A DNA stretch of 64,000 nucleotides from Planctomycetota bacterium. GTDB taxonomy: Bacteria; Planctomycetota; Phycisphaerae; Phycisphaerales; UBA5793. The position numbers and the translations under genes were made by a program. Shown here one piece after another: positions 1-64,000 of this stretch. Each line of letters opens with the position of its first letter. Position 1 is the stretch's first letter. The stretch lies in assembly GCA_963205185.1 (NCBI GenBank), contig CAUJHZ010000025.1:1-64000 (forward strand). Direction: 5' to 3'. Below the pieces are notes generated by a model that did not search any database, was not told where the DNA came from, and saw nothing but the letters and a program-made list of their open reading frames with translations.

Positions 1-121
1 AAACTCCGAGCACCTCTTCATGCGTGAGTTCATCATCGGCGCCGATGCAGACGGGGCCGACATCGACCCCGGCCTTGGGTTCCATCGCGCCTTGTTTCGC
101 CGTCGCTGTCGCCGCCATCAT
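1..121 (-). CDS. Partial hypothetical protein of the phage element (N-terminus only)
   Basis: An open frame starts at tandem ATG codons (121 and 118) and runs off the left edge with no stop, giving about 40 residues. An AGAGG-like ribosome site lies just upstream on the minus strand, and most third codon positions are G or C, as in the neighbouring genes. The visible residues (…VGPVCIGADDELTHEEVLG) match nothing I recognise. It lies downstream of the HTH gene in the phage gene block. A competing frame (33-266) overlaps it and looks less convincing. Confidence 0.45.
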   Translation of the reverse strand, partial: MMAATATAKQGAMEPKAGVDVGPVCIGADDELTHEEVLGV

Positions 122-290
122 GCACCTGCCTCTCGGACCGCAGGGGCTCGGCAGCGCGCTCGCGATAGAATCGGCTGCCTTCGCATTCGCCGGGCGGGTC
201 GCGGTCCAGTGCTCCGCTCGGCGTTTTCAATGCGCCCGGTTTCCACCGCCGGGCATACTTGACCATATCGGCTTTCTTACCTGTAGTCAA

Positions 291-533
291 TCACCCCGCC
301 GGCTCGATCGAGACGCGGCAACCGATCGCCGCGGCGATGCGCTCGGCCGTGTCCAGCCGGGGCACGGTCAGGCCCTCGGCCACGCGGCGAATCTGCGAAT
401 GATCTACGCCCACGGCCTTGGCAATGGCGTAGCGCGTCATCCCGCCCGCCTCGGCCCTGGCGATTGCCGCGCGGAGTTGGGCCACAGCATCGGGCGGGGC
501 AGGCTTCGATCGACGGCTCGGGCGCTTGCTCAT
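291..533 (-). CDS. Small XRE-like helix-turn-helix protein
   Basis: 80 residues. The first 20 are basic. Residues 30-70 read as a compact helix-turn-helix of Xre/Cro type, with the pattern TRYAIAKAVGVDHSQIRR followed by GLTVPRLDTAERIAAAIG. Such proteins bind operator DNA as small repressors or antitoxin-like regulators. The start ATG overlaps the stop of the upstream gene as ATGA (530-533), so it is probably translationally coupled and cotranscribed with the phage tail genes. The target operator cannot be read from the sequence. Confidence 0.7.
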   Translation of the reverse strand: MSKRPSRRSKPAPPDAVAQLRAAIARAEAGGMTRYAIAKAVGVDHSQIRRVAEGLTVPRLDTAERIAAAIGCRVSIEPAG

Positions 534-817
534 TGGCGTGTCTCACTCGTGGTTCGGGACAGGTCAACACTATCGCCGCCGGGGCGGGAAGCGCGGGTCA
601 GCGCCCGCCGCCGCGAGCCCCGCCGCCGCGCCGCCTGGGCCGTGCGATGCTCGCCGCCGCAGTGCGGGCATGGCACAGTCGGCCTGGCATCGCTCGGCTG
701 GAAATAGACGAGCCGGCGCGTCCGGCTGCAGCGCACCGTGCTCGCGCTTCGCTGCACCCAGCCGGCCCGCTGCTCGGCGTCGATGGTCATCAGTTTCTTC
801 GCTGTCTCACTCGCCAT
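530..817 (-). CDS. Small basic phage protein with one CPHC zinc-knuckle half
   Basis: 95 residues starting at MASETAKKLM. It has a single CPHCGGEH motif near residue 57 and a strongly basic Arg/Ala-rich tail. One CxxC pair with nearby His could bind zinc alone or as a dimer. It overlaps the next gene by ATGA (530-533), and its start lies inside the 3' end of the 41-aa gene upstream (807-932), so all three are probably one translational unit. The family is not recognised. A nucleic-acid-binding or assembly role in the phage is a guess. Confidence 0.55.
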   Translation of the reverse strand: MASETAKKLMTIDAEQRAGWVQRSASTVRCSRTRRLVYFQPSDARPTVPCPHCGGEHRTAQAARRRGSRRRALTRASRPGGDSVDLSRTTSETRQ

Positions 818-932
818 TGGATTCGCTCCGTTTCGTTTCCGCCGCGCCGGTTGCAACGGGTTCGATCCGCTCGCATCGCAGCGCGTCCGGGGCGGCGCGC
901 AGCGTGAGGATGAACCGCTCCCCGCTCGTCAA
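807..932 (-). CDS. 41-aa phage protein with TTG start
   Basis: This short frame fills the gap between the tape-measure gene and the CPHC gene. It starts with TTG at 932, overlapping the tape-measure stop as TTGA, and has a GAGG-containing ribosome site upstream. Its stop overlaps the first codons of the following gene. The peptide (TSGERFILTLRAAPDALRCE then RIEPVATGAAETKRSESNGE) has normal protein composition and good codon use, unlike the other two frames here. In many tailed phages, small genes sit beside the tape measure, but no family is recognised. Confidence 0.5.
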   Translation of the reverse strand: MTSGERFILTLRAAPDALRCERIEPVATGAAETKRSESNGE

Positions 933-2290
933 CTCGCCCTCGCAAAAGCTCCGCCACGAACGCCGTCCTTGATTTCGCGCAGGAGTTGCAGCTCCTCGGG
1001 GTCGGCGGTGATCGGTGTGCGGCGGATCATTCCCGTCGGGCCGAACGCCGTCCGGCTCTTGGTGATCTGCAGGAAACTCCGCGCGGGGTCATCACCCTCG
1101 GCCATCGTGGTGGTTGACTTGTCCATCATCGCTTTCGCGACCATCTCCTTGGCGAGCTTGTCGGCGGCAGCATCCACCGAATTGAGCCACGCGCCAACCT
1201 GCGCCGACATGTTGCGGGCGAGAAATGCATCCGCCGCTTTGTTCGCGGCCTCGAATGACTTAGCCGCGTCTTCGCCGAGATCATGCTTGAGCGCGTCTGA
1301 TGCCTTCCGAATGCTCTCGGGCAGCGACATGCCGACGAGTTCGGCAAGGTTCTGAATCCTGTCGATCACAAAGTCCATCGCGTAGGCAACGCCCTGCATC
1401 ACCTTCTGCACGCCCGCGAGCACAGTGAGGTATGCGGCCTTGACGAGATTCACGATGTCGATCATGATTCCCCAGCCCGTCGCCAGGAATTCGAACACGC
1501 CGCGCATCTTCCCGGCAACGCCATCGCCGGACATCGCGAGTTCGGTGATTTTCTTGACGAGCACTTCGACGTACGGCGCGAGTTGAATCACCGCCTGTTG
1601 CACGCCGCCGGTGATCGTCTTGTTAAGATTCGTCATCGCGTCGTTCGCCATCTCCACCTTCGCCGCCGCTTCCGCGTCGAACACGAGCCCCATGCGCTTG
1701 GCGACTTCCGCCAGCGCGGCCATGCCATCGGCGCCCTCGTTGAGCAGCGGAATGAGCGTCATCCCCGAACGTCCGAACAGATCCTGCGCGATGCGCGCCT
1801 TCTCTGATTGCGTCGCCACGCCCTTGAGCCGTTCGGCGATCAGCCGGAACTGCTCGTCAGGCGCGAGCGCGTCAAGTTCCTTTGCCGTCAGGCCCAGCGC
1901 CTCCAGCGCCCGCACGGCCGTGGACAGACCTACCTTCGCGTCGCCGATGGTTTTCTCCATGCGCCGGAACGCCGTCTCCAGTTCGGCCGCCGACACGCCG
2001 CTGATGTTCGCCGCATACTGGAGCCCGACTAGCGCCTCGGTCGTCAGCCCGAGCGACACCGCCAGTTTCGCCGTCGCGTCGATGTTGTCGGCCGTGCGCT
2101 TGTAGAGCAGGCCCAGCCCGCCCACGCCAGCCACGCCAACCAGCGCGCCGCCGAGACTGAAGATGCGCTTCAGCACCGACATGATGCCGCCGCCGAGACT
2201 GCCCAGCAGTTGCTTGGCCCGCTTGACGCCGGTTTCAAACCGCGCCGTGCTCAGGCTCAGAATCGCGTTGAGTCGGCCGACTGTCGCCAT
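929..2290 (-). CDS. Phage tail tape-measure-like protein
   Basis: 453 residues. The N-terminus (ILSLSTARFETGVKRAKQLL) matches the start of many tape-measure proteins. It is followed by a glycine-rich hydrophobic helix (about 35-62), a long alpha-helical core with the usual motif of a minor-tail domain (…LFGRSGMTLIPLLNEG around 170-185), and further hydrophobic helices near 245-320. Tape measures set tail length and help DNA injection. At 453 residues it is short for a siphophage tape measure, which suggests a short tail or a tail-derived particle. It precedes the 41-aa gene with a TTGA overlap. Confidence 0.75.
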   Translation of the reverse strand: MATVGRLNAILSLSTARFETGVKRAKQLLGSLGGGIMSVLKRIFSLGGALVGVAGVGGLGLLYKRTADNIDATAKLAVSLGLTTEALVGLQYAANISGVSAAELETAFRRMEKTIGDAKVGLSTAVRALEALGLTAKELDALAPDEQFRLIAERLKGVATQSEKARIAQDLFGRSGMTLIPLLNEGADGMAALAEVAKRMGLVFDAEAAAKVEMANDAMTNLNKTITGGVQQAVIQLAPYVEVLVKKITELAMSGDGVAGKMRGVFEFLATGWGIMIDIVNLVKAAYLTVLAGVQKVMQGVAYAMDFVIDRIQNLAELVGMSLPESIRKASDALKHDLGEDAAKSFEAANKAADAFLARNMSAQVGAWLNSVDAAADKLAKEMVAKAMMDKSTTTMAEGDDPARSFLQITKSRTAFGPTGMIRRTPITADPEELQLLREIKDGVRGGAFARAS

Positions 2291-2328
2291 GATAAACCTC
2301 CATGCGGAGAATACCGCCGGTTGTAGTG

Positions 2329-2706
2329 TCAGATCGAATCCGTCGCGCCCTGTTCGACCACCCGCTCGCGCACCGACAAAACGTGCAGTTCGCGGCCCAG
2401 CGCCTCGAGGTCGATGTGTCGCTCCAGCACCTTGCCGCTCGTCAGATCGACGCCATGAAACACGCCCAGCCGCTTCCGGTCGCGGGCCAGGCTGCGCCTG
2501 ACCGCCGCGCCGTAGCGGTCTCTCAAACGCCTGTTGACCCGTCGGAGCAGGGCCGCTTCACTGACCGGCCGCGTCCGCAGCGGCAATCGGGCCAGCGCCC
2601 GGGCCGGCGGGGTGATCCCTGACCGCGCGGTTTTTTGGGGATGGGCGGACGGTCCATAAACCGGCAATCCTGTACTTTTGCCCCCCCGGGGGGTGGTCGC
2701 GCTCAT
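2329..2706 (-). CDS. Hypothetical phage protein
   Basis: 125 residues, Arg-rich through the first 80. The C-terminal part, LGVFHGVDLTSGKVLERHID and following, looks like a small beta-hairpin domain of a type I associate with planctomycete phage proteins, but I cannot name a function. The start overlaps the stop of the HEAGH gene by ATGA (2703-2706), so it is coupled to it. The position just upstream of the tape measure would suit a tail assembly or chaperone gene, which is only inference. Confidence 0.6.
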   Translation of the reverse strand: MSATTPRGGKSTGLPVYGPSAHPQKTARSGITPPARALARLPLRTRPVSEAALLRRVNRRLRDRYGAAVRRSLARDRKRLGVFHGVDLTSGKVLERHIDLEALGRELHVLSVRERVVEQGATDSI

Positions 2707-3326
2707 AGTACCGTCTCCTGTCGCTCGCGAGCCGCGCCCAGCAGTTCGCGGTAGTGCGCTTCCGCGCGCTCGCGAATGAAATCAGACTTGATGCTCGCCC
2801 GATGCTGCGCGCAGAGGTTCAATATCTCACGGCCGGTCGCGAACCGAATCACCCGCGGCGGATCGTGCTCAGGATCGTCGAGCGCGTTGGAATCGTCGGA
2901 CAGCCGCGATGCGATGGCGCCCACGAGTTCAACATCGGCCTCGATGATCTCACGCGCCTCGCCACGCACAGCCGCGAGCATCGACGCAATCGCGCCCGCG
3001 TGGAAGCGCTTATCGAAGTCGCTCGGCCGCAGCAGCGGAGAAAGGCGCTCAGCGTCCGATCCTTCAAACGTCGCCGAAATCATCTTGAGCGCTCGCCGCG
3101 CCACGTTCTCCGCTTCAACGCCAGCTGCAACGATCGTCCACTGAGCAGCGGGGTTGAGGCTCGGCCAGGCGTCGATCACCGCGCCGCCTCGCGCGTGCCG
3201 GCCGTTGTCGAACGTCTGGATCTTGACGTAATCGACCGTCGCATCGTGATGTAATGCGGCGACGGTGTGCCCGGCCTCGTGCCAGGTGATGAGTTCCAAC
3301 AGTCGATCGGGTGTTATATCTGCCAT
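2703..3326 (-). CDS. HEAGH-motif metalloprotease-like protein
   Basis: 207 residues. A zincin signature HEAGH lies at residues 16-20, inside the first helix (LLELITWHEAGHTVAALH). This is the arrangement of the M41 peptidase domain of FtsH-like proteins, but no AAA ATPase part is present. A glycine/hydrophobic segment TIVAAGVEAENVARRAL follows (about 64-80), as in M41 domains, where an acidic third ligand comes later. The stand-alone domain sits in the phage operon, with an ATGA overlap to the next gene. Possible roles are capsid or tail maturation or host-protein cleavage. It could also be a degenerate, non-catalytic fold. Confidence 0.6.
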   Translation of the reverse strand: MADITPDRLLELITWHEAGHTVAALHHDATVDYVKIQTFDNGRHARGGAVIDAWPSLNPAAQWTIVAAGVEAENVARRALKMISATFEGSDAERLSPLLRPSDFDKRFHAGAIASMLAAVRGEAREIIEADVELVGAIASRLSDDSNALDDPEHDPPRVIRFATGREILNLCAQHRASIKSDFIRERAEAHYRELLGAARERQETVL

Positions 3327-3360
3327 GATTGCTTCCTTACGTCCACGTGTGATGTCGCGT

Positions 3361-3969
3361 TCAAGCCGACTTGCGAGCCTGCGGCCATTCGATGCCCGCT
3401 TCCTTGGCGAGCCGCCGACACTCGGCCTCGATCTGCTCGGAAGTCATCGGCGCCAGCGTCAGCCGGTCCGCCGCCTGCCGTGCAACACGGAGCCCGTTGA
3501 GGTGCGCCATCGCCGCGTCGTTGCGCGCCTGCTTCTCCGGATCGACCACGTTCCGGCCCAGGCCCGGGTTGTAACTGACCGGGGCAGCCAGGCTCTCGCG
3601 CGTCGCGTGCTCAATCAAATCGTCGATCGCGTCGATGAGTTGCCGGATTGCCGGCGGCGCCGTCTCGCGCAGTTCGGCGGTGAATCTTGCGATTCGCCGT
3701 TGGGCATGGTCCGCGATCTCACGTGCGTCGAAGTCGGCCTTTCGATAGTCCGCCTCGGCCGCCTCAAGCGCGGCACGTGCGGCGTCTCGTTTCGCTTCGG
3801 CGGCCCTCACCCTCGGCCGTGCCTTGCCGAGCGCTTTGTCGCGTTCAGTCTCAATCGCCGTGATGGTGCCGACGATCTCAGCGCGTCGCGCCGCGTGTTC
3901 GGCCTGCAGTTGCGCCTGTGCCTGTTGGAGAAGTGCGGGCGGGATATTGGCGAGCGTGAGCGTGGTCAT
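3361..3969 (-). CDS. Coiled-coil hypothetical phage protein
   Basis: 202 residues. Residues 15-105 are dominated by Ala, Glu, Arg and Lys with heptad-like spacing, indicating a long coiled coil. The C-terminus (ECRRLAKEAGIEWPQ) resembles the C-terminus of the 83-aa gene at 4317-4568 (SLADEAGIRWQP), so the two may be related. No enzyme motif is seen. Phage scaffold and minor structural proteins often look like this, but the role here is not known. Confidence 0.6.
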   Translation of the reverse strand: MTTLTLANIPPALLQQAQAQLQAEHAARRAEIVGTITAIETERDKALGKARPRVRAAEAKRDAARAALEAAEADYRKADFDAREIADHAQRRIARFTAELRETAPPAIRQLIDAIDDLIEHATRESLAAPVSYNPGLGRNVVDPEKQARNDAAMAHLNGLRVARQAADRLTLAPMTSEQIEAECRRLAKEAGIEWPQARKSA

Positions 3970-4065
3970 GGGTTACTTTCACTTTCTGCGGCCGTGCCGC
4001 GGTGTTGTCGGCCGGGCAGCGAGCGGGGGGCCTGATTCCCTCGCCCGCCGCCGGCCGTTGTTCGT

Positions 4066-4287
4066 TCATCGAATCGCGAAGACGGATCGGCCACGAGGCG
4101 GCTGCGCCAATGGCAGGCCGACGCCCCGCTCCACAGCGCGGAGCAGCATGGCCCGCGTCTCATCATCACTCAACAACGAATCGACCTGAGCCAGGGGCGA
4201 GCGGAGTTCGGTCCGCCGCGCGCTGCTCGTCGAGGTCCGCGCGAGTTCGCCGATGCAATCGGCCAGTCGTGTGTTAAGTCTCGGCAT
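4066..4287 (-). CDS. Small hypothetical phage protein
   Basis: 73 residues with a helical centre (SLLSDDETRAMLLRAVERGV) and no recognised domain. It lies 29 bases downstream of the 83-aa gene. About 96 bases separate it from the coiled-coil gene. A 63-codon frame starts by ATGA overlap at 4069 but runs 92 bases into that gene, so I leave it out. Codon use matches the element. Confidence 0.5.
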   Translation of the reverse strand: MPRLNTRLADCIGELARTSTSSARRTELRSPLAQVDSLLSDDETRAMLLRAVERGVGLPLAQPPRGRSVFAIR

Positions 4288-4316
4288 GATGCGTCCTTCC
4301 CCGGCAGGCGCCGGTG

Positions 4317-4568
4317 TCAGTTCGTTACAACAGGCTGCCAGCGGATACCCGCCTCGTCCGCCAGCGAACGCAGCGCGACGCGCAGAGGCTCATTCTGCAG
4401 CCCGGCGGCACTGAGCGCTTCAGCGCGCGCCTTGATAGCCCGGAGTTCCACTTGCCGGCGCCCGTGCTCGATCTCGTTGGTATGGTCGGCTGTGCGCGCG
4501 CTCTCGTCGATTTCCGCCTGGAGGTTCCGCACGAGGCTACGGATGTTCGGATGAATCTCGTCGCTCAT
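4317..4568 (-). CDS. Small helical hypothetical phage protein
   Basis: 83 residues, almost entirely predicted helix. Charged heptads fill residues 10-60, and the closing stretch (SLADEAGIRWQP) resembles the end of the 202-aa coiled-coil protein at 3361-3969. The shared C-terminal signature suggests duplication or a common partner. No function is recognised. Confidence 0.55.
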   Translation of the reverse strand: MSDEIHPNIRSLVRNLQAEIDESARTADHTNEIEHGRRQVELRAIKARAEALSAAGLQNEPLRVALRSLADEAGIRWQPVVTN

Positions 4569-4604
4569 TGTCGATCCTGTCTCCGGCCGTGCCGGTGTTC
4601 GATG

Positions 4605-4859
4605 TTACATAGGTCGCGCGGCGTCGTTCCGATCGCGATCGCCCGCGGTGGAGTCGGAAACGCCGGGCGCGGATGAATCGCGAAATTCCCGCGCCCGGCA
4701 GGCGTCAGCCGAGCCGCCACAAGCGGCGTCGGCGGGATAAGCGGCGTCGGCGGGCGCGGGAGGCTGCATCCCGCCGACGTGGTGGATGGACGTTGTTTCG
4801 TTCAGACACGGGCAGCGCAGGCCGAGCCACCGCGCGATGATGAGCAGGAGCCGCATCAT
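4605..4859 (-). CDS. Small membrane-anchored or secreted phage protein
   Basis: 84 residues from the ATG at 4859, chosen because it overlaps the stop of the zinc-ribbon gene as ATGA (4856-4859). The N-terminus MMRLLLIIARWLGLRCPC forms a short hydrophobic helix with two cysteines. The rest is Ala/Asp-rich and looks disordered. An imperfect tandem repeat of about 17 bases (AAGCGGCGTCGGCGGG twice, near 4721-4758 on the plus strand) lies in the coding region. The function is unknown. Confidence 0.5.
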   Translation of the reverse strand: MMRLLLIIARWLGLRCPCLNETTSIHHVGGMQPPAPADAAYPADAACGGSADACRAREFRDSSAPGVSDSTAGDRDRNDAARPM

Positions 4860-5122
4860 GGTGTTGATCCCGTCGAGGTTACAGCGGGGCGGGCGCACGA
4901 GACTTGCCGCTCGCCTGGGGTCTCGGCGCCGCTCGCCCCCGCTGGTGAAATGCGGCCGGGCGCGATGGAGCGCGCCTCGGCCACTGGTGGATGGACAGTT
5001 GGATACAGATCATCACAGCGGATGCAACCGGCCACGCCGCCGACGATGATGGTCGGGAAAAACTCGTTGCACTTCGGGCAACGCTCCGGCCAGTCGGTGT
5101 TGAACAGAGGCGTGTCGTTCAT
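4856..5122 (-). CDS. Zinc-ribbon phage protein
   Basis: 88 residues. Two CxxC knuckles, CPKC (15-18) and CIRC (33-36), bracket a beta-rich turn (NEFFPTIIVGGVAG) in classic zinc-ribbon form. The Pro/Ala-rich tail is likely flexible. It is joined to both neighbours by ATGA overlaps (5119-5122 and 4856-4859). Zinc ribbons in this position next to replication genes often bind DNA or RNA, but the specific partner is not known. Confidence 0.6.
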   Translation of the reverse strand: MNDTPLFNTDWPERCPKCNEFFPTIIVGGVAGCIRCDDLYPTVHPPVAEARSIAPGRISPAGASGAETPGERQVSCARPAVTSTGSTP

Positions 5123-5553
5123 GCTTCGACTCCCGCCGCCGCCGCCGGCACTTCACTCGCGCGCCGATGCCCGGCGATGCGCTGCTCGAGCGCTTCGTAC
5201 GCCGCACGAGCGCTGTCCCTGCCGCTCATGCCCTTCGACCACAGCGACGCCAGATCCGCAAGCCAGCGATCGCGCTCGTGGTCCCGAAGCGGTTGCGGCA
5301 GTTCGGCCAGGACGCTCTCGGCAAGCGCGGTCCACGTCGATTCGCTCAACCCCGGCTCGCGCCGTCCGCCGGGGCATCCGGTCAGCGCCTCGAGGATTTC
5401 GCTGCGATGCTCGTGCAGGCCCGCGGCGAGTTCGTCAGACAGCGGACCGGCTGCGCGGAAGCGGATCGAACCGCCTTCGCGCCAGAGACTCACAGCCTCG
5501 GCGTCGGCGAGCCGGAAGACGTCAGCCAGGGGTGAATCGGTCGCGGCGGTCAT
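5119..5553 (-). CDS. Protein with TubC-like N-terminal docking domain
   Basis: 144 residues. Residues 8-58 follow the pattern of TubC N-terminal docking domains: a short helix, then LWREGGSIRFRAAGPLSDEL, then a helix ending EHRSEILEAL. In NRPS and PKS systems this small fold mediates protein-protein docking. Here it sits between DnaB and a zinc-ribbon gene, coupled to each by ATGA overlaps, so it may be an adaptor of the phage replisome. The remaining 85 residues are helical and Ala/Glu/Arg-rich. Domain assignment is by pattern and moderately certain. The role is inferred. Confidence 0.55.
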   Translation of the reverse strand: MTAATDSPLADVFRLADAEAVSLWREGGSIRFRAAGPLSDELAAGLHEHRSEILEALTGCPGGRREPGLSESTWTALAESVLAELPQPLRDHERDRWLADLASLWSKGMSGRDSARAAYEALEQRIAGHRRASEVPAAAAGVEA

Positions 5554-6926
5554 ACTGGAATCTCCCCGAGTTCGACTTGCTTCGGCGCGGCGGTTGGACG
5601 AGCGCTACCGCCCGACAGGAACAACATCCGACACGCATCCCATCGAAGCAGCGCGAGCCCCGTGGCGCCGTTGCGTTGCTTGGCTACGAGCACCTTCGCC
5701 TGGCCGTTGCAGACGTAATCCGGATCCTTCCAGCGCAAAGCATCCTCACGGTGGAGCAGGAGCACCACGTCGGCATCCTGCTCGATGGCGCCGGAGTCGC
5801 GCAGATCGGAGAGCGTCGGGAGCGCCGATGCCCGATGATTAACTTCGCGGTTGAGTTGAGAGCAGGCGAGCATAATCACGCCGGCCTCACCGGCGAGCGC
5901 TTTGAGACCGCGCGACACCGCGGCGACTTCCGTCTCGCGCGACCGATGCCCCGGATCGCGCACGAGTTGCAGGTAATCCACGACCACCAGCCCACCCGGA
6001 TGCTTGCCGGCCCATGTCTTGACGTCGCCGGCAAGTTGCGTCAGCGCGATCCCAGGTGCATAGTGCAGACTCAGAGGCAGCGCGTCGATGCTGCCGCTTG
6101 CCGCCGCGATCGCCTTGGCGTCGGCACTGGATGGCCGCTCAAGGCGCGATGTCGACAGCCCGGTGCGCGCCGCGATCAGCCGCCGCGTGAGTTCCTCTGT
6201 GCGCATCTCGCACGAGACAAACAGCGCTGCCCCGCCACTGTCGGCGATACGCAGTGCGATTGTCATCGCCAGACTAGACTTGCCCATGCCGGTGGTCGCG
6301 CCGATGATGATCTGCTGCCCCGGGCGCATCGGCTGCATAGTCGCGTCGAGTTCGCGCAGGCCCGTGGCAATGCCCGTCGGCTCTTCGCTGAAAATCTCAT
6401 CGAGCACGCGCGGCAACACCTTGCCCACCGGCTCGGGCCGGCGGCGCTCGATCGACTGGAGCGCGCCGAGTTCAGCGCTGAGCGTGTCGATCGCCGCGTC
6501 CACGTCGCCGCCGTCGTAGGCCGTGCGCTTCGCGTTGTCCGCGGCCTCGATCAGCAGGCGCCGCCGGTGCGCGAGCAGCACGCACCTGGCGTACCACCGC
6601 CAGTTGACAGCGGCAGGCACAATCTCAGCGAGTTCGATGAGTGTGCCCATGCCGCCGATGCTCTCAAGTTCGCCCATCGCGATGAGTGCGCTCTGCACGA
6701 GCGCCACGTCGGCCGGAGAGCCGGCCTGTGTTGTGCGCAGGAACGCCTCCCATATTACAGCATGGCGCGGCGCGCTGAACGCCTCGGCCGGCACGACTGC
6801 GGCCGCCTCAACCATCGACTCGCCGCTGAGCAGCATCGCGCCGAGCAGCGAACGCTCGGCGTCAACATCGCGCGGAAGCATCCGCTCGGCGTAGCGGTCG
6901 GACGCGGCGGATGATGCCGTGGTCAT
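5550..6926 (-). CDS. dnaB: Replicative DNA helicase, DnaB family
   Basis: 458 residues from the ATG at 6926, chosen because it overlaps the previous stop as ATGA. Residues 16-120 form the DnaB N-terminal helical domain (DVDAERSLLGAMLLSGE). Residues 180-450 form the RecA-like motor, with Walker A GATTGMGKSS (209-218), Walker B VVVDYLQL (about 314-321), and the later motifs SQLNREVNHRA and LRDSGAIEQDAD. It unwinds DNA as a hexamer at the fork. Together with the initiator-like gene just upstream it gives the element its own replication module. The length is normal for the family. Confidence 0.92.
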   Translation of the reverse strand: MTTASSAASDRYAERMLPRDVDAERSLLGAMLLSGESMVEAAAVVPAEAFSAPRHAVIWEAFLRTTQAGSPADVALVQSALIAMGELESIGGMGTLIELAEIVPAAVNWRWYARCVLLAHRRRLLIEAADNAKRTAYDGGDVDAAIDTLSAELGALQSIERRRPEPVGKVLPRVLDEIFSEEPTGIATGLRELDATMQPMRPGQQIIIGATTGMGKSSLAMTIALRIADSGGAALFVSCEMRTEELTRRLIAARTGLSTSRLERPSSADAKAIAAASGSIDALPLSLHYAPGIALTQLAGDVKTWAGKHPGGLVVVDYLQLVRDPGHRSRETEVAAVSRGLKALAGEAGVIMLACSQLNREVNHRASALPTLSDLRDSGAIEQDADVVLLLHREDALRWKDPDYVCNGQAKVLVAKQRNGATGLALLRWDACRMLFLSGGSARPTAAPKQVELGEIPV

Positions 6927-7753
6927 GAGCGCACCCCCGGAGCGAGATGGTCCCACGAGTCGGCGCGGCCGTTGTCGCCGGAGCCTAGGGCGCGGGTCGC
7001 CCGCGGCGATATCCGCAGGTCGCCGCCGCGGTCCTGCTCGCGTGCGAGCCAATCGGTCAGAAACTTCCGCCAGCGCGTCTTCTTTGCGCGGCTCGGATTC
7101 GATTTCAGCCACTCGGCTATGCGGGCAAGTTGGGCATCGAGGTCGCGCACGGCGGGATAGGCGCTGCGCCACGCCTCGCGATCAGCATCGGTGATGCCCT
7201 GCCAGCCATGCTCCACACTCCAGCGGATCAGGTCTGCCGGCTTCGAGCGTGCCGGCCTTGCGGCGCGGCTCGGAGCACAAGCAGGCGCTTCGCCTGCGCT
7301 CGGATCTCCGACAGGAGATCCAGAAACAGAAACAGAGACAGGGATAACCCCGTTTGAATCCCGTTTGATTTCCGATTGATTCAACTTTGATTCTGCGGCA
7401 GGCTTCCGGCCGGCTCCAGGTCGCTGACCGCCGCGGGTGTCGTTCCACTTCACAAAGCTCCGAATGATGATCGCCTGGCCCTCGCGCAGAACCCAGCGCC
7501 CCGGAGCGTCGACGAGCGCCTGCAGCGCTGACTTGAACGCATCCAGAGGCCATCGGACCATGAACGAAACGACGGCCTCGGGCTCTTCAAAGCGGCCGCC
7601 GTTTCGCTGGACCTTGGCTTGCACAATGAGCGCCGTGAAGAGCGCGAACGCTTCGCGACCGGAAGGAGTCTGCATCAGCGCGATGTATTCCGAATCATCC
7701 GCGATTGTCACGCCGATGCTGGCCCGCGGCACTTTGAGGCGCTTCGGTCTCAC
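6923..7753 (-). CDS. Phage replication initiator / replisome organiser-like protein
   Basis: 276 residues, starting at GTG (7753) within a GTGA overlap. The N-terminal 115 residues resemble phage replisome-organiser winged-helix domains: KVPRASIGVTIADDSEYIAL… and a WxLREGQAIIIRSFVKWND stretch. A low-complexity linker (GGQRPGAGRKPAAESK, then SVSVSGS) joins it to a C-terminal helical region (RWRKFLTDWLAREQDR) like those that contact helicases. It directly precedes dnaB with an ATGA overlap, as lambda O/P-like modules do. The family call is by layout and N-terminal pattern. Confidence 0.65.
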   Translation of the reverse strand: MRPKRLKVPRASIGVTIADDSEYIALMQTPSGREAFALFTALIVQAKVQRNGGRFEEPEAVVSFMVRWPLDAFKSALQALVDAPGRWVLREGQAIIIRSFVKWNDTRGGQRPGAGRKPAAESKLNQSEIKRDSNGVIPVSVSVSGSPVGDPSAGEAPACAPSRAARPARSKPADLIRWSVEHGWQGITDADREAWRSAYPAVRDLDAQLARIAEWLKSNPSRAKKTRWRKFLTDWLAREQDRGGDLRISPRATRALGSGDNGRADSWDHLAPGVRS

Positions 7754-7992
7754 ACCTGGCCTCCCGCCTCAGAACCCCGCCGGACGATCGCTCGCACCAG
7801 GCCGCGGACGATCGCCGCCACGCGCCGGCGCCGCCTGATCGACTCCACCCGCCGCGCGAAGCGCTGCGCCTCTGCGCTGGCATCGGTGCGGCTCAACCGC
7901 CTACACTCTGTCCGACAAACTTCATCCACCACTATGCCTCCTGCACTGCCCGCCTGCTCCTCTCCCAAGTCTGAGCACGCGGGCGGTTTCAT
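7750..7992 (-). CDS. Small basic hypothetical phage protein
   Basis: 80 residues. The C-terminal half is very basic (RRVESIRRRRRVAAIVRGLV), suggesting nucleic-acid contact. It overlaps the initiator gene by GTGA and starts 9 bases after the excisionase-like gene ends. No family is recognised. Confidence 0.45.
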   Translation of the reverse strand: MKPPACSDLGEEQAGSAGGIVVDEVCRTECRRLSRTDASAEAQRFARRVESIRRRRRVAAIVRGLVRAIVRRGSEAGGQV

Positions 7993-8001
7993 CCGTGCGT
8001 T

Positions 8002-8271
8002 TCACCGCGGCCGCTCCAGGCGGGCCGCAAGCCACTCGCGAAGTTCGCGGACCGGGTACAGAATCAACTTGCCGCCGATGCGCACGTGCGGCAGGCCGAG
8101 CGACCTGTCGGCGGTCATGCTGCACAGCACGCGCCTCGAGACTCCGATCGCCTTGGCCGCCGCCGCGGGCCGCAGTGCAAGCGGCTCCATGCGGAACAGG
8201 TCATCGCGCTCATCGCCCGGCGCCTTCGGGGCCGAATCGAGTAGAACGCCGTTGCGAGAGTCAGTTCGCAT
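8002..8271 (-). CDS. Excisionase-like helix-turn-helix protein
   Basis: 89 residues. Residues 30-85 match the HTH_17/MerR-like excisionase fold: LALRPAAAAKAIGVSRRVLC, a wing containing GLPHVRIGGKLILYPV, and a helix ending RELREWLAARLE. Proteins of this kind act as recombination directionality factors or small regulators in integrated elements. The start overlaps the end of the other HTH gene by 11 bases. Whether it is the Xis of this element cannot be decided from sequence alone. Confidence 0.7.
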   Translation of the reverse strand: MRTDSRNGVLLDSAPKAPGDERDDLFRMEPLALRPAAAAKAIGVSRRVLCSMTADRSLGLPHVRIGGKLILYPVRELREWLAARLERPR

Positions 8272-8473
8272 CGACGGCCCCCTTCATTTCCGATATTGCT
8301 CGCTCCTCCAATGAGCGCACGACAGCATCGGCCGGGAACAGCAGTTCACCGGGGCGAGCCTCAATCTTTGGGAGTCGTCCAGCGCGCGCCTCAGCGCGAA
8401 GCCATCGCGCCGAGAGCCCGGTCCGCTTTGCGAGTTCTGTTACTGTGATGAATGCTCGTTCGCGTGTCATCAT
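8261..8473 (-). CDS. Second small helix-turn-helix protein
   Basis: 70 residues from tandem ATG codons at 8473/8470, which fits better than an upstream start at 8536 because the extra residues look non-coding. The core FITVTELAKRTGLSARWLRA, then AGRLPKIEARPGELLFPADA, is a MerR/excisionase-like HTH with a beta wing. It overlaps the next HTH gene by 11 bases. The 82 bases upstream, to the end of the 284-aa gene, could hold a promoter, but none is clear. Confidence 0.65.
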   Translation of the reverse strand: MMTRERAFITVTELAKRTGLSARWLRAEARAGRLPKIEARPGELLFPADAVVRSLEERAISEMKGAVDAN

Positions 8474-8554
8474 GCGGTAACGTACCCCGCAATGATGCAT
8501 AGGCCAGCGCGCCGCGGGCCACTTCGGGAAACTCAATCGAAAGTGTGGTCAAAC

Positions 8555-9409
8555 TTAAGTCTGGCCGGTCCGATTGATGCGATCAAGTTCGGCGAGAATA
8601 CTGCATTCGTCTCCCGGCCTGGCCCTTCCCATAGCGAGCAGCGAGTATTCCCTCTTGCTCTTGCCCGTACCCTCAGGTTCGCGTGATGGGATTTCGGGGT
8701 GCGCTTTCACAAACCCGTACCACGCGGGATACTTCCCCCCGAAAGTGCTAGCGAACCAGGCGAGTGGTCGGAATGCATCCTTCGTTCCGGGCGCCGAGGC
8801 GGTCTGCTCAGCAGGGCCGCGCGCCAGCCGCTCCAGTTCATCCGCCGACGCGGCCGCCAGATCCGCGATGAACGCGACCCGTCGCCCAACACTCATGCGT
8901 GCCGCGATCGGTCCAGAGAGTTCATTGCCGCTCCATGTCCACCACTCCGCCGCGTCGGTCGTAGAGACGTGTTGGATCCAAGGGCCCATTCGGAGTACCG
9001 CAGGGTGAGACGGTCCGACCGGCAAGCCAAGTGCTGTGCACGAGCGGTGCGCCAGGACGGCGAGCTTCGCGCCCACGGACAACCGCTCCGTTTCGTCGCG
9101 GACAGGTCCATTCAGGCGACATTCCCACCGCCTCGGCTCAACGTCATCGCGCGAGACGCCAGAACCGGTAACAATCTTCACCACGCCGACGAGCGGGGTC
9201 ACCGGCGCGGGTTCGGGCGCATCGGCGGATGCTCCCCGCCATTCGATCCATCGCGCCGACACGGTCATCGTCTCACCGAACCGGCGCCACTCTCCCGCCA
9301 GTGCTTTTGCGGCCTCAACGTCAACCGCCCGCGTCTTGCCGCCTGGGCGCTTCGTCGGCGTCCGCTTCGGAGTTGGCGTGCGCTTGCCCGCCTTCGTCTT
9401 CGCTGGCAT
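8555..9409 (-). CDS. Hypothetical phage protein with basic Lys/Thr/Pro leader
   Basis: 284 residues from MPAKTKAGKRTPTPKRTPTK, preceded by a GAGG ribosome site. The N-terminal 30 residues are a basic, proline-rich, probably disordered tail. The remainder is a mixed alpha/beta protein with many Trp (ARWIEWRG; AAEWWTWSGNEL) and a C-terminal helix. No motif for a known enzyme was found. It is transcribed with the element. A DNA-binding role is possible from the tail but not shown. Confidence 0.6.
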   Translation of the reverse strand: MPAKTKAGKRTPTPKRTPTKRPGGKTRAVDVEAAKALAGEWRRFGETMTVSARWIEWRGASADAPEPAPVTPLVGVVKIVTGSGVSRDDVEPRRWECRLNGPVRDETERLSVGAKLAVLAHRSCTALGLPVGPSHPAVLRMGPWIQHVSTTDAAEWWTWSGNELSGPIAARMSVGRRVAFIADLAAASADELERLARGPAEQTASAPGTKDAFRPLAWFASTFGGKYPAWYGFVKAHPEIPSREPEGTGKSKREYSLLAMGRARPGDECSILAELDRINRTGQT

Positions 9410-9526
9410 GTTCGCCTCGTCTTTCTGCGGACCGGCTCCGGCCAGCACGTCGGACGAGGCGCGTCAACGTACCAGCCGGAACCGGATCACCGGGGGATCA
9501 ATCCCGGCGCCGCGCTTGGAATGATT

Positions 9527-9856
9527 CTACCTTCGCTGCCATCCCCCGGTCTGTTCGACCGTCGATTCACTCGCCCCGGGGCCGTCCGACAGCGCCCGGC
9601 CGACGCCCTCAAGCGCGCTTCGGAGTTCGTATTTCAAGTGCTCTCGCCCGGCGAAGTATCCGAGCACGAGCGCGACCACCGGGGCCGCGATGAGCACGGC
9701 CGTGCGCCGCGTGGATGATGTCGGCGCGGGTCGCTCCACCGTCGCGGCCGGAATCCGCACCGTGGCCTTGCACGCCGCGCAGGCGAGCATCTGGCCCGCC
9801 ATGCTCTGCGGAGCCTCCAGCCCTTCACCACACTGTCGGCAGTTCCATCGGATCAT
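9527..9856 (-). CDS. Zinc-ribbon membrane protein
   Basis: 109 residues from the ATG at 9856, which overlaps the stop of the truncated upstream frame as ATGA. The N-terminus MIRWNCRQCGEGLEAPQSMA with a later CAAC forms a zinc ribbon (CRQC…CAAC) of the type often found at the start of planctomycete membrane proteins. One membrane helix follows at about 52-70 (AVLIAAPVVALVLGYFAG). The C-terminus is short and hydrophilic. It is the element gene nearest to the tRNA fragment apart from the broken frame. Confidence 0.6.
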   Translation of the reverse strand: MIRWNCRQCGEGLEAPQSMAGQMLACAACKATVRIPAATVERPAPTSSTRRTAVLIAAPVVALVLGYFAGREHLKYELRSALEGVGRALSDGPGASESTVEQTGGWQRR

Positions 9857-10047
9857 CGCGCCTCCCGTCTGGCCGCCTGGGCCATCGCAACCATACCGGC
9901 GCGGATCGCTTCGGGCAGGGAATCCCACGCGTCGATGATGGTCGCGAGCCGGTCATCGTCGATCGGGGCCGCGTTACTACCAGAATGACTACCACCAGCC
10001 GCCGATGCTCCGCAAGTCCCGGCCGTTTCAGCACTTCCAAAACCGCT
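9853..10047 (-). pseudogene. 3' end of a truncated gene, possibly the element integrase tail
   Basis: A minus-strand frame ends at 9853, coupled by ATGA to the zinc-ribbon gene. Its C-terminus reads DDRLATIIDAWDSLPEAIRA and then GMVAMAQAA. Further upstream the frame enters the antisense of the tRNA-Lys fragment and loses coding character, so its true 5' part is not here. The tail pattern (acidic residue, L, W, LPEAIRAG…) is one I associate with C-termini of planctomycete integrases that end at tRNA attachment sites. That identity is inference, since no catalytic recombinase residues are in the window. Confidence 0.45.
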
Positions 10048-10096
10048 CCGCTGACTCTTAATCAGCGGGTCGAAGGTTCGAGTCCTTCGGGGGGCA
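10048..10096 (+). tRNA. 3' half of a tRNA-Lys(CTT) gene; probable attachment site of the element
   Basis: An anticodon stem-loop (GCTGA, loop CTCTTAA, TCAGC at 10050-10066, anticodon CTT), a variable loop, and a T arm (GAAGG, TTCGAGT, CCTTC at 10072-10088) are present. They are followed by a 3' acceptor strand GGGGGGC and discriminator A. The 5' acceptor strand and D arm that should precede it are absent. The bases before 10048 belong to the phage element instead. Integration into the 3' half of a tRNA leaves exactly such a fragment at one end of the insert. The intact gene should lie at the other end, outside the window. Confidence 0.8.
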
Positions 10097-10249
10097 TTGC
10101 CCTGCGCCGGAGGCGGAGCGCAGGTGGCGGCAGTCTGCCACAGCCGAAAGGCAGCGGTGCGTGCAAGAACGCACGGCGGCATCGACATCTGCCCGGGGGC
10201 CGCGATCAGACACACCTGCGGGGCGCACAGGGCCGGGGCCTATCGTTTC

Positions 10250-11506
10250 ATGATCGTACCAAACGCTCGCATCACCTCGCCGCATGAGGATTTTTCGACA
10301 TTGTCCGACCGTCCGGACCACGCCGCCGCTGCCGCGTTTGATCGCTTCGACTGCGGCGTCGATGCGCACTTCTCGACCGACTGGCGCGTCCGGCTGCGCT
10401 TTACCTCGGACGCCCTGGCGCCGTCCAATCGGACGCTCGCGGGCGTGTTCGACACTGAGACCTCGAGGCCGCGCGCGCGGGTGCTGGCGTTCGTTGATGA
10501 AGGCCTTGCGAACGTCGCGCCTGCAATTGTCGATCGCCTGGCCGCGTATGTCGATGCGCATGCCGATCATCTCGAACTCATCGGACGGCCGGTGCTGATC
10601 TCCGGCGGCGAGCGCGCCAAGAACGACCGGGCGATTTTCGATCGTGCACTCGCGGCGATCCACGACGCGGGTCTGTGCCGCCGTTCGTATGTGCTCGTCA
10701 TCGGCGGCGGCGCGGTGCTGGATGTGGTCGGCTTCGCCGCGGCGGTGGCGCATCGCGGCGTGCGAATCGTGCGAATGCCCAGCACCGTGCTCGCGCAAGA
10801 TGATTCGGGCGTGGGCGTCAAGAACGGCGTGAACGCGTTCGGCAAGAAGAATTTCATGGGAACGTTCGCGCCGCCCTGGGCGGTGGTCAACGACTTCACC
10901 CTCCTGACCACGCTGAGCGATCGCGACTGGCGCGCGGGCTTCAGCGAGTGCGTGAAAGTGGCGCTCGTCAAGGACGCGGCTTTCTTTGAGGAATTGAGCG
11001 AAGCGGCGCCTCGGCTTGCGGCGCGCGATGGCCTGGCGGCGGCGCAAATGATCCGGCGCTCGGCGGAACTGCACCTGGCGCACATCGCCACCGGCGGCGA
11101 TCCGTTCGAACTCTGCGCGGCCCGGCCGCTGGATTTCGGCCACTGGGCGGCGCACAAACTCGAGCAGATGTCCGATTTTGAGATCCGCCACGGCGAAGCC
11201 GTCAGCATCGGGCTCGCACTCGATTCGACGTACTCGACGCTGCAGGGCTGGCTGAGCGAAGCCGACCGGCGGCGCATCATGGACCTGCTTGGCAGCCTCG
11301 GGCTGCCGCGATTCCATCCCCTGCTTGGACGTGGCGAACTGCTCGATGGGCTTGAGGAGTTCCGCGAGCACCTCGGCGGGCGGCTCACGCTGGCCATGCT
11401 GCGCGGCATCGGCAGCGCCTTCGACGTGCACGCGATGGACCGGTCCATCCTGGCCGGCGCCATCGAGCGCCTGGCGGACGAAGCAGGCGAAGCGCAGCGC
11501 TCGTAG
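10250..11506 (+). CDS. eboD: 3-dehydroquinate synthase-like protein EboD
   Basis: 418 residues, starting at the ATG at 10250 because upstream sequence includes tRNA-derived bases. It belongs to the sugar-phosphate cyclase (AroB-like) superfamily. The NAD-binding glycine loop is IGGGAVLDVVGFAAA (about 158-172), the substrate/metal region is DDSGVGVKNGVNAFGKKN, and further metal-ligand histidines lie in FEIRHGEAVSIG. The KNGVN…GKKN pattern suits the EboD branch rather than true shikimate-pathway AroB. Together with eboB, eboE, eboC and eboF it forms an ebo cluster. The substrate is unknown. Location is cytosolic. Confidence 0.85.
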   Translation: MIVPNARITSPHEDFSTLSDRPDHAAAAAFDRFDCGVDAHFSTDWRVRLRFTSDALAPSNRTLAGVFDTETSRPRARVLAFVDEGLANVAPAIVDRLAAYVDAHADHLELIGRPVLISGGERAKNDRAIFDRALAAIHDAGLCRRSYVLVIGGGAVLDVVGFAAAVAHRGVRIVRMPSTVLAQDDSGVGVKNGVNAFGKKNFMGTFAPPWAVVNDFTLLTTLSDRDWRAGFSECVKVALVKDAAFFEELSEAAPRLAARDGLAAAQMIRRSAELHLAHIATGGDPFELCAARPLDFGHWAAHKLEQMSDFEIRHGEAVSIGLALDSTYSTLQGWLSEADRRRIMDLLGSLGLPRFHPLLGRGELLDGLEEFREHLGGRLTLAMLRGIGSAFDVHAMDRSILAGAIERLADEAGEAQRS

Positions 11507-11548
11507 AGTACATCTGGAACGCAACTCCCGACTTGAAGGAGGGATCGC

Positions 11549-11866
11549 ATGGCCACGGCAACGCCATCCTGCCCGGCGCCGCGCTCGAAGGTGATCGAAC
11601 TCTACTTCATGGAGCATCGCGCCAAGGTGCTCGATCTCGCGGCGTTTCTCGATCGACTCGATCGCGCGCCCGATGATCTGGGTCATGAGGATTTTCGAGT
11701 CGCCGCGCTCAAAGAAGCCATGCGCATCGTGCTCGACGGCGAGGGCGAACGGGCCAGGCGCGTGCTCGATCACTTCAGCGATCCAACTGACCGGCCGCTC
11801 GAATCGGCCGCGGGAATGAAGGGCGCTTTCGGCGTGTACCCCGGCGTGAAGCGAGGCGCGAAGTGA
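11549..11866 (+). CDS. 105-aa conserved protein of the ebo cluster
   Basis: 105 residues with a strong AAGGAGGG ribosome site 5 bases before the ATG. The central helical part ([20 protein letters not shown]) and the closing [19 protein letters not shown] look like a conserved small family that I associate with TatD-type EboB genes, but I cannot name a function. It occupies the place where a longer EboA often occurs in other ebo clusters and may be a reduced or unrelated replacement. It overlaps the next gene as GTGA (11863-11866). Confidence 0.65.
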
Positions 11867-12672
11867 CCTACATCGACCCGCACATTCACATGGTCTCGCG
11901 GACGACCGACGATTACCAGCGCATGGCGCAGGCGGGGTGCCTGGCCATCACCGAGCCGGCTTTCTGGGCCGGTTTCGATCGCTCGAGCCCGAAGGGCTTC
12001 TACGACTACTTCCGCCAACTGACCGAGAGCGAGCCGAACCGGGCGGCGCAGTTCGGCATCCGACACTTCACCTGGCTGTGCATCAACCCGAAGGAGGCCG
12101 AAGACCCCGGCTTTGCGCGCGAAGTGATGGCGCTCATTCCCGATTTTCTCGATCGGCCCAACGTGCTGGGCATCGGCGAGATCGGGCTGAACAAGAACAG
12201 CCGCAACGAACTGGAGATCTTCGAAGCGCACGTGGAACTGGCGGCGCAGCGGAACCAGTTGATCCTCGTCCACACGCCGCACCTCGAAGACAAGCGTAAG
12301 GGCACGCGGCTGATCATGGATGCCATCAAGCGCAACGGGCGCATCGACCCGGGCCGGGTGCTGATTGACCACGTGGAGGAGCACACGGTGCAGATGGTGC
12401 TCGACGCGGGCTTCTGGGCGGGCATGACGCTTTACCCTGACACCAAGTGCACGCCGCAGCGCGCGGCGGACATCTTCGAAATGTACGGCACGGAGCGGAT
12501 CTGGATCAATTCGGCGGGCGACTGGGGTATCAGCGACCCGCTGGCGGTGCCCAAGTGCCAGGTGGAGCTGCGCCGGCGCGGTCACACGGAGGACCTGGTT
12601 CGCCGCGTCTCGCTGCAGAATCCTCAGACGTTTCTGAGTCAATCGCCGAAGTTCAAGGTCAATGAGCGCTGA
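11863..12672 (+). CDS. eboB: TatD family hydrolase EboB
   Basis: 269 residues, GTG start in a GTGA overlap. It is a metal-dependent TIM-barrel hydrolase of the amidohydrolase/TatD superfamily. The first-strand motif is DPHIHM (residues 5-10), later ligands lie in [11 protein letters not shown] (Glu), LVHTPHLED (His) and LIDHVEEH (His), and the final Asp is in [10 protein letters not shown]. In ebo clusters this gene is conserved, but its substrate is not established. It overlaps eboE by 11 bases, supporting cotranscription. Confidence 0.85.
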
Positions 12673-13861
12673 TCCACTGCCAGCGAAACGAATCGGGTAC
12701 TGCACGAACGTGCATCCCGGGCGGACGCTTGCTGAGACTCGCGATCAACTGGATCGCCACGCGGCGGCGGTCCGCGAGCAAGTTGCACCCCGCGGCGCGT
12801 TGAATGTCGGGCTGTGGCTTTCAGCCGCCGCCGTCTCCGAGCTGGACTCGCCTGCCGCCGTTGATTCCTTCAAAGCGTGGCTCGATGCGCGCCGACTGCG
12901 CGTGTTCACACTCAATGGCTTTCCGTATGGCGACTTCCATGGCGCGGTCGTCAAGCATCGCGTCTATGAACCGTCGTGGAGCGATCCGCACCGGCTCGAT
13001 TACACGCTCGCGCTGGCGCGCCTCCTCGCGGCGCTCGTCGATGAGGGTGAGCACGCGGGCATCTCAACGCTGCCGCTCGGTTGGCCGGGGGCGCCGTGCG
13101 CGGCCGTCGATACCGGCTCGGCGGTTGGGCAGTTGCGGACCGCCGCCGCCGAATTGAATCGCATTGCCGCGGAGACGGGGCGGCTGCTTCACCTCGATAT
13201 CGAGCCTGAGCCCGGCTGTATTCTTTCGACGAGCAGTAACCTGTGCGCGTTCTATCGTGAACAGCTGCTTGGGGGCGTATGCGAGGCGGAGGAGCGGATC
13301 ATCCGCCGCCACATCCGCGTGTGCCACGATGTCTGTCACGCGGCAGTGATGTTCGAGCCCCAGCGGGAAGCGCTCGACCGCTACGCGGCCGACGGCATCG
13401 AGATTGGCAAGGTGCAGATTTCCAGCGCGATTGAGGCGGGTTTGCCGGCCGACATCAGCGCGAGCGAAGCGCTGCTCGAAGCTCTGCAACCGTTCGCCGA
13501 AGATCGATACCTCCACCAGACAAGCATCCGGCGTGACGGCCTCCGAGTCTTCTACGAAGATCTTCCCGCGGCACTGGCGCAGGCGCCTTCGGGCACGTCC
13601 GAGCGATGGCGCATCCACTATCACGTGCCGATCAGCGCTGAGCGCCTGGGACCGCTGGGCACGACACAGGCCGCGATTACCGAATGCCTTCGAATTCTCG
13701 CCGAGGCGCCGGTGCGCGACCTCGAAATCGAAACGTACACGTGGGGTGTGCTGCCCCAGCACGAGCGTCCTGGCAGCATCGCCGACGGCATTTCCGGCGA
13801 GATGAAGTGGCTGCTGCACGAGCTTGGTCGCCTGGGCATCCCGTGCGAGGCCGGGGCATGA
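12662..13861 (+). CDS. eboE: Metabolite traffic protein EboE (xylose-isomerase-like TIM barrel)
   Basis: 399 residues. The N-terminus [20 protein letters not shown] and the later [20 protein letters not shown] are hallmarks of EboE proteins, which have a sugar-isomerase-like TIM barrel. Further conserved patches are [12 protein letters not shown] and [13 protein letters not shown], which supply likely metal ligands. EboE is needed with the other Ebo proteins for moving secondary-metabolite precursors (scytonemin monomer in cyanobacteria) to the periplasm. The enzymatic role is not known. The stop overlaps the eboC start as ATGA. Confidence 0.88.
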
Positions 13862-14727
13862 ACATCCGAGCCTGGCTGGAACTGATGCGCCTTTCCAACG
13901 CGCCGACGATCGTCAGCAACGTGCTCGTCGGCTGGGCGATCGGGCTTTCGGCCGGCGGCGACGGCGCTTGGTCCCGCGCGGCGCTGACGGCGCTGGCGAT
14001 GCTGCTGCTCTACGTCGGCGGCATGGCGCTCAACGACGTGATGGATGTCGAGATCGACCGGCGGCAGCGGCCCGGCCGGCCGATCCCTTCGGGCCGGATC
14101 ACGCGCAGCGCCGCGGCGGTGTTCGTGCTGGCTTGCTTCACAGCGGCACTGGCCGCTCTTGCGACTCAGAACCTGATGGCGCTCGCATGGGGCTTTGTGC
14201 TCATGGTTGCGATCGTCCTCTACAACATCGTTCACGCGCGCACGGCGGCGTCGGTGGCGCTTATGGGCCTGTGCCGCGCCCTGGTCTACGTGACGGCAGC
14301 GATGGCGGCGGGATGGTCGCCGCAGTGGAGCGAATCGCTGCTGCTGCCCGCAGCGTTGATGAGCTATGTGCTGCTCTTTTCTGTGGTGGCGCGCAGTGAA
14401 GCAGCAAGCGAGCGCGTGAAGTTCGAGTCGATTGTCGTGCTGCTGCCGATGGGTGCGGTCATCTTCGGCGAGTTCGTCTCGAGCGGCGCCCCGGCGTGGC
14501 TGACAATCCTGGGCCGCGCTGCGTTTCTCATCTGGACGCTGGGCGTGGCGACGTACGTGCAGCAGCCGCAGCGGAACCTCGGCCGCGCCGTGGCGGGGTG
14601 GATCGCCGGCATCGCGCTGCTCGACCTGTATCATCTCACGCGGCTGGACCAGCCTGAGGCGGCGCTGGCGGCCGGGGCATGCTTTCTGCTCACGCTGATC
14701 GGGCAGAAGTGGATCGCAGGGAGCTGA
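13858..14727 (+). CDS. eboC: UbiA-family prenyltransferase EboC
   Basis: 289 residues from the ATG at 13858 (ATGA overlap with eboE). It is a polytopic membrane protein with about eight to nine helices. The first prenyl-diphosphate/Mg site is NDVMDVEIDR (59-68), the classical NDxxDxxxD of UbiA enzymes. The second aspartate-rich site is weak in the EboC subfamily, and here the region near 190 lacks a clear DxxxD. It probably transfers an isoprenoid chain in the inner membrane, though the substrate is unknown. It ends 1 base before the eboF start. Confidence 0.85.
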   Translation: MNIRAWLELMRLSNAPTIVSNVLVGWAIGLSAGGDGAWSRAALTALAMLLLYVGGMALNDVMDVEIDRRQRPGRPIPSGRITRSAAAVFVLACFTAALAALATQNLMALAWGFVLMVAIVLYNIVHARTAASVALMGLCRALVYVTAAMAAGWSPQWSESLLLPAALMSYVLLFSVVARSEAASERVKFESIVVLLPMGAVIFGEFVSSGAPAWLTILGRAAFLIWTLGVATYVQQPQRNLGRAVAGWIAGIALLDLYHLTRLDQPEAALAAGACFLLTLIGQKWIAGS

Positions 14728-14728
14728 G

Positions 14729-16102
14729 ATGGCGCACGCGACGGTCGTGATCAACATCGTCGGACTCTCTGGATCGCTGATCGGCGAGCACACGCCGCGC
14801 ATCACTGCCTTCGCGAGGGCGGGGCGCCTGCAGCGGCTGGTGCCCGTGCTGCCGGCGGTGACGTGCAGCGTGCAGTCGAGCATGCTCACCGGCCTGCCGC
14901 CGCGCGAACACGGCATCGTCGGCAACGGCTGGTACCACCGCACGCAGTGCGAGGTGCAGTTCTGGAAGCAGTCGAATCGGCTTGTGCAGGGCGAGAAGGT
15001 GTGGGAGACGGCGCGCCAGCGCGATTCGGCCGTGACGTGCCTGAACATGTTCTGGTGGTACAACATGTACTCGTCGGCGGACTGGTCCGTCACGCCGCGG
15101 CCGCAGTACCGCGCTGACGGGCGCAAGATCCCCGACTGCTACAGCCGGCCGGCCGATCTGCGCGACGCGTTGCAGCGGGAACTCGGCCCGTTTCCCCTGT
15201 TTTCGTTCTGGGGGCCAGGCGCGTCGATCGAGTCGAGCCGGTGGATCGCCCGCGCCACCCAACTGGCGTGGCAGAAGCACCGGCCGACGCTCACGCTGGT
15301 GTATCTCCCCCACCTCGACTACGCGCTGCAGAAGGTCGGCCCGGAGCATGCGACGATTCCGAGCGAGTTGCGCGCGATTGATGCCGTGGTCGGCGAACTG
15401 CTCGATTTCTTTGCCCAGCGCGATGTGCGCGTGATGCTGCTGAGCGAATACGGCATCGAGCCGGTCGATGACGCGGTCCACATCAACCGTGTGCTGCGCG
15501 AAGCCGGCTGGCTGGAAGTGCGTGAAGAGAACGGCCGCGAGCTGCTCGACGCCGGCGCGAGCCGGGCGTTTGCCGTGGCCGACCACCAGGTGGCGCACGT
15601 GTATGTGAATGACGAGGCCCTGCACAGCCAGGTGCGCGCTGCGTGCGAGAAGTCGCCGGGTGTGGCCGAGGTTCTCGACCGGGCCGCGCAGCGCAACGCG
15701 GGCATCGACCACGCGCGAGCCGGTGAACTCGTGCTCGTGAGCGAAGCGCGGCGGTGGTTCAGTTACGACTACTGGCTCGATGACCGCCGGGCGCCGGACT
15801 TTGCCCGCACCGTGGACATTCACCGCAAGCCGGGCTACGACCCGCTCGAACTGTTCATCGACCCGGCGATCGCGCTGCCGAAGGTGCGCCTCGCGTGGAA
15901 ACTGCTCCGCAAGAAGCTCGGCCAGCGCACGCTGTTCGACGTGATTCCGCTCGACACGCGCCTCGTGCGCGGCTCACACGGCCGGGTTGATCAGACGGCC
16001 GAGCATCAGCCGGTGCTGATCACGCAGCATGGCCAATCCGGTGAAGATGAACTCCGCTGCACCGCCGTACGCGATGTCATGCTGAGTTACCTGTTTGATT
16101 GA
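14729..16102 (+). CDS. eboF: Alkaline-phosphatase-superfamily phosphodiesterase EboF
   Basis: 457 residues. It resembles type I phosphodiesterase/nucleotide pyrophosphatases. The N-terminus begins a beta strand (VVINIVGLSGSLIGEHTPRI), the nucleophile region is LPAVTCSVQSSMLTGLPPRE (Thr likely), and metal ligands appear in YLPHLDY and LLSEYGIEPVDDAVHIN. It is the last gene of the ebo run and shares its strand and tight spacing. Phosphate-ester cleavage on a pathway intermediate is the likely chemistry, and the substrate is not established. No clear signal peptide is present. Confidence 0.82.
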   Translation: MAHATVVINIVGLSGSLIGEHTPRITAFARAGRLQRLVPVLPAVTCSVQSSMLTGLPPREHGIVGNGWYHRTQCEVQFWKQSNRLVQGEKVWETARQRDSAVTCLNMFWWYNMYSSADWSVTPRPQYRADGRKIPDCYSRPADLRDALQRELGPFPLFSFWGPGASIESSRWIARATQLAWQKHRPTLTLVYLPHLDYALQKVGPEHATIPSELRAIDAVVGELLDFFAQRDVRVMLLSEYGIEPVDDAVHINRVLREAGWLEVREENGRELLDAGASRAFAVADHQVAHVYVNDEALHSQVRAACEKSPGVAEVLDRAAQRNAGIDHARAGELVLVSEARRWFSYDYWLDDRRAPDFARTVDIHRKPGYDPLELFIDPAIALPKVRLAWKLLRKKLGQRTLFDVIPLDTRLVRGSHGRVDQTAEHQPVLITQHGQSGEDELRCTAVRDVMLSYLFD

Positions 16103-16335
16103 CTGATTTCGCGCTGCGCCCACGTGGCGTGACGAAGTGGGTTTTGGTAGATCGGGACAAGGCTCTGCGCAGGCCCGGCGATTGGAAAGCCGAATCGGGA
16201 GTAGCGTCCCTCTCCATCGAAGCAACTCCAACTGCCGGGCCTCGCTCAGAGCAGCGGTCCCGACCTACGCGCGAGTCATCACTTTGCTCCTGCACTCACG
16301 GCATCTGGCAACTATCGTAGCAACAGCTCCGGAAA

Positions 16336-16629
16336 TCACGTCGAAGGCGGTGACCAGTCGCGCGCGCCGTGCACAATGGCCGTCACCCAAACATCGGATC
16401 CTTCAACGAGGTACATAAGGCGATAGACGCCAACAAACACCTCGCGTCGGTGTGGGATGTCGAATTCTGGAATGACCCGGCCGAGTTCGGGACTTGTTGC
16501 CAGTCGCTCAGCAGCATCGAAGAGTCTATCAACGAAGAGCGCAGCACGATCTTCGGAATCGCGCGATATGTAAGCGGCGATCGATTCTGCATCGGCCAGC
16601 GCCGTGGGCGACCAGATCACCCGGCCCAC
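16336..16629 (-). CDS. ParE/RelE-family toxin
   Basis: 97 residues. The fold signature of the RelE/ParE superfamily is clear: VIWSPTALADAESIAAYISR, then FDAAERLATSPELGRVIPEF, then REVFVGVYRLMYLVEGSDVW. ParE-type members poison gyrase and RelE-type members cleave mRNA at the ribosome. The Arg and Tyr residues visible do not decide between them. The start overlaps the antitoxin gene by 13 bases, so antitoxin and toxin are made from one message, antitoxin first. The ebo cluster lies next to it in the opposite orientation. Confidence 0.85.
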   Translation of the reverse strand: MGRVIWSPTALADAESIAAYISRDSEDRAALFVDRLFDAAERLATSPELGRVIPEFDIPHRREVFVGVYRLMYLVEGSDVWVTAIVHGARDWSPPST

Positions 16630-16799
16630 TTGCCCAGCCTCTTGCGAGCCTGCTCATCAGAGATGCCCTCTCCCCGGCGAATCTCCGCCTCGCCATGCTC
16701 GAACTTCGCCTTCAGATAGAGAGCATGGATGATGTCATCGAGCGTCGAGTCATCCGGCAGCGATTCGATGACCCGCTTGGCGAGTTCCTTGGTTGTCAT
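16617..16799 (-). CDS. Antitoxin of the ParE-type pair
   Basis: 60 residues with the common antitoxin layout: a helical N-terminus with ELAKRVIESLPDDSTLDDII, ALYLKAKFEHGEAEIRRGEG, and ISDEQARKRLGKWAG at the C-terminus. Such proteins bind and neutralise ParE/RelE toxins. No long DNA-binding domain is visible, so autoregulation may involve another factor. It precedes and overlaps the toxin gene. Confidence 0.8.
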   Translation of the reverse strand: MTTKELAKRVIESLPDDSTLDDIIHALYLKAKFEHGEAEIRRGEGISDEQARKRLGKWAG

Positions 16800-16937
16800 G
16801 CGGTCCTCCGTTCAAACCCATCGCTTGGTCGACCCATCCGAAAGTATACGAAGGGAGCCGGGACGGCGATGGATCAGGACTGTTGTTCAACCGTTTGTTC
16901 GCGATGCTTCACGCCAGCTCAACGGCATCTCGCAGCT

Positions 16938-17390
16938 TCACCCCGGCGTGGTCTCGCGCTGGATGCGGATGGATTCGACGGGAATCAGCGGGCCGGTGTT
17001 GATGCCCGGGCAGGTGCGCGCGGCGCGCTGCCAGTCGCGCGGGTGGCGGAGATTCTCCGGCCAGAAGGGCCAGGTGCGGCACTGCATCGGCCGGGCCCGG
17101 TAGATGCCGCACACCGCTTTGCCGGGCACGCTCGTGCGATCGAGAAACACGCAGTCGTAGCCGTGCTCGCCCGGGGTTTCGGTGAGCGAGCGCCGGCCGT
17201 GCAGTTGCCGCATGTAGCGCGATTCGGTCTCGCTCACACTCAGGCCCAGCGCCGCGGCGATGGCGCTGAGTTCTTCGTCGCTCACCCACACAAAGCCCGT
17301 CGGCCCGGTGCAGCAGTTACCGCACTGCGTGCACTCGAAGCGCAGGCCGTCGGCGTACCAGTCGGGAGAGGTTGGGCGGGCGTGGGTCAT
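16938..17390 (-). CDS. YkgJ-family cysteine-cluster protein
   Basis: 150 residues from the ATG at 17390. The N-terminal ECTQCGNCCTGPTG carries the CxxCxxCC cluster typical of the family, with further Cys in YDCVFLD, KAVCGIYRARPMQCRTWPFW and ARTCPG. These proteins bind zinc or an iron-sulfur cluster. The precise function is not established. It starts 65 bases after nrdR on the same strand and may be cotranscribed with it. Confidence 0.82.
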   Translation of the reverse strand: MTHARPTSPDWYADGLRFECTQCGNCCTGPTGFVWVSDEELSAIAAALGLSVSETESRYMRQLHGRRSLTETPGEHGYDCVFLDRTSVPGKAVCGIYRARPMQCRTWPFWPENLRHPRDWQRAARTCPGINTGPLIPVESIRIQRETTPG

Positions 17391-17455
17391 GTCGAATTGA
17401 CGTGCTCCGCTGCAGAGAGACTTCGAGTCGCGGCTAAACGACGCTGAGCACGCGA

Positions 17456-18004
17456 TCACTCCCCCGATGGAAACAGGTTGCCCTGGCCCGGGACTTCGGT
17501 GCTGGCGCGCTCGCGCACGTCCTGTGCTTCGTCGATGAGCTGATCGAGGCCGTGAAACTCCTTGTAGACGCTGACGAAGCGCACGTAGGCGACCTGGTTG
17601 AGTTTGCGCAGGCGCTGGGCGACGCGCTCGCCGATGGTCAGTGCCGGCACTTCGCGCTCGAATTCGCGGTGGAGTTCTTCGTCGATCTCTTCGACGATCT
17701 GCGTCTTGGCCTGCGCGGCGATGGGCAGCTTGCCGCACGCGGCTTCGATTCCGGCGAGGATCTTCTGCGGGTCGAAGGCCTGGCGGCTGCCATCGCGCTT
17801 GACAACCATGAGCCGGCCCGCGGTTTCGACGCGCTCGTAGGTCGTGAAACGCTTGCCGCAGCGGTTGCAGACGCGGCGACGGCGGATGGCCTTGCCGCCC
17901 TCACTGGCGCGGCTGTCGATCACGCGGTCATCATTGGCGGCACAGGCTGGACAGATCACCGATCGGCTCCATGCAATATCTGGTGGGGCCGGAATCGGCG
18001 CCAT
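17456..18004 (-). CDS. nrdR: Transcriptional repressor NrdR
   Basis: 182 residues, from an ATG chosen so the protein begins just before the zinc ribbon. The zinc ribbon is CPAC…CNRC (about 18-49), with SRASEGGKAIRRRRVC and FTTYERVE between and after. Next comes the ATP-cone domain with VVKRDGSRQAFDPQKI and later VAYVRFVSVYKEF. NrdR senses (d)ATP and represses ribonucleotide reductase genes, none of which are in this window. It is somewhat longer than the usual 150-160 residues, with an acidic C-terminal extension. Confidence 0.93.
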   Translation of the reverse strand: MAPIPAPPDIAWSRSVICPACAANDDRVIDSRASEGGKAIRRRRVCNRCGKRFTTYERVETAGRLMVVKRDGSRQAFDPQKILAGIEAACGKLPIAAQAKTQIVEEIDEELHREFEREVPALTIGERVAQRLRKLNQVAYVRFVSVYKEFHGLDQLIDEAQDVRERASTEVPGQGNLFPSGE

Positions 18005-18063
18005 CGTATGTTGTGGAGCCTGCCTGCCCAAGTCAAACGGCCGCCGCGGCGGCGCCGGGCCGT

Positions 18064-19758
18064 TCAATCGGGAATGTCGGGCACATCGACATCTGATTTG
18101 TGGCTGACGACGAGGGTGTATTCGATGGTGGCGTCCTTGCCGCTTGCGGGCAGCTCAACGTCCCAGCGGAGCAGGCCCGAAGAGCGCTGCCGCAGGCGGT
18201 AGTGCTCATCGCGGCTGACAGAGGGCGAGATCGAACTCGTCGAAACGGAGATGCGCTCGTCGCGCGTCATCGGCGAGCGGTCCCACACCTCGACGGCGAC
18301 GGTCTGGCCGGTCGAGTTGCTCGCCTTGATGACGTACTCGACGAGGGTCTCGCGGCCGTCGCCGAGCAGGCCGGTCGAGCGGGTGCGGGCGGACTGCTTG
18401 ATGCGCTGGGCCCGCACGCGGTGGTCGGTGCCGAAGAAGAGTTCGAGGCGCGAGCCGGGCGCGACGTAGGGAATGGTGGTTTCGCCGACGTACTCGCTGC
18501 CGAGAAAGAGCGACGCCGGGCCGGGCAGCCAGTGGATGCGGCTGGTGTTCTGCATGGTGCCGCGAAGGAACGCGCTGTCGGAGATGACCGGAACAGCCAC
18601 GTAGCGGAACTCGGGTCGCTCCCGAAAGGTGCCCAGGCGCAGCCGCTGCGCGTGCTCTTGCCCGCTCTGGATGGTGGCGGGCTGAGGCAGGCGGAAGACG
18701 GCAAACGGCGGCGAGCCGAGCGAGCCCGGCGAGGTGACCGTTCCGCCCTGGCCGACGATCTGTGCCAGCGTGGCGCGGCCGGAAAGCAGCGGCCCGGTCT
18801 CGCGCGGCTGGCGGATACTCATCGACGACGACGCGCTCCCCCTGGGCTCGACCAGCCCCGGCGAAAGCGCCGGCGGCGCGGTTGGATCGATCACCGGCTG
18901 CGTGGAGTAGGCGAAGTTGACATCCTTCCATAACTCGCCGGTCTGCTGCTCGAGTTCGAGTTCCAGTTCGACCGTCGTGTGCGTGAGGTTCGCATCCGTG
19001 CGCACGTTGTACTGAACGTGGGTGCGCACGCCCGAGGCGAGGTAGTTGAGCTGCACCTGCACGGCGGAGGGGTCGCCTTCCGCCAGGGAAATGCCCAGCA
19101 GCGCGGAGCGCTTCAGCGGCGGGCCGGCGGCTTCGTACTCGGTCTTTTCGGAGGAGAGGCGGTCGACTTCGCTTTGCACGAGGCGCTGCTCTTCGATGAC
19201 GCCGCGCCGCCGCTCGAGCAGCGCGGCATTCTGCTCGGCGAGATACTTGGAGACGCGAGTGATTTCCTCGAGATCGATCTTGCCCGAGCCGACCTGCTCG
19301 CCGGACTGCTGGGCGGTGCGCTCGGCGATGGCGTCGAGCAGGCCCTCTTCCTTGGCGATGACCTGCAATCTTTCATCGAGGATGGCGAAAGATTTGCGCG
19401 CTTCGGCCAGGCGCGTGGCCAGATCGGCCAGACCCGTGTTGTAGGCCTCCACGTCTTCGCTCACTTCAAACGCCAATCGCGTCACGTCGGCCCGCCCCCC
19501 CGCATCGGCGCGGATGGACGCGGGCTCGATGGTGGAAGGGAGGTCAGTGAAGCGCACTTCATGCTGGCCCGCGGCGAGATCAAACGTCGCCACGCGCGTG
19601 ATGCTCGCCCAGTCCTGGTGCACCGTGACGGAGAAGATGCGGCCGGGCGTCTCGAGCGGCTCGGTTCCATCGCGCGCGGCGCGGGCGCTTGGCAGGGCAA
19701 GCGCCAGAGCGGCGAGCGCCAGCGCGAGTGTTGGATTGCGGCATGCGATGGGGCGCAT
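18064..19758 (-). CDS. DUF4139 family exported protein (MuiA-like)
   Basis: 564 residues. The signal peptide is LALALAALALALPSARA. A beta-rich N-terminal DUF4140-like domain follows (VHQDWASITRVATFDLAAGQ, HEVRFTDLPSTIEP), then a coiled coil (about 110-215), then the DUF4139 domain from about 230 to the end (YNVRTDANLTHTTVELELEL, and a conserved GRATL stretch). Family members include the mucoidy inhibitor A type, whose role is not well understood. Here it is probably periplasmic or surface-bound. The gene lies between nrdR and nuoF on the same strand. Confidence 0.75.
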   Translation of the reverse strand: MRPIACRNPTLALALAALALALPSARAARDGTEPLETPGRIFSVTVHQDWASITRVATFDLAAGQHEVRFTDLPSTIEPASIRADAGGRADVTRLAFEVSEDVEAYNTGLADLATRLAEARKSFAILDERLQVIAKEEGLLDAIAERTAQQSGEQVGSGKIDLEEITRVSKYLAEQNAALLERRRGVIEEQRLVQSEVDRLSSEKTEYEAAGPPLKRSALLGISLAEGDPSAVQVQLNYLASGVRTHVQYNVRTDANLTHTTVELELELEQQTGELWKDVNFAYSTQPVIDPTAPPALSPGLVEPRGSASSSMSIRQPRETGPLLSGRATLAQIVGQGGTVTSPGSLGSPPFAVFRLPQPATIQSGQEHAQRLRLGTFRERPEFRYVAVPVISDSAFLRGTMQNTSRIHWLPGPASLFLGSEYVGETTIPYVAPGSRLELFFGTDHRVRAQRIKQSARTRSTGLLGDGRETLVEYVIKASNSTGQTVAVEVWDRSPMTRDERISVSTSSISPSVSRDEHYRLRQRSSGLLRWDVELPASGKDATIEYTLVVSHKSDVDVPDIPD

Positions 19759-19799
19759 GGCTTGCTCCTTCCGCGCCGGGTCGCGGCGCGCTGCGCGAT

Positions 19800-21143
19800 T
19801 CAGCCGACGCCGACGGTCACGGGCACAAACGACGGCTTGACGCGCGCCTCGAATTCGCCGCGGAACTTGTTGACGATGGTGCGCACGGCCCAGTTGTTGC
19901 CGTCGGCCAGGCCGCAGATGGTCGTGCCCGGCATGGCGCCCATCGAGCCGGCCAGTTCGAGCAGCAGGTCAAGGTCCTTGCTTTTCGCTTCGCCGGCCTC
20001 GATGCGGCACATGAGCTTGTACATCCAGCCCGAACCTTCGCGGCAGGGCGTGCACTGGCCGCACGATTCGTTCTTGAAGAACCGCGTGATATTCCGGGCG
20101 ACCATGACCATGTCGGTGTCTTCATCGAAGATCGTCGGGCACGCGGTGCCCAGGCCGAGGACTTCGTACTTGCGGCCGATGTCGAAATCCATCTCGGCGT
20201 CGAACTGGTCGGTGCCGAGCACGCCCATGGAAATGCCGCCGGCAATCGCCGCTTTGTACTTTTTGCCGTCGCGCATACCGCCGCAGTAGTTGTCGACGAG
20301 TTTGCGCAGGGGAATGCCCAGATCGCACTCATAGACGCCGGGCCGGTTCACGTGCCCGGAGACGCCCATGAGTTTGGTGCCGAAACTCGGCGGGCCCTTG
20401 ATTGACGATTCGCAGCCGAGCGACTTGAACCACGCCACGCCCTGCTCGACGATGAAGGGCACGCAGCAGAGCGTCTCGACGTTGTTGATGATGGTCGGTT
20501 TGCCGAAGAGGCCCTTGACGGCTGGAAACGGCGGCTTGATGCGCGGCCAGCCGCGCTTGCCTTCGAGCGATTCGAGCAGTCCGGTTTCTTCGCCGCAGAT
20601 GTAGGCGCCCGCGCCGCGGTGCAGGTAGCAGTCGACCTTGAACGGGCTCGCACCGCCGAGCAACCCCGTGCCGCCGAAGATGTCCTTGTCGTACGCCTCG
20701 GCGATGGCCTTCTCGAGGATGTGGGCCTGGTGGTGGTACTCGCCGCGGATGTAGATGTACGCGGTTTGAATCCGGCAGGCGTAGCAGGAGATGGCGATGC
20801 CCTCGAGGAGCATGTGCGGGTCGTAGTCGAGAATGAGCCGGTCCTTGAAGGTGCCGGGCTCGGATTCGTCGGCGTTGACGGCGAGGTAGCGCTGTCCCTC
20901 GTAGTCCCTAGGCAGAAAGGTCCACTTGAGGCCGCACGGAAAGCCCGCGCCGCCGCGCCCGCGCAGGCCGGAGTCCTTGACCTGGTCCACGATGGCAGCA
21001 GGCTCTTCGCCGAGGGCTTTTCGCAGCGCCTCGTAGCCGCCGGACTTGACGTACTCATCGTACCAGACGGTGCGGCGATCCGACGGGTCGCCGTAGGGAA
21101 ACGTGGGGATGCGCCGGGTGAGCACCGGCCCGGTCATGGGCAT
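19800..21143 (-). CDS. nuoF: NADH-quinone oxidoreductase subunit F
   Basis: 447 residues. It is the NADH/FMN-binding subunit of complex I. The FMN/NADH Rossmann region includes LRGRGGAGFPCGLKWTF and NADESEPGTFKDR. The ethylene-glycol-like HRGAGAYICGEETGL is present, and the 4Fe-4S ligands are in ESCGQCTPCREG with a later TICGLADG. It is a peripheral-arm electron-entry subunit. In this genome it is about 27 kb away from nuoD/nuoE (48056-49904) rather than beside them. No nuoG is in the window. The length is normal. Confidence 0.95.
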   Translation of the reverse strand: MPMTGPVLTRRIPTFPYGDPSDRRTVWYDEYVKSGGYEALRKALGEEPAAIVDQVKDSGLRGRGGAGFPCGLKWTFLPRDYEGQRYLAVNADESEPGTFKDRLILDYDPHMLLEGIAISCYACRIQTAYIYIRGEYHHQAHILEKAIAEAYDKDIFGGTGLLGGASPFKVDCYLHRGAGAYICGEETGLLESLEGKRGWPRIKPPFPAVKGLFGKPTIINNVETLCCVPFIVEQGVAWFKSLGCESSIKGPPSFGTKLMGVSGHVNRPGVYECDLGIPLRKLVDNYCGGMRDGKKYKAAIAGGISMGVLGTDQFDAEMDFDIGRKYEVLGLGTACPTIFDEDTDMVMVARNITRFFKNESCGQCTPCREGSGWMYKLMCRIEAGEAKSKDLDLLLELAGSMGAMPGTTICGLADGNNWAVRTIVNKFRGEFEARVKPSFVPVTVGVG

Positions 21144-21194
21144 GATTCCAACTCCAAACGCAGCAAGGCGCTGCCATCCAGCCGTTCGGCGGAA

Positions 21195-23030
21195 TCATAG
21201 CGCCGGCTGGGTGGCGGCGGATTCGGCGGGCTGCTTCGGACTGCGCGCTGCGATCTCGCTCAGCAGTGGGATCATGCCTTCGGCCATGACGGTGTCCCAA
21301 CTCATGCCATCCGCCAGTTCGCGGCCGGTCTGCAGCAGGCGGCGGCGCTGGTCTTCATCGCGCGGCAGGCGGCGGTGGAGTTCGGCGGCGACCTGGCGCG
21401 CGACCCGCTCTTCGATGCGGTCTCGCTGCTGCTGGGTCATGGCGCGCAGTTCATCGAGGTTCATCGGCCGGTCGAGGCGGGTGTAGTCGGCGACGATGAC
21501 GTTCGGATAACTCCGTGCGCGATCGCCAAGGCGGTTTACGACGTGCTGATAAGATGTCACGCAGCCGCACACGGAGCTGGCGACGCAGATGGCGCCGCTG
21601 CCGAGCGGCTCCAACTGAGCGATGCCGAACGGCTCGTAGATGGACTGACCGAACTCGACATCGGCCGCCTGGCGCAACGTGGCGAAGGTCATGTCCTCAT
21701 GGGCCGCATCGCCCAGCGCAGCGCGGCTCCAGCCGAACTGGTTCACCAGCATGACCTTGACATTCGTGTGGCCGGCGTTGAACTGCCTGATGAGTTGAAA
21801 GATCTCCAGTTCAGGCCCGGCGAGGTCGGGATAGCCCTCGCGATGATGCCACGGCCAGCCATACTCGCCGGCCATGCGGTTCACTTCGGCCATGCTGCGA
21901 GGCGGCGCGCCGCAGGAGAGGATGACGAGCAGCCCTGTGCGGCCTTCACCGCCCAGCGCCGCGTCGAGGTGGGAGATCACCTTCAGATCGCGCCAGAATC
22001 CCTTGCTGATCACAGGCCGGGCGACGTGGGTCATGAGCACATCGGGCGCGTAGCCGATGACACGCTGGGCCCATTCGTTGACGAGTTGCCGGCTGCGCGT
22101 CTCCTCGTCAAAGTCGCTGTAGAAGGCCGGCAGACCGTTGTAGACGAGCCGTACTTTGTCGCTGTTCGTTTCAGCGTTGAGGAAGCGCATTTCCTCGGCG
22201 GTCGGATCGCCCACGGCCACGATCGCGTCGAGCCGGTGAGCGCGGCTGACCAGCGCGTGGCGCATGAAACCGGATTGGTCGCCAAAGACATCTTCGACAA
22301 ACATGCCCTTGGCCGCGCCTTGGCGCATGAGGTTGTAGAAAGCGGTGTCGTGCCCGGGGTGGTGCTCGGTGAGGCGGCGCGCGGTGGCGCACTCGTGGGC
22401 GTGGAAGACGGTGCGGAACGCGTCGCCGCCATCCATCACGGCCTTGAGCGCCGTGCACAGCCCCATGAACTCGTGGCTGAAGATGATGCAAGGCAGTTCG
22501 CTGGCCGGCACGAGAGCCGACAGCGCGTAGAACGCCGGCTCGGCGAGGCGGCAGTACTCCTCAAAGCCCCAGTCGTGTTCATAGCGGCGCGCATCGAGAC
22601 CGAATTGCTCCCACAGGCGCATCTTGAAAATCGCCAGTTGCTCGCGGTCGGGCCTGGAAACGTCGATAAGCAACACCTCGGCGCTGCCTTCGCGATTGTG
22701 ATGGTTCTTTTCGTAGGTGCGGATGCCGTAGGCGATATGCACGCCGAACGCCCACTGGATCGGGTGGAACTTGCGGCCCAGGCCGTCGAAATCGATATGA
22801 TCGACGCTGCTGTAGCGGATGTTCACGTGCGGGCCGAGGCGCTTGAGCGGACTCTCGAGATGGCTGCCGCCCATGGGCCCGATGAGGATGGAACGGCGCA
22901 CGGCTTGCTGGTAGACGGCGCTGGTCATCATGCCTTCGAGCACCGTGCCGATGCCGCCCATCTTTTCGATGGCTTCGTGCGTGACGTGAGCGAGTGTGAA
23001 GGGACCGGCTGAAGCGGGCGACTCTGGCAT
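21195..23030 (-). CDS. Glycogen-synthase-like glycosyltransferase
   Basis: 611 residues from the ATG at 23030. It is a GT-B fold enzyme. The N-terminal domain starts with HVTHEAIEKMGGIGTVLEGM, the GG loop that binds the sugar nucleotide in starch/glycogen synthases. The C-terminal domain contains VEFGQSIYEPFGIAQLEPLG, a typical E-x7-E acceptor/donor motif of GT4/GT5 enzymes, and AICVASSVCGC. There is no signal peptide. It lies 51 bases upstream of nuoF on the same strand, with no obvious functional link. Donor (ADP- or UDP-glucose) and product are not decided from sequence. Confidence 0.75.
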   Translation of the reverse strand: MPESPASAGPFTLAHVTHEAIEKMGGIGTVLEGMMTSAVYQQAVRRSILIGPMGGSHLESPLKRLGPHVNIRYSSVDHIDFDGLGRKFHPIQWAFGVHIAYGIRTYEKNHHNREGSAEVLLIDVSRPDREQLAIFKMRLWEQFGLDARRYEHDWGFEEYCRLAEPAFYALSALVPASELPCIIFSHEFMGLCTALKAVMDGGDAFRTVFHAHECATARRLTEHHPGHDTAFYNLMRQGAAKGMFVEDVFGDQSGFMRHALVSRAHRLDAIVAVGDPTAEEMRFLNAETNSDKVRLVYNGLPAFYSDFDEETRSRQLVNEWAQRVIGYAPDVLMTHVARPVISKGFWRDLKVISHLDAALGGEGRTGLLVILSCGAPPRSMAEVNRMAGEYGWPWHHREGYPDLAGPELEIFQLIRQFNAGHTNVKVMLVNQFGWSRAALGDAAHEDMTFATLRQAADVEFGQSIYEPFGIAQLEPLGSGAICVASSVCGCVTSYQHVVNRLGDRARSYPNVIVADYTRLDRPMNLDELRAMTQQQRDRIEERVARQVAAELHRRLPRDEDQRRRLLQTGRELADGMSWDTVMAEGMIPLLSEIAARSPKQPAESAATQPAL

Positions 23031-23086
23031 GGCCTGATGGTATCGACCAAGTTCGCCGGCCGGCCGCAGCAACGCTGCGACGATGA

Positions 23087-24517
23087 TCAGGGGATGTCGC
23101 CGACCTCTTCGACCGAGGCGCGCCCGGGCGCCATGGTGCTTTCGATCAATCCCGGCTGCCAGATCTCTTCGAGATCCTGGTCATCCGTGGCTTTGCGCAT
23201 GAGGAAGTAGAGCACCGTCATGGCCGATGCGAGATAGGACAGAACCCAGCCCGCGACCATGCCGCCGATGACGGTGCGCCAGAGCACGAGCAGACCACCG
23301 GTGACGCGGTGCGTGCCTTCGAGCGGCCAGCCCTGTTCGGCGGGCAGCAGGTGCGCGATGTCGGCCTCGCCGGCCACCGCGGCGACCGCAGGCGCTTCGA
23401 CGAACAGGCCGGCGCCCCACGCGGTGAAGTTGATCGTCAGCGCGGCGATGAGCGAGACGATGACGAAGCCGAAGAGCCCCTGGATGAACGCGGCGAGGAC
23501 ATAGACGATCCAGTGCAGCGGGCGGTTGCGCACGAATGAGAAGCCGCGCGCGAGCGCATCGGGTGCGTCGGCTGATTCGACGGCGACGGCGGGGACGAAG
23601 AGGCCGCACGCGACGAGGGTGAGCAGAATGAGACAGGCCGCGATGAGCCCGCCGAGGAGCGCCAGGCCGTAGATGAGGCCGCCGATGATGTTGAGCACCG
23701 GCACGGCCAGCAGCAAACCGCCAACAGCCAGCACCAGCGCCCCCAAGCCGATGGCCAGCAGCGGCAGGCCGACCGATCCGAGCGTCGGGATCCAACGCTT
23801 GAGGGCGAAGGCCAGGGCCGTGGTCCATGCGATGTACTGCTCAGCGGCGAACTGGCAGGCGGCCGTCCGCGAGATAGCCGTCAAGCCGATCATCGTCACC
23901 GCCAGGGTCCATGCGCCGAACACGACGGCGAAGAGCAGGTGTTCGCGAACGAGCAGGCCGATCAGCCGCGCTGCGTCGGCGAACTGCGCGATGATGCCGG
24001 CGAAATCGAAGTGCAGTGCCGCGGCCAGAACGCCGTAGCAGTGAGAGACGACCGCTTCGGCAGTGGCCTCGAAGACGCCCATGGGCGCCATGGTGGCGAG
24101 TTGCGCCAGCGCCGCCTGCACCTCGGCGCGATCGCGATCCTGATCTTCCTCAGGTTTGTCGCGCCAGGTGTCGAGCACCGCATCGCGGACGTCCACAACG
24201 CGGAGCGGATCGGCGGCGGCGATCGCTTCGGCGCGGTCGGTGCGAACCAGCGTCGGGTTGTCGAGGATCGGCCTGACCTGGTCGAGCAGCACTTCACGAG
24301 GTGGGCGAAGCGAGCCAAGGCCCGCGGCGCCGACGGGCTTACCAAACAGGCCGTCCCAGATCGACCCCGTGGCCATGAGCAGGACCACGATGACGAAACC
24401 CATCACGACCCGACTGGGCTGAAACGACAGGGCGAGTGCCCGCGGGATGCGGCTGATGAGCAGGATGCCGCTCCAGTTCACCTGGTCGACCACGACGCTC
24501 CGGTGCGGTTCGTTCAT
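23087..24517 (-). CDS. Polytopic membrane protein of unknown function
   Basis: 476 residues. A hydrophobic segment near 37-50 is followed by a soluble stretch of about 100 residues containing an acidic EEDQDRDRAE region, then five to seven further helices (for example VGLPLLAIGLGALVLAVGG and LIGLLVREHLLFAVVFGAW). No transport signature is seen. The C-terminal tail is soluble and acidic. I have seen similar membrane proteins with long N-terminal soluble domains in planctomycetes but cannot name a family. It is transcribed toward the glycosyltransferase. Confidence 0.65.
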   Translation of the reverse strand: MNEPHRSVVVDQVNWSGILLISRIPRALALSFQPSRVVMGFVIVVLLMATGSIWDGLFGKPVGAAGLGSLRPPREVLLDQVRPILDNPTLVRTDRAEAIAAADPLRVVDVRDAVLDTWRDKPEEDQDRDRAEVQAALAQLATMAPMGVFEATAEAVVSHCYGVLAAALHFDFAGIIAQFADAARLIGLLVREHLLFAVVFGAWTLAVTMIGLTAISRTAACQFAAEQYIAWTTALAFALKRWIPTLGSVGLPLLAIGLGALVLAVGGLLLAVPVLNIIGGLIYGLALLGGLIAACLILLTLVACGLFVPAVAVESADAPDALARGFSFVRNRPLHWIVYVLAAFIQGLFGFVIVSLIAALTINFTAWGAGLFVEAPAVAAVAGEADIAHLLPAEQGWPLEGTHRVTGGLLVLWRTVIGGMVAGWVLSYLASAMTVLYFLMRKATDDQDLEEIWQPGLIESTMAPGRASVEEVGDIP

Positions 24518-24674
24518 GGCGTCATGCTACCTTGGCGGTGGAAACGGGCAAGTGGGCTGACGTGTCCCGGCCGCCGCCGCCCCGGACGCGTCATGCATCC
24601 CGGCTTGCCTTTTCCCTCTAAGTCGATGATGCTACTTCACTGGCCATCGGCCTCATTGTCGAAAGGAGCACACC

Positions 24675-25244
24675 GTGGGCACAGCCGCCATCGTGTTTCT
24701 GGTCTTCGTCGGCGCGTTCGTTCTCTTCCTGCTCTGGGCGATCGGCATATTCAATGCGATCAAGCGCAAGGAGATCGCCGCCGAGGCCGCGTGGTCGGAT
24801 ATCGACGTGCAACTCAAGCGCCGGCACGATCTCATCCCCAACCTGGTCGAGACCGTCAAGGGTTACGCCACGCATGAAAAGCAGACGCTCGATGCAGTGA
24901 TTTCAGCCCGGGCCAAGGCAGTCAACGCGACGGGCGTGGCAGCGCGCGGCCAGGCCGAAGGCGAACTGAGCCAGGTGCTCGGCCGGCTCATGGTGCTCAG
25001 CGAGGCATATCCCGACCTCAAGGCGAACCAGAACTTCCTCGCCCTGCAGGAAGAACTCACGAGCACGGAAAACAAGATCGGCTTCTCGCGCCAGCACTAC
25101 AACCGCAGCGCGCAGCAGTACAACGAGGCCATCGGCGTGTTCCCGGGCGTACTCATCGCCGGGCTGATGAACTTCAAAGAACGGGAGTACTTCGAGATCG
25201 AAAACCCGGCGCAGCGCGAGGCGCCCAAGGTGCAGTTCACCTGA
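24675..25244 (+). CDS. LemA family protein (first copy)
   Basis: 189 residues, GTG start with ribosome site AAAGGAG. An N-terminal membrane helix (AAIVFLVFVGAFVLFLLWAI) is followed by the LemA core: WSDIDVQLKRRHDLIPNLVE, then TVKGYATHEKQTL, then the conserved ANQNFLALQEELTSTENKIG and RQHYNRSAQQYNEAIGVFPG. LemA proteins are helical, membrane-anchored and of unresolved role. They often neighbour M48 peptidases, as here. A second copy lies at 47088-47654. It is first in a three-gene operon. Confidence 0.92.
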   Translation: MGTAAIVFLVFVGAFVLFLLWAIGIFNAIKRKEIAAEAAWSDIDVQLKRRHDLIPNLVETVKGYATHEKQTLDAVISARAKAVNATGVAARGQAEGELSQVLGRLMVLSEAYPDLKANQNFLALQEELTSTENKIGFSRQHYNRSAQQYNEAIGVFPGVLIAGLMNFKEREYFEIENPAQREAPKVQFT

Positions 25245-25276
25245 CCTGATCGCCCATCGACGGAGTCTCCCGGCCG

Positions 25277-26380
25277 ATGTCAGAGGCCATTCATGCCGAA
25301 AACCCTGCCGTACGCGGCCTGCCCGCGAACGTGACGTTTCACGACCTGATCCGCCGCAACAAGCGGCGCAGCGCGCTGCTCATGGTCGGCATGGGCGTGC
25401 TGGTCGTTCTCGTGGGGGTCGCGATCACGGTCATCATCGGAATGTACACCGGGTTCGCGCGCGACGAAGTGAACCTGGTCCAATCGCTGGTCCTCGGCGC
25501 CGCGGCATCGGTCCTGGTCGCAACGGTCGCGGGTGTGTGGAGCTTTTACGGCGGTTCGAACGCCATCCTGGCCATTTCCGGGGCCAAAGAGATCGCCAAG
25601 AAGGACGATCCGCAGTTGTACAACGTGGTCGAGGAGATTGCCATCGCCGCAGGCGTGCCGCCGCCGAAGGTCTATCTCATTGATGACACCGCTCTGAACG
25701 CCTTCGCCACGGGCCGCGACCCGCAGCATGCAGCCGTGGCGATCACCAAGGGATTGCGGGGCCAGCTGAGCCGCGACGAACTGGCGGGGGTCATGGCCCA
25801 CGAGATGTCGCACATCCGGTTCTACGACATTCGCTTTGCCATGCTCATGGCCACGATGGTGGGGTTGATCGTCTTTGCGTCCGACGCCGTGCTGCAGATG
25901 ATGCGCCTGCACTTCTGGCACGGCGGCGGTCGGCGCGGCTCGCGCCGCAGCGGGGACAACAAGGGCGCGGCGGTCATCATGCTCGTCGTGTTCGTCATCG
26001 CGATCATTCTCATGATCATCGCGCCGACACTGGCGATGCTCATCCGCATGGCGGTGAGCCGGGAGCGCGAATACCTCGCGGATGCCGGCGCGGTGGAACT
26101 GACGCGCTATCCGCAGGGGCTCATCTCGGCGCTGAACAAACTTGGAGCCTGCCGCGAGCCGTTGGAGGTCGCCAACCGCGCGACGTCGCACCTGTACATC
26201 GTCAATCCGATGAAGCAGGCCCTCAAGGGGCGCGGCCACGAACTCAACAGCGTGTTCCGCACCCACCCGCCGCTGCAGGATCGCATCGCGCGCCTGTCGG
26301 CGCTCATCGCAGCACCCGCGGCGGCGGCTGCGGACGAGCCGAGGCCACGGCCGTCGGAGCGGCGCGATGGAAGGGCTTAA
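25277..26380 (+). CDS. M48 family membrane zinc metalloprotease (HtpX-like)
   Basis: 367 residues. Two N-terminal membrane helices (about 33-58 and 70-90), the zincin motif HEMSH at 175-179 with a downstream Glu in SREREYLADAGAVELT, and a further hydrophobic segment around 230-255 match HtpX/M48 topology. Such proteases degrade misfolded membrane proteins. The pairing with LemA upstream and an overlapping membrane-anchored protein downstream suggests one complex or stress response unit. The start ATG is 32 bases after lemA ends. Confidence 0.92.
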   Translation: MSEAIHAENPAVRGLPANVTFHDLIRRNKRRSALLMVGMGVLVVLVGVAITVIIGMYTGFARDEVNLVQSLVLGAAASVLVATVAGVWSFYGGSNAILAISGAKEIAKKDDPQLYNVVEEIAIAAGVPPPKVYLIDDTALNAFATGRDPQHAAVAITKGLRGQLSRDELAGVMAHEMSHIRFYDIRFAMLMATMVGLIVFASDAVLQMMRLHFWHGGGRRGSRRSGDNKGAAVIMLVVFVIAIILMIIAPTLAMLIRMAVSREREYLADAGAVELTRYPQGLISALNKLGACREPLEVANRATSHLYIVNPMKQALKGRGHELNSVFRTHPPLQDRIARLSALIAAPAAAAADEPRPRPSERRDGRA

Positions 26381-27086
26381 CTTCCTCATCATCATCGCCG
26401 TGGTCGCGGTGGTGGCCGTGCTGGCCTACTACTCTTGGAAGGCCGAGCGGCAGCGGACCAGCGACCTTGCGGCGCTGGCCAGGCGACTGGGCTTTCGCTT
26501 CAGCCCGCGGCGCGACGAGTCGCACGAAAACCGGTACCACCACTTCGAGGTCTTTCGGCAGGGGCACAGCCGGTGCGCCTTCAACACGCTCAGCGGCAGC
26601 CTGGCCGTCGGACAGCGCGCGATGCCGATCCTGCTGGGAGACTACGAGTACAAAGTCACGACGTCCAACGGCAAGACGACGCAAACGACGACGTATCACT
26701 TCAGTTTCGCCATCGCGCATCTGCCATACGTCGGCGTGCCGGATGTGCTCATCCGGCCCGAGGGCTTCTTCGACAAGATCAAGTCGGCGATCGGTTTCGA
26801 CGACATCGATTTTGAGTCGGCGGAGTTCAGCAAGTGCTTCTTCGTGAAATCGGCCGACAAGCGCTTCGCGTATGACCTGATCGACCCGCGCATGATGGAG
26901 TTTCTCCTGGCCACGCGCCCGCCCGGCCTGGACATGGAGCGAGGGCGAATCCTGCTCACGGACGGCAGCCGCCGCTGGGAGCCGGCGCAGTTCGAGCGGA
27001 ACATCCAGTGGCTGCAGGAATACCTCGAGAGATGGCCGCGCCACCTGATTGATCAACTCGAGAGCGGCGGCGTCAGGTCGTCCTGA
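26367..27086 (+). CDS. Membrane-anchored protein cotranscribed with LemA and M48
   Basis: 239 residues. Its start overlaps the M48 gene by 14 bases. One N-terminal membrane helix (FLIIIAVVAVVAVLAYYSW) is followed by a soluble domain with LARRLGFRFSPRRDESHEN, then beta strands (YEYKVTTSNGKTTQTTTYHF). It resembles the DUF3137-like partner often found with LemA. It could be a substrate receptor or regulator of the peptidase. No catalytic residues are seen. Its 3' end overlaps the convergent thioesterase gene by 14 bases. Confidence 0.65.
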   Translation: MEGLNFLIIIAVVAVVAVLAYYSWKAERQRTSDLAALARRLGFRFSPRRDESHENRYHHFEVFRQGHSRCAFNTLSGSLAVGQRAMPILLGDYEYKVTTSNGKTTQTTTYHFSFAIAHLPYVGVPDVLIRPEGFFDKIKSAIGFDDIDFESAEFSKCFFVKSADKRFAYDLIDPRMMEFLLATRPPGLDMERGRILLTDGSRRWEPAQFERNIQWLQEYLERWPRHLIDQLESGGVRSS

Positions 27087-27507
27087 TAAAGGGCGTGGGC
27101 CGGCCGGATTCATCGACCGCCACGAAGGTGATCTGAGCTTCTGTCACATCCACGATCTCGCGGCTGGCGAAGCGCTCGACCTGCACAAGCACGAGAACGG
27201 TCAGGCTCGTCGTGCCGGTGCGGATGGTCCGGGTGTGCAGGTTGACGATGTCGCCGACGTGGACGGGCGCGTGGAAGATCACCTTTTCCATGGCGACGGT
27301 CACCCAGCGAAACGGTCCGTGCTTGCGGGCTTCGATGTAGCCCGCCTGGTCGATGTAACTGAGAATCACGCCGCCGAAGATCGTGCCCAGATTGTTCGTG
27401 TCCTTGGGCATGGTCATGATGCGCAGCGACGGCACGGAGTGTTCGAGATCCCAGTGCTCGTGCGGCTGGCCGGTCGAAGGTGGTTTGCGTTGCTCTGTCA
27501 TGCGCAT
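27073..27507 (-). CDS. Acyl-CoA thioesterase, YciA-like hot-dog fold
   Basis: 144 residues. The hot-dog sequence LRIMTMPKDTNNLGTIFGGV, then ILSYIDQAGYIEARKHGPF, is the conserved helix of acyl-CoA thioesterase YciA-type proteins, with Asn/Asp catalytic residues in the usual place. The core strand VHVGDIVNLHTRTIRTGTTS follows. It hydrolyses acyl-CoA in the cytosol. It lies just after oppB on the same strand, separated by 8 bases, but a functional link is not obvious. Confidence 0.85.
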   Translation of the reverse strand: MRMTEQRKPPSTGQPHEHWDLEHSVPSLRIMTMPKDTNNLGTIFGGVILSYIDQAGYIEARKHGPFRWVTVAMEKVIFHAPVHVGDIVNLHTRTIRTGTTSLTVLVLVQVERFASREIVDVTEAQITFVAVDESGRPTPFIRTT

Positions 27508-27515
27508 TTGCCCGT

Positions 27516-28469
27516 TCAGGCGAGTTGAATTCGCGGATCGACCCAGCGGTACATCACATCCACGGCGAGATTGAAGAGCACGAGCATGGTTGAATAGGTG
27601 AGCACGATGCCCATGATGACGAACAGGTCCTTGTTGAGCACCGAGTTGACGAAGTGCTGCCCGAGGCCCGGCACATTGAAGACCTTTTCAACGACGAACG
27701 AGCCGGTCATGACGTACGCCGCCGCCGGACCGAGATAACTGAGCACGGGAAGAAACGCCACCTTGAGCGCGTGGCGCAACACGATGCGCGTCTCGGAGAC
27801 GCCCTTGGCCCGTGCGGTGCGGATGAAATCAGACTGCAGCACGTCGATCATGCCCAGGCGCGTCAGGCGCGCGATGTACGCGGCGAAAGGCAGGCTGAGC
27901 GTCAGGGCGGGCAGGATGAGATCGCGCGGCGAACCCCAGTGCGCCACGTGAACGAACTCGAACCAGACGGCGAAGACAATCAGCAGCGCCGTGCCGATCA
28001 CGAAACTCGGCAGGCTGATGCCCACCAGCGCCACGAGCAGCGTCGCCACGTCCATCCAGCTGCCGGGGCGCACGGCGCCGATGATCCCCGAGACCAGGCC
28101 GATGGCCAGGGCGAAGACGAGCGCCACCATGCCCAGCACGATGCTCACAGGCAGCGCGCCGCCGATGAGTTCGTTCACGCTCCAGTCTTCGTACTGCAGG
28201 CAAGGCCCGAGGTTGAAGACCTTGCGCGAGTCGCCGCGCAGCCACGCGACGCCCGACGCCTGGTCGAGATAGGACACGTAGAACTTGAGCGGATCGTCGA
28301 GGTTGTACTGCGCCTTCATGGCGTCCTGCACGGCGGGATCGGGCCGGCGGCCCTCAGGCTTGTCGAGCGGGTTGCCCGGCAGCCACCAGGCGAGCGTGAA
28401 GGTCACCGTGTAGATGACCAGCAGGATCAGGGGCACCTGCAGCAGCCTGCGAACGAGCATCGCCGTCAT
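27516..28469 (-). CDS. oppB: Oligopeptide ABC transporter permease, OppB-like
   Basis: 317 residues. It has six membrane helices and the binding-protein-dependent transport signature (ARTARAKGVSETRIVLRHALK) near 224-244, the cytoplasmic EAA loop that contacts the ATPase. The N-terminal LLQVPLILLVIYTVTFTLAW helix and the large periplasmic loop are typical of OppB/DppB. It forms a dimeric channel with OppC, which is absent from this window. It follows oppA by 16 bases on the same strand. Confidence 0.85.
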   Translation of the reverse strand: MTAMLVRRLLQVPLILLVIYTVTFTLAWWLPGNPLDKPEGRRPDPAVQDAMKAQYNLDDPLKFYVSYLDQASGVAWLRGDSRKVFNLGPCLQYEDWSVNELIGGALPVSIVLGMVALVFALAIGLVSGIIGAVRPGSWMDVATLLVALVGISLPSFVIGTALLIVFAVWFEFVHVAHWGSPRDLILPALTLSLPFAAYIARLTRLGMIDVLQSDFIRTARAKGVSETRIVLRHALKVAFLPVLSYLGPAAAYVMTGSFVVEKVFNVPGLGQHFVNSVLNKDLFVIMGIVLTYSTMLVLFNLAVDVMYRWVDPRIQLA

Positions 28470-28485
28470 GCGGGCACTCCCCTGC

Positions 28486-30366
28486 TCACTTCACTACCTC
28501 CATCTCCCAGAGAAACTGGGTGAGTCGCGGGTGCGTCGAGACGTTGCGCAATTCGGCGGGGTCGTACATGTACAGCGTGACCTGGTGGAACAGCGGCAGC
28601 AGCGGCAGTTCTTCATTGATGGTCATCGCGTCTGCCTGCTCAAGCAGCAGCATGCGCTTCTCGGGATCGAGTTCCCGATCGGCGCGATCCATCAGTTCGT
28701 CGAAGGCCGGGTTGGAGTAGTTGCGGTCGTTGTTGCTGTTGCCGGTGCGGTGGAGATCGAGGAAGGTGGTCGGGTCGCCGTAGTCGCCGTACCAGTTGCC
28801 CCGCGCGACCATGAAGTCGTGCTCCTGGAGGTGGGTGGCCTGCACCTTGGTTTCTTCTTCGCGCAGGCGGCACTTGACTCCGAGTTGCCGCTCCCACATG
28901 TGGGCGATGGCCTGCGCGATGGACTTGTGTTCGGCGACGGATGGAAAGAGGATCTCCACCGTCGGGAACAGCTGCCCCGACGCGTCTTCGATGAAGCCAT
29001 CGCCGTTGCGGTCTTCCCAGCCGGCCCCGGCGAGTTCCTCGCGCGCCTTGGCCGGGTCGTAGCCGATGCCTTTGGCGCCTTCGAAGCCGGCGATCGAGCC
29101 GGGCGGGATGAGCACGTTCGCAACCGGCTGATTCATGCGCGTCACGCGCTCGACGATCGCGCTCTTATCGACGGCCCGGGCGAAAGCGCGACGGATGCGC
29201 GCATCCTTGAATGGATTGAACGCGCCGCTGTTGAGCGTGGGCTGGCAGTTGAAGTTGTAGAAGTACGTGCCGTATGCCGCAAAGGCATGGATGTCGTTGC
29301 GCTCGCCGGGTTGCGGCGGCGACTCCTCTGCAAGGACCGCCATGGCCTCGTTGTAGCCAAGCCCTTGCGCTCGCAGTTCGTCGTAGCGAGCGGCGTTGCG
29401 GTCCATGTACTTCTGCTTCTGCGCAAGCATATCGGCTCGGTAATCGACGCCGACGTCACTGAGCCAGTCGATGGTTCCGGTTTCGTACGCCAGCACGGCG
29501 GTGTTGGCGTCTTCGACGGCAATGCACAGGACGGAGTCGGATTTGACCGCCCGCGCGTTCCAGTAATACGGATTGCGCTCCATGCGAAGGTCGCGCATGT
29601 AGCGCCACACGGCGAGGATGTACGGCCCGTTGCTCACCAGATGAGGCGGCTTGGTCCAGCCGTGGTGCTGGCGCAGCGCGCCCGTCGCCGCGTCGAGCTT
29701 CACATAAGGCTCGACGGTGGGCCGGTGCACCGGCTTGAACGGGCCGAAGGCCAGCAGATCGAGCATGTACGGCGTGGGCACCTCAAGGGTGACCGCCAGC
29801 GTGTGGGCATCGAGCGCCTTGATGCCGACGGTTTGCTCGTAGCGGGCCAGCGCCTCGTCGAGCATGGCCTGAGCGAGCTTCAGCCGCTCGGGTCCGCTCA
29901 GCGGCGCCGCCTGCGCAGTGAATGTTTCGAGCTGCGCTGTGCGCCAATCGAAGAATGCGCGGCCGCCCTTGATCTTGAAGAACAGATCGGCATAACCCGC
30001 GACGGTGTCGGGAAACAGGGCCCGGCGCCAGGAGTACGCGAAGTCCTCCGCCGTAACCGGATCGCCGTTGGACCACTTCGCGGTGTCGCGGAGGTGGAAG
30101 GTGTACGTCAGACCGTCTGGAGAGACCTCCCACGTCTGGGCCACGCCGGGCACGATCTCGAAGGTGTCGTTGTCGTAATCGACGAGACCCTCATAGATCG
30201 CATCGGCGATGCGGAAATCCTGCAGCCAGCTCATGCGCTGCGGGTCGAGCGAGTGCACTTCGCCACGATTGATGAAGGTGAGATCGGCGACCGGTTGCGG
30301 CCGATCGAGCAGCACCGCGCCCACCACCAGGGCGATAAGCATCAGAATGGGCGCGACCGAACGCAT
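28486..30366 (-). CDS. oppA: Oligopeptide ABC transporter substrate-binding protein, OppA-like
   Basis: 626 residues. Family SBP_bac_5 features are visible: TFINRGEVHSLDPQRMSWLQ at the start, then TYTFHLRDTAKWSNGDPVTA and EDFAYSWRR near residue 115, and the C-terminal ELPLLPLFHQVTLYMYDPAE. A hydrophobic N-terminal segment (ILMLIALVVGAVLL) anchors it. It delivers peptides to OppB/OppC in the periplasm. It is followed by oppB. The absence of a following oppC and ATPase genes is unusual. Confidence 0.88.
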   Translation of the reverse strand: MRSVAPILMLIALVVGAVLLDRPQPVADLTFINRGEVHSLDPQRMSWLQDFRIADAIYEGLVDYDNDTFEIVPGVAQTWEVSPDGLTYTFHLRDTAKWSNGDPVTAEDFAYSWRRALFPDTVAGYADLFFKIKGGRAFFDWRTAQLETFTAQAAPLSGPERLKLAQAMLDEALARYEQTVGIKALDAHTLAVTLEVPTPYMLDLLAFGPFKPVHRPTVEPYVKLDAATGALRQHHGWTKPPHLVSNGPYILAVWRYMRDLRMERNPYYWNARAVKSDSVLCIAVEDANTAVLAYETGTIDWLSDVGVDYRADMLAQKQKYMDRNAARYDELRAQGLGYNEAMAVLAEESPPQPGERNDIHAFAAYGTYFYNFNCQPTLNSGAFNPFKDARIRRAFARAVDKSAIVERVTRMNQPVANVLIPPGSIAGFEGAKGIGYDPAKAREELAGAGWEDRNGDGFIEDASGQLFPTVEILFPSVAEHKSIAQAIAHMWERQLGVKCRLREEETKVQATHLQEHDFMVARGNWYGDYGDPTTFLDLHRTGNSNNDRNYSNPAFDELMDRADRELDPEKRMLLLEQADAMTINEELPLLPLFHQVTLYMYDPAELRNVSTHPRLTQFLWEMEVVK

Positions 30367-30495
30367 GAGCGAAGCGTAGAGCCGCCGCCGCCCCCGAGCG
30401 ATTCAAACGGACAATTCGCACCGGCGGGCGCGCCGGAGCTGCCGGCGCCTTGCCGCTATTGCCAAACCACGATGAAACCAGACGCTTGAGCATCA

Positions 30496-30696
30496 TCACG
30501 CCGCAGACGGCGGCTCCAGTTGCACGAACTTCACTTTGAGCCCTTTGCTCCGGCTCGCCTTCTTGCTTTCGAGGTAGCGGTCCGCCTCGATCTGCTCCGC
30601 GAGGCGGTGCTGCTCGACGCTGCCCGAGTCGCCGCTCGCCTTGGCGGGGCCTTGGGCGCTTTGCTTGATCGCCTGCTCGATGTCGGACTCAGCCAT
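30496..30696 (-). CDS. Small phage late protein (remnant)
   Basis: 66 residues (MAESDIEQAIKQSAQGPAKA and so on) with the pattern SGDSGSVEQHRLAEQIEADR, matching a short conserved gene I associate with late operons of planctomycete phages. There it typically precedes the portal gene, which is missing here. Its start lies inside the C-terminal part of the overlapping 30531-30938 frame. It is the last recognisable gene of the remnant on this side. The role is unknown, probably structural. Confidence 0.65.
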   Translation of the reverse strand: MAESDIEQAIKQSAQGPAKASGDSGSVEQHRLAEQIEADRYLESKKASRSKGLKVKFVQLEPPSAA

Positions 30697-30938
30697 CCCT
30701 TGTCCTCGTAAAGGTCGATGATCACTGCCATGCGCTTTCGATACCGCCGCTGCCGCTGGGCGTAAGTGTTCACTGCGGTGGAAACGGGCCGACCTTCAAG
30801 GTGCGCCAGCCACGCCTCCTGCACCGCGTCATCCAGATCAGGCGCAGGGACAAAGCGCAACTCGATCACGAGTCGCGCGGGGTCATCTCGCACGCGGCGA
30901 GTCGCTGCGGCGACCAGAGGTGGAAGTACATGGTCCAT
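30531..30938 (-). CDS. Phage late protein with out-of-frame 3' extension
   Basis: 135 codons. The first 80 (MDHVLPPLVAAATRRVRDDP through AVIIDLYEDKG) look like a real conserved small phage protein with a helical centre (DLDDAVQEAWLAHLEG) resembling a short sigma-like helix. After residue 81 the reading becomes a Ser/Arg/Ala tract, which is the other frame of the 66-aa gene. So either the true stop has been lost by a small indel or the two frames overlap naturally. The first 18 codons are repeated at 33802-33925. Confidence 0.55.
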   Translation of the reverse strand: MDHVLPPLVAAATRRVRDDPARLVIELRFVPAPDLDDAVQEAWLAHLEGRPVSTAVNTYAQRQRRYRKRMAVIIDLYEDKGWLSPTSSRRSSKAPKAPPRRAATRAASSSTASRSRSRRTATSKARRRAGAKGSK

Positions 30939-31016
30939 CCGTCAGGTACGGACGGATGAAACGCTCAGGGATTGCGGATGGGGAGGGGTGGGTGCGAAGT
31001 CGTTACACGGGTAGAC
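30893..31016 (+). repeat. 124-bp direct repeat, copy 1
   Basis: It runs from CGCGGCGAGTCGCTGCGGCG to ACACGGGTAGAC. It has the same length as copy 2 (33802-33925) with few mismatches, mainly in the GGGGAGGGG stretch. It contains the first 16-18 codons of the phage late gene (minus strand) and its upstream region. The two copies bracket the HAF protein and the sulfatase. Confidence 0.85.
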
Positions 31017-31051
31017 ATTGACGCCGGACGATCCGAGAAGCGCTGGGCGAA

Positions 31052-32410
31052 TTACTCGAATGTCCACGTCACCGTGTGGCTGATCTGGCACTCGAACGGC
31101 GCGATGGCCTGCAAGCGGATGGTGCGGCCTCGAGCGGACGGCGGGACGTTGATGGTGATAGTGGCGACGCCGTTTGCGTCGGCGAGAACGATGGGCGAAG
31201 TGCGCGGATCGCGGATGAGCAGCGTGCCGCCGGGGCAGGTCGGGCGGATCTTCTGGGCGCCCTCGCACATGCCGTAGGCGAGGAGGACGCGCTGGTTTGG
31301 CAGGAGGCCTGTGATCGTGATGGTGTTCATCGTTCCCGCGCGCCCGGGTACCGGGTCACTCATCTCGAAGAGATACGGCGTGACGAGATAGCCGCGACCG
31401 TCGCCGTTCGGCAATTCACCGAATGCCGCGATCTGGCCGGCGTCGTTGATGTCCAGAGCCTGCTGCAGGTCGAGTTCAGGCTGACGCGGCATGTACTCTC
31501 CGAGCAAGTGTGGCTGGAAGCCCGCCTCTCGCTCCCAGATCGTAGGTACCAACCGAAAACAGTCTTGTCCCAGTGCCTCCCCGACGATCAGTCCCCCATC
31601 ATTGATCGCCCGAGCCTTGCTTAGGGCACTGCCGCAGGGATAGGGGTCGGGCAGATCGATGACCCGTCCGTCGAACCAGTAGAAGGCGGTGCGCCGGGTG
31701 ACCGCGTAGCCCACGGTTTCGCCAAGATTGTTGATGCCCCAGCCGTAGGCCGTCACGTCATACGGCTCGCCGCCGATGTCGATCATCTGCCCGGCGCGCC
31801 AGAGGTAGGGCCGTGGAACGCCGAACCCGTTCTCCGAAGTACCGACGATCTCGCCGAGTTCGTTGATGTCGAGTGCGTATTCGAGACCTCGGCCGCCGAG
31901 TGTGCCGAGATCGACCGGCGAATCGAGCCGCGGCCAGAGTGATGATCGGTTCGGGAATGAGCAGGAGCCCACCATTTGGCCGAGGTCATTCGCCGTAGCC
32001 GCAGAGCATGCGCTCGAGCCGCCCGGCAGGTTGTCGAGCACAAAGATCCCTGTTCCAATCACCCACGCTACGCCGCGGATAACGGAGTTAACGCGCGAGT
32101 AACCGACGAGCACGCCGCTGGTTGGACTGATGCCGCTGACATACACGGACTCGCTCCCGGGCGGGAGCGGCAAGGGGACGAGTTGCCCATCGATCCAGAC
32201 ACAGCCCGCGACGAAGACACCTCGCGACTCTCCGACCATTCTGCCAAACTCGTCGATCGCCACCATAGAAGTTGACACATCACCAGCAAGCGGGGGGATC
32301 GAAATCGCTTCGTAGCCGGTAACACCTCTGGGTTGGCCGAGCACAGTCGCCCCAGAACCAGCGATCGCGACGCCAATGCTGATGGACCGCTGGATGATGT
32401 GCCGGCGCAT
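31052..32410 (-). CDS. HAF-repeat extracellular protein
   Basis: 452 residues. An N-terminal signal-like region ends near SGATVLGQP. The middle holds several HAF-type repeats of the form …AINELGEIVGTSE… and DLGTLGGRGLEYALDINE, forming a beta-propeller-like array. The C-terminal 100 residues form a separate module (GLLPNQRVLLAYG and DANGVATITINVPPSARGRT) similar to the C-terminus of the propeller protein at 59442-60926. It is probably secreted. It is divergent from the sulfatase, with 215 bases between. Function unknown. Confidence 0.7.
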   Translation of the reverse strand: MRRHIIQRSISIGVAIAGSGATVLGQPRGVTGYEAISIPPLAGDVSTSMVAIDEFGRMVGESRGVFVAGCVWIDGQLVPLPLPPGSESVYVSGISPTSGVLVGYSRVNSVIRGVAWVIGTGIFVLDNLPGGSSACSAATANDLGQMVGSCSFPNRSSLWPRLDSPVDLGTLGGRGLEYALDINELGEIVGTSENGFGVPRPYLWRAGQMIDIGGEPYDVTAYGWGINNLGETVGYAVTRRTAFYWFDGRVIDLPDPYPCGSALSKARAINDGGLIVGEALGQDCFRLVPTIWEREAGFQPHLLGEYMPRQPELDLQQALDINDAGQIAAFGELPNGDGRGYLVTPYLFEMSDPVPGRAGTMNTITITGLLPNQRVLLAYGMCEGAQKIRPTCPGGTLLIRDPRTSPIVLADANGVATITINVPPSARGRTIRLQAIAPFECQISHTVTWTFE

Positions 32411-32625
32411 GTGAATCTCCAGCCCGGAGGAACTCTATCAATGATACCACCACTCCTTGCTCCCGCTGCCAGGTTCCTCCGGCGCGCTCCTTACTTCTGG
32501 GCACGACGCAGCAGATGAGGGATTTCACCCTGAAACGGATAGCGGTCGATCTTGAAAGGTTGGGCGAGGTCCGATAGCCCGGTTCGACGCCAGGTGGCGC
32601 CGCCAGTCTCGAAAGGAGTCGAAAG

Positions 32626-33906
32626 ATGTTCCAGTCCAACAGGCGCCTCAGCGCCGCAGTCATCGCAAGTCTCACCCTGTCAGCCCCGGCGTTCGCCCAA
32701 TCGCGGCCGAATCTGATCTTCATCTTGATGGACGACATGGGAGTGGAGTCGATCGATGGCCCGTACTGGTCGAACGAAATGGGCTGCACGACCCCTACTC
32801 TTGCTGCGCTCGCCGAACAGGGCGTGAGTTTCACCAATTGCCGCGTCAATCCGAACTGCTCGCCCACGCGCGCGTGCCTGATGACCGGGCGCAGCGCCCT
32901 CGACAGCGGGGTGGTCGGCGTCATCGGCCGCTACATCCCGCTGGCGGAGGATGGCAATCCATGCGAGAGTAATCCTCTGGTCGATCAATATGCGCAGGTC
33001 ACCAACCGGCTCGCGATGCAGACCCAGGAGCGCACGATCGCCGAAGTCCTCCAGGACATGGGCTACTACACCATCCTCATCGACAAGTGGCACCTCGGCT
33101 ACAACGAAGACAGCGAGTACAACGCCGCTGAAAGGCGCCTCCAGCGCGCCGATGAACGGGGTTTCGACGTCTTCGTGGACTGGATGGATGACATCTGCGA
33201 TGGATACGGATCGCAGGATCCGTACTACTACGCGGACTTCCACATGCTCCGCGCCATGGAGGCGGCGCGCGATGCGGTGAACGACCGCCCGGGAACGCCG
33301 AAGCCGCCGTACGCGCTCTTCTTCCACACCATCACTCCACACAAGCGCATGGCCGATGAAGGGGGCAAGTCCTGGTGGGACATCTACGATCAGGATCTGG
33401 TTCCGCAGACGCACGGCTACCCGCACACCAACGAGGGGCGCTTTGCGCGCAACGTCGAGGCGCTCGACACGGCGCTGCTTCAGTACTTGCTGCGCGAGGA
33501 CGACGGCCGCCTCGGAGTGCTCGATGAGGACGCGCAGTATATCCCAGGCAGCAACACGATCATCTTCTTCATCGGCGACAACGGGACGGATGCGAGTCTG
33601 ACCGATAATCGCGGCAAGAACACGCTCTACGAGGGCGGAGTGCGCGTGCCGCTGTTCGTGATGGGAGAGGGGATTCCCGGAAACACGCAGGATCCAATCC
33701 TCGACAACCACCAGATCAGCCATGTCGATGTCTACGACACCATCTGCGACATTGTCGGCGCCACGACTGAGCGCAACAACCCCAACGGGGCCTTTCCGAG
33801 GCGCGGCGAGTCGCTGCGGCGACCAGAGGTGGAAGGACATGGTCCATCCGTCAGGTACGGACGCATGAAACGCTCAGGGATTGCGGATGGGGAGGGTGCG
33901 AGGTGA
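32626..33906 (+). pseudogene. 3'-truncated exported sulfatase
   Basis: 426 codons. The signal peptide ends ALSAPAFA-like (SLTLSAPAFAQ). Metal ligands are at LILMDDMG, and the formylglycine site is CSPTR (78-82) in NCSPTRACLMTGR. Further motifs are DKWHLGYN and FIGDNGTD, all typical of type I sulfatases. From about residue 393 the sequence runs into the 124-bp repeat (33802) and continues as a foreign tail (RRGESLRRPEVEG…). The C-terminal domain, usually about 80-120 residues, is missing, so the product is probably inactive or altered. Confidence 0.75.
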
Positions 33907-33925
33907 AATCGTTACACGGGTAGAC
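33802..33925 (+). repeat. 124-bp direct repeat, copy 2
   Basis: Same orientation and length as 30893-31016, with only a handful of mismatches. On the left it joins directly to the truncated sulfatase coding sequence, whose last codons run into it. On the right it adjoins the TPR-protein region. It carries the 5' end of the phage late gene without its remainder, so it is a fragment. Confidence 0.85.
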
Positions 33926-34005
33926 TCTGTTCGCGCTCTCCGACGAGGGGATCAGGCCGACCGAATCTGTACAGAACTCTCGCCGCGAACGAATCAGCAA
34001 GCGAC

Positions 34006-34806
34006 TCACTGAGCTTGAAGCCATTCCTTCGCATCTGGGTGCGCGTCCCAGGCTCCCTTGAGCATATCGAGGCAGTACACGGCTTCGCGCTCGTCGCCAG
34101 GGCTGTACCCGCCGGTGTCTGAGCGAGGTGGTCGCTTCTTCGACAGGAGCAGTCTCTCCACGAGCCCATTGCGTCGTCGCGCTTCAGCGAGGAGTTCCTG
34201 AGCAAGCCGTTCTTCCCCCACAGCATGCGCGAGAAGTACCCTCGACCACATAGGTGCTGCCAGACCGTCGTCACCGTATTGACCAAACAGTTTTTCCGCG
34301 TCAACATACTGCTTGCGTTCGAGGTAGCAAGCGCCCAGCCAATCGCGCACTCCCTGATTATCGTTCGGATTCAACTCAAGCATCTCTTTGAAAACACTCA
34401 CCGCTTCGTCAGTTGACACGGGTGTCTGCTGATCAAGCAAGGCAAAAGCCAGACTGCACATGGCGCGCATGAACGGGCGCGTTTCAACCCTCACCCAGAA
34501 CTCGCCTTGGGCGTGGGTGAAGTACGCCGGTCCGAGGTCTCGTCGCCCAGCTTCGACTGCCAGGCGCAATCGGGCCAGAAACTCGCTTGATGAGGATGAC
34601 TCGATTTCAGCCAACATGGTCAATGCATCAACACAATCGGAATAAACGCGCAGCGCCCTTTGGCACAAGGCAATCGCTTTACGCGAATCTGAATAGCGAC
34701 AGTCCATTGCGTTCCACATCAACTCTTGCGCTTCAGTTCGCTTCTGTTCACGCTCGTCGCGCCGCATGTCGACCTCCAGAACCACCCGTGAATGCTCAAA
34801 TGACAT
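34006..34806 (-). CDS. Tetratricopeptide-like protein
   Basis: 266 residues if started at MSFEHSRV; an alternative start is 13 residues later (MRRDEREQKR). TPR helices are visible (SDSRKAIALCQRALRVYSDC, then VFKEMLELNPNDNQGVRDWL and EARRRNGLVERLLL). It resembles a bacterial TPR family with the central RPFMRAMCSLAFALL pattern. The composition is less GC-rich than its neighbours, suggesting transfer. It is an interaction scaffold of unknown partner, inside the interrupted phage remnant. Confidence 0.65.
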   Translation of the reverse strand: MSFEHSRVVLEVDMRRDEREQKRTEAQELMWNAMDCRYSDSRKAIALCQRALRVYSDCVDALTMLAEIESSSSSEFLARLRLAVEAGRRDLGPAYFTHAQGEFWVRVETRPFMRAMCSLAFALLDQQTPVSTDEAVSVFKEMLELNPNDNQGVRDWLGACYLERKQYVDAEKLFGQYGDDGLAAPMWSRVLLAHAVGEERLAQELLAEARRRNGLVERLLLSKKRPPRSDTGGYSPGDEREAVYCLDMLKGAWDAHPDAKEWLQAQ

Positions 34807-34879
34807 TCGCATACAGCGTACCCGATGCACGATAGGGGAACAAACAAGCGGTCATTCACTGGGCAACCGTCGTCGCGTG

Positions 34880-35062
34880 TCATCCCCCCATCCGCTCCGT
34901 CGTCGTCACCCGCCGCCCGCAGTACCGACACTCCCGCCGCCTGCGGATCGCACCAAAACGAATCCGTCGGGTGTAGACGACCTCGAAGTGCCCGCAACCG
35001 CATTTTGGGCACAGGATGCCGCGCGGCTCCGGTTCGCGCTTTGGGTTCGTTTCGTTGATCAT
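34880..35062 (-). CDS. Zinc-ribbon phage late protein (remnant)
   Basis: 60 residues from the ATG at 35062 (ATGA overlap with the terminase fragment). Two knuckles, CPKCGCGHFEV (about 18-28) and CRYCGRRVTTTERMGG near the C-terminus, form a classical zinc ribbon. A gene like this commonly follows the terminase large subunit in planctomycete-type prophages, in my recollection. It looks intact, but its operon is broken. Confidence 0.7.
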   Translation of the reverse strand: MINETNPKREPEPRGILCPKCGCGHFEVVYTRRIRFGAIRRRRECRYCGRRVTTTERMGG

Positions 35063-35400
35063 CGCCGCCCTCCCTGGAGATCGGAGAGCCGGATGCGGCG
35101 GCGCGGCGCCGGCTGCACATCCGTGCCGTAGAGCACGGCTCCCTGCATCGACGCGGCGACGGCGCAACCCACGAGGCAATCGAGCCAGTGGTTGTCCAGG
35201 CCATCCACGCGGAGTTTCCACTCATCAACGGTCCGGCCGCGACCTTGCGTCTTCACGCGGTACTCGCTCGTGAGGTGCTCGGCGAGGAGCAGGTGATTTG
35301 TCGCAGTGCGATTCGACGAGGCGCCGGCGCGGCCGAAGAGCGACAGACACCCCGGATCGCCCATCGGCACCGCCAGCCGCGCCTGCACCAAGGACCCGAA
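35059..35400 (-). pseudogene. C-terminal fragment of phage terminase large subunit (GpA-like)
   Basis: About 113 codons remain (LVQARLAVPMGDPGCLSLFG, then EYRVKTQGRGRTVDEWKLRV and DNHWLDCLVGCAVAASMQGA). They match the C-terminal nuclease region of GpA-type terminases. The 5' part is absent: the frame begins immediately after the TGA of the HEAT-like gene at 35401-35403, so the gene is truncated at that junction. It is followed by the zinc-ribbon gene, as in intact prophages. It is non-functional alone. Confidence 0.75.
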
Positions 35401-36483
35401 TCAGCGGCGGAAAGCCTCCTCGATCGCGCCGGGCTCAAATTCCCAGGTGCGGTTCGAGTAGATCGGGCCGTCCTCGGCAAGCCAGCCGGTCTCGAGCGCC
35501 TGCGCGGCCTCGTCAATGCTGCCGGCCGAGATGGCGCTGGTGACCTTCGTCTGCGCGGTGGTCTGGCGACAGAGCAGGCTCATCAGATTCTCGCTTGTGC
35601 GGGTCAGGTCGGTGTACGCCTGGCGGTTCTGATCGGTGATCAGGTCATTGCGGCCGTGCTCGACGGCCAGCAGCAGGATGCTCGCGGCCGCCTCGATCAT
35701 GTTGTGCTCGTGGGGCGCGATGGCCGGGCCGCCGACGGTGTCTACGACATAGCGCTTCTGGAGGCGCTCGACGCCGGTGCGAAGCGAGTGGAGCGCCGCG
35801 GCCGGAGCGTCGTCCTTGAGTCGCCGGGCCTGCAACGTGAGCCCCTCACTCATCGTGTCGATGGCGTCAGCGACGGTGGGCAGCGCCGCGGCTGCGGCAA
35901 ACATCGCGCGCATCACCTCCGGATCGCCCTCGCTGCCGAGGGCTTCGCGCAGATAGCGAGCGACGTTTTTCTCGCTCTGCATGGCGTTGGAATAGGCGTT
36001 GCGATCCTGGCGGATCGAACGCATGGCGCGCTCCAGCCCCGTGGCCGCGGCGTAGCGCAGGGCGGGTTCATCGCTGCTCATGACGTCGCGCAGGGCGGAG
36101 TCGGCTTCGTCGCTGGCAATCGAGCCGAGGATCCAGATCGCAGCCTGCCGGTTGGCCATCTCCGCGGCTTCATCGCGCGCGATGGCGGCCAGGCCGGGAG
36201 TCAGGGCTTCGTTGTACGCCAGCCGGAAGGTGCGCGACGTATCCTGCCGAAACGGTTCGAGCAGGGACCGGCGAGCATCCGCGAGGACTTTGCCGTCGGG
36301 AGACTTCATCCCCTCGAGGCTCTGCTGCACGTGATTCTTGAGAACAGCCGATTGCTCAGCCGTCAACGGGCGCGGCGTGGTGTAGATTTCGCGCGGCAGT
36401 TGGGCCCGGGCGACCGAGCCCGAAGCAGCCATGGCGAGCAGAAGAGCGAGGATGGCGGACATACGTCGCCGGAAAAGATCCAT
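35401..36483 (-). CDS. Exported HEAT-repeat-like hypothetical protein
   Basis: 360 residues. The signal peptide is MSAILALLLAMAASGSVARA, after a basic MDLFRRR start. The body is helical with HEAT-like pairs (MANRQAAIWILGSIASDEAD, ALRDVMSSDEPALRYAAATG). No enzyme motif is seen. It is probably periplasmic. The gene is divergent from the 868-aa TPR protein at 36720, with a 236-base gap. Its 3' end abuts the terminase fragment, so the natural C-terminus may have been altered. Confidence 0.6.
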   Translation of the reverse strand: MDLFRRRMSAILALLLAMAASGSVARAQLPREIYTTPRPLTAEQSAVLKNHVQQSLEGMKSPDGKVLADARRSLLEPFRQDTSRTFRLAYNEALTPGLAAIARDEAAEMANRQAAIWILGSIASDEADSALRDVMSSDEPALRYAAATGLERAMRSIRQDRNAYSNAMQSEKNVARYLREALGSEGDPEVMRAMFAAAAALPTVADAIDTMSEGLTLQARRLKDDAPAAALHSLRTGVERLQKRYVVDTVGGPAIAPHEHNMIEAAASILLLAVEHGRNDLITDQNRQAYTDLTRTSENLMSLLCRQTTAQTKVTSAISAGSIDEAAQALETGWLAEDGPIYSNRTWEFEPGAIEEAFRR

Positions 36484-36719
36484 TCTGAAGTTCTCCGCGA
36501 AAAAGCGGGCGCCTCGCGCCCGTCTGGGCCAGACTCAATCGCTGGCGACACCGAACCTTACGCTACGATTGCTCCCTGAGACGGTCAAACCCCGAATTCT
36601 CAGGTGCATGGATTCGGCCGAGACCGTGCTGCTAGCATGCCGGCCCGCCGGCCGGTTCTGATCTGAGTTGACCCGGCGCGCGCGGCGGCTGACGGAACCG
36701 CCCTGCTGCGTCCGATCTG

Positions 36720-39326
36720 ATGAACACCATGACTCGACTGCTGCTTGCACTCACCGTTGCCCTGCTCGCCCTGGCCCCCGCACGCGGCCAGCAGGAAGCG
36801 GAGACTGCGCAAGACGCTCCAACGCCCGTCAGCAGGGTCGATGAACTGCTGGCTCGGCGTCTCGTGCAGCACTCCGCCCGCTTTGCCCGCCCCGGACCCG
36901 AGGCCGACCCCCTCGCCGGATACCGCGCCGCGGTGGGAATGTTGAAATGGGCCGCCAGACTCTCGCCCGACGACGTTGAGATCTACCGGCGGCTGGAGGC
37001 GGCGGGGTCGATCCTGGGATCGGAAGATGAAACGCTCATTGACGCCGAGCGGAATCTGCTTCGCCTCGATCCCGACAACGCCATCGCGCAGCTGCGCGTG
37101 ATCAACCGCGGCATCGACGCCCGGCAGAGCGTGGGTGAGCGGCTGGCGCTTTGCGAGCGGCTGCTGCGTTCGCAAGCTGGCAGCCGGCTGGCTCCCGAGG
37201 TGCTCAGCCAGATCGCGTATCGCGCGGCAACACTGGCTCAGGAGCAGGGCCGGGCGAGCGTTGCGGCGTCATACCTCGAAGAAGCGTTGAAACTCAATCC
37301 GGCGAATCTCGATGCGGCCGCGCTCAACGCGCTGGAAATCGACCGGCAGACCGCCAAGCCGGAACTGCTGGTGCGCGCGATGGTGCAGCTGGTCAAGGCC
37401 GACCCGACCAACGAAGCGGCGCTGAACGATCTCGTGGCCGCCGTACAGGAAGCCGGGTGCGCCAGCGCCGCCGCCGATCTGATCGAAGCAATGAGCGCGC
37501 AGGCGGCGCGGAGCGGCGCGAGCCTTCCCGATGACCTCTTCGCCGACTACGCCTACCTGCGGGCGGCCGACAGCGGCCCGAGGGAAGGACTCGACCTCAT
37601 TCAGGGGCGGCAGGAGTCATTCGACCGCTTCGAGCGCCAGCGCCTTCAGTTGCAATGGATTCGCGAGCGCCAGGCCGAAGCGCAGAAGGCGGCCGAAGCA
37701 CATCTTCCGGCGCCCCCGGCTGGTGAACTGCCGTCGTACGACGACGTCTCTGTCGAACTCTCCGTTCATCTGCAGATCACGCGGGTGCTGCTGGCGCTCG
37801 CGGCGGATTCGGCGGAGGAGATCGATCGCGGCATGGAATCGCTCGAGCGGTTGTGGGCCGGGCAACTTGAGGAACTGCGCAGCACCGACCGGTCGAGTCT
37901 GCCTGCGTCGGCGGTCGCTGCGCTCGAGGCAGATGAGCGGCGCATCATCGCCGATCGCGCCTGGACGCGGCTCTGGGTCAACAGGCGCGTCGATGAGGCC
38001 GCGGCGGATATCGATCTGCTCGACCGCAGCGGCAAGCACGACCAGAATGAGCTTCAGCGGCTGCGGGCGTGGCTGAGCCTTCGCCGCGGCGATGCGGCTG
38101 CAGCGATCGCGGGCCTTGAGTCATTGCCCTCGGTGGACCCGCTCAGCGATCTGGGCATGGCGCTGGCGCAGCTTCAACTCGGCCGCACCGCTGACGCCAC
38201 GCGACTGCTCGGGCAGATCTACCAGAACCAGCCCGGCAAGCTGATCGGGGTGATGAGCAAGTGGACGTATGAAGACCTGACCGACAATCCCATGCCGCTG
38301 CCGCGCGAGGCGCGCGCGGTGCAGAGAGAACTCGATCGCTTCCCGCGGATGCTCGCCGACCTGCTTCTTCGGCCTCAGCGGCACTTTTCGCTGTCGATCA
38401 ACCCGCGTCAGAGCCAGGTCAGCCCTCTCGACCCGATGACGTTTGACCTGGTCTTGCGCAACGACTCTCCGTGGCCGGTCGCGATCGGCCCGGAGACGAT
38501 TTTGCCCAGCCGCGCGGCGTTGTTTCCCATCTTTCAGGTCGTGGGCAAGACCGTCCAGACCGGCACGCCTCCCCTGGCGCTCGATCTCCAGCACCGGCTG
38601 ATGCTCGGACCTTCTCAATCGTTGACGGTCCCCGTCGCCATCGACTACACGCTTTTCGGGCTGATCATTCCCAACCTCGCGGTGCGGCCGATGACGGTTG
38701 AGATTCAGGCGAAACTGGACTACGAAGTCGGACCCAGCGGGAAGTTTCAGGAAACGCCGCACAGCCTGGTCCGTCAGTCGCCGCCGATTCACGTTTCGCC
38801 GTGGCCGGGGGTGCTCGACGAACCGCCGCCGGACTTCGCCGGATCGCTGCCCGGCGAGTCGCCGCAGAGCACGATCGAAGCGATCACTCGTGTTTCCGCC
38901 GCGCAGCATGCACGCCTGACGCGCATGATCAATCCGAGCGAGCACGCTGACTTGCTTGCCGCGGCGGACGCAGGGATCCTGCGACTCGTGGAGATCTGGC
39001 CGGAACTGGACCGGGAGGCTGCGGCGTGGGCGGTGCTGACAGTGCCGTTCCAGACGGAGACGAGCAGAAACCGCATCGAGTCGCTGGACCAGTTCGAGGC
39101 TGCCGCGCGTCGTTCGACGGATCCACTCGTGCAGATGTCGTGGATCGCCTCCCGGGCGAACTCACCCACCGACGTGGTGCTCGAAGGAGCACTGCGGAGC
39201 GACGATCCGGCCCTGCGGGCCATCGCCGAAGACGCCCTTATCTTCATCGAAGGGCTCGAGTCCAACCCGCCGTCCGAGGGAGCGACTCCGAGCGAAGCGC
39301 CGATCGCGGTCCCTCCCGAGAAGTGA
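36720..39326 (+). CDS. Large exported TPR-type hypothetical protein
   Basis: 868 residues. The signal peptide is MTRLLLALTVALLALAPARG. The N-terminal half is helical TPR repeats (LLRLDPDNAIAQLRVINRGI, ALKLNPANLDAAALNALEID, and MVQLVKADPTNEAALNDLVA). The C-terminal part has beta-rich domains (SPLDPMTFDLVLRNDSPWPV). The layout resembles planctomycete TPR proteins with a C-terminal sandwich domain. Function is unknown. It may act at the cell surface or in the periplasm. It is divergent from the HEAT-like gene. Confidence 0.65.
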   Translation: MNTMTRLLLALTVALLALAPARGQQEAETAQDAPTPVSRVDELLARRLVQHSARFARPGPEADPLAGYRAAVGMLKWAARLSPDDVEIYRRLEAAGSILGSEDETLIDAERNLLRLDPDNAIAQLRVINRGIDARQSVGERLALCERLLRSQAGSRLAPEVLSQIAYRAATLAQEQGRASVAASYLEEALKLNPANLDAAALNALEIDRQTAKPELLVRAMVQLVKADPTNEAALNDLVAAVQEAGCASAAADLIEAMSAQAARSGASLPDDLFADYAYLRAADSGPREGLDLIQGRQESFDRFERQRLQLQWIRERQAEAQKAAEAHLPAPPAGELPSYDDVSVELSVHLQITRVLLALAADSAEEIDRGMESLERLWAGQLEELRSTDRSSLPASAVAALEADERRIIADRAWTRLWVNRRVDEAAADIDLLDRSGKHDQNELQRLRAWLSLRRGDAAAAIAGLESLPSVDPLSDLGMALAQLQLGRTADATRLLGQIYQNQPGKLIGVMSKWTYEDLTDNPMPLPREARAVQRELDRFPRMLADLLLRPQRHFSLSINPRQSQVSPLDPMTFDLVLRNDSPWPVAIGPETILPSRAALFPIFQVVGKTVQTGTPPLALDLQHRLMLGPSQSLTVPVAIDYTLFGLIIPNLAVRPMTVEIQAKLDYEVGPSGKFQETPHSLVRQSPPIHVSPWPGVLDEPPPDFAGSLPGESPQSTIEAITRVSAAQHARLTRMINPSEHADLLAAADAGILRLVEIWPELDREAAAWAVLTVPFQTETSRNRIESLDQFEAAARRSTDPLVQMSWIASRANSPTDVVLEGALRSDDPALRAIAEDALIFIEGLESNPPSEGATPSEAPIAVPPEK

Positions 39327-39329
39327 AGC

Positions 39330-39926
39330 TCACCCGCCCAGCAGTCCGGCCGTAGGCACCTGGTTGAGCATCCAGCGCTCCCAGATCATCTCCGTGATCT
39401 TCCACCGGCCGGACGAGTCGCGCCGCCATCGAAAGCGCCACTGGTTGGGGATCGCCTCTCCCATCGCCGTGATCGTGGTTTGTGCGAGCACCGATTCTCC
39501 CGTGTCCTGGCCCGTTGACGTGCCGAGCACGTCGCGGATGTTGTTGGACTTCACGAGCGATTTGATCGTCTTGACCCGGTTGACGAGATCGATGTGGTCG
39601 AGCGATGAGCGGTCCGGGCCAATGCGGAGCACGAGCTTCTCATCAAGCCGCTCGCCGAAGGCCACGGGGTCACCGCTCACGGCAGCCTCCACCAGCAGCC
39701 GCGTCTCGAGCGACAGGCGCTCGCCGGTGGTCTCGACGAAGCGGGCGAGGGCGATCAGACCGACGGCGGCGGCGAGCAGGCCCAATGTGGTCCACCGCGC
39801 GGGCCCGGGTGCGCGGTAACGCAGGGCGAACCAGGCGATGCCTGCGGCGAGGAACAACAGCGCGGCGAGGAACCAGGGGCTCTCCAGCGTGTGCACGACG
39901 AGGGCCGAACGGTCGGGCAGGTCCAT
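39330..39926 (-). CDS. Membrane-anchored hypothetical protein
   Basis: 198 residues from the ATG at 39926, which has a GGAGA ribosome site. Two membrane helices (about 15-31 and 43-58: FLAALLFLAAGIAWFALRY and TLGLLAAAVGLIALA) are followed by a soluble domain of about 130 residues with a SnoaL/NTF2-like feel (AFGERLDEKLVLRIGPDRSS, FRWRRDSSGRWKITEMIWER). It is convergent with the TPR gene (3 bases apart). No catalytic residues were identified. Confidence 0.6.
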   Translation of the reverse strand: MDLPDRSALVVHTLESPWFLAALLFLAAGIAWFALRYRAPGPARWTTLGLLAAAVGLIALARFVETTGERLSLETRLLVEAAVSGDPVAFGERLDEKLVLRIGPDRSSLDHIDLVNRVKTIKSLVKSNNIRDVLGTSTGQDTGESVLAQTTITAMGEAIPNQWRFRWRRDSSGRWKITEMIWERWMLNQVPTAGLLGG

Positions 39927-40004
39927 TTCAAGTCTCCGGCAATCTGATTCCGATAATACCCGGGCAGCACCGACGCCGAACCAGCAAACGACCCTTCGCG
40001 CGGA

Positions 40005-43000
40005 GTGGCGAGCGCTTTGAGTACCGCAATCCTCGACGCCAATCTCGCCGCGCTCGCCGGCCACAATCCACGGCTCGTGCAGCGGATCCGAGCCGCGCAG
40101 CCATCTCCGGACTGCGCGTTCGCACCGACGCCCCAGGATGTTCCCGCCCTTTCGCTGGGCGGATCACAATTGTGCAGCCGCCACCGGCCCCTCGATGAGG
40201 CCGGCCGCTTCGCGGCGTCGATCGACATCGTGGAGCATGCGGCCGTCGTGGTGCTGGGGTTCGGAGCAGGGTATCACGTGCAGCGCCTGGCCGAGCGGCT
40301 GCGCAAGACGGGGCTGATCATTGTCTACGAGCCCGACGTGGCGATGTTGCGCGCGGTGTTCGAGCGGGTGGACCACTCGGCATGGATCAGCGCGACGAAC
40401 CTGGTCATCGCCGATGAGGCTGAAGACCGCGCTTCGCTGGCGTCGCAACTCGCGGGCGCCGAAGGAATCGTGGCGCAAGGCGCCACGATCGAATCGCACC
40501 TGCCCAGCCGCACGCGCCTGGGCGACGGCGCCGGCCGCTTCGGCAAGATGCTCGCCGATCTGGTCTCAAACATCCGCACGACGATGCTGACGACGCTGGT
40601 GCACTCATCCACCACCTGCCGCAACCTGAGCCTGAATCTTGACCACTATGGCGCCGGCGAAGGGATCGCGCCTCTGCAGGGCATCGCCGCCGGACGTACG
40701 GCGCTGCTCATCGCCGCGGGCCCGAGCCTGTCGCGACACTACGAGTTGCTCGCCGATCCATCTCTGCGCGAGCGCGTGGTGATCATTGCGGTGCAGACGT
40801 GCCTGAGACCGCTGCTGCGGCGCGGCATCCGGCCGCACTTCGTGACGGCGCTGGACTACCACGAAATCAGCCGGCACTTCTACGACGGTCTCGATCCGCA
40901 CGAACTGCGCGACATCACGCTGGTGTGCGAGCCGAAGGTGAATCGGATCGTGATCGAGTCATATCCGGGGCCGATCCGCTGCGTGGCCAACGGCTTTCTC
41001 GATCGGCTGCTCGGCCCGCTGGCGCGCGACATGGGCGCGGTGCCGGCGGGTTCAACCGTGGCTCATCTCAGCTTCTACCTCGCTCAGTACCTCGGCTGCG
41101 ATCCGATCGCACTCGTCGGCCAGGACCTCGGCTTCACCGACAATCTCTACTATGGCCCGGGCGCTGCCATCCACGACCAGTGGGCGCCTGAACTCAATGC
41201 ATTCAACACGATCGACATGATGGAATGGGCCCGCGTGGCCCGCATGAAGCGCAACCTGCGCCAGGCGCGGAGCCAGTCGGGCGGGTCGATGCTCATCGAC
41301 GAACAGATGAGCACGTACCTGACGCAGTTCGAGCGCGACTTCTCCAACGCCCCGCAGACGATCATTGATGCGCAAGGCGGCGGCGCGGCCAAGCAGCACA
41401 CCGTCGTGCGCCCGCTCGAGCAGGTCCTTGCCGAGGCCGGCTCGACCCCGCTGCCCGACTTTGCCGCCGAGCGCCGGCCGCTGAACCTCAGACGCCTCGG
41501 CGAGATCAGCCGGCGGATCCAGTCGGTCCGCGGCGACGTGCAGCAGCTCGAGCGCATCAGCCGCGACACCGGCGAGGTGCTTGGCAAGATGATCGAGCGG
41601 CAGCGCGATGCGGCGGCGATGAAACGACTCTTCGAGAAAGTCCGCGACAATCAGCGGCGGGTGGATCGCCTCGAACGCACACACGACCTCGTCAACAACC
41701 TCAACCAGCTCGGCGTGTTCAAGCGGCTCAGGGCCGACCGCCGGCTCGAACTGACCGAGGGCCTCGAACCTCTCGAACGGCAGAAGGCCCAGCTCGAACG
41801 CGATCAAACCAATGTGCGCTGGCTCGCCGACGCGTGCGCAGAGACGCGGCACATTCTCGATGATGCGCTTCGAGTCCTGCGCGGCGAATCGGTGAGCACG
41901 CGCATCGGCCAGGGCTATGAAGGAGAGGAACGCGGCGGTGAAGATGTGGAATCGCACCGGCCGCGCCGCATTGCCGCGATGATCGCCGTGGACCCCGAGC
42001 GCGATGGCCTGCTCCGCGAGCGCTCGCTCGCCGACGCGGGAGGCGGCTGTTCGCTGCTCCAGCGCACGCTCGAGCGGCTGGGCCGGTGCCGGCGCATTGA
42101 GTCGATCGTGCTGCTCGTGCCGCGCGGCTTGGCCGTTGGTGAGCTGATCGATGAACAGCTGATCGACCGCCCGGTCGCCGTGCGGGAGATCGACGGACCA
42201 ATCTTCGATGAGGCACATGCAGCCGTAGCCGCGGCGCGGCAGTGGAGCGACTGGTGCTGGCGCGGCGGCATCGGCGGGATGACGATCTTCGATGAGATCA
42301 TCACGCCAACGCACATGGCGGCGGCGATGACGGAACTTCAACTCGACGCGGCTGTCATCGTCGGCCCGGACTGGCCGCTGCTGGACTGGTCGGAATCGAC
42401 CGGCTGCGATGCACTCATCGCGCGCTACCTCGAACATCCCGAGAGTCATCGCATCGTGTTCACGCAGGCGCCGCCGGGTCTGTGCGGCATACTGATCGAA
42501 GCATCCCTCATGCGCGAGATGGCCCAGCGCGTGCGGCAGTTCACGCTCGGCTCGATGCTCTCGTACATTCCCAGCCTGCCGCAACTCGACCCGACGAGCA
42601 AAGATGCGTGCGTGAAACTCCCGGCGGAGATCCGCAACCATGCGGGTCGGTACATCGGCGGGCAGCGGGTCGCGGCACTTGCCGGTGCGATCGGCCCGCA
42701 GACTTGCGGCGAGGATCTGCTCGCTGCGATCACCGCGACGCCGCGCGAGGTCGATGCATGGCCTCAGCAGATCGAGATCGAACTCACAACGCGGCGCCCG
42801 ACGCAGCCGCGCTGGATGGCTGACGCCGCCGCGCCAATCGACGCTGAGATCGAAATGGTCGAACGGGTCTTGCGGGGGGCGTCGGCGCGCGACGATCTGG
42901 CCGTGACCTTCGGCGGCCGGGGCGACCCGCTGCTGCATCCGCAGTGCCGCGAGATCGTCGAGTTGTGCCGCGACCTGGGCTGCCGCGGGATTCATATCCG

Positions 43001-43574
43001 CACGGATCTGCCTGATTCGTTTGATGCGCTGCAACTGCTCGACTGGCCTGTCGAAGTCCTCAGCATCGAACTGCAGGCGGAAACTGCGGCGACGTACGAA
43101 GCCGTCATGGGCGTCAATCGCTTTGATGATCTGCGCCGACGCGTGGATGCGCTGATCAACGCGCGCAGCGCTCGCACGGGAAGCCCGAACCGGCTCGCCC
43201 TGCCGTGGATCGTGCCGCGCATGGCCCGCTGCCGCGCGACGCTGGATGAGATGCGCAACTTCTACGACCGCTGGCTGCACTACGCGGGCGCTGCGATGAT
43301 CGACCCATGGCCGGGCGAAGACGACGCGATCGCCCTCGATCCGCCATCGGCCGCCCTCGATGAAATCAACCGGCGAACTCTGCAGGTGCGCGCGGATGCA
43401 ACGGCCTTCGCCGGACCCAGCGCGTGGCGCGGGCCTGCAGGCGAGGACGTCATCGATCTCACGGGACAATCACTCGCCGCGGCATGGTCGCAACTCCAGT
43501 CGCGCGTGCGCTGGCATTCGGACCACGATGAAGCCGATGCGCCGGCACTGATCCTCGAGTTCGGCGCTGCGTGA
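40005..43574 (+). CDS. Maf/DUF115 glycosyltransferase fused to nucleotidyltransferase-like and radical-SAM-like domains
   Basis: 1189 residues with GTG start (TTG at 40017 is an alternative). Residues 1-200 and 205-390 match Maf/DUF115: VVVLGFGAGYHVQRLAERL, LLIAAGPSLSRHYELLADP, LSFYLAQYLGCDPIALVGQD. Maf proteins transfer nonulosonic acids to flagellin. Residues 495-630 are coiled coil. Residues 655-880 resemble a nucleotidyltransferase fold (RSLADAGGGCSLLQRTLERL, VGPDWPLLDWSES). Residues 960-1105 resemble a radical SAM barrel (GGRGDPLLHPQCREIV, SIELQAETAATYEAVMG) but no CxxxCxxC is seen. The stop overlaps neuA as TGATG. Function beyond domain 1 is inference. Confidence 0.75.
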   Translation: MASALSTAILDANLAALAGHNPRLVQRIRAAQPSPDCAFAPTPQDVPALSLGGSQLCSRHRPLDEAGRFAASIDIVEHAAVVVLGFGAGYHVQRLAERLRKTGLIIVYEPDVAMLRAVFERVDHSAWISATNLVIADEAEDRASLASQLAGAEGIVAQGATIESHLPSRTRLGDGAGRFGKMLADLVSNIRTTMLTTLVHSSTTCRNLSLNLDHYGAGEGIAPLQGIAAGRTALLIAAGPSLSRHYELLADPSLRERVVIIAVQTCLRPLLRRGIRPHFVTALDYHEISRHFYDGLDPHELRDITLVCEPKVNRIVIESYPGPIRCVANGFLDRLLGPLARDMGAVPAGSTVAHLSFYLAQYLGCDPIALVGQDLGFTDNLYYGPGAAIHDQWAPELNAFNTIDMMEWARVARMKRNLRQARSQSGGSMLIDEQMSTYLTQFERDFSNAPQTIIDAQGGGAAKQHTVVRPLEQVLAEAGSTPLPDFAAERRPLNLRRLGEISRRIQSVRGDVQQLERISRDTGEVLGKMIERQRDAAAMKRLFEKVRDNQRRVDRLERTHDLVNNLNQLGVFKRLRADRRLELTEGLEPLERQKAQLERDQTNVRWLADACAETRHILDDALRVLRGESVSTRIGQGYEGEERGGEDVESHRPRRIAAMIAVDPERDGLLRERSLADAGGGCSLLQRTLERLGRCRRIESIVLLVPRGLAVGELIDEQLIDRPVAVREIDGPIFDEAHAAVAAARQWSDWCWRGGIGGMTIFDEIITPTHMAAAMTELQLDAAVIVGPDWPLLDWSESTGCDALIARYLEHPESHRIVFTQAPPGLCGILIEASLMREMAQRVRQFTLGSMLSYIPSLPQLDPTSKDACVKLPAEIRNHAGRYIGGQRVAALAGAIGPQTCGEDLLAAITATPREVDAWPQQIEIELTTRRPTQPRWMADAAAPIDAEIEMVERVLRGASARDDLAVTFGGRGDPLLHPQCREIVELCRDLGCRGIHIRTDLPDSFDALQLLDWPVEVLSIELQAETAATYEAVMGVNRFDDLRRRVDALINARSARTGSPNRLALPWIVPRMARCRATLDEMRNFYDRWLHYAGAAMIDPWPGEDDAIALDPPSAALDEINRRTLQVRADATAFAGPSAWRGPAGEDVIDLTGQSLAAAWSQLQSRVRWHSDHDEADAPALILEFGAA

Positions 43575-44338
43575 TGGGAGCGGGCCCCGAGATGACTGCT
43601 GCAAAGGGATTGCCGCGCGAAACAGCCACCGCCGTCATCCTCGGCCGAGCCGGCAGCAAGGGTTTGCCGGGCAAGAACGCGATGCTGCTCGCCGGCCGGC
43701 CGATGGTGCAGCATTCCATCAAGCATGCGCGAAGCGCGGCGATGGTCGGCCGCATTCTCGTCTCGACGGACTGCCCGCAGGTTGCCGCGGCGGCGCGAAG
43801 CGAAGCCGTGGAGTTGATCGACCGCCCCACCGATCTCGCAGGCGACCAGGCGACGGTGGACGCGGCGGCTCGTCACGCCCTGCTCGACGACGAGGCGCCA
43901 ATCGCGGTGATTCTTTATGCAAACGTGCCGATTCGGCCGGCGGGGCTGATCGACCGGGCCGTGTCGCTGCTCATCGAAACCGGCGCGGATTCGGTGCAGA
44001 GTTATGCGCCCGTCGGCAAGCACCACCCCTACTGGGAAGTGAAGCTCGACGCGGCGGGTCGCGTGTCGGCGTATGTGGAGAACACGGTCTACCGCCGCCA
44101 GGATCTGCCGCCGCTGTTCGTGCCTGATGGCGGCGTGATCGCCGTGCGACGGGCGAGTCTGTACGAGGTCATCGAAGGTCAGCCGCATTCGTTTCTCGGC
44201 CGCGACCGGCGCGGCATCGAGACCGCCGCGGGCGCGGTGATCGACATCGATGATCGGATGGACTTCCTGCTGGCCGAACTCATCCTGAACGAGAGTGCCG
44301 ATTGCCGCACCGAGGCTGCCAGCCATGCGCTTCGGTGA
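43574..44338 (+). CDS. neuA: CMP-nonulosonic acid synthetase (NeuA-like)
   Basis: 254 residues from the ATG at 43574 (an upstream GTG at 43571 is also possible). The nucleotide-binding loop is VILGRAGSKGLPGKN near residues 22-36. Further features are ILVSTDCPQVA, the acceptor segment RPTDLAGDQATVD and Mg-binding VIDIDDRMD. It activates the nine-carbon acid as CMP-sugar for transfer, here probably by the adjacent Maf-type fusion. It overlaps neuB by 14 bases. Neu5Ac, legionaminate or pseudaminate cannot be distinguished from this alone. Confidence 0.88.
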   Translation: MGAGPEMTAAKGLPRETATAVILGRAGSKGLPGKNAMLLAGRPMVQHSIKHARSAAMVGRILVSTDCPQVAAAARSEAVELIDRPTDLAGDQATVDAAARHALLDDEAPIAVILYANVPIRPAGLIDRAVSLLIETGADSVQSYAPVGKHHPYWEVKLDAAGRVSAYVENTVYRRQDLPPLFVPDGGVIAVRRASLYEVIEGQPHSFLGRDRRGIETAAGAVIDIDDRMDFLLAELILNESADCRTEAASHALR

Positions 44339-45371
44339 ACGTTCGATCGGCCGCGATGTGCCCCCGTACGTCATCGCCGAGATCGGCGTGAATCACGACG
44401 GATCGACGCAGCGCGCCCTGCAACTGGTCGAGGCGGCCAAGCACGCCGGCGCCGATGCGGTGAAGGTGCAGTACTTCGAGGCGGAGCGTCTGATGAGCCG
44501 GGCGTGCCGGCTGGCGGCGTATCAGCAGGCCGCGGGCGAAACCGATCCGCTTGAGATGTTGCGCGGCCTGCAACTCAATCGCGAAGCCATGAGCGAGATC
44601 GTCCGCTATGCGCATTCGCTCGATCTGCACGCAATTGTCACGATCTTCAGTCTCGAAGACGCGCCGCTGGCGAGCGAAATCGATTGGGATGCGATCAAGA
44701 CGGCTTCGCCGGACATCGTCAATACTCCGCTGCTCGAAGCGCTGGCGGCCGCCGGAAAGCCGCTGATCGTCAGCACCGGGGCGGCGAACGCGGAGGAGAT
44801 CAGCACTGCCCTTGCGCGGTTCGGCCACATGGCGCTGCACTGCGTCAGCGCCTACCCCACGCCCGATGAGTGTGCTCAACTTGCGGGGATCGGCGCGCTT
44901 GCTGATCTCGCCGACGCCGCGTGCCCGCAACGCGATGCCGCCATCGGCTACTCCGATCACACGCCTTCGATCGACACCGGCGGTCTCGCCGTCGCGTGCG
45001 GCGCGTGCGTGCTGGAGAAGCACCTGACGTGGAGCCGCACGGCGCGCGGGCCGGATCACGCGGCGTCTCTCGATCCCGGTCAGTTCGCGCAGTACGTTCA
45101 ACTCGCCCGCCGGGCCCACGCGATGCTCGGGCCGCGCGGCATCGTTATTCAGGATATCGAAATGGATGTGCGCACCGTCAGCCGGCAGTCGATCACCACG
45201 ACGCGCGACCTGCGTACCGGCGCGGTGCTCACTCGCGATGATCTCACTGTCAAGCGACCCGGCTCCGGTCTGCCCCCCGCCATGCTTGCCGCGCTGCCCG
45301 GCCGCCGGCTGTCGCGCGACGTCGCTGCGGATACGCCGCTCACTGCCGCGGATCTCGAAGGGGGAGCGTGA
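44325..45371 (+). CDS. neuB: N-acetylneuraminate synthase family protein (NeuB-like)
   Basis: 348 residues from the ATG at 44325. The start of the TIM barrel is YVIAEIGVNHDGSTQRALQL, with ADAVKVQYFEAERLM and KPLIVSTGAANAEEI following. The C-terminal SAF antifreeze-like domain starts near 285 (RQSITTTRDLRTGAVLTRDD). It condenses phosphoenolpyruvate with a hexosamine to make a nonulosonic acid. It lies between neuA (14-base overlap) and neuC (shared A at TGATG) in one operon. The specific sugar is not determined. Confidence 0.9.
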   Translation: MRFGERSIGRDVPPYVIAEIGVNHDGSTQRALQLVEAAKHAGADAVKVQYFEAERLMSRACRLAAYQQAAGETDPLEMLRGLQLNREAMSEIVRYAHSLDLHAIVTIFSLEDAPLASEIDWDAIKTASPDIVNTPLLEALAAAGKPLIVSTGAANAEEISTALARFGHMALHCVSAYPTPDECAQLAGIGALADLADAACPQRDAAIGYSDHTPSIDTGGLAVACGACVLEKHLTWSRTARGPDHAASLDPGQFAQYVQLARRAHAMLGPRGIVIQDIEMDVRTVSRQSITTTRDLRTGAVLTRDDLTVKRPGSGLPPAMLAALPGRRLSRDVAADTPLTAADLEGGA

Positions 45372-46501
45372 TGGCTGGGTCGCAGATGCCCTGGAGAATC
45401 GCGGTCGTGACCGGCTGCCGGGCCGACTATGGCCTGCTGCGACCGGTCATGCGCGCCATCGCGGCGTCGCCGGCGCTTGATCTGCAGGTGATCGTCACCG
45501 GCACGCATCTGCTGGCGGATGCGAACACGCGCGATGAAGTGGCGGCTGAGTTCGAGATCGCCGCCGAGGTGGCCATGCAGCGGCCCGGTGAATGCGGGCG
45601 GCTAGCGGACGCCGTGGCTTTGGGTCGCGGCGTCACGGGCCTGGCTGAGGCCGTTGGGAATCTCAAGCCGGATGTCGTTCTCGTGCTCGGCGATCGCATT
45701 GAAGCGTTTGCCGCGGCGTCGGCGGCGAGTGTGGCCGGATTCCTGGTCGCGCACGTGCACGGCGGCGACCGGGCTGAGGGCGTGGCCGATGAGGCGATGC
45801 GGCACGCGATCACCAAGCTCGCGCACATTCACTTTCCGGCCACCGAGCAAAGTGCTGAACGCATCCGGAGAATGGGCGAGCGCGAAGATTCCATTCATGT
45901 CGTCGGCTCCCCCGCCATCGACGATCTCGCATCGTTCGAACCGTTGACAGACGACCAACTCCGCAAGCTCGGCATTGATCCCGCGCGCGACTTCGCCGTC
46001 GTGCTGCACCACCCGACAGGGCTCGACGATGCGGTCGAGTTCGAAACGATGTCGGCGATCCTTGCGGCGACGGATGCGGCGTTCGAGGGCAACATCCTCG
46101 TCGGCGCACCGAACCATGATCCGGGACGGGCGGCAGTGCTGCGCGCGATCGGGCAGCGGCGAATACTGCCTCATCTTCCCCGGCAGCGGTTCATCGGCCT
46201 GCTCCGGCGGGCGAGGGTGCTCGTCGGCGACTCATCGGCGGGTCTGATCGAAGCCGCGGCGCTTGGACTGCCGGTGGTCAACATCGGACCAAGACAGGCC
46301 GGGAGAGAACGCGGCGACAACGCGATCGACGTCCCCGCGCTCAGTGCGAACGCAGTCGGGCAGGCGATTGAGGAGGCTCGTCGTCTCAAGCCCGGCACAA
46401 GCCATCCCTACGGCCACGGCCGCGCGGGCCAACGCATCGCGGCGGTGCTGGTGCGTTTGCAAGAGTCGCCGCCTTCGATCCGCAAGTGCAACGCGTACTA
46501 A
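45371..46501 (+). CDS. neuC: UDP-GlcNAc 2-epimerase, hydrolysing (NeuC-like)
   Basis: 376 residues from the ATG at 45371 (GTG at 45368 is the alternative). The fold and motifs fit hydrolysing epimerases: IAVVTGCRADYGLLRPVMRA near the start, VLVLGDRIEAFAAASAAS, AHVHGGDRAEGVADEAMRHA, and the C-terminal VLVGDSSAGLIEAAALGLPV. It makes ManNAc or 6-deoxy-diacetyl-Alt/Man derivatives, the precursor for NeuB. With neuB and neuA it completes a route from UDP-GlcNAc to a CMP-nonulosonate. The enzyme subtype (NeuC versus LegG) is not decided. Confidence 0.88.
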   Translation: MAGSQMPWRIAVVTGCRADYGLLRPVMRAIAASPALDLQVIVTGTHLLADANTRDEVAAEFEIAAEVAMQRPGECGRLADAVALGRGVTGLAEAVGNLKPDVVLVLGDRIEAFAAASAASVAGFLVAHVHGGDRAEGVADEAMRHAITKLAHIHFPATEQSAERIRRMGEREDSIHVVGSPAIDDLASFEPLTDDQLRKLGIDPARDFAVVLHHPTGLDDAVEFETMSAILAATDAAFEGNILVGAPNHDPGRAAVLRAIGQRRILPHLPRQRFIGLLRRARVLVGDSSAGLIEAAALGLPVVNIGPRQAGRERGDNAIDVPALSANAVGQAIEEARRLKPGTSHPYGHGRAGQRIAAVLVRLQESPPSIRKCNAY

Positions 46502-46538
46502 CATGCCGTAGGAATTCGAACCACTTTGCGGGTCTTTG

Positions 46539-46988
46539 ATGCGGATGCGCGGTATCTACTGCAGAAACTGCAAGTACAACCTTCGCGGCTTGCCCCGCGG
46601 CCGGTGCCCGGAGTGCGGGACTGCGTTTGATCCGCGCGACTCCGACTCGTTCAACCGCACCGACAAGCCTTTCGTCGTCCATGTCGCCTGGGATGTTTGT
46701 GTTCGCGCCGCCGTCGCCGTCCTGACGCTGGGCCTCTGGAGCCTCACCAGTCTTGCCGAGCAACGAAGCGCTCTCTCGATGTTCGCCGGCCCATTCTTTC
46801 TCTGCCGAGCGGCCACGGAGTGGCCGCACCGCATCGCAGCAGTGATCGTGATATTCTCGATCATGGCGCCACTGGGTCTGTGGGTTTGGACCGGCCGAAC
46901 CAGATACTTGCTGTTTGTGGCGATTGCCTGTGTTGGCGCGATCTTTGTGTCGATGTCGCTTGTTGCCTTCAACAGGGGGCGTGCGTGA
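46539..46988 (+). CDS. Zinc-ribbon membrane protein
   Basis: 149 residues. The N-terminal ribbon is CRNCKYNLRGLPRGRCPECG, a motif repeatedly seen at the start of planctomycete membrane proteins. Three to four membrane helices follow (about 50-70, 78-95, 100-120, 127-143). No catalytic motif is present. It follows neuC by 37 bases but is probably a separate unit. It ends before a bidirectional hairpin (47039-47064). Confidence 0.6.
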   Translation: MRMRGIYCRNCKYNLRGLPRGRCPECGTAFDPRDSDSFNRTDKPFVVHVAWDVCVRAAVAVLTLGLWSLTSLAEQRSALSMFAGPFFLCRAATEWPHRIAAVIVIFSIMAPLGLWVWTGRTRYLLFVAIACVGAIFVSMSLVAFNRGRA

Positions 46989-47038
46989 ATCGTGCTGGGG
47001 GAAGAAGGGCGGCAGCGAAAGACGCGCCCCCACCCTGA

Positions 47039-47064
47039 CCCTCCCCCGCAGAGCCGGGGGAGGG
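47039..47064. terminator. Hairpin between convergent genes, probable terminator
   Basis: A perfect 10-bp inverted repeat, CCCTCCCCCG / CGGGGGAGGG, with a 6-base loop separates the zinc-ribbon membrane gene (ends 46988) and the second lemA (ends 47088). A poly-T tract is not obvious, so Rho-independent activity is moderately likely only. Confidence 0.5.
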
Positions 47065-47087
47065 AACATGGTCACCCTGGAACGTGG

Positions 47088-47654
47088 TCACCCCATCTCC
47101 ACCCGCGGCGTGACGCGTTCGGCGTCGCTGCTCAACTCAAAGTAGTCGCCGCCCTGGAAGTTGAACATGCCGGCGACCATGCTCGACGGCACGGTCTGGC
47201 ACAACTGCCGCATCTCGCGGGTGTTGGCGTTGAAAAAGCGGCGGGCCGCGGCGATGCGGTCTTCCGTCAGGGCCAGTTCGCGCTGGAGTTCGAGGAAGTG
47301 CGCATCGGCTTTCAACTGCGGGTAGTGCTCGACGACGGCAAACAACTGCTTGAGGCCGAGCATGAGTTTCGTCTCGTCAGCGGCCTGCGACGCGGCGCTG
47401 CCGTGGTTGGCCGCGGCGGCGTTGCGCAGGGCGATGACTCTTTCGAGCGTTTCCTTCTCGTGGGCGGCGTAACCCTTGACGGTGTTGACGAGGTTGGGGA
47501 TGAGGTCGTAGCGGCGCTTGAGTTCGACGTCGACATCCGACCACGACTCAATGACCATCTGCCGCAGCCCGACGAGGCGGTTGTAGGTGACGATGATGTA
47601 GAGCAGCGGCAGCAGGACGATCAGGCCGAAGATGATCAGCACGGGCCACATCAT
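47088..47654 (-). CDS. LemA family protein (second copy)
   Basis: 188 residues. It starts with a membrane helix (VLIIFGLIVLLPLLYIIV), then the LemA core WSDVDVELKRRYDLIPNLVN, TVKGYAAHEKETLERVIALR, LKADAHFLELQRELALTEDR and RFFNANTREMRQLCQTVPSS. It is the last gene in the nuoD-nuoE-small-small-lemA unit (minus strand), starting 6 bases after the preceding gene. It has no M48 partner here, unlike the first copy at 24675. Confidence 0.9.
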   Translation of the reverse strand: MMWPVLIIFGLIVLLPLLYIIVTYNRLVGLRQMVIESWSDVDVELKRRYDLIPNLVNTVKGYAAHEKETLERVIALRNAAAANHGSAASQAADETKLMLGLKQLFAVVEHYPQLKADAHFLELQRELALTEDRIAAARRFFNANTREMRQLCQTVPSSMVAGMFNFQGGDYFELSSDAERVTPRVEMG

Positions 47655-47660
47655 GACTGC

Positions 47661-47873
47661 TTATTCCGATTCGCCCTTTGGTCCATACACCGCGGCGAAG
47701 AAAACCGAGCCGAGCAGGAAGACCACGCCCAGGCAGAGCAGAAACGCGACGGAATCGACGAGCGACATGCCCAGCAGGCGCGACGCCGCGAACCCGCCGC
47801 CGAACCACAGAGCGGCCGCCACGGCAATGCGCGAAAGAACCTGCTTCGTACTCAGGCGGGCGTGGCTACTCAT
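47661..47873 (-). CDS. Small two-helix membrane protein
   Basis: 70 residues. Two membrane helices (about 15-33, IAVAAALWFGGGFAASRLL, and 40-60, VAFLLCLGVVFLLGSVFFAA) with a short acidic C-terminus. It overlaps the 62-aa gene by 8 bases and precedes lemA by 6 bases, so it is part of the operon downstream of nuoE. No family is recognised. Confidence 0.55.
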   Translation of the reverse strand: MSSHARLSTKQVLSRIAVAAALWFGGGFAASRLLGMSLVDSVAFLLCLGVVFLLGSVFFAAVYGPKGESE

Positions 47874-48054
47874 CGCGCACCTCGATCTCGCGGATACGGG
47901 TTTCGCGGATGATCGTCGAGCCGCGCTTTTCCTCGCGATGCTCCGACTCGACGATGCGCCGGTCCTTGCTCACGTCCTGACGAACGCCCCTGATGATGTG
48001 GCCGAAGAATTCGCCGATACAGCGCATGAGCGGCTTGCGTGGCTCGCCGGGCAT
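47866..48054 (-). CDS. Small charged hypothetical protein
   Basis: 62 residues, mostly charged (EHREEKRGSTIIRETRIREI). No domain is recognised. It starts 1 base after nuoE stops and overlaps the two-helix gene by 8 bases. The composition suggests a soluble accessory protein of the operon. Confidence 0.5.
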   Translation of the reverse strand: MPGEPRKPLMRCIGEFFGHIIRGVRQDVSKDRRIVESEHREEKRGSTIIRETRIREIEVRDE

Positions 48055-48055
48055 G

Positions 48056-48601
48056 TCAGCCCCGCCCGTTCTCGCGGGCCCGGATGTCGTCGATCATGGC
48101 GTCCATCTGCTCGATGGTGATGAGGTCGTGCCGCTCTTCGTTGACCAGCGCACACGGGGCCGTGTCGCACGCGCCCAGGCATTCCATGCAGCGCAGGGTG
48201 AACAGCCCGTCGCTCGTGGTCTCGTGCGGCTCGATGCCGAGCTTGCCGCGCAGGTAATCGACGATCTGCTGGTGGCCGCAGGCCTCGCACGCGATTGACT
48301 GGCACACGCCGATGATGTACTTGCCCACGGGGGTGAAGAAGAACTCTTCGTAGAACGACGCCGTGTCGAGCACCTGCGCGGGCGTGAGTTCGAGGAAATC
48401 CGCGACTTCGAGCAGCGCCTGGTGCGGCAGGTAGCCGGCGTGGTGCTGCACCTCGTGGAGCACGGGCAGCAGCGCGGCCATTTTTGTTTCGTAGCGCGGC
48501 AGGATGCGGCGCGTGAGGTCGGCCCTGATCTCTTCAGTGAGATAGGGCTGCTCGCGCCGCTCGATGGTCATCGTCGCCGAATTCTTGGTGATCCACGCCA
48601 T
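48056..48601 (-). CDS. nuoE: NADH-quinone oxidoreductase subunit E
   Basis: 181 residues. The 24-kDa subunit binds a 2Fe-2S cluster. The ligands are in GVCQSIACEACG and RCMECLGACDTAPCALVNEE, and the helical N-terminus LLPVLHEVQHHAGYLPHQAL is typical. It transfers electrons from NuoF to NuoG in complex I. It starts 13 bases after nuoD and is followed by small genes and lemA rather than nuoF, which is 27 kb away. Confidence 0.93.
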   Translation of the reverse strand: MAWITKNSATMTIERREQPYLTEEIRADLTRRILPRYETKMAALLPVLHEVQHHAGYLPHQALLEVADFLELTPAQVLDTASFYEEFFFTPVGKYIIGVCQSIACEACGHQQIVDYLRGKLGIEPHETTSDGLFTLRCMECLGACDTAPCALVNEERHDLITIEQMDAMIDDIRARENGRG

Positions 48602-48614
48602 GGATGGCCCCGCC

Positions 48615-49904
48615 TCAGCGATCGAGTTCCGCCGCGATGATGTTCAGGCTGCCCAGGATGGCGACCGAATCGGAGAGCAGGTGCCCCTCGAGCATCTTCG
48701 CAAACGACTGGTAGTTGATGAACGAGGGCGGCCTCGTCCGCGCCCGCCATGAGCGCGGTCCGCCGTCGGAAACGATGTAGTAGCCCAGTTCGCCGTTTGC
48801 GGTCTCCTGGCAGTCGTAGACCTCGGCGACGGGCGCCTTCCAGCCGCGATTGGTCATGATGATCTCAAAGTGCTGGATCAGCCCCTCGATCGAGCCGTAG
48901 ACCTGGCTCTTGGAGGGCTTGGTGAACTTGGCGTCGGCGAAGGTGTTGACCGAGCCGCCGGGAATGTCATCGATGAGCTGTCGGATGATCTCGACGGACT
49001 GGCGCATCTCGAACAGGCGGACGAAGTAGCGGCTGAAGACGTCGCCTTCGGCCATGACCGCGACCTTGAACTTGACGCCGGGCGCGCCCTGGCCGTCCCA
49101 GTTGTCGGCGTAGCAGAGGTATGGCTCATCTTTGCGCACATCGCGCCGCACGCCTGCGGCCCGCGCGACCGGGCCGGTGAGGCTCCAGGCGATGGCCTCC
49201 TCGGCCGAGATGGCGCCGATGCCCTGGGTGCGGTCGAGGAAGATGCGATTGCGGTTGAGCAGTGTTTCGACGTCGTCGAGCGCCGGGGGCAGTTCTTCGT
49301 CGATGAAGCGCTTGACGAGCGTCTTGAAGGTCTTCTCGTCGGGCAGGTCCTGCATGAGGCCGCCGACGCGCGTCCAATCCGGGTGGAAGCGCTGGCCGCA
49401 GATGAAATCGCAGATGTCGTTGATGCGCTCGCGCTGGTTGAAGCCGTAAAGGAACCCGGTGAACGCGCCGAGATCGAGAGCCGCAGCCCCGACGCACAGG
49501 AGGTGGTCCTGGATGCGGCCGAGTTCAGCCATGATCGTGCGGAGCACCTTGCAACGCGGCGTGATGTCGATGCCAAAGAGCGTCTCGACGGCGCCGTGCC
49601 AGGCGATGTCGTTGGCAATCGGCGAGACGTAGTTCATCCGGCTGACGGTGCAGACGTACTGGTTGTAGTCGTGATGCTCGGCGAGCTTCTCGAAGCCCGA
49701 GTGGAGGTAGCCGATGTGCGGCGTGACGCGGGCGACCCGCTCGCCGTCGAGTTCCATGACGAGGCGCAGGGTGGTGTGCGTGGCGGGATGTTGCGGGCCG
49801 AAGTTGAGCACCCACCGGTCGCCGGTGTCCACGTGCTCCTTCAGGTAGTCCACCCGCTCGTCATCGAGTTCGATGGGATCGATCGGCTTGATCGTGTAGG
49901 GCAT
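48615..49904 (-). CDS. nuoD: NADH-quinone oxidoreductase subunit D
   Basis: 429 residues. The 49-kDa subunit has LNFGPQHPATHTTLRLVMEL, HIGYLHSGFEKLAEHHDYNQ, and the quinone-site region (NYVSPIANDIAWHGAVETLF). It forms part of the quinone-binding junction of complex I. It is the first recognised gene of the operon. No nuoC, nuoB or nuoA is within the window on either side, so the complex is encoded in dispersed loci. The length is normal. Confidence 0.95.
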   Translation of the reverse strand: MPYTIKPIDPIELDDERVDYLKEHVDTGDRWVLNFGPQHPATHTTLRLVMELDGERVARVTPHIGYLHSGFEKLAEHHDYNQYVCTVSRMNYVSPIANDIAWHGAVETLFGIDITPRCKVLRTIMAELGRIQDHLLCVGAAALDLGAFTGFLYGFNQRERINDICDFICGQRFHPDWTRVGGLMQDLPDEKTFKTLVKRFIDEELPPALDDVETLLNRNRIFLDRTQGIGAISAEEAIAWSLTGPVARAAGVRRDVRKDEPYLCYADNWDGQGAPGVKFKVAVMAEGDVFSRYFVRLFEMRQSVEIIRQLIDDIPGGSVNTFADAKFTKPSKSQVYGSIEGLIQHFEIIMTNRGWKAPVAEVYDCQETANGELGYYIVSDGGPRSWRARTRPPSFINYQSFAKMLEGHLLSDSVAILGSLNIIAAELDR

Positions 49905-50005
49905 GGTCGGTCGCGCTTCCCAAGGTCTGATGCAGCGGCATCATAGGTCGCCGGCGGTGTTCGGTGCAGGCAGAATGGAAAGCGATCCCGCCGGCGCAGC
50001 GCGAC

Positions 50006-50272
50006 TCAAAAGCCGGACATCTGGCTGGCGTAGCGGCGATACAACCGGTACAGATAAACCGAGAGAATGCCGGCGCCCAGGAGCATTGCCAGGCCGGTGT
50101 ACATCGCGGCCGGGCCGGCCTGTGCGGCGACGGCGCCGGTGATCTCCGCTTCGGCGCTGCCGCCGGCTGCGCCGCCGCCAAACCAGTAGTCGTACAGTTC
50201 CCAGCCTCCGTAGCCGACCATGAAGATGATGGCCGAGGCGATGAGCAGTTGATGGAAGACGATGAGTTTCAT
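50006..50272 (-). CDS. Small two-helix membrane protein upstream of nuoD
   Basis: 88 residues. Two membrane helices (about 5-20, FHQLLIASAIIFMVGYG, and 55-73, AMYTGLAMLLGAGILSVYLY) are separated by a Gly/Ala-rich loop. The basic end RRYASQMSGF is cytosolic if the N-terminus is outside. It ends 102 bases before nuoD starts and may be cotranscribed. A role with complex I is possible but unproven. Confidence 0.55.
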   Translation of the reverse strand: MKLIVFHQLLIASAIIFMVGYGGWELYDYWFGGGAAGGSAEAEITGAVAAQAGPAAMYTGLAMLLGAGILSVYLYRLYRRYASQMSGF

Positions 50273-50419
50273 GTCGGTTGATTCATTCTAGTGTGGCCGC
50301 GGCGACTTGCTCCGCGGGGAGGTCGGCAGCCGAGGCTTGACGTTTCAAGCGTCTAGAATACAGCACCTTACCGAGTCGATTCACCCCGTGTGCCCCCGGA
50401 GGGGGAAGGCATATCGATC

Positions 50420-52078
50420 ATGAGCACCATTCCCAGGCAATCCACCGCCGCTGCCGATGCAGTCAAGCCTTCGGTCGATCCCCATGCGGTGAGCCTTTCC
50501 GGCTACGTCGTTGATCGCGTGTACGGGCCGGCCAGCGCCGAGGGCCGCGACTACGCCGGCGACGTCGGCGAACCGGGGGAGTTCCCCTATACGCGCGGCA
50601 TCCATCCGGGCATGTACCGCGACCGCCTGTGGACGATGCGTCAGTTCGCCGGGTTCGGCAATGCCGACGACACGAACCGGCGCTTCAAGTACCTGCTCGC
50701 AGCCGCGCACGGCACCAAGGCGAACACGGGGCTCTCGACGGCGTTCGATCTGCCCACATTGATGGGGCGCGACAGCGATGATCCGCTCTCGGCGGGCGAG
50801 GTCGGCCGGTGCGGCGTGGCCATCGACACCATTGAAGACATGCACCGGCTCTACGCCGACATTCCCATCGACCACGTCACCGTCAGCCAGACCATCAACG
50901 GGCCGGCGGCGATCATCTGGGCGATGTACCTCGCCATGGCCCGGCAGCGGGGCTTTGACTGGACCAGCCTCGGCGGGACGCTGCAGAATGACATCCTCAA
51001 GGAGTTCCACGCGCAGAACGAGTTCATCTATCCGCCCGAGGCTTCGACCAAGCTCGTCATCGACACGATCGAGTTCCAGTCGGAGCACGTGCCGCGCTGG
51101 AACAGCGTTTCCATCTCGGGCTACCACATCCGCGAAGCGGGTTCGACGGCGACGCAGGAGCTGGCGTTCACGCTGCGCGACGGCATGGAGTATGTCGAGT
51201 GGGCGATGAAGCGCGGCATGGATGTCGATGAGTTCGCGCCGCGCCTCTCGTTCTTCTTCAACAGCCACAACGAGTTCTTCGAAGAGATCTGTAAGCTCCG
51301 CGCCGCTCGGCGCATCTGGGCGAAGATGATGCGCGATCGCTACAAGGCGAAGAATCCGCGCTCATGGCTGCTGCGCACGCACGTGCAGACCGCCGGCTGC
51401 TCGCTCACCGAGCAGCAGCCCTACAACAACATCATCCGCGTGGCCTACCAGGCCATGGCCGGCGTGCTGGGCGGCTGCCAGAGCCTGCACACCGACTCGA
51501 TGGATGAGACGCTCGGCCTGCCCACCGAGCAGGCCGTCACCATCGCGCTGCGCACGCAGCAGATCCTGGCGCACGAGACGGGCGTGACGCGCACGGCCGA
51601 TCCGCTGGGCGGATCGTACTACGTCGAAGCCCTGACCGACCAGATGGAAAAGGACGCGTTGGAGATCATCCACGAGATCGACGACATGGGCGGGGTGATC
51701 GGCGGCATCACGCGCGGCTACTTCCGCCGCTCGATCGCCGAGGCTTCGTACCGATTCGGCCAGGAAATGGAGCGCGGCGAGCGCCTCATCGTGGGCGTCA
51801 ACGCGTACGTCGATGAGAACGAGCAGCGCGACGTCGAGATTTTGCAGATCAGCCACAAGGTGGAGACGGACCAGATCGCGCGGCTTGCCGAATTCAAGAA
51901 GCGGCGCGACGCGGCGAAGGTGAAAGGCGCACTCGATCGCATCCGCGAGGCGGCCCGAAACGATGAGAACGTGATGCCGAGCCTCATCGACGGCGCCGAA
52001 TCGAACTGCACGCTGGGGGAAATGGTGCAGGCGATGGCGGACGTCTACGGCCGCTACAGCGGCGGGCCGGAGTGGTGA
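50420..52078 (+). CDS. Methylmalonyl-CoA mutase large (alpha) subunit
   Basis: 552 residues from the ATG at 50420 (an upstream purine-rich site GGAGGGGGAAGG supports it). Catalytic TIM barrel: [75 protein letters not shown] and [20 protein letters not shown]. It has no C-terminal cobalamin-binding domain, so it needs a separate small subunit, which is not in the window. It isomerises methylmalonyl-CoA to succinyl-CoA. A divergent small membrane gene lies upstream. Confidence 0.9.
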
Positions 52079-52244
52079 AGTTCACACGCCTGTAATCTTC
52101 GCAGAAAACCGAACTTCTGCCACACCGGGCGACCGGTCTGCTGGTATCATGGCCGGCATTGAGATGGCGCTGCGTCCGACCGCGGTGGGATGGATCAGGC
52201 CGTCTTTGATCGGCATCCCCAACAGCAGAGCAAGGAGCATGAGA

Positions 52245-52733
52245 ATGAGCAATGTCAATCCCATTCCTGAAGGGCTCGATGGCATCATCGCCCACCTCGT
52301 CGTCAATGACTGCGGCAAGGCGATCGAGTTTTATAAGAAGGCGTTCGGCGCTGAAGAGATCTGCCGCATGCCCGCGCCCGATGGCCGCCTCATGCACGCC
52401 GAGGTGAAGATCGGCTCGACGACTCTCTTTCTCTGCGATGACTTCCCGGAATACTGCGGCGGCAAAGCGCGCAATCCTCAGGCGCTGGGCAACACGCCCG
52501 TCACGCTCACGCAGTATGTGCGCGACTGCGACGCCGCCATCGACCGCGCCGCCAAGGCCGGGGCGACCGTCACCATGCCGGCGGCGGACATGTTCTGGGG
52601 CGATCGCTACGGCACGATCAGCGATCCATTCGGCCATGCGTGGGCCTTCTGCACCCATCTCAAGGACATGACGCCGCAGGAAATGGATGAGGCCGCCAAG
52701 GCCGCCTTCAGCGGCGCCGGCTGCAACGACTGA
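52245..52733 (+). CDS. VOC family (PhnB/glyoxalase-like) protein
   Basis: 162 residues from the ATG at 52245, which sits at correct spacing from AAGGAG. Two VOC beta-alpha-beta units are seen: IIAHLVVNDCGKAIEFYKKA, then FGAEEICRMPAPDGRLMHAE, and DRYGTISDPFGHAWAFCTHL. It belongs to the PhnB-like group, for which the precise reaction is not known. Metal ligands are uncertain (His in LMHAE; Asp/Gly in DPFGHAW). It follows the mutase gene by 166 bases. Vicinal oxygen chelate enzymes can epimerise methylmalonyl-CoA, but this one lacks that subfamily's clear signature. Confidence 0.75.
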   Translation: MSNVNPIPEGLDGIIAHLVVNDCGKAIEFYKKAFGAEEICRMPAPDGRLMHAEVKIGSTTLFLCDDFPEYCGGKARNPQALGNTPVTLTQYVRDCDAAIDRAAKAGATVTMPAADMFWGDRYGTISDPFGHAWAFCTHLKDMTPQEMDEAAKAAFSGAGCND

Positions 52734-52758
52734 GTTCGACCTCATGACGCACCTGCCT

Positions 52759-52791
52759 CGGACCGTCACGACGTGGCGGTCCGGGCTTTTT
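52759..52791 (+). terminator. Rho-independent terminator after the VOC gene
   Basis: An 11-bp stem (CGGACCGTCAC / GTGGCGGTCCG, one G-U pair) with a GAC triloop is followed by GGCTTTTT. It lies 25 bases after the VOC stop. The stem strength and T-run are typical of an intrinsic terminator. Confidence 0.85.
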
Positions 52792-52905
52792 CTGTCGGCC
52801 GCGATCAAGGTGATTTGCCTAACGGGACCGCCGGGAGACTTCCTTACCATACAGGTAGCGATATGTCTCACTTCAACTCGATCCAGCGAGCAAAGGGGAG
52901 AACTC

Positions 52906-53370
52906 ATGGCTGCCGCATCAACGGCCACCAGGCCGATTTCGTGCGTACTCGTCGCTGACCAGCAGGTCGGCCGGCTTTTCGCATCGGGCCGCCGCAATGG
53001 CCGGCTGCACCTGGAGGAACTCGCAGCCCATCCGAATAAACTCAGGCCGCACGACCGCGGCGGTAAACCGCCCGCCACGGGCCCACAGCGGGCGCCTTAC
53101 GCCGAGCCGGATCGTGACCACGACGTAATGCGCGATCAGTTCGCCGCCGACCTGATCGCATGGCTGCAGAACGAATTGCGTCTGCGCCCGACGGACGGCA
53201 CGCTCGTGCTCTTTGCCCCGCCTGAATTCCTCGGCGCGCTGCGCAGCGCCATGTCCTCGAGGCCCCTGCCGGCGCGCATCACCGATCAACCGCTCGATCT
53301 CGCCTGGCTGTCCACGAGCGAACTCGAGCGGCATCCGAGCGTCATCCGCGAGCTTTCTCCGCCTGAGTAG
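52906..53370 (+). CDS. Host attachment protein-like (AtsE-type)
   Basis: 154 residues from the ATG at 52906 (AAAGGGGAG ribosome site). The family pattern is visible: CVLVADQQVGRLFASGRRNG, then HLEELAAHPNKLRPHDRGGK, and near the end LVLFAPPEFLGALRSAMSSR with ELSPPE. Members are linked by name to plant attachment in rhizobia, but the biochemical role is unclear. It overlaps the convergent membrane gene by 29 bases. It starts after the terminator, so it has its own promoter. Confidence 0.75.
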   Translation: MAAASTATRPISCVLVADQQVGRLFASGRRNGRLHLEELAAHPNKLRPHDRGGKPPATGPQRAPYAEPDRDHDVMRDQFAADLIAWLQNELRLRPTDGTLVLFAPPEFLGALRSAMSSRPLPARITDQPLDLAWLSTSELERHPSVIRELSPPE

Positions 53371-54070
53371 TGCTGCCGCTCAGCAGCACCGGCGGCGCCA
53401 GGAGCAGCGCCAGAACCAGCATCTGCACGGCGAACATAATGAATACGCGCGCCGGCCACGGGCCCATGATGCTCGTGGGCGAATCGGCCGGGCCGATGTA
53501 GCCGTAGTTGAGGTCGAACATCCAGTCGATGGGAACGATGACAGTGCAGTACAGCGCCAGCAGCACCTGCGCGACCGCCCAGTCGCCGGCGCGCGGCACG
53601 AAGCCGCGCACGGCGACGAGATAGACCGCCGAGCCGACGATCTGCAGGTGTGTCAGCCAGAAGAGGTAGAACTCGATGCGATCCGGGCCGTGCGTGAGCG
53701 AGGGCCAGATGAAGCCGAGGATGCACAGGCCGATGCCCCAGAAGTAGACAATCGACCACACCCACCGGACTTCGCGCAGCAGCGACACGGCCGCGAGCAC
53801 GGCGACGATATCGCAGATGTTCAGCGGCAGACTGAGGCGCCACGCAAAGCGCGTTGGCCAGGCGTACCACATGGCCGCGACTACCTGGGTGAGCAGGGTA
53901 AAGACGGCCCAGGCGATGCGCAGGGCCCGCTCGGCCTCTGGACGTTTCCTGTACCACCTTCGGCCGATACAGCTGGCAGCAACCGCTGCAATCACGCAAA
54001 TCGAGACCGCAGCGAAGTGGATTTCCGAGCCGATTCTGAAGGTCTGGAATGTGATGGCGAACGCAGGCAT
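53342..54070 (-). CDS. TIGR02206 family integral membrane protein (YwaF-like)
   Basis: 242 residues with six or seven membrane helices. The conserved LPLNICDIVAVLAAVSLLRE and YFWGIGLCILGFIWPSLTHG are characteristic of the TIGR02206/YwaF family, whose function is unknown. The C-terminus is short. It converges on the host-attachment-like gene. Confidence 0.82.
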   Translation of the reverse strand: MPAFAITFQTFRIGSEIHFAAVSICVIAAVAASCIGRRWYRKRPEAERALRIAWAVFTLLTQVVAAMWYAWPTRFAWRLSLPLNICDIVAVLAAVSLLREVRWVWSIVYFWGIGLCILGFIWPSLTHGPDRIEFYLFWLTHLQIVGSAVYLVAVRGFVPRAGDWAVAQVLLALYCTVIVPIDWMFDLNYGYIGPADSPTSIMGPWPARVFIMFAVQMLVLALLLAPPVLLSGSTTQAEKARG

Positions 54071-54133
54071 CGTAAATCAGTGTACAACGCCCCCTGCGGC
54101 AACACTTGGCGAATGGGCTGCCATTGGACCGTT

Positions 54134-55414
54134 TCAGAGGGTTGCATTGAATCGGTAGCGGACCTCAAGCAGGGTCGGTCGCACTTCTTCCGGCCAGTGC
54201 GCGCTGATGATGGATGGAACGAGTCCATCCGCCGCAACGTTCCACAACACGATTTCGAGCCGGTCCCGCACGGCTTCACTGGGCCAGAGGGTGCAGAGAG
54301 TCGTGTCGTCGAGCCAGACTGGTTGCATCGCGCGACCGTCGATCGGCAGATACCGGTCGTACTCTCGAACCCGCGAGGGCGTGCTGAACGTCGCCGTGCG
54401 TTCGGCACCATCCACTAGTGAACGCACGACCAGTTCGCCTTTGTCGCGGAAGAACGCGATCTGTGTTGCAGCAGGATTCACCGCAAAGTCGTTGGTGTAC
54501 GTCGGCCCTTCGAAGGATCGCTCTGCAACCACACGAAGTGCGGAAGCCGACGAATCGCACGCCATATCCAGAAGTCTCCACCGTACCCCGGATTCGGTTC
54601 GACCCTCCGGATACAGGAGTCGCACCAGAAGTGAACCGTCGGCCCGCGGAAGCAGAAACGTTTCAGGTCGCCCGCCCGGAAGTGCGCCACACGCGAAGGG
54701 GCCCTCGATCACACCGCGTTCGAGCGAGATGCTGGCGGACATCACGATCGACTTCGTCCAATCGTCGCCTTCCGCCGGTGCGAGCCACCACAGTCGGCCG
54801 GTGGGCGGATCGAATCTCAGCAGACCCCCTTCACAATGGAATCTGAATGTCTGAACTTGTTCTCCGGACGGCAAGTCCACAATGCTGTATTCGTAGCTGG
54901 AGCCGGCCTCTTGTCGAGCCGAGAGCACGCTCAGGTGGCCATTCGGATCGGGCTGCCACATGGAGAGGATTCGACCCTCCAAACTGGTGACATCGTACTG
55001 CAAGGGCTCGGATAGCTCGTCCGTCGCAACGTCGATGCGCCGGATATCTACCCAATCCGCAATTGGATCATAAGATCTCGTCCACCGGCACATTGCCAAT
55101 GACTCAGCATCGGGCCAGAATGAGGTGTACCAGTGAGCAGCGCTACGTCGACCCGCGCGCACGTTCATGCGTTCGGAACTCGCGTGGTAATGCACACTGC
55201 AAATCACTTCTCCCTGCCGGTCGGCAAGCAGGAGCGTTTCTCGCGACTCGATCGCGACTGCATCGCCCGCAGGCGACCATTGGATCCATTGGGGTGCAAT
55301 CTGAACCGGTTCCCATGAGCAACCCGTCATCAGAAGCAGCGCCGCCAACATCACGCTCCAGCCAAGCAGTGGGACTTCCGCCGGCGTGGCTGAATGATCA
55401 ACAGGGCTTTCCAT
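54134..55414 (-). CDS. Lipoprotein with propeller-like repeats
   Basis: 426 residues. The hydrophobic segment and lipobox are LLLMTGC near residue 32, so it is probably lipid-anchored. The body contains repeated beta-strand motifs (WIQWSPAGDAVAIESRETLL, AHWYTSFWPDAESLAMCRWT, FAVNPAATQIAFFRDKGELV) consistent with a TolB/WD40-like propeller. Codon usage is less GC-biased than in neighbouring housekeeping genes. It may bind protein partners outside the cytoplasm. Family not recognised. Confidence 0.65.
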   Translation of the reverse strand: MESPVDHSATPAEVPLLGWSVMLAALLLMTGCSWEPVQIAPQWIQWSPAGDAVAIESRETLLLADRQGEVICSVHYHASSERMNVRAGRRSAAHWYTSFWPDAESLAMCRWTRSYDPIADWVDIRRIDVATDELSEPLQYDVTSLEGRILSMWQPDPNGHLSVLSARQEAGSSYEYSIVDLPSGEQVQTFRFHCEGGLLRFDPPTGRLWWLAPAEGDDWTKSIVMSASISLERGVIEGPFACGALPGGRPETFLLPRADGSLLVRLLYPEGRTESGVRWRLLDMACDSSASALRVVAERSFEGPTYTNDFAVNPAATQIAFFRDKGELVVRSLVDGAERTATFSTPSRVREYDRYLPIDGRAMQPVWLDDTTLCTLWPSEAVRDRLEIVLWNVAADGLVPSIISAHWPEEVRPTLLEVRYRFNATL

Positions 55415-55501
55415 CTTCTGCTCTCCCTTCGGCCGATCTCCGTGCTCCCACTTCGTGGGGTGACGCCGTTGCCTGGCCCGTATTCCCTGTTCTCACAATA
55501 G

Positions 55502-56407
55502 TCACGCCCCCGGCCCTTCAAGTTCCTCAATCGTCCTGGGCCAGTCGTCGCGGAGCAGGCGCGAGAGGGAGCGGTCGGCGAGGACTCTGCCGCCCGTCTG
55601 GCAGCGGGCGCAGTAGTTCATCTCGTTCTCGGCGTAGACGATGCGCTGCACGGGTGAGCCGCAGCGCGGGCACGGCTGGTTGAATCGGCCGTGAACCGCA
55701 AATCCCTTGCGAAACGCCGTGATCTGACCCCGGCCCGGAAACACGCGGCCGGCGTCGAACTGGTCGCTCAGCCGCCGGCTCCACTGGTCCAGCGTGGTCC
55801 GCGCGGCTTCGTGCAGATCCGCGATCTGTTGATCGGTCATTTCAGCGGTGCGCACAAAGGGTGAAAGCTGCGCCGCATGGAGAATCTCATCCGAGTAGGC
55901 GTTGCCCACCCCGTCGATGAGGCGCGGGTCGGTCAGCGCTCGCTTGAGTGTGCGGTTTTCGCTGCGCAGACGCTCGCCGAGATCTTCGCGCGAACAGGTG
56001 AGCAGGTCGAGGCCGCCGCGATCGATGCGTTCCAATTGATCGGCGCTGCCGACGGCGGTAAGCGTGGCGCGGTGTCTCGTGCCCGCTTCGGTGAGGATGA
56101 GCGTGCCGTGCTCGAAATGGAATGCGGCAAGTTCATCGCGCCCCTTGGGCCGCACGCGCTCATCTTTCCAGATCAGCCGGCCGGCGATCATGAGGTGAAT
56201 GACCAGCGCCGCGTCATCAAAGTGCAGCACGATCCGCTTGCCCAGCCGCGACACGCCGGTGAGCACGCGGCCGTCAAACGCATCAAGGGGCGGCTCGACC
56301 GACCGCAGCAGCGACGGACCGCGGACGATGACATCCTCGAGCCGCCTGCCCACCGCGTGATGGCGCAGGGCGTCGAGATAGACGAGGATGTCAGGCAGTT
56401 CGGGCAC
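55502..56407 (-). CDS. mutM: Formamidopyrimidine-DNA glycosylase
   Basis: 301 residues from the GTG at 56407, chosen because it exposes the N-terminal Pro-Glu (PELPDI) that is essential for Fpg catalysis. Further motifs are RLGKRIVLHFDDAALVIHLM, the H2TH region LIDGVGNAYSDEILHAAQLS, and the C-terminal zinc finger CPRCGSPVQRIVY, EMNYCARC. It removes oxidised purines and cleaves the DNA backbone. The visible upstream codons (MTTAPTECE) are not expected in the mature protein. Confidence 0.92.
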   Translation of the reverse strand: MPELPDILVYLDALRHHAVGRRLEDVIVRGPSLLRSVEPPLDAFDGRVLTGVSRLGKRIVLHFDDAALVIHLMIAGRLIWKDERVRPKGRDELAAFHFEHGTLILTEAGTRHRATLTAVGSADQLERIDRGGLDLLTCSREDLGERLRSENRTLKRALTDPRLIDGVGNAYSDEILHAAQLSPFVRTAEMTDQQIADLHEAARTTLDQWSRRLSDQFDAGRVFPGRGQITAFRKGFAVHGRFNQPCPRCGSPVQRIVYAENEMNYCARCQTGGRVLADRSLSRLLRDDWPRTIEELEGPGA

Positions 56408-56510
56408 GGGCTCGCATTCCGTGGGTGCCGTGGTCAAGCGAGGCTCTTGGAGCGCGGGCCACGCAAGTGGAGCATGAAGCGATCAAGCTGCGTGCGCGCC
56501 GCTAGCCGTC

Positions 56511-56885
56511 TCACGCAACAAAGCACCGCCCATTACTGTGAATCACGTATGACTCGTACTCGGCGGTCGTCACGTACAACTCCAGCGCCTCGCCATGCGA
56601 GAATCGCAGTACCAAGCTGCTTGCATCGACGACCGAGACTTCGGTGATGGTCTCATCCAGGAATGTGATCAGCGTCGGCGCGGCGGCAACAATGGTCTTG
56701 TACACCGCTCCAATCTCACCGTCTCTTGACCTGTAGCCAATGTCGTCTGATATCTCGATCGAGACGCCATCATCGAAGAGCAGGCGGCCGTGATGACGGC
56801 CGATCAATACGCCTTGCAGCTCCCTGCCTGTGAGGAAACTCAGATCAACATCTGAAGGCAGGCCTTCCATCGCGAAATCCCCCAT
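56511..56885 (-). CDS. Hypothetical protein, DUF6188-like
   Basis: 124 residues from the ATG at 56885, overlapping the nadA stop as TGATG. A central pattern ELQGVLIGRHHGRLLFDDGV followed by SIEISDDIGY is beta-rich and resembles DUF6188 proteins, which include toxin-immunity proteins. Other strands are VSVVDASSLVLRFSHGEALE. No catalytic residues are seen. Whether it is linked to nadA by function or only by coupling is unknown. Confidence 0.55.
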   Translation of the reverse strand: MGDFAMEGLPSDVDLSFLTGRELQGVLIGRHHGRLLFDDGVSIEISDDIGYRSRDGEIGAVYKTIVAAAPTLITFLDETITEVSVVDASSLVLRFSHGEALELYVTTAEYESYVIHSNGRCFVA

Positions 56886-58144
56886 CAATCCGTCCGCGTC
56901 GCCACTTCGATGCCGCCTCGCTTCGCCGGCTTCTTCACTTTCGGCTCGGCCTTCACCGATCCCTTGCCGAGCAGATCGAGCATGCGATTGAGCGCCACCA
57001 GCGCCCACTTGCGCGCCTCGGAGTGCACCTTGATCTGATTGACCACCTTGCCTTCAGCGAGGTTGTCGAGCACCCACAGCAGGTGCTGCTGATCGATGCG
57101 GTACATCGTCGTGCACAGGCACTGGCAGCCGCTGAGCATCTCGACGTGCACGCCGCGTTTTTTGGCCGCCTCGGCGACGCGATTGACGAGGTGCACCTCC
57201 GTCGCCACGGCCCACGTGCTGCCCGGCTCGGCCGCGTCGATGGTCTTGATGATGTATTCCGTCGAGCCTGACAGGTCCGCCAGATCGACCACTTCCTGGC
57301 AGACTTCCGGGTGCACGAGCACGGTCACGCCCTTGTGCTTGCGGCGCATTTCCGCGACGTGCTCGGGGCGATAGAGCTTGTGCACGCTGCAGTGGCCCTT
57401 CCAGAGCAGCACCGTCGCATCGCGAATCTCCTGCGCGCTCAGGCCGCCGGATTCCTGTTTCGGGTCCCACCGGGCCGTTCGCGCCTTCTTGCCGGTGGCC
57501 GCGGCGTCCACTTCGGTGACAAATCCGGCGGCCTTGGCCGTGTTGCGGCCGAGATGCTGATCGGGCAGGAAAAGAATCTTGACGACTTCGCCCTTTTTCA
57601 GCGGTTTGTCGCCGCCGGCCAGGGCCCACTCGAACACGCGCGCCGCGTTGCTGCTCGTGCACACCGCGCCGCCATGCTCGCCGACGAACGCCTTGATGGC
57701 GGCGCTGCTGTTCATGTAGGTGATCGGGATGACCCGCGTCGCCGGGCCGCGCGTCTCGTCGAGCGCTTCGTGGATCTCCGTCCACGCCTGGACGGTCTGG
57801 TCGTAGTCGGCCATGTCCGCCATGGAGCAGCCGGCCGAGAGATCGGGCAGGATGACGACGACATCATCGGGCGTCAGGATGTCCGCGCTTTCGGCCATGA
57901 AGTGCACGCCGCAGAAGACGACGTACTTCGCCCCCGCCGCCTGCACCTTTTCAGCGGCGAGTTGCGAGAGTTTGAACGAATCGCCGGTGAAATCCGCGTG
58001 CTGAATGACATCATCCTGCTGGTAGTGGTGGCCGAGGATGATGAGCCGGTCGCCCAGTTCCGCCCGCCGCGCACGAATCGCCTCGGCGAGTTGATCGTCG
58101 GACAGGTCCAGATACTTGAGCGGCAGGGCGGGTTGCCAGAGCAA
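56885..58144 (-). CDS. nadA: Quinolinate synthase A
   Basis: 419 residues with a TTG start (58144) preceded by a GAGGTG ribosome site. Repeated NadA domains carry the three cluster cysteines: VFCGVHFMAE, the site around GAVCTSSNAARVF or GHCSVHKLYR, and SGCQCLCTTMYRID. The first-domain loop is LGHHYQQDDVIQHADF. It condenses iminoaspartate with dihydroxyacetone phosphate to quinolinate for NAD synthesis. No nadB or nadC is in the window. Confidence 0.93.
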   Translation of the reverse strand: MLWQPALPLKYLDLSDDQLAEAIRARRAELGDRLIILGHHYQQDDVIQHADFTGDSFKLSQLAAEKVQAAGAKYVVFCGVHFMAESADILTPDDVVVILPDLSAGCSMADMADYDQTVQAWTEIHEALDETRGPATRVIPITYMNSSAAIKAFVGEHGGAVCTSSNAARVFEWALAGGDKPLKKGEVVKILFLPDQHLGRNTAKAAGFVTEVDAAATGKKARTARWDPKQESGGLSAQEIRDATVLLWKGHCSVHKLYRPEHVAEMRRKHKGVTVLVHPEVCQEVVDLADLSGSTEYIIKTIDAAEPGSTWAVATEVHLVNRVAEAAKKRGVHVEMLSGCQCLCTTMYRIDQQHLLWVLDNLAEGKVVNQIKVHSEARKWALVALNRMLDLLGKGSVKAEPKVKKPAKRGGIEVATRTD

Positions 58145-58408
58145 TGGGGCACCTCACGTCGATTTGCGGCATGAATGATATGCGAACAGGCCCCTGCCCA
58201 CAAAGCCGCGCGATCATCCGGCGTTCACCCCGTTCTGCCGGCAGCCTCGCCGCACGATTGCGCCATGAGCTGCGCGAAAGCGACGCGTGCAGCGGCATGA
58301 CTGACGCAACGCACCCTGCACGCGGCTGATGGCCGCGTAGGCACTTCCCGCGCCGGCGCCGCAAGGCCTTGACCCTACGGTTCTTGAGTCCATGCAAAGG
58401 AGGCAGCC

Positions 58409-58810
58409 ATGCCTGTGTATGAGATTCACGGCGTCGAAGAAGAAGCCGGCGTGACCACCAGTGTGCCCATCCAGGCGCGAAGCGAGAACGACGCCATCGA
58501 GGAAGCGCACCGCCAGGGCATTCTCGATGCGCACGTTGTCGGCCTGCACAGTCAACCCGAAGATCAGATTGATGAGCCGGTCGAGATGCCTGCAAACGAG
58601 TTGATCGACAAATCCGGCCCGACGATCCAGCCGCGCGTGCTGACAGGATGGATCCTGCTGCTGTTCGCCCTGCCGGCGTTCGTTTCGCTCACTGCGTGGA
58701 TCGGTGCGAAGATCGGCATCGCAACGGGCGTGATCATTGCAGCCGAAATCATCGGTGTCCTGATCATCGTCGCCATCGCCATTCAGATGTTCAGGCGATA
58801 CTGGAGTTGA
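58409..58810 (+). CDS. Hypothetical membrane protein
   Basis: 133 residues with an excellent ribosome site AAAGGAGG 5 bases before the ATG. The N-terminal 70 residues are a soluble domain (TSVPIQARSENDAIEEAHRQ) with a possible ferredoxin-like or GYF-like fold. Two membrane helices follow (about 84-100, GWILLLFALPAFVSLTAW, and 105-127). It stands alone between nadA and the DoxX gene. Confidence 0.6.
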   Translation: MPVYEIHGVEEEAGVTTSVPIQARSENDAIEEAHRQGILDAHVVGLHSQPEDQIDEPVEMPANELIDKSGPTIQPRVLTGWILLLFALPAFVSLTAWIGAKIGIATGVIIAAEIIGVLIIVAIAIQMFRRYWS

Positions 58811-58910
58811 GCGGAGTAGGCATCGAGCCTTCGAGGCGTCGAGGCATCGACGGTTCACTCTCCTGTTCACCCTCCTCTCCACTTTTTCGGCGCTTCGCCG
58901 CGGAGCCCCC

Positions 58911-59360
58911 ATGTCACACGCCATTCCCGCCCGTTCCGTTCGCATCGACTCCACCAGCACCATTCGCGACCCGGCGGTACACGCCTACTGGATTCTGCGC
59001 ATCGGATTCGCCCTACTGCCGATCGTGGCCGGCGCGGACAAGTTCATGCACGTGCTGACGGATTGGGAGGTCTATCTCGCGCCCTGGGTCGCCAATCTCT
59101 TCGGCGGCGATGCGCACAACATCATGCTCGCCGTGGGCGTGGTCGAGATCATCGCCGGCATCGGCGTGGCGTTCGCCCCGCGCTTCTTCGCCTACGTCGT
59201 GGCGGCGTGGCTGCTGGGCATCATCATCAATCTCGTGAGCATGCAGGCGTACTACGACATCGCCCTGCGCGATGCGGGACTGATGCTCGGCGCGCTCGCT
59301 CTGGGCCAGCTGAGCCACTGGTACGCTCACCTGCGGCCGCGCGCGCCGGCGGTGGCGTGA
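58911..59360 (+). CDS. DoxX-like membrane protein
   Basis: 149 residues. Four membrane helices: AYWILRIGFALLPIVAGADK near 26-45, AHNIMLAVGVVEIIAGIGVA, FFAYVVAAWLLGIIINLVSM, and LRDAGLMLGALALGQL. The last 18 codons (LGQLSHWYAHLRPRAPAV) recur at 61175-61234. DoxX-type proteins are membrane redox or assembly factors, but this subgroup is not characterised. Confidence 0.72.
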   Translation: MSHAIPARSVRIDSTSTIRDPAVHAYWILRIGFALLPIVAGADKFMHVLTDWEVYLAPWVANLFGGDAHNIMLAVGVVEIIAGIGVAFAPRFFAYVVAAWLLGIIINLVSMQAYYDIALRDAGLMLGALALGQLSHWYAHLRPRAPAVA

Positions 59361-59441
59361 GGGCAGCGTGCCCGGCACGCCATCAAGTACTCGATCATGC
59401 CTCGCAAGATCGCGCGGCTGGCGCCTCGCTCGGTCACAGGT

Positions 59442-60926
59442 TCACTCGATCAGTTGCTCGATTACATTACTGGTGCGTTGGAATTCCGCAGCCTGGAGCC
59501 AGGCTCGTCTGCCTCTCGCGCCCGAAGGGATGGGCTTTTGAAGCAGCGCACGGCCGGCCTGATCCGCAGTTCTGACGCCGGCCAGCACCGGGCTGGACAG
59601 ATCGATCATGACATCCAGTTGCGGGAGGTACGTCGAGCCCCTGCCGCGCAGGCTGTAGATGAACGCAACCCTTCCACCGGGTGATGCACCGGCTACTTCC
59701 ATGTCAGCCATGCCTCCCGCCACCCAGCGCGATGAGGACAGCCGCATCGCGCCCGAGCCGCGCAGGCGCTCCGCGAGCGTGAAGCTCGTGATCCCATCGG
59801 GAAGCGTCCAGAATCCAACGCACCACAGATCGCACTGATCAACGACTTCCATTCCGCCGCTGCGAATGACATAGCTCGCGCCCGGCACCTCGGCGGGCAC
59901 TTCCGTCCATGTGCTTCCGTCCCAGTGCCAGTACCCATACCAGCCCGACACCCAGACGTCATCGGGGCCGACAGCGGCAATCGAGCCGCCGGAGTTGGGC
60001 GGCGGCTGCCTCAGGCTCCACTGCGAGCCGTTCCAGTGCATCAGCACGACCGCGCCATCTCCGCCGCCAAGGGCCCAGACGTCATTGGGGCCGGAAGCGG
60101 CGATGTCATCCAGGCCGCTGCTGCCCATGTGCTCGACCGGGCTGTCAACGTGCGACCAGCTCTGCCCGTCCCAGTGGTAGGTCACGCCGAGGAATGGCCC
60201 GGCCACGTTGCGGTAGTCACCGATGGCCCAGACATCGTCAGATGCGATCGCGACGACGTCAGTCAGTTCGTGATGCCGGTTAGCGACGAGAGGAACTTCG
60301 ACATCGGTCCAGTCCGAGCCGTCCCAATGCGCTGCGAGGGGAACGGAAGTCGCGCTCGCATCGCCATACCCGGCGGCCAGGCCCACGGCCCAGATGTCAT
60401 CGGCGGTCACCGCGTCCACTTCGTACAGGAATCCGCCGCGCGCACCGAAAGGATACACCGTCTGCGGCCGCAGTGTCACGGTATCGACGTAACTCCATGA
60501 ATTGCCGCGCCAGCGCAGGACGAGCGGGAGGTTATTCGTGGGATAGGGCGTGTTGAGATACCCGACGATCCAGACATCACCGTTGGCAGCCGCATCGACG
60601 CCGGTGGTCTGCGGGAATGTTCCAAGATGAGAAGTATCGGGCAGATCGACCAGGCTCCAGGTCGCACCGTTCCAGCGCACGGCCAGAGGGCCGTAGCCGA
60701 CCGGATCATTGCGCCAGATTCCAACCGCCCACGCTTCGTCGGGCGAGAGCGCGCATACTCCCGTGAGACGAGTCACGCTGTTGCCGACATCGGGCGTGGG
60801 AACAAGTTCCCACGAACCGCAGGGCGGAGCGGCGTGGGATGCGGCCGCCATCAGTGAAGCGAACAGAATGGGATTCGCCAGGACTCCGACAAACCGGCGA
60901 TGCGATGTGCGCATTCGAGTCAGCAT
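59442..60926 (-). CDS. Secreted propeller-type protein
   Basis: 494 residues. The signal-like N-terminus is LANPILFASLMAAASHA. The middle holds many repeats of the type …DEAWAVGIWRND…, DIWAVGLAAGYGD, DVWALGGGDGAVV, consistent with a beta-propeller. The C-terminal 90 residues (VAGASPGGRVAFIYSLRG, TADQAGRALLQKPIPSGARG) resemble the C-terminal module of the HAF protein at 31052. It may have been inserted next to the DoxX gene, since the DoxX 3' end is duplicated on its far side. Confidence 0.68.
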   Translation of the reverse strand: MLTRMRTSHRRFVGVLANPILFASLMAAASHAAPPCGSWELVPTPDVGNSVTRLTGVCALSPDEAWAVGIWRNDPVGYGPLAVRWNGATWSLVDLPDTSHLGTFPQTTGVDAAANGDVWIVGYLNTPYPTNNLPLVLRWRGNSWSYVDTVTLRPQTVYPFGARGGFLYEVDAVTADDIWAVGLAAGYGDASATSVPLAAHWDGSDWTDVEVPLVANRHHELTDVVAIASDDVWAIGDYRNVAGPFLGVTYHWDGQSWSHVDSPVEHMGSSGLDDIAASGPNDVWALGGGDGAVVLMHWNGSQWSLRQPPPNSGGSIAAVGPDDVWVSGWYGYWHWDGSTWTEVPAEVPGASYVIRSGGMEVVDQCDLWCVGFWTLPDGITSFTLAERLRGSGAMRLSSSRWVAGGMADMEVAGASPGGRVAFIYSLRGRGSTYLPQLDVMIDLSSPVLAGVRTADQAGRALLQKPIPSGARGRRAWLQAAEFQRTSNVIEQLIE

Positions 60927-61159
60927 CTGAAACTCCCCTGAGGTGGCCGCCGAGCGACCGGCGGCAAACGGACCGCCATCGCGGCGGGTTGGGATGCAAG
61001 TTCACTGAGCGACGCCCGGGCGATCGACCCGGCCATGTCGACACGGCTCGCATTCGGTTGATCGTACGGTGTCGATGCGCCGCGCCAACGGAGAGGCACT
61101 GCCCACTGGCACAATCAGGGTGCTTTTCTGTACGATCGTCACCCGAAGAGGAAACGCGA

Positions 61160-61234
61160 ATCGCGCTTTCCTCCCTGGGCCAGTTGAGCCACTGGTGCGC
61201 CCGCCTGCGGCCGCGCGCGCCGGCGGTCGGGTGA
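61160..61234 (+). pseudogene. Duplicated 3' end of the DoxX-like gene
   Basis: A 53-bp segment (61175-61227) matches 59301-59353 with 4 mismatches and keeps the reading frame, coding for LGQLSHWCARLRPRAPAVG and a stop. The upstream codons only loosely resemble DoxX (RIALSS before LGQL). It is a degenerate tail copy in the same orientation as the source. The propeller gene lies between source and copy. Confidence 0.65.
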
Positions 61235-61262
61235 GCCTCGGAATCAACGAAACCAAGGTCGG

Positions 61263-61291
61263 GCTCACGCAGAGGCGCAGAGATCGCGGAG
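61263..61291 (+). repeat. Half-site of interspersed palindromic repeat
   Basis: The sequence GCTCACGCAGAGGCGCAGAG, then ATCGCGGAG, matches one arm of the full palindrome at 62142-62225. No second arm is present nearby, so this is a partial copy. It lies in a 413-base gap without a gene, between the propeller protein and the 253-aa protein. Apart from this copy and the DoxX tail, I see nothing in that gap. Confidence 0.55.
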
Positions 61292-61339
61292 GTTTCCACG
61301 CGAACATGAATTGCGAGGCTCGCCGGAACCGGGCCACAT

Positions 61340-62101
61340 TCACGCCGCCATGCGCACTCCCAGCCGACGCTGGTTTTCACCCGACGCCCGCGACACCGAC
61401 TCTCCGCCCCCCGCGCCCACGATCGTCATCGAGCGCGGCAGCGAAAACGGCCCCGCCAGACCCCTCGCCGTCACCCACCGCCCGAAATACGTCGCCGTCT
61501 TGCCGGCATCGGCTGTGTCGAACTGCACACGAATCGGCTGCCGCGTGTATGCCCCTGCCAACCGCGCCACGGATGGGTCATTGGGCTTCGCCCGGCCATA
61601 CTCGGTGATGGCCACGAACAACTGCAGCTGCGCCACGCCATACGGCTTGCGCAAAGCGGTCGGCGTGTTCTCATCGGCGTACCGGATAAGGTGCCGACCC
61701 GCCGCCGCCGAAACCAGCATGATCAGCGGACACGACCTCGGCGGTCCGATCGGCGAGCGCGTCGCATCGTTCACGTGCAACCCCAACGCGATCTTGTCCG
61801 CGTTGTTCACCCCAAGGTTCGACTTGATCAGACGCGCGTACGCCCGGTACGTCTGCTCAGCAGCCGCCCGCAGCGCATCCTTCTGCGCCACCAGACTGGA
61901 GGTCCGCTCGCCCGGCGCTTGCACGGCTACATACGCCTGGGAGAAGTTCATCGCCTGCGACCAGAGCACTTCGCCATCCGCCGCATCGAGCCCATACCGA
62001 CTGGGCTCAGCGCGGATCATCCCCGCAAAGTTCAACCCCCAGTCACGAAACGCACTATCCGCTCTCGGAATGAACGGCCCGGACTGACTCGGAGGCGCCA
62101 T
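61340..62101 (-). CDS. Conserved hypothetical protein
   Basis: 253 residues. It begins with FIPRADSAFRDWGLNFAGMI and a helical region rich in Ala/Gln/Lys (VAQKDALRAAAEQTYRAYAR, LIKSNLGVNNADKIALGLHV), then a beta-rich C-terminus with QFDTADAGKTATYFGRWVTA. This pattern looks like a family of exported or surface-related planctomycete proteins with an N-terminal helical bundle and a C-terminal beta-sandwich, but the function is unknown. No signal peptide is evident. Confidence 0.6.
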   Translation of the reverse strand: MAPPSQSGPFIPRADSAFRDWGLNFAGMIRAEPSRYGLDAADGEVLWSQAMNFSQAYVAVQAPGERTSSLVAQKDALRAAAEQTYRAYARLIKSNLGVNNADKIALGLHVNDATRSPIGPPRSCPLIMLVSAAAGRHLIRYADENTPTALRKPYGVAQLQLFVAITEYGRAKPNDPSVARLAGAYTRQPIRVQFDTADAGKTATYFGRWVTARGLAGPFSLPRSMTIVGAGGGESVSRASGENQRRLGVRMAA

Positions 62102-62141
62102 AATCTAATCCTCTATGAGGCCGCATGAAGCGAAGGCAAGT

Positions 62142-62225
62142 CTTCACGCAGAGCCGCAAAGATCGCAGAGCGAAACCGGCACTGTGGGGCTTTCTCTGCG
62201 GCCTCTGCGCCTCTGCGTGAGAAAG
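62142..62225. repeat. Interspersed palindromic repeat (REP-like)
   Basis: The left arm CTTCACGCAGAGCCGCAAAG (62142 on) and the right arm, CGGCCTCTGCGCCTCTGCGT (62200 on), form an imperfect inverted repeat of about 33 bases with a loop of 15 bases. A half copy is at 61263. REP-like elements are scattered between genes and may act as transcription terminators, gyrase sites or be mobilised. Confidence 0.65.
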
Positions 62226-62634
62226 AAACTCGGACGTGCAAAGCGCTCCATCGGCGATTTCAGGCGGCGAATTGAGTTCGACAAGCGAAGCAACCATCGG
62301 ATCAGCCAGACCGCTCGCCCGTTTGCGCGAACGGATGACCCGTTCGCGCAGGCGCAGGGTCGGTCGGCGCAGACTGTGCGCGCGTCTGACCAGCCCGGCC
62401 ACCCGTCCCGGCTTCCCGCCCGCCCGTCTCTCGGGCCGCAACTTCCGTCACGCAAGCCGCGAACCCGGTCTCCCTAACCCGATCCCCGCACCGCGCGAAG
62501 CACTGGGCGAATCACCAAGCCGATCGCCCCTCCCCCCGAGATCTGCTGCGAAGCCGCGAGGATGCGTACGCTTGACTCGACGAGTTGATGCTGAGAAGAT
62601 GCGATTGCCAAGATCGCAAGTTGAGGGCGGTTGA
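62226..62634. other. Stretch without recognisable gene
   Basis: 409 bases between the palindromic repeat and the cyclase-like gene. Frames on both strands are open only because of high GC and have an Arg/Pro/Ala-rich composition with no domain. I see no tRNA, convincing promoter or terminator. Confidence 0.5.
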
Positions 62635-63537
62635 ATGTTTGACGATGCCAAGGACGCTCGAATCCCGTTTCGCCACTATGTGGTCGGATTCTTCGACATC
62701 CTTGGCCATTCGGATTCCTTGAACGCGCTCAGGACTCTCCCAGAGACTGCCGCCGAAGTGTCTGAATATAGGCATGCTGTCGCGAGGTCAATTGGCACTG
62801 TTCGCGGCTTCCGACGCTTATTTCGAACGGCTTTTGAGAGCTTTCGGGATGCAGAGGTGGTCCTTCCCGCAGGACCAGAGCTACCCAACGGACTAGCCGA
62901 GCAAGTCAAGCATTTCCGGAATCTGCACCTCACCTTCCAGGGCTTTGGAGACACGGTCGTTGTCTTCTTTCCGGCGCATCTGGAAGATCGCGGTTTTGCC
63001 ACCATCTCAATTCAGTGGTTATTGTATACTCTCGGAACCTTGATGTGTCCTCTGTTGGCATCGGGAGTTCCTGTTCGCGGCGCGATCGAGTTTGGAGTAG
63101 GCGCCGAAGTATTCGAAGGCGAGATTCACGGACCGGTACTTGCGGATGTTTACCGCATGGAATCCAAGGAAGCGAAGTATCCACGAGTCCTCATCGGAGA
63201 CGGACTGTGGGACTTTATTAAATCGATCGCTTCAATCGATCCAACTGACGTCCAGAAGCAAATCGCGAAGTACGCAGCTGCACAGTGCCTCTCGGTAATC
63301 ACTCAAGATGACTTCGACCAGAGGCCCGTTCTGAACCATGTGGCAGGTCACGTTCGGAATCTCCGGAAAGACGGCGGAAAGTCCTTCGATGCCGCCGTCG
63401 ACGGCGCGGTGGCGTTCGCTGAACGGGAGGAGGGGCGGTTCCGGCGGATGAAGAATGAGGAGCTTGCAGCGAGGTACAGTCAGCTTGCCAAGTTCGTACG
63501 GGCGAACACGAGAATGAAGCTCCCAGGAGTTTCATGA
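62635..63537 (+). CDS. Nucleotidyl-cyclase-like protein (class III fold)
   Basis: 300 residues (ATG with GAGGGCGG upstream). The N-terminus GFFDILGHSDSL resembles the first metal-binding motif of class III cyclases (Asp21), and FQGFGDTVVVFFP the second (Asp106). Later VRGAIEFGVGAEVFEGEIHG, then PVLADVYRMESKEAKYPRVL, matches the substrate and transition-state region. Related proteins of this size occur widely with unknown function. The gene overlaps a small two-helix membrane protein as ATGA, like a cyclase with a membrane effector. Catalytic activity is inference. Confidence 0.6.
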   Translation: MFDDAKDARIPFRHYVVGFFDILGHSDSLNALRTLPETAAEVSEYRHAVARSIGTVRGFRRLFRTAFESFRDAEVVLPAGPELPNGLAEQVKHFRNLHLTFQGFGDTVVVFFPAHLEDRGFATISIQWLLYTLGTLMCPLLASGVPVRGAIEFGVGAEVFEGEIHGPVLADVYRMESKEAKYPRVLIGDGLWDFIKSIASIDPTDVQKQIAKYAAAQCLSVITQDDFDQRPVLNHVAGHVRNLRKDGGKSFDAAVDGAVAFAEREEGRFRRMKNEELAARYSQLAKFVRANTRMKLPGVS

Positions 63538-63770
63538 TCTCACAGCCGAGCTATCGCAGGAGGTCACCACTAATGCTGCTAAGAATCCTTGGCGTCGCTG
63601 CCGCCTTTGGAGTCATCGTCCTGATCATCTCTGTTCTCAACGGAGAGAAGGCGGCTGATGCTCTGGGCGCAGGTGCCGCCGGCGCAGCCGGGTGCGCCAT
63701 CCAACTCGTGTCGCTACTGATTACGGTCGTTATCGGCTTCGGCGTACTTAAGCTGCTCGGTATCTTGTAG
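63534..63770 (+). CDS. Small two-helix membrane protein coupled to the cyclase-like gene
   Basis: 78 residues. It starts in an ATGA overlap with a GGAG site just before. Two membrane helices (about 13-33, MLLRILGVAAAFGVIVLIIS, and 55-76, IQLVSLLITVVIGFGVLKLL) are joined by an Ala/Gly loop with the short motif EKAADALGAGAAGAAG. It has no ligand-binding domain. In the context it could be a membrane-acting effector, but it lacks the cyclic-nucleotide-binding part seen in known effectors, so this is a guess. Confidence 0.6.
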   Translation: MISQPSYRRRSPLMLLRILGVAAAFGVIVLIISVLNGEKAADALGAGAAGAAGCAIQLVSLLITVVIGFGVLKLLGIL

Positions 63771-63788
63771 CCGTGGTCCGTTGACCTG

Positions 63789-64000
63789 TCAGGGATCGTG
63801 CCCGGTCTCCGACCTGAATCGCTCCGCCGACATGTATGCCACAGAGCCTGTACCAATGGCTGATTCGATCGTTGCGGTACTGACGACAAGCACACCGATC
63901 ACGCGAGTGGTTGTTGCCAGCCGAAAAACTTCCACTCGTTGGCCGAATTCTGTCGTGTCATCGGTCTTTGTGAGCGCGAATACCTTGGAGCATGCACCGA
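63789..64000 (-). CDS. Partial C-terminal part of an unidentified protein
   Basis: An open minus-strand frame enters from the right edge and stops at 63789. It gives about 70 residues (ALTKTDDTTEFGQRVEVFRL and VIGVLVVSTATIESAIGTGS, then SAERFRSETGHDP). The composition is normal for protein and the GC bias is lower than in phage genes. No domain is recognised from the fragment. It converges on the small membrane gene, 18 bases apart. Confidence 0.4.
   Translation of the reverse strand, partial: GACSKVFALTKTDDTTEFGQRVEVFRLATTTRVIGVLVVSTATIESAIGTGSVAYMSAERFRSETGHDP

Follow-up and report, generated by a model that had tools for sequence, protein, structure and literature searches.

A planctomycete Maf-type flagellin glycosyltransferase fused to a predicted cytidylyltransferase-fold domain and a radical-SAM-type barrel without cluster cysteines

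Maf proteins are usually considered to glycosylate flagellin on their own, in a one-protein transfer step. Three domains make up the solved Maf structure, for which no further C-terminal part is described (PMC11339370). The protein analysed here, from a planctomycete, is like Maf over residues 1-625 (Magnetospirillum Maf, PDB 5mu5; Aeromonas Maf1; FlagModPseD) and, like these proteins, is encoded with nonulosonate genes. However, an ordinary Maf stops after the helical domain, whereas the fusion adds about 560 residues. The added part has likenesses of its own. Radical-SAM/SPASM enzymes (DesII, SuiB, BlsE and the anaerobic sulfatase-maturating enzyme) have the same barrel as well as the SPASM cysteines that are found in relatives of the fusion encoded by split genes, but unlike these enzymes the added module has no CxxxCxxC. 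Cytidylyltransferases (NeuA/CTP_transf_3, IspD and the structure 6oew) have a fold in common with the second domain, with remote profile similarity to NeuA, and carry a RxGSKGxPxKN-type signature that is missing from it. A named precedent for a pseudo-SAM/SPASM protein exists in the NCBIfam family TIGR04347 of Halobacteria, which gave a weak match in 8/37 members of our module alignment (29 bits against a cut-off of 525 for L084) and for which we know of no link to Maf. A further related family is the orphan NCBIfam family TIGR04321 (spiro-SPASM), which is named after spirochaetes and not planctomycetes, its spirochaetal origin being read from the name alone; literature searches for spiro-SPASM or TIGR04321 found no paper, and a search for a link between Maf and SPASM or radical-SAM proteins found nothing relevant.

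In the window (the whole stretch of 64,000 nucleotides that was analysed) the fusion is a single uninterrupted ORF of 1,189 aa with a GTG start, laid out as follows.

40005..43574, + strand: whole fused gene, without stops; orthologous single ORF in about 28 relatives
40005..40637, + strand: Maf N-terminal domain, residues 1-211; borderline Pfam Maf_flag10_N match, Foldseek match to 5mu5 over the Maf part
40638..41141, + strand: Maf catalytic core PF01973, residues 212-379; over the Pfam cut-off, with invariant motifs
41487..41879, + strand: helical C-terminal region of Maf, residues 495-625; predicted as long helices when the full-length protein was modelled
41880..41960, + strand: linker, residues 626-652; low pLDDT, gene boundary in split relatives
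41967..42740, + strand: cytidylyltransferase-fold domain without the catalytic signature, residues 655-912; Foldseek match to 6oew, hhalign match to the NeuA profile
42756..43319, + strand: radical-SAM-type barrel without CxxxCxxC, residues 918-1105; hhalign match, Foldseek matches to radical-SAM enzymes
43320..43526, + strand: SPASM remnant with its cysteines gone, residues 1106-1174; aligned to the intact SPASM of split relatives

A minus-strand ORF of 805 aa (41052-43469) overlaps the fusion and was regarded as a by-product of high G+C.

The Maf core was matched by the Pfam model PF01973 (MptE-like) with an E value of 2.8e-32 and 112.3 bits against a cut-off of 34.6, and its GPSL (239-242) and GQDL (372-375) motifs are invariant in 26 fused relatives. 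The Maf_flag10_N match (E 5e-5) fell 0.2 bits short of its cut-off, and among the NCBIfam models both the PseD flagellin-modification model FlagModPseD (E 9e-12, 44 bits against 670) and TIGR04321 (residues 901-1096, E 1.3e-6) scored far under their curated cut-offs. The full-length structure model (pLDDT 88.1, pTM 0.82) had the Maf structure 5mu5 as its top Foldseek match (E 2.9e-18, 735 alignment columns), and the Maf part is accordingly modelled with the three-domain fold of 5mu5. The pTM of this model suggests a defined arrangement of the predicted module relative to Maf; pLDDT drops below 50 in the linker, at residues 636-650.

The C-terminal half was recognized through its relatives, by profile comparison and by its predicted structure. 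Pfam gave no match for domains 2 and 3 of the window protein, nor did the protein sequence match anything when searched directly against the PDB, and profile searches returned weak radical-SAM and IspD matches and nothing stronger. The first-pass annotation had proposed one polypeptide in which Maf is joined to a nucleotidyltransferase-like fold (655-880) and a radical-SAM-like barrel (960-1105), with structure prediction of the C-terminal part as a check. The AlphaFold2 model of residues 639-1189 (pLDDT 89.5, pTM 0.90) agreed with both folds, matching radical-SAM structures in Foldseek with a best E value of 8e-9 and a probability of 1.00 to many of them (including DesII, SuiB, BlsE and viperin) and the Leptospira cytidylyltransferase 6oew with an E value of 3.4e-5. 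In profile comparisons by hhalign, for which the cross-controls were null, the barrel matched canonical radical-SAM/SPASM proteins of the same phylum at a probability of 99.9 (E 2.5e-31), and the match between domain 2 and NeuA was weaker (probability 64, E 6e-5). When Pfam was run on the aligned relatives, Radical_SAM was found in 29/37 members and SPASM in 12/37. The radical-SAM partial TIM-barrel fold of the C-terminal barrel is thus confirmed at the level of structure prediction, and a cytidylyltransferase fold is predicted with confidence for domain 2. Two points go beyond the first-pass annotation, namely that domains 2 and 3 belong together as a TIGR04321-related unit that predates the fusion, and that a SPASM remnant makes up the C-terminal tail (about 1106-1174).

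The same arrangement was searched for in 61 genomes of the order, with the genome of the window included, and 54/61 had a match to the window protein. The fused gene was present in about 29/61 genomes, all of them flagellin-bearing and distributed over the four families f1-f4; the copy in genome G047 is broken across contig ends. Four genomes of the same genus carry it as a single ORF with 64-88% identity. In 23/61 genomes (families f5 and f6) the Maf part (about 1-625) and the module (about 650 onwards) are two ORFs, which are adjacent in 22 of the 23 and apart in G010, so that a search for separate proteins with the same domains found the module as a gene of its own beside Maf in many relatives. 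The first gene of the split pairs ends near residue 625 and the second restarts near 650, which is the position of the linker. In a maximum likelihood tree of the C-terminal module (midpoint-rooted for drawing, with distant phylum members on their own side) every fused member of the order fell in one clade with 100/100 support and the split members fell outside. Our simplest reading of the tree and the gene order is that a pre-existing adjacent pair would have been fused once. An assembly error, one of the outcomes that would have undone the first-pass proposal, was rejected; across four families about 28 genomes carry the single ORF, with identity falling as low as about 34%, the fused clade has 100/100 support, and the chance of such an error is practically nil. 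Two of the split pairs are one substitution short of fusion, having Maf and module ORFs in the same frame with a lone in-frame stop between them, TGA in genome G029 (L010:1246-4917) and TAG in genome G018 (L019:1390-5016).

Outside the order, a search of the phylum with TIGR04321 retrieved eleven distant full-length modules, each with a cytidylyltransferase-like part and a barrel. A Maf adjoined the module or was in the same ORF in 8/11, and no Maf neighbour was found for the other three in the DNA fetched around them. TIGR04321 is homologous to these distant planctomycete modules over nearly its full length (positions 75-506 of the 510 in the model, E 2e-46) and to 35/37 members of the module alignment, although all scored below its cut-off of 250 bits (159 for the best distant relative and 27.4, for the C-terminal part only, for the window protein). 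Judged by these profile matches the C-terminal module is distantly related to this orphan family. One protein from elsewhere in the phylum, of 1,174 aa (L091:7604-11125, genome G234), is a separate fusion of Maf and module in which the SPASM domain and its cysteines are retained. A plasmid search for relatives returned just generic radical-SAM proteins, from Lawsonia and a single deltaproteobacterium.

The genes directly downstream of the fusion in the window are neuA, neuB and neuC, as had been noted in the first-pass annotation.

43571..44338, + strand: NeuA-type CMP-nonulosonate synthetase; overlaps the stop codon of the fusion; Pfam CTP_transf_3, E 8e-17
44295..45371, + strand: NeuB-type nonulosonate synthase; Pfam NeuB, E 1.3e-57, and SAF; under the NCBIfam equivalog cut-offs
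45368..46501, + strand: NeuC, UDP-GlcNAc 2-epimerase; TIGR03568, 316 bits against a cut-off of 235.9

Only NeuC passed the NCBIfam cut-offs, which NeuA and NeuB failed. In most members of the order and in some distant ones NeuA follows directly after the module, with gaps of -63 to 119 bases. Besides the fusion no PF01973 protein was found in the genome, and three flagellin-type genes are located on another contig. Maf and module were found in 52/52 flagellin-bearing genomes of the order compared with 2/9 flagellin-less ones (Fisher's exact test, p = 8e-8, a value overstated by shared ancestry, as 8/9 flagellin-less genomes belong to family f3), and 7/9 flagellin-less genomes were without both. 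In every flagellin-bearing genome of the order that was examined there is thus a second module beside Maf, fused or adjacent, with one exception. Modules with a divergent Maf part were seen in two genomes without detectable flagellin or NeuB, G012 (L048:4086-7298) and G024 (L047:5038-7542, where the Maf part is also partial), which suggests repurposing or decay.

The residues on which the chemistry of either parent enzyme depends were then compared. The CxxxCxxC motif was absent from the window protein and from every relative with the cytidylyltransferase-like domain, and was present in all of the matches listed that were barrel-only radical-SAM proteins. An active radical-SAM enzyme was therefore rejected, in line with the earlier remark that no cluster cysteines are visible. 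The GGE-type motif of the barrel reads GxGD(P/A) in the order and is G-G-E-P-like in several distant modules. Of 13 split proteins, 9, 12, 13, 13 and 13 have a cysteine at the five C-terminal SPASM columns, compared with only 0-4 of 22 fused proteins, and the cysteines are present in the distant phylum modules. They have been lost along the fused lineage, and in most split relatives they may yet bind a structural Fe-S cluster. Their near invariance in the 13 split proteins, their presence in distant modules and their retention in the independent fusion L091 would suit a module that is a redox or Fe-S sensor, whose SPASM cluster in split relatives regulates flagellin modification or transfers electrons in it and whose fused form has lost the cluster. 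Such a sensor is improbable in our estimation; there can be no canonical SAM radical chemistry where CxxxCxxC is missing, and the SPASM cysteines are missing from the whole fused clade and also from one split protein, L035. The loss of both sets of cysteines fits the proposal in the first-pass annotation that the barrel is a non-redox module. The module is a clear example of a pseudoenzyme derived from a radical-SAM/SPASM protein, with the radical-SAM cluster motif missing throughout and, in the fused clade, the auxiliary (SPASM) cluster cysteines gone as well.

For domain 2, none of the 55 modules compared has the NeuA-type RxGSKGxPxKN nucleotide-binding signature, and in several part of it is deleted. 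Among NeuA relatives, on the other hand, the strict signature was present in 43/49, with a near match in five of the other six, and the NeuA adjoining the fusion has RxGSKGLPxKN intact, in the window and in most relatives. With the signature missing here and intact next door, domain 2 is unlikely to be an ordinary CMP-sugar synthetase, and the earlier suggestion of activated-sugar handling is not supported as catalysis; the domain may merely bind CMP-sugar. The conserved positions of the domain (R745, W752-R-G-G755, D763-E764 and P824-G825) may belong to a binding site or to an active site that has changed. If the latter, the fusion would be bifunctional, with domain 2 either activating a second sugar as a nucleotidyltransferase or extending or modifying the glycan as a GT-A-like transferase. 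We regard this as unlikely, if less so than a sensor; the strong conservation of the polar and acidic residues R745, WRGG 752-755 and D763-E764 and the confidently predicted fold speak for it, but the phosphate-binding signature is gone from all 55 modules, an intact NeuA is encoded alongside, and D789 (in GPDWP), which is acidic in most members of the order, is not retained in several distant modules.

Catalytic and cluster residues have been lost progressively, which might also mean that the C-terminal half was joined to Maf by chance and persists in the fused clade as a decaying passenger with no function. It does evolve faster than Maf (dN/dS of 0.20 and 0.15 for the two C-terminal domains compared with 0.06 for the Maf core), and residues 1100-1189 are poorly conserved. 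However, values of 0.15-0.20 indicate that the cytidylyltransferase-fold domain and the barrel are both under purifying selection and therefore not passengers; full length is retained in all fused relatives of the four families and the model of 639-1189 is well ordered. The passenger explanation is accordingly very unlikely.

We favour, at somewhat better than even confidence, the interpretation that the fusion joins Maf to an accessory module derived from two enzymes that have degenerated; the module would be a substrate-handling partner without chemistry of its own. As judged from known pathways, NeuC, NeuB and NeuA would produce CMP-nonulosonate and Maf would transfer the nonulosonate to flagellin in the cytoplasm. 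A second activating enzyme would be unnecessary because a separate intact neuA adjoins the fusion, and the module, performing no reaction itself, would help Maf to bind flagellin and/or CMP-nonulosonate. Radical-SAM/SPASM enzymes commonly act on peptides (SuiB is one of the Foldseek matches), so that flagellin is favoured as the ligand of the barrel, which by analogy would bind the flagellin chain as those enzymes bind peptides. The cytidylyltransferase-fold domain would bind CMP-sugar or CMP, or else pack against Maf. Given the modules in the flagellin-less genomes G012 and G024 and the three distant modules without a Maf neighbour, the module may have other uses besides its partnership with Maf. 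We propose more tentatively, at somewhat less than even confidence, that the conserved pseudoenzyme pair could be an obligate partner of Maf in glycosylating flagellin throughout planctomycetes and, by homology, that spiro-SPASM could be the same in spirochaetes. If so, the fusion would give the orphan spiro-SPASM family its first function; the module is in any case a testable partner of Maf and offers a candidate function for an orphan protein family.

Two other genes in the window may be mentioned. Directly upstream of the fusion lies a gene for an 868-aa protein (36720-39326, + strand) with weak TPR-like matches alone. Within the genus its relatives likewise precede the fusion, as they do in G005, there at 24% identity, and the gene is possibly part of the same locus. 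At 53342-54070 (- strand) this bacterial contig encodes a protein with a match (E 3.4e-35) to the TMEM164 family, which is known mainly from animals.
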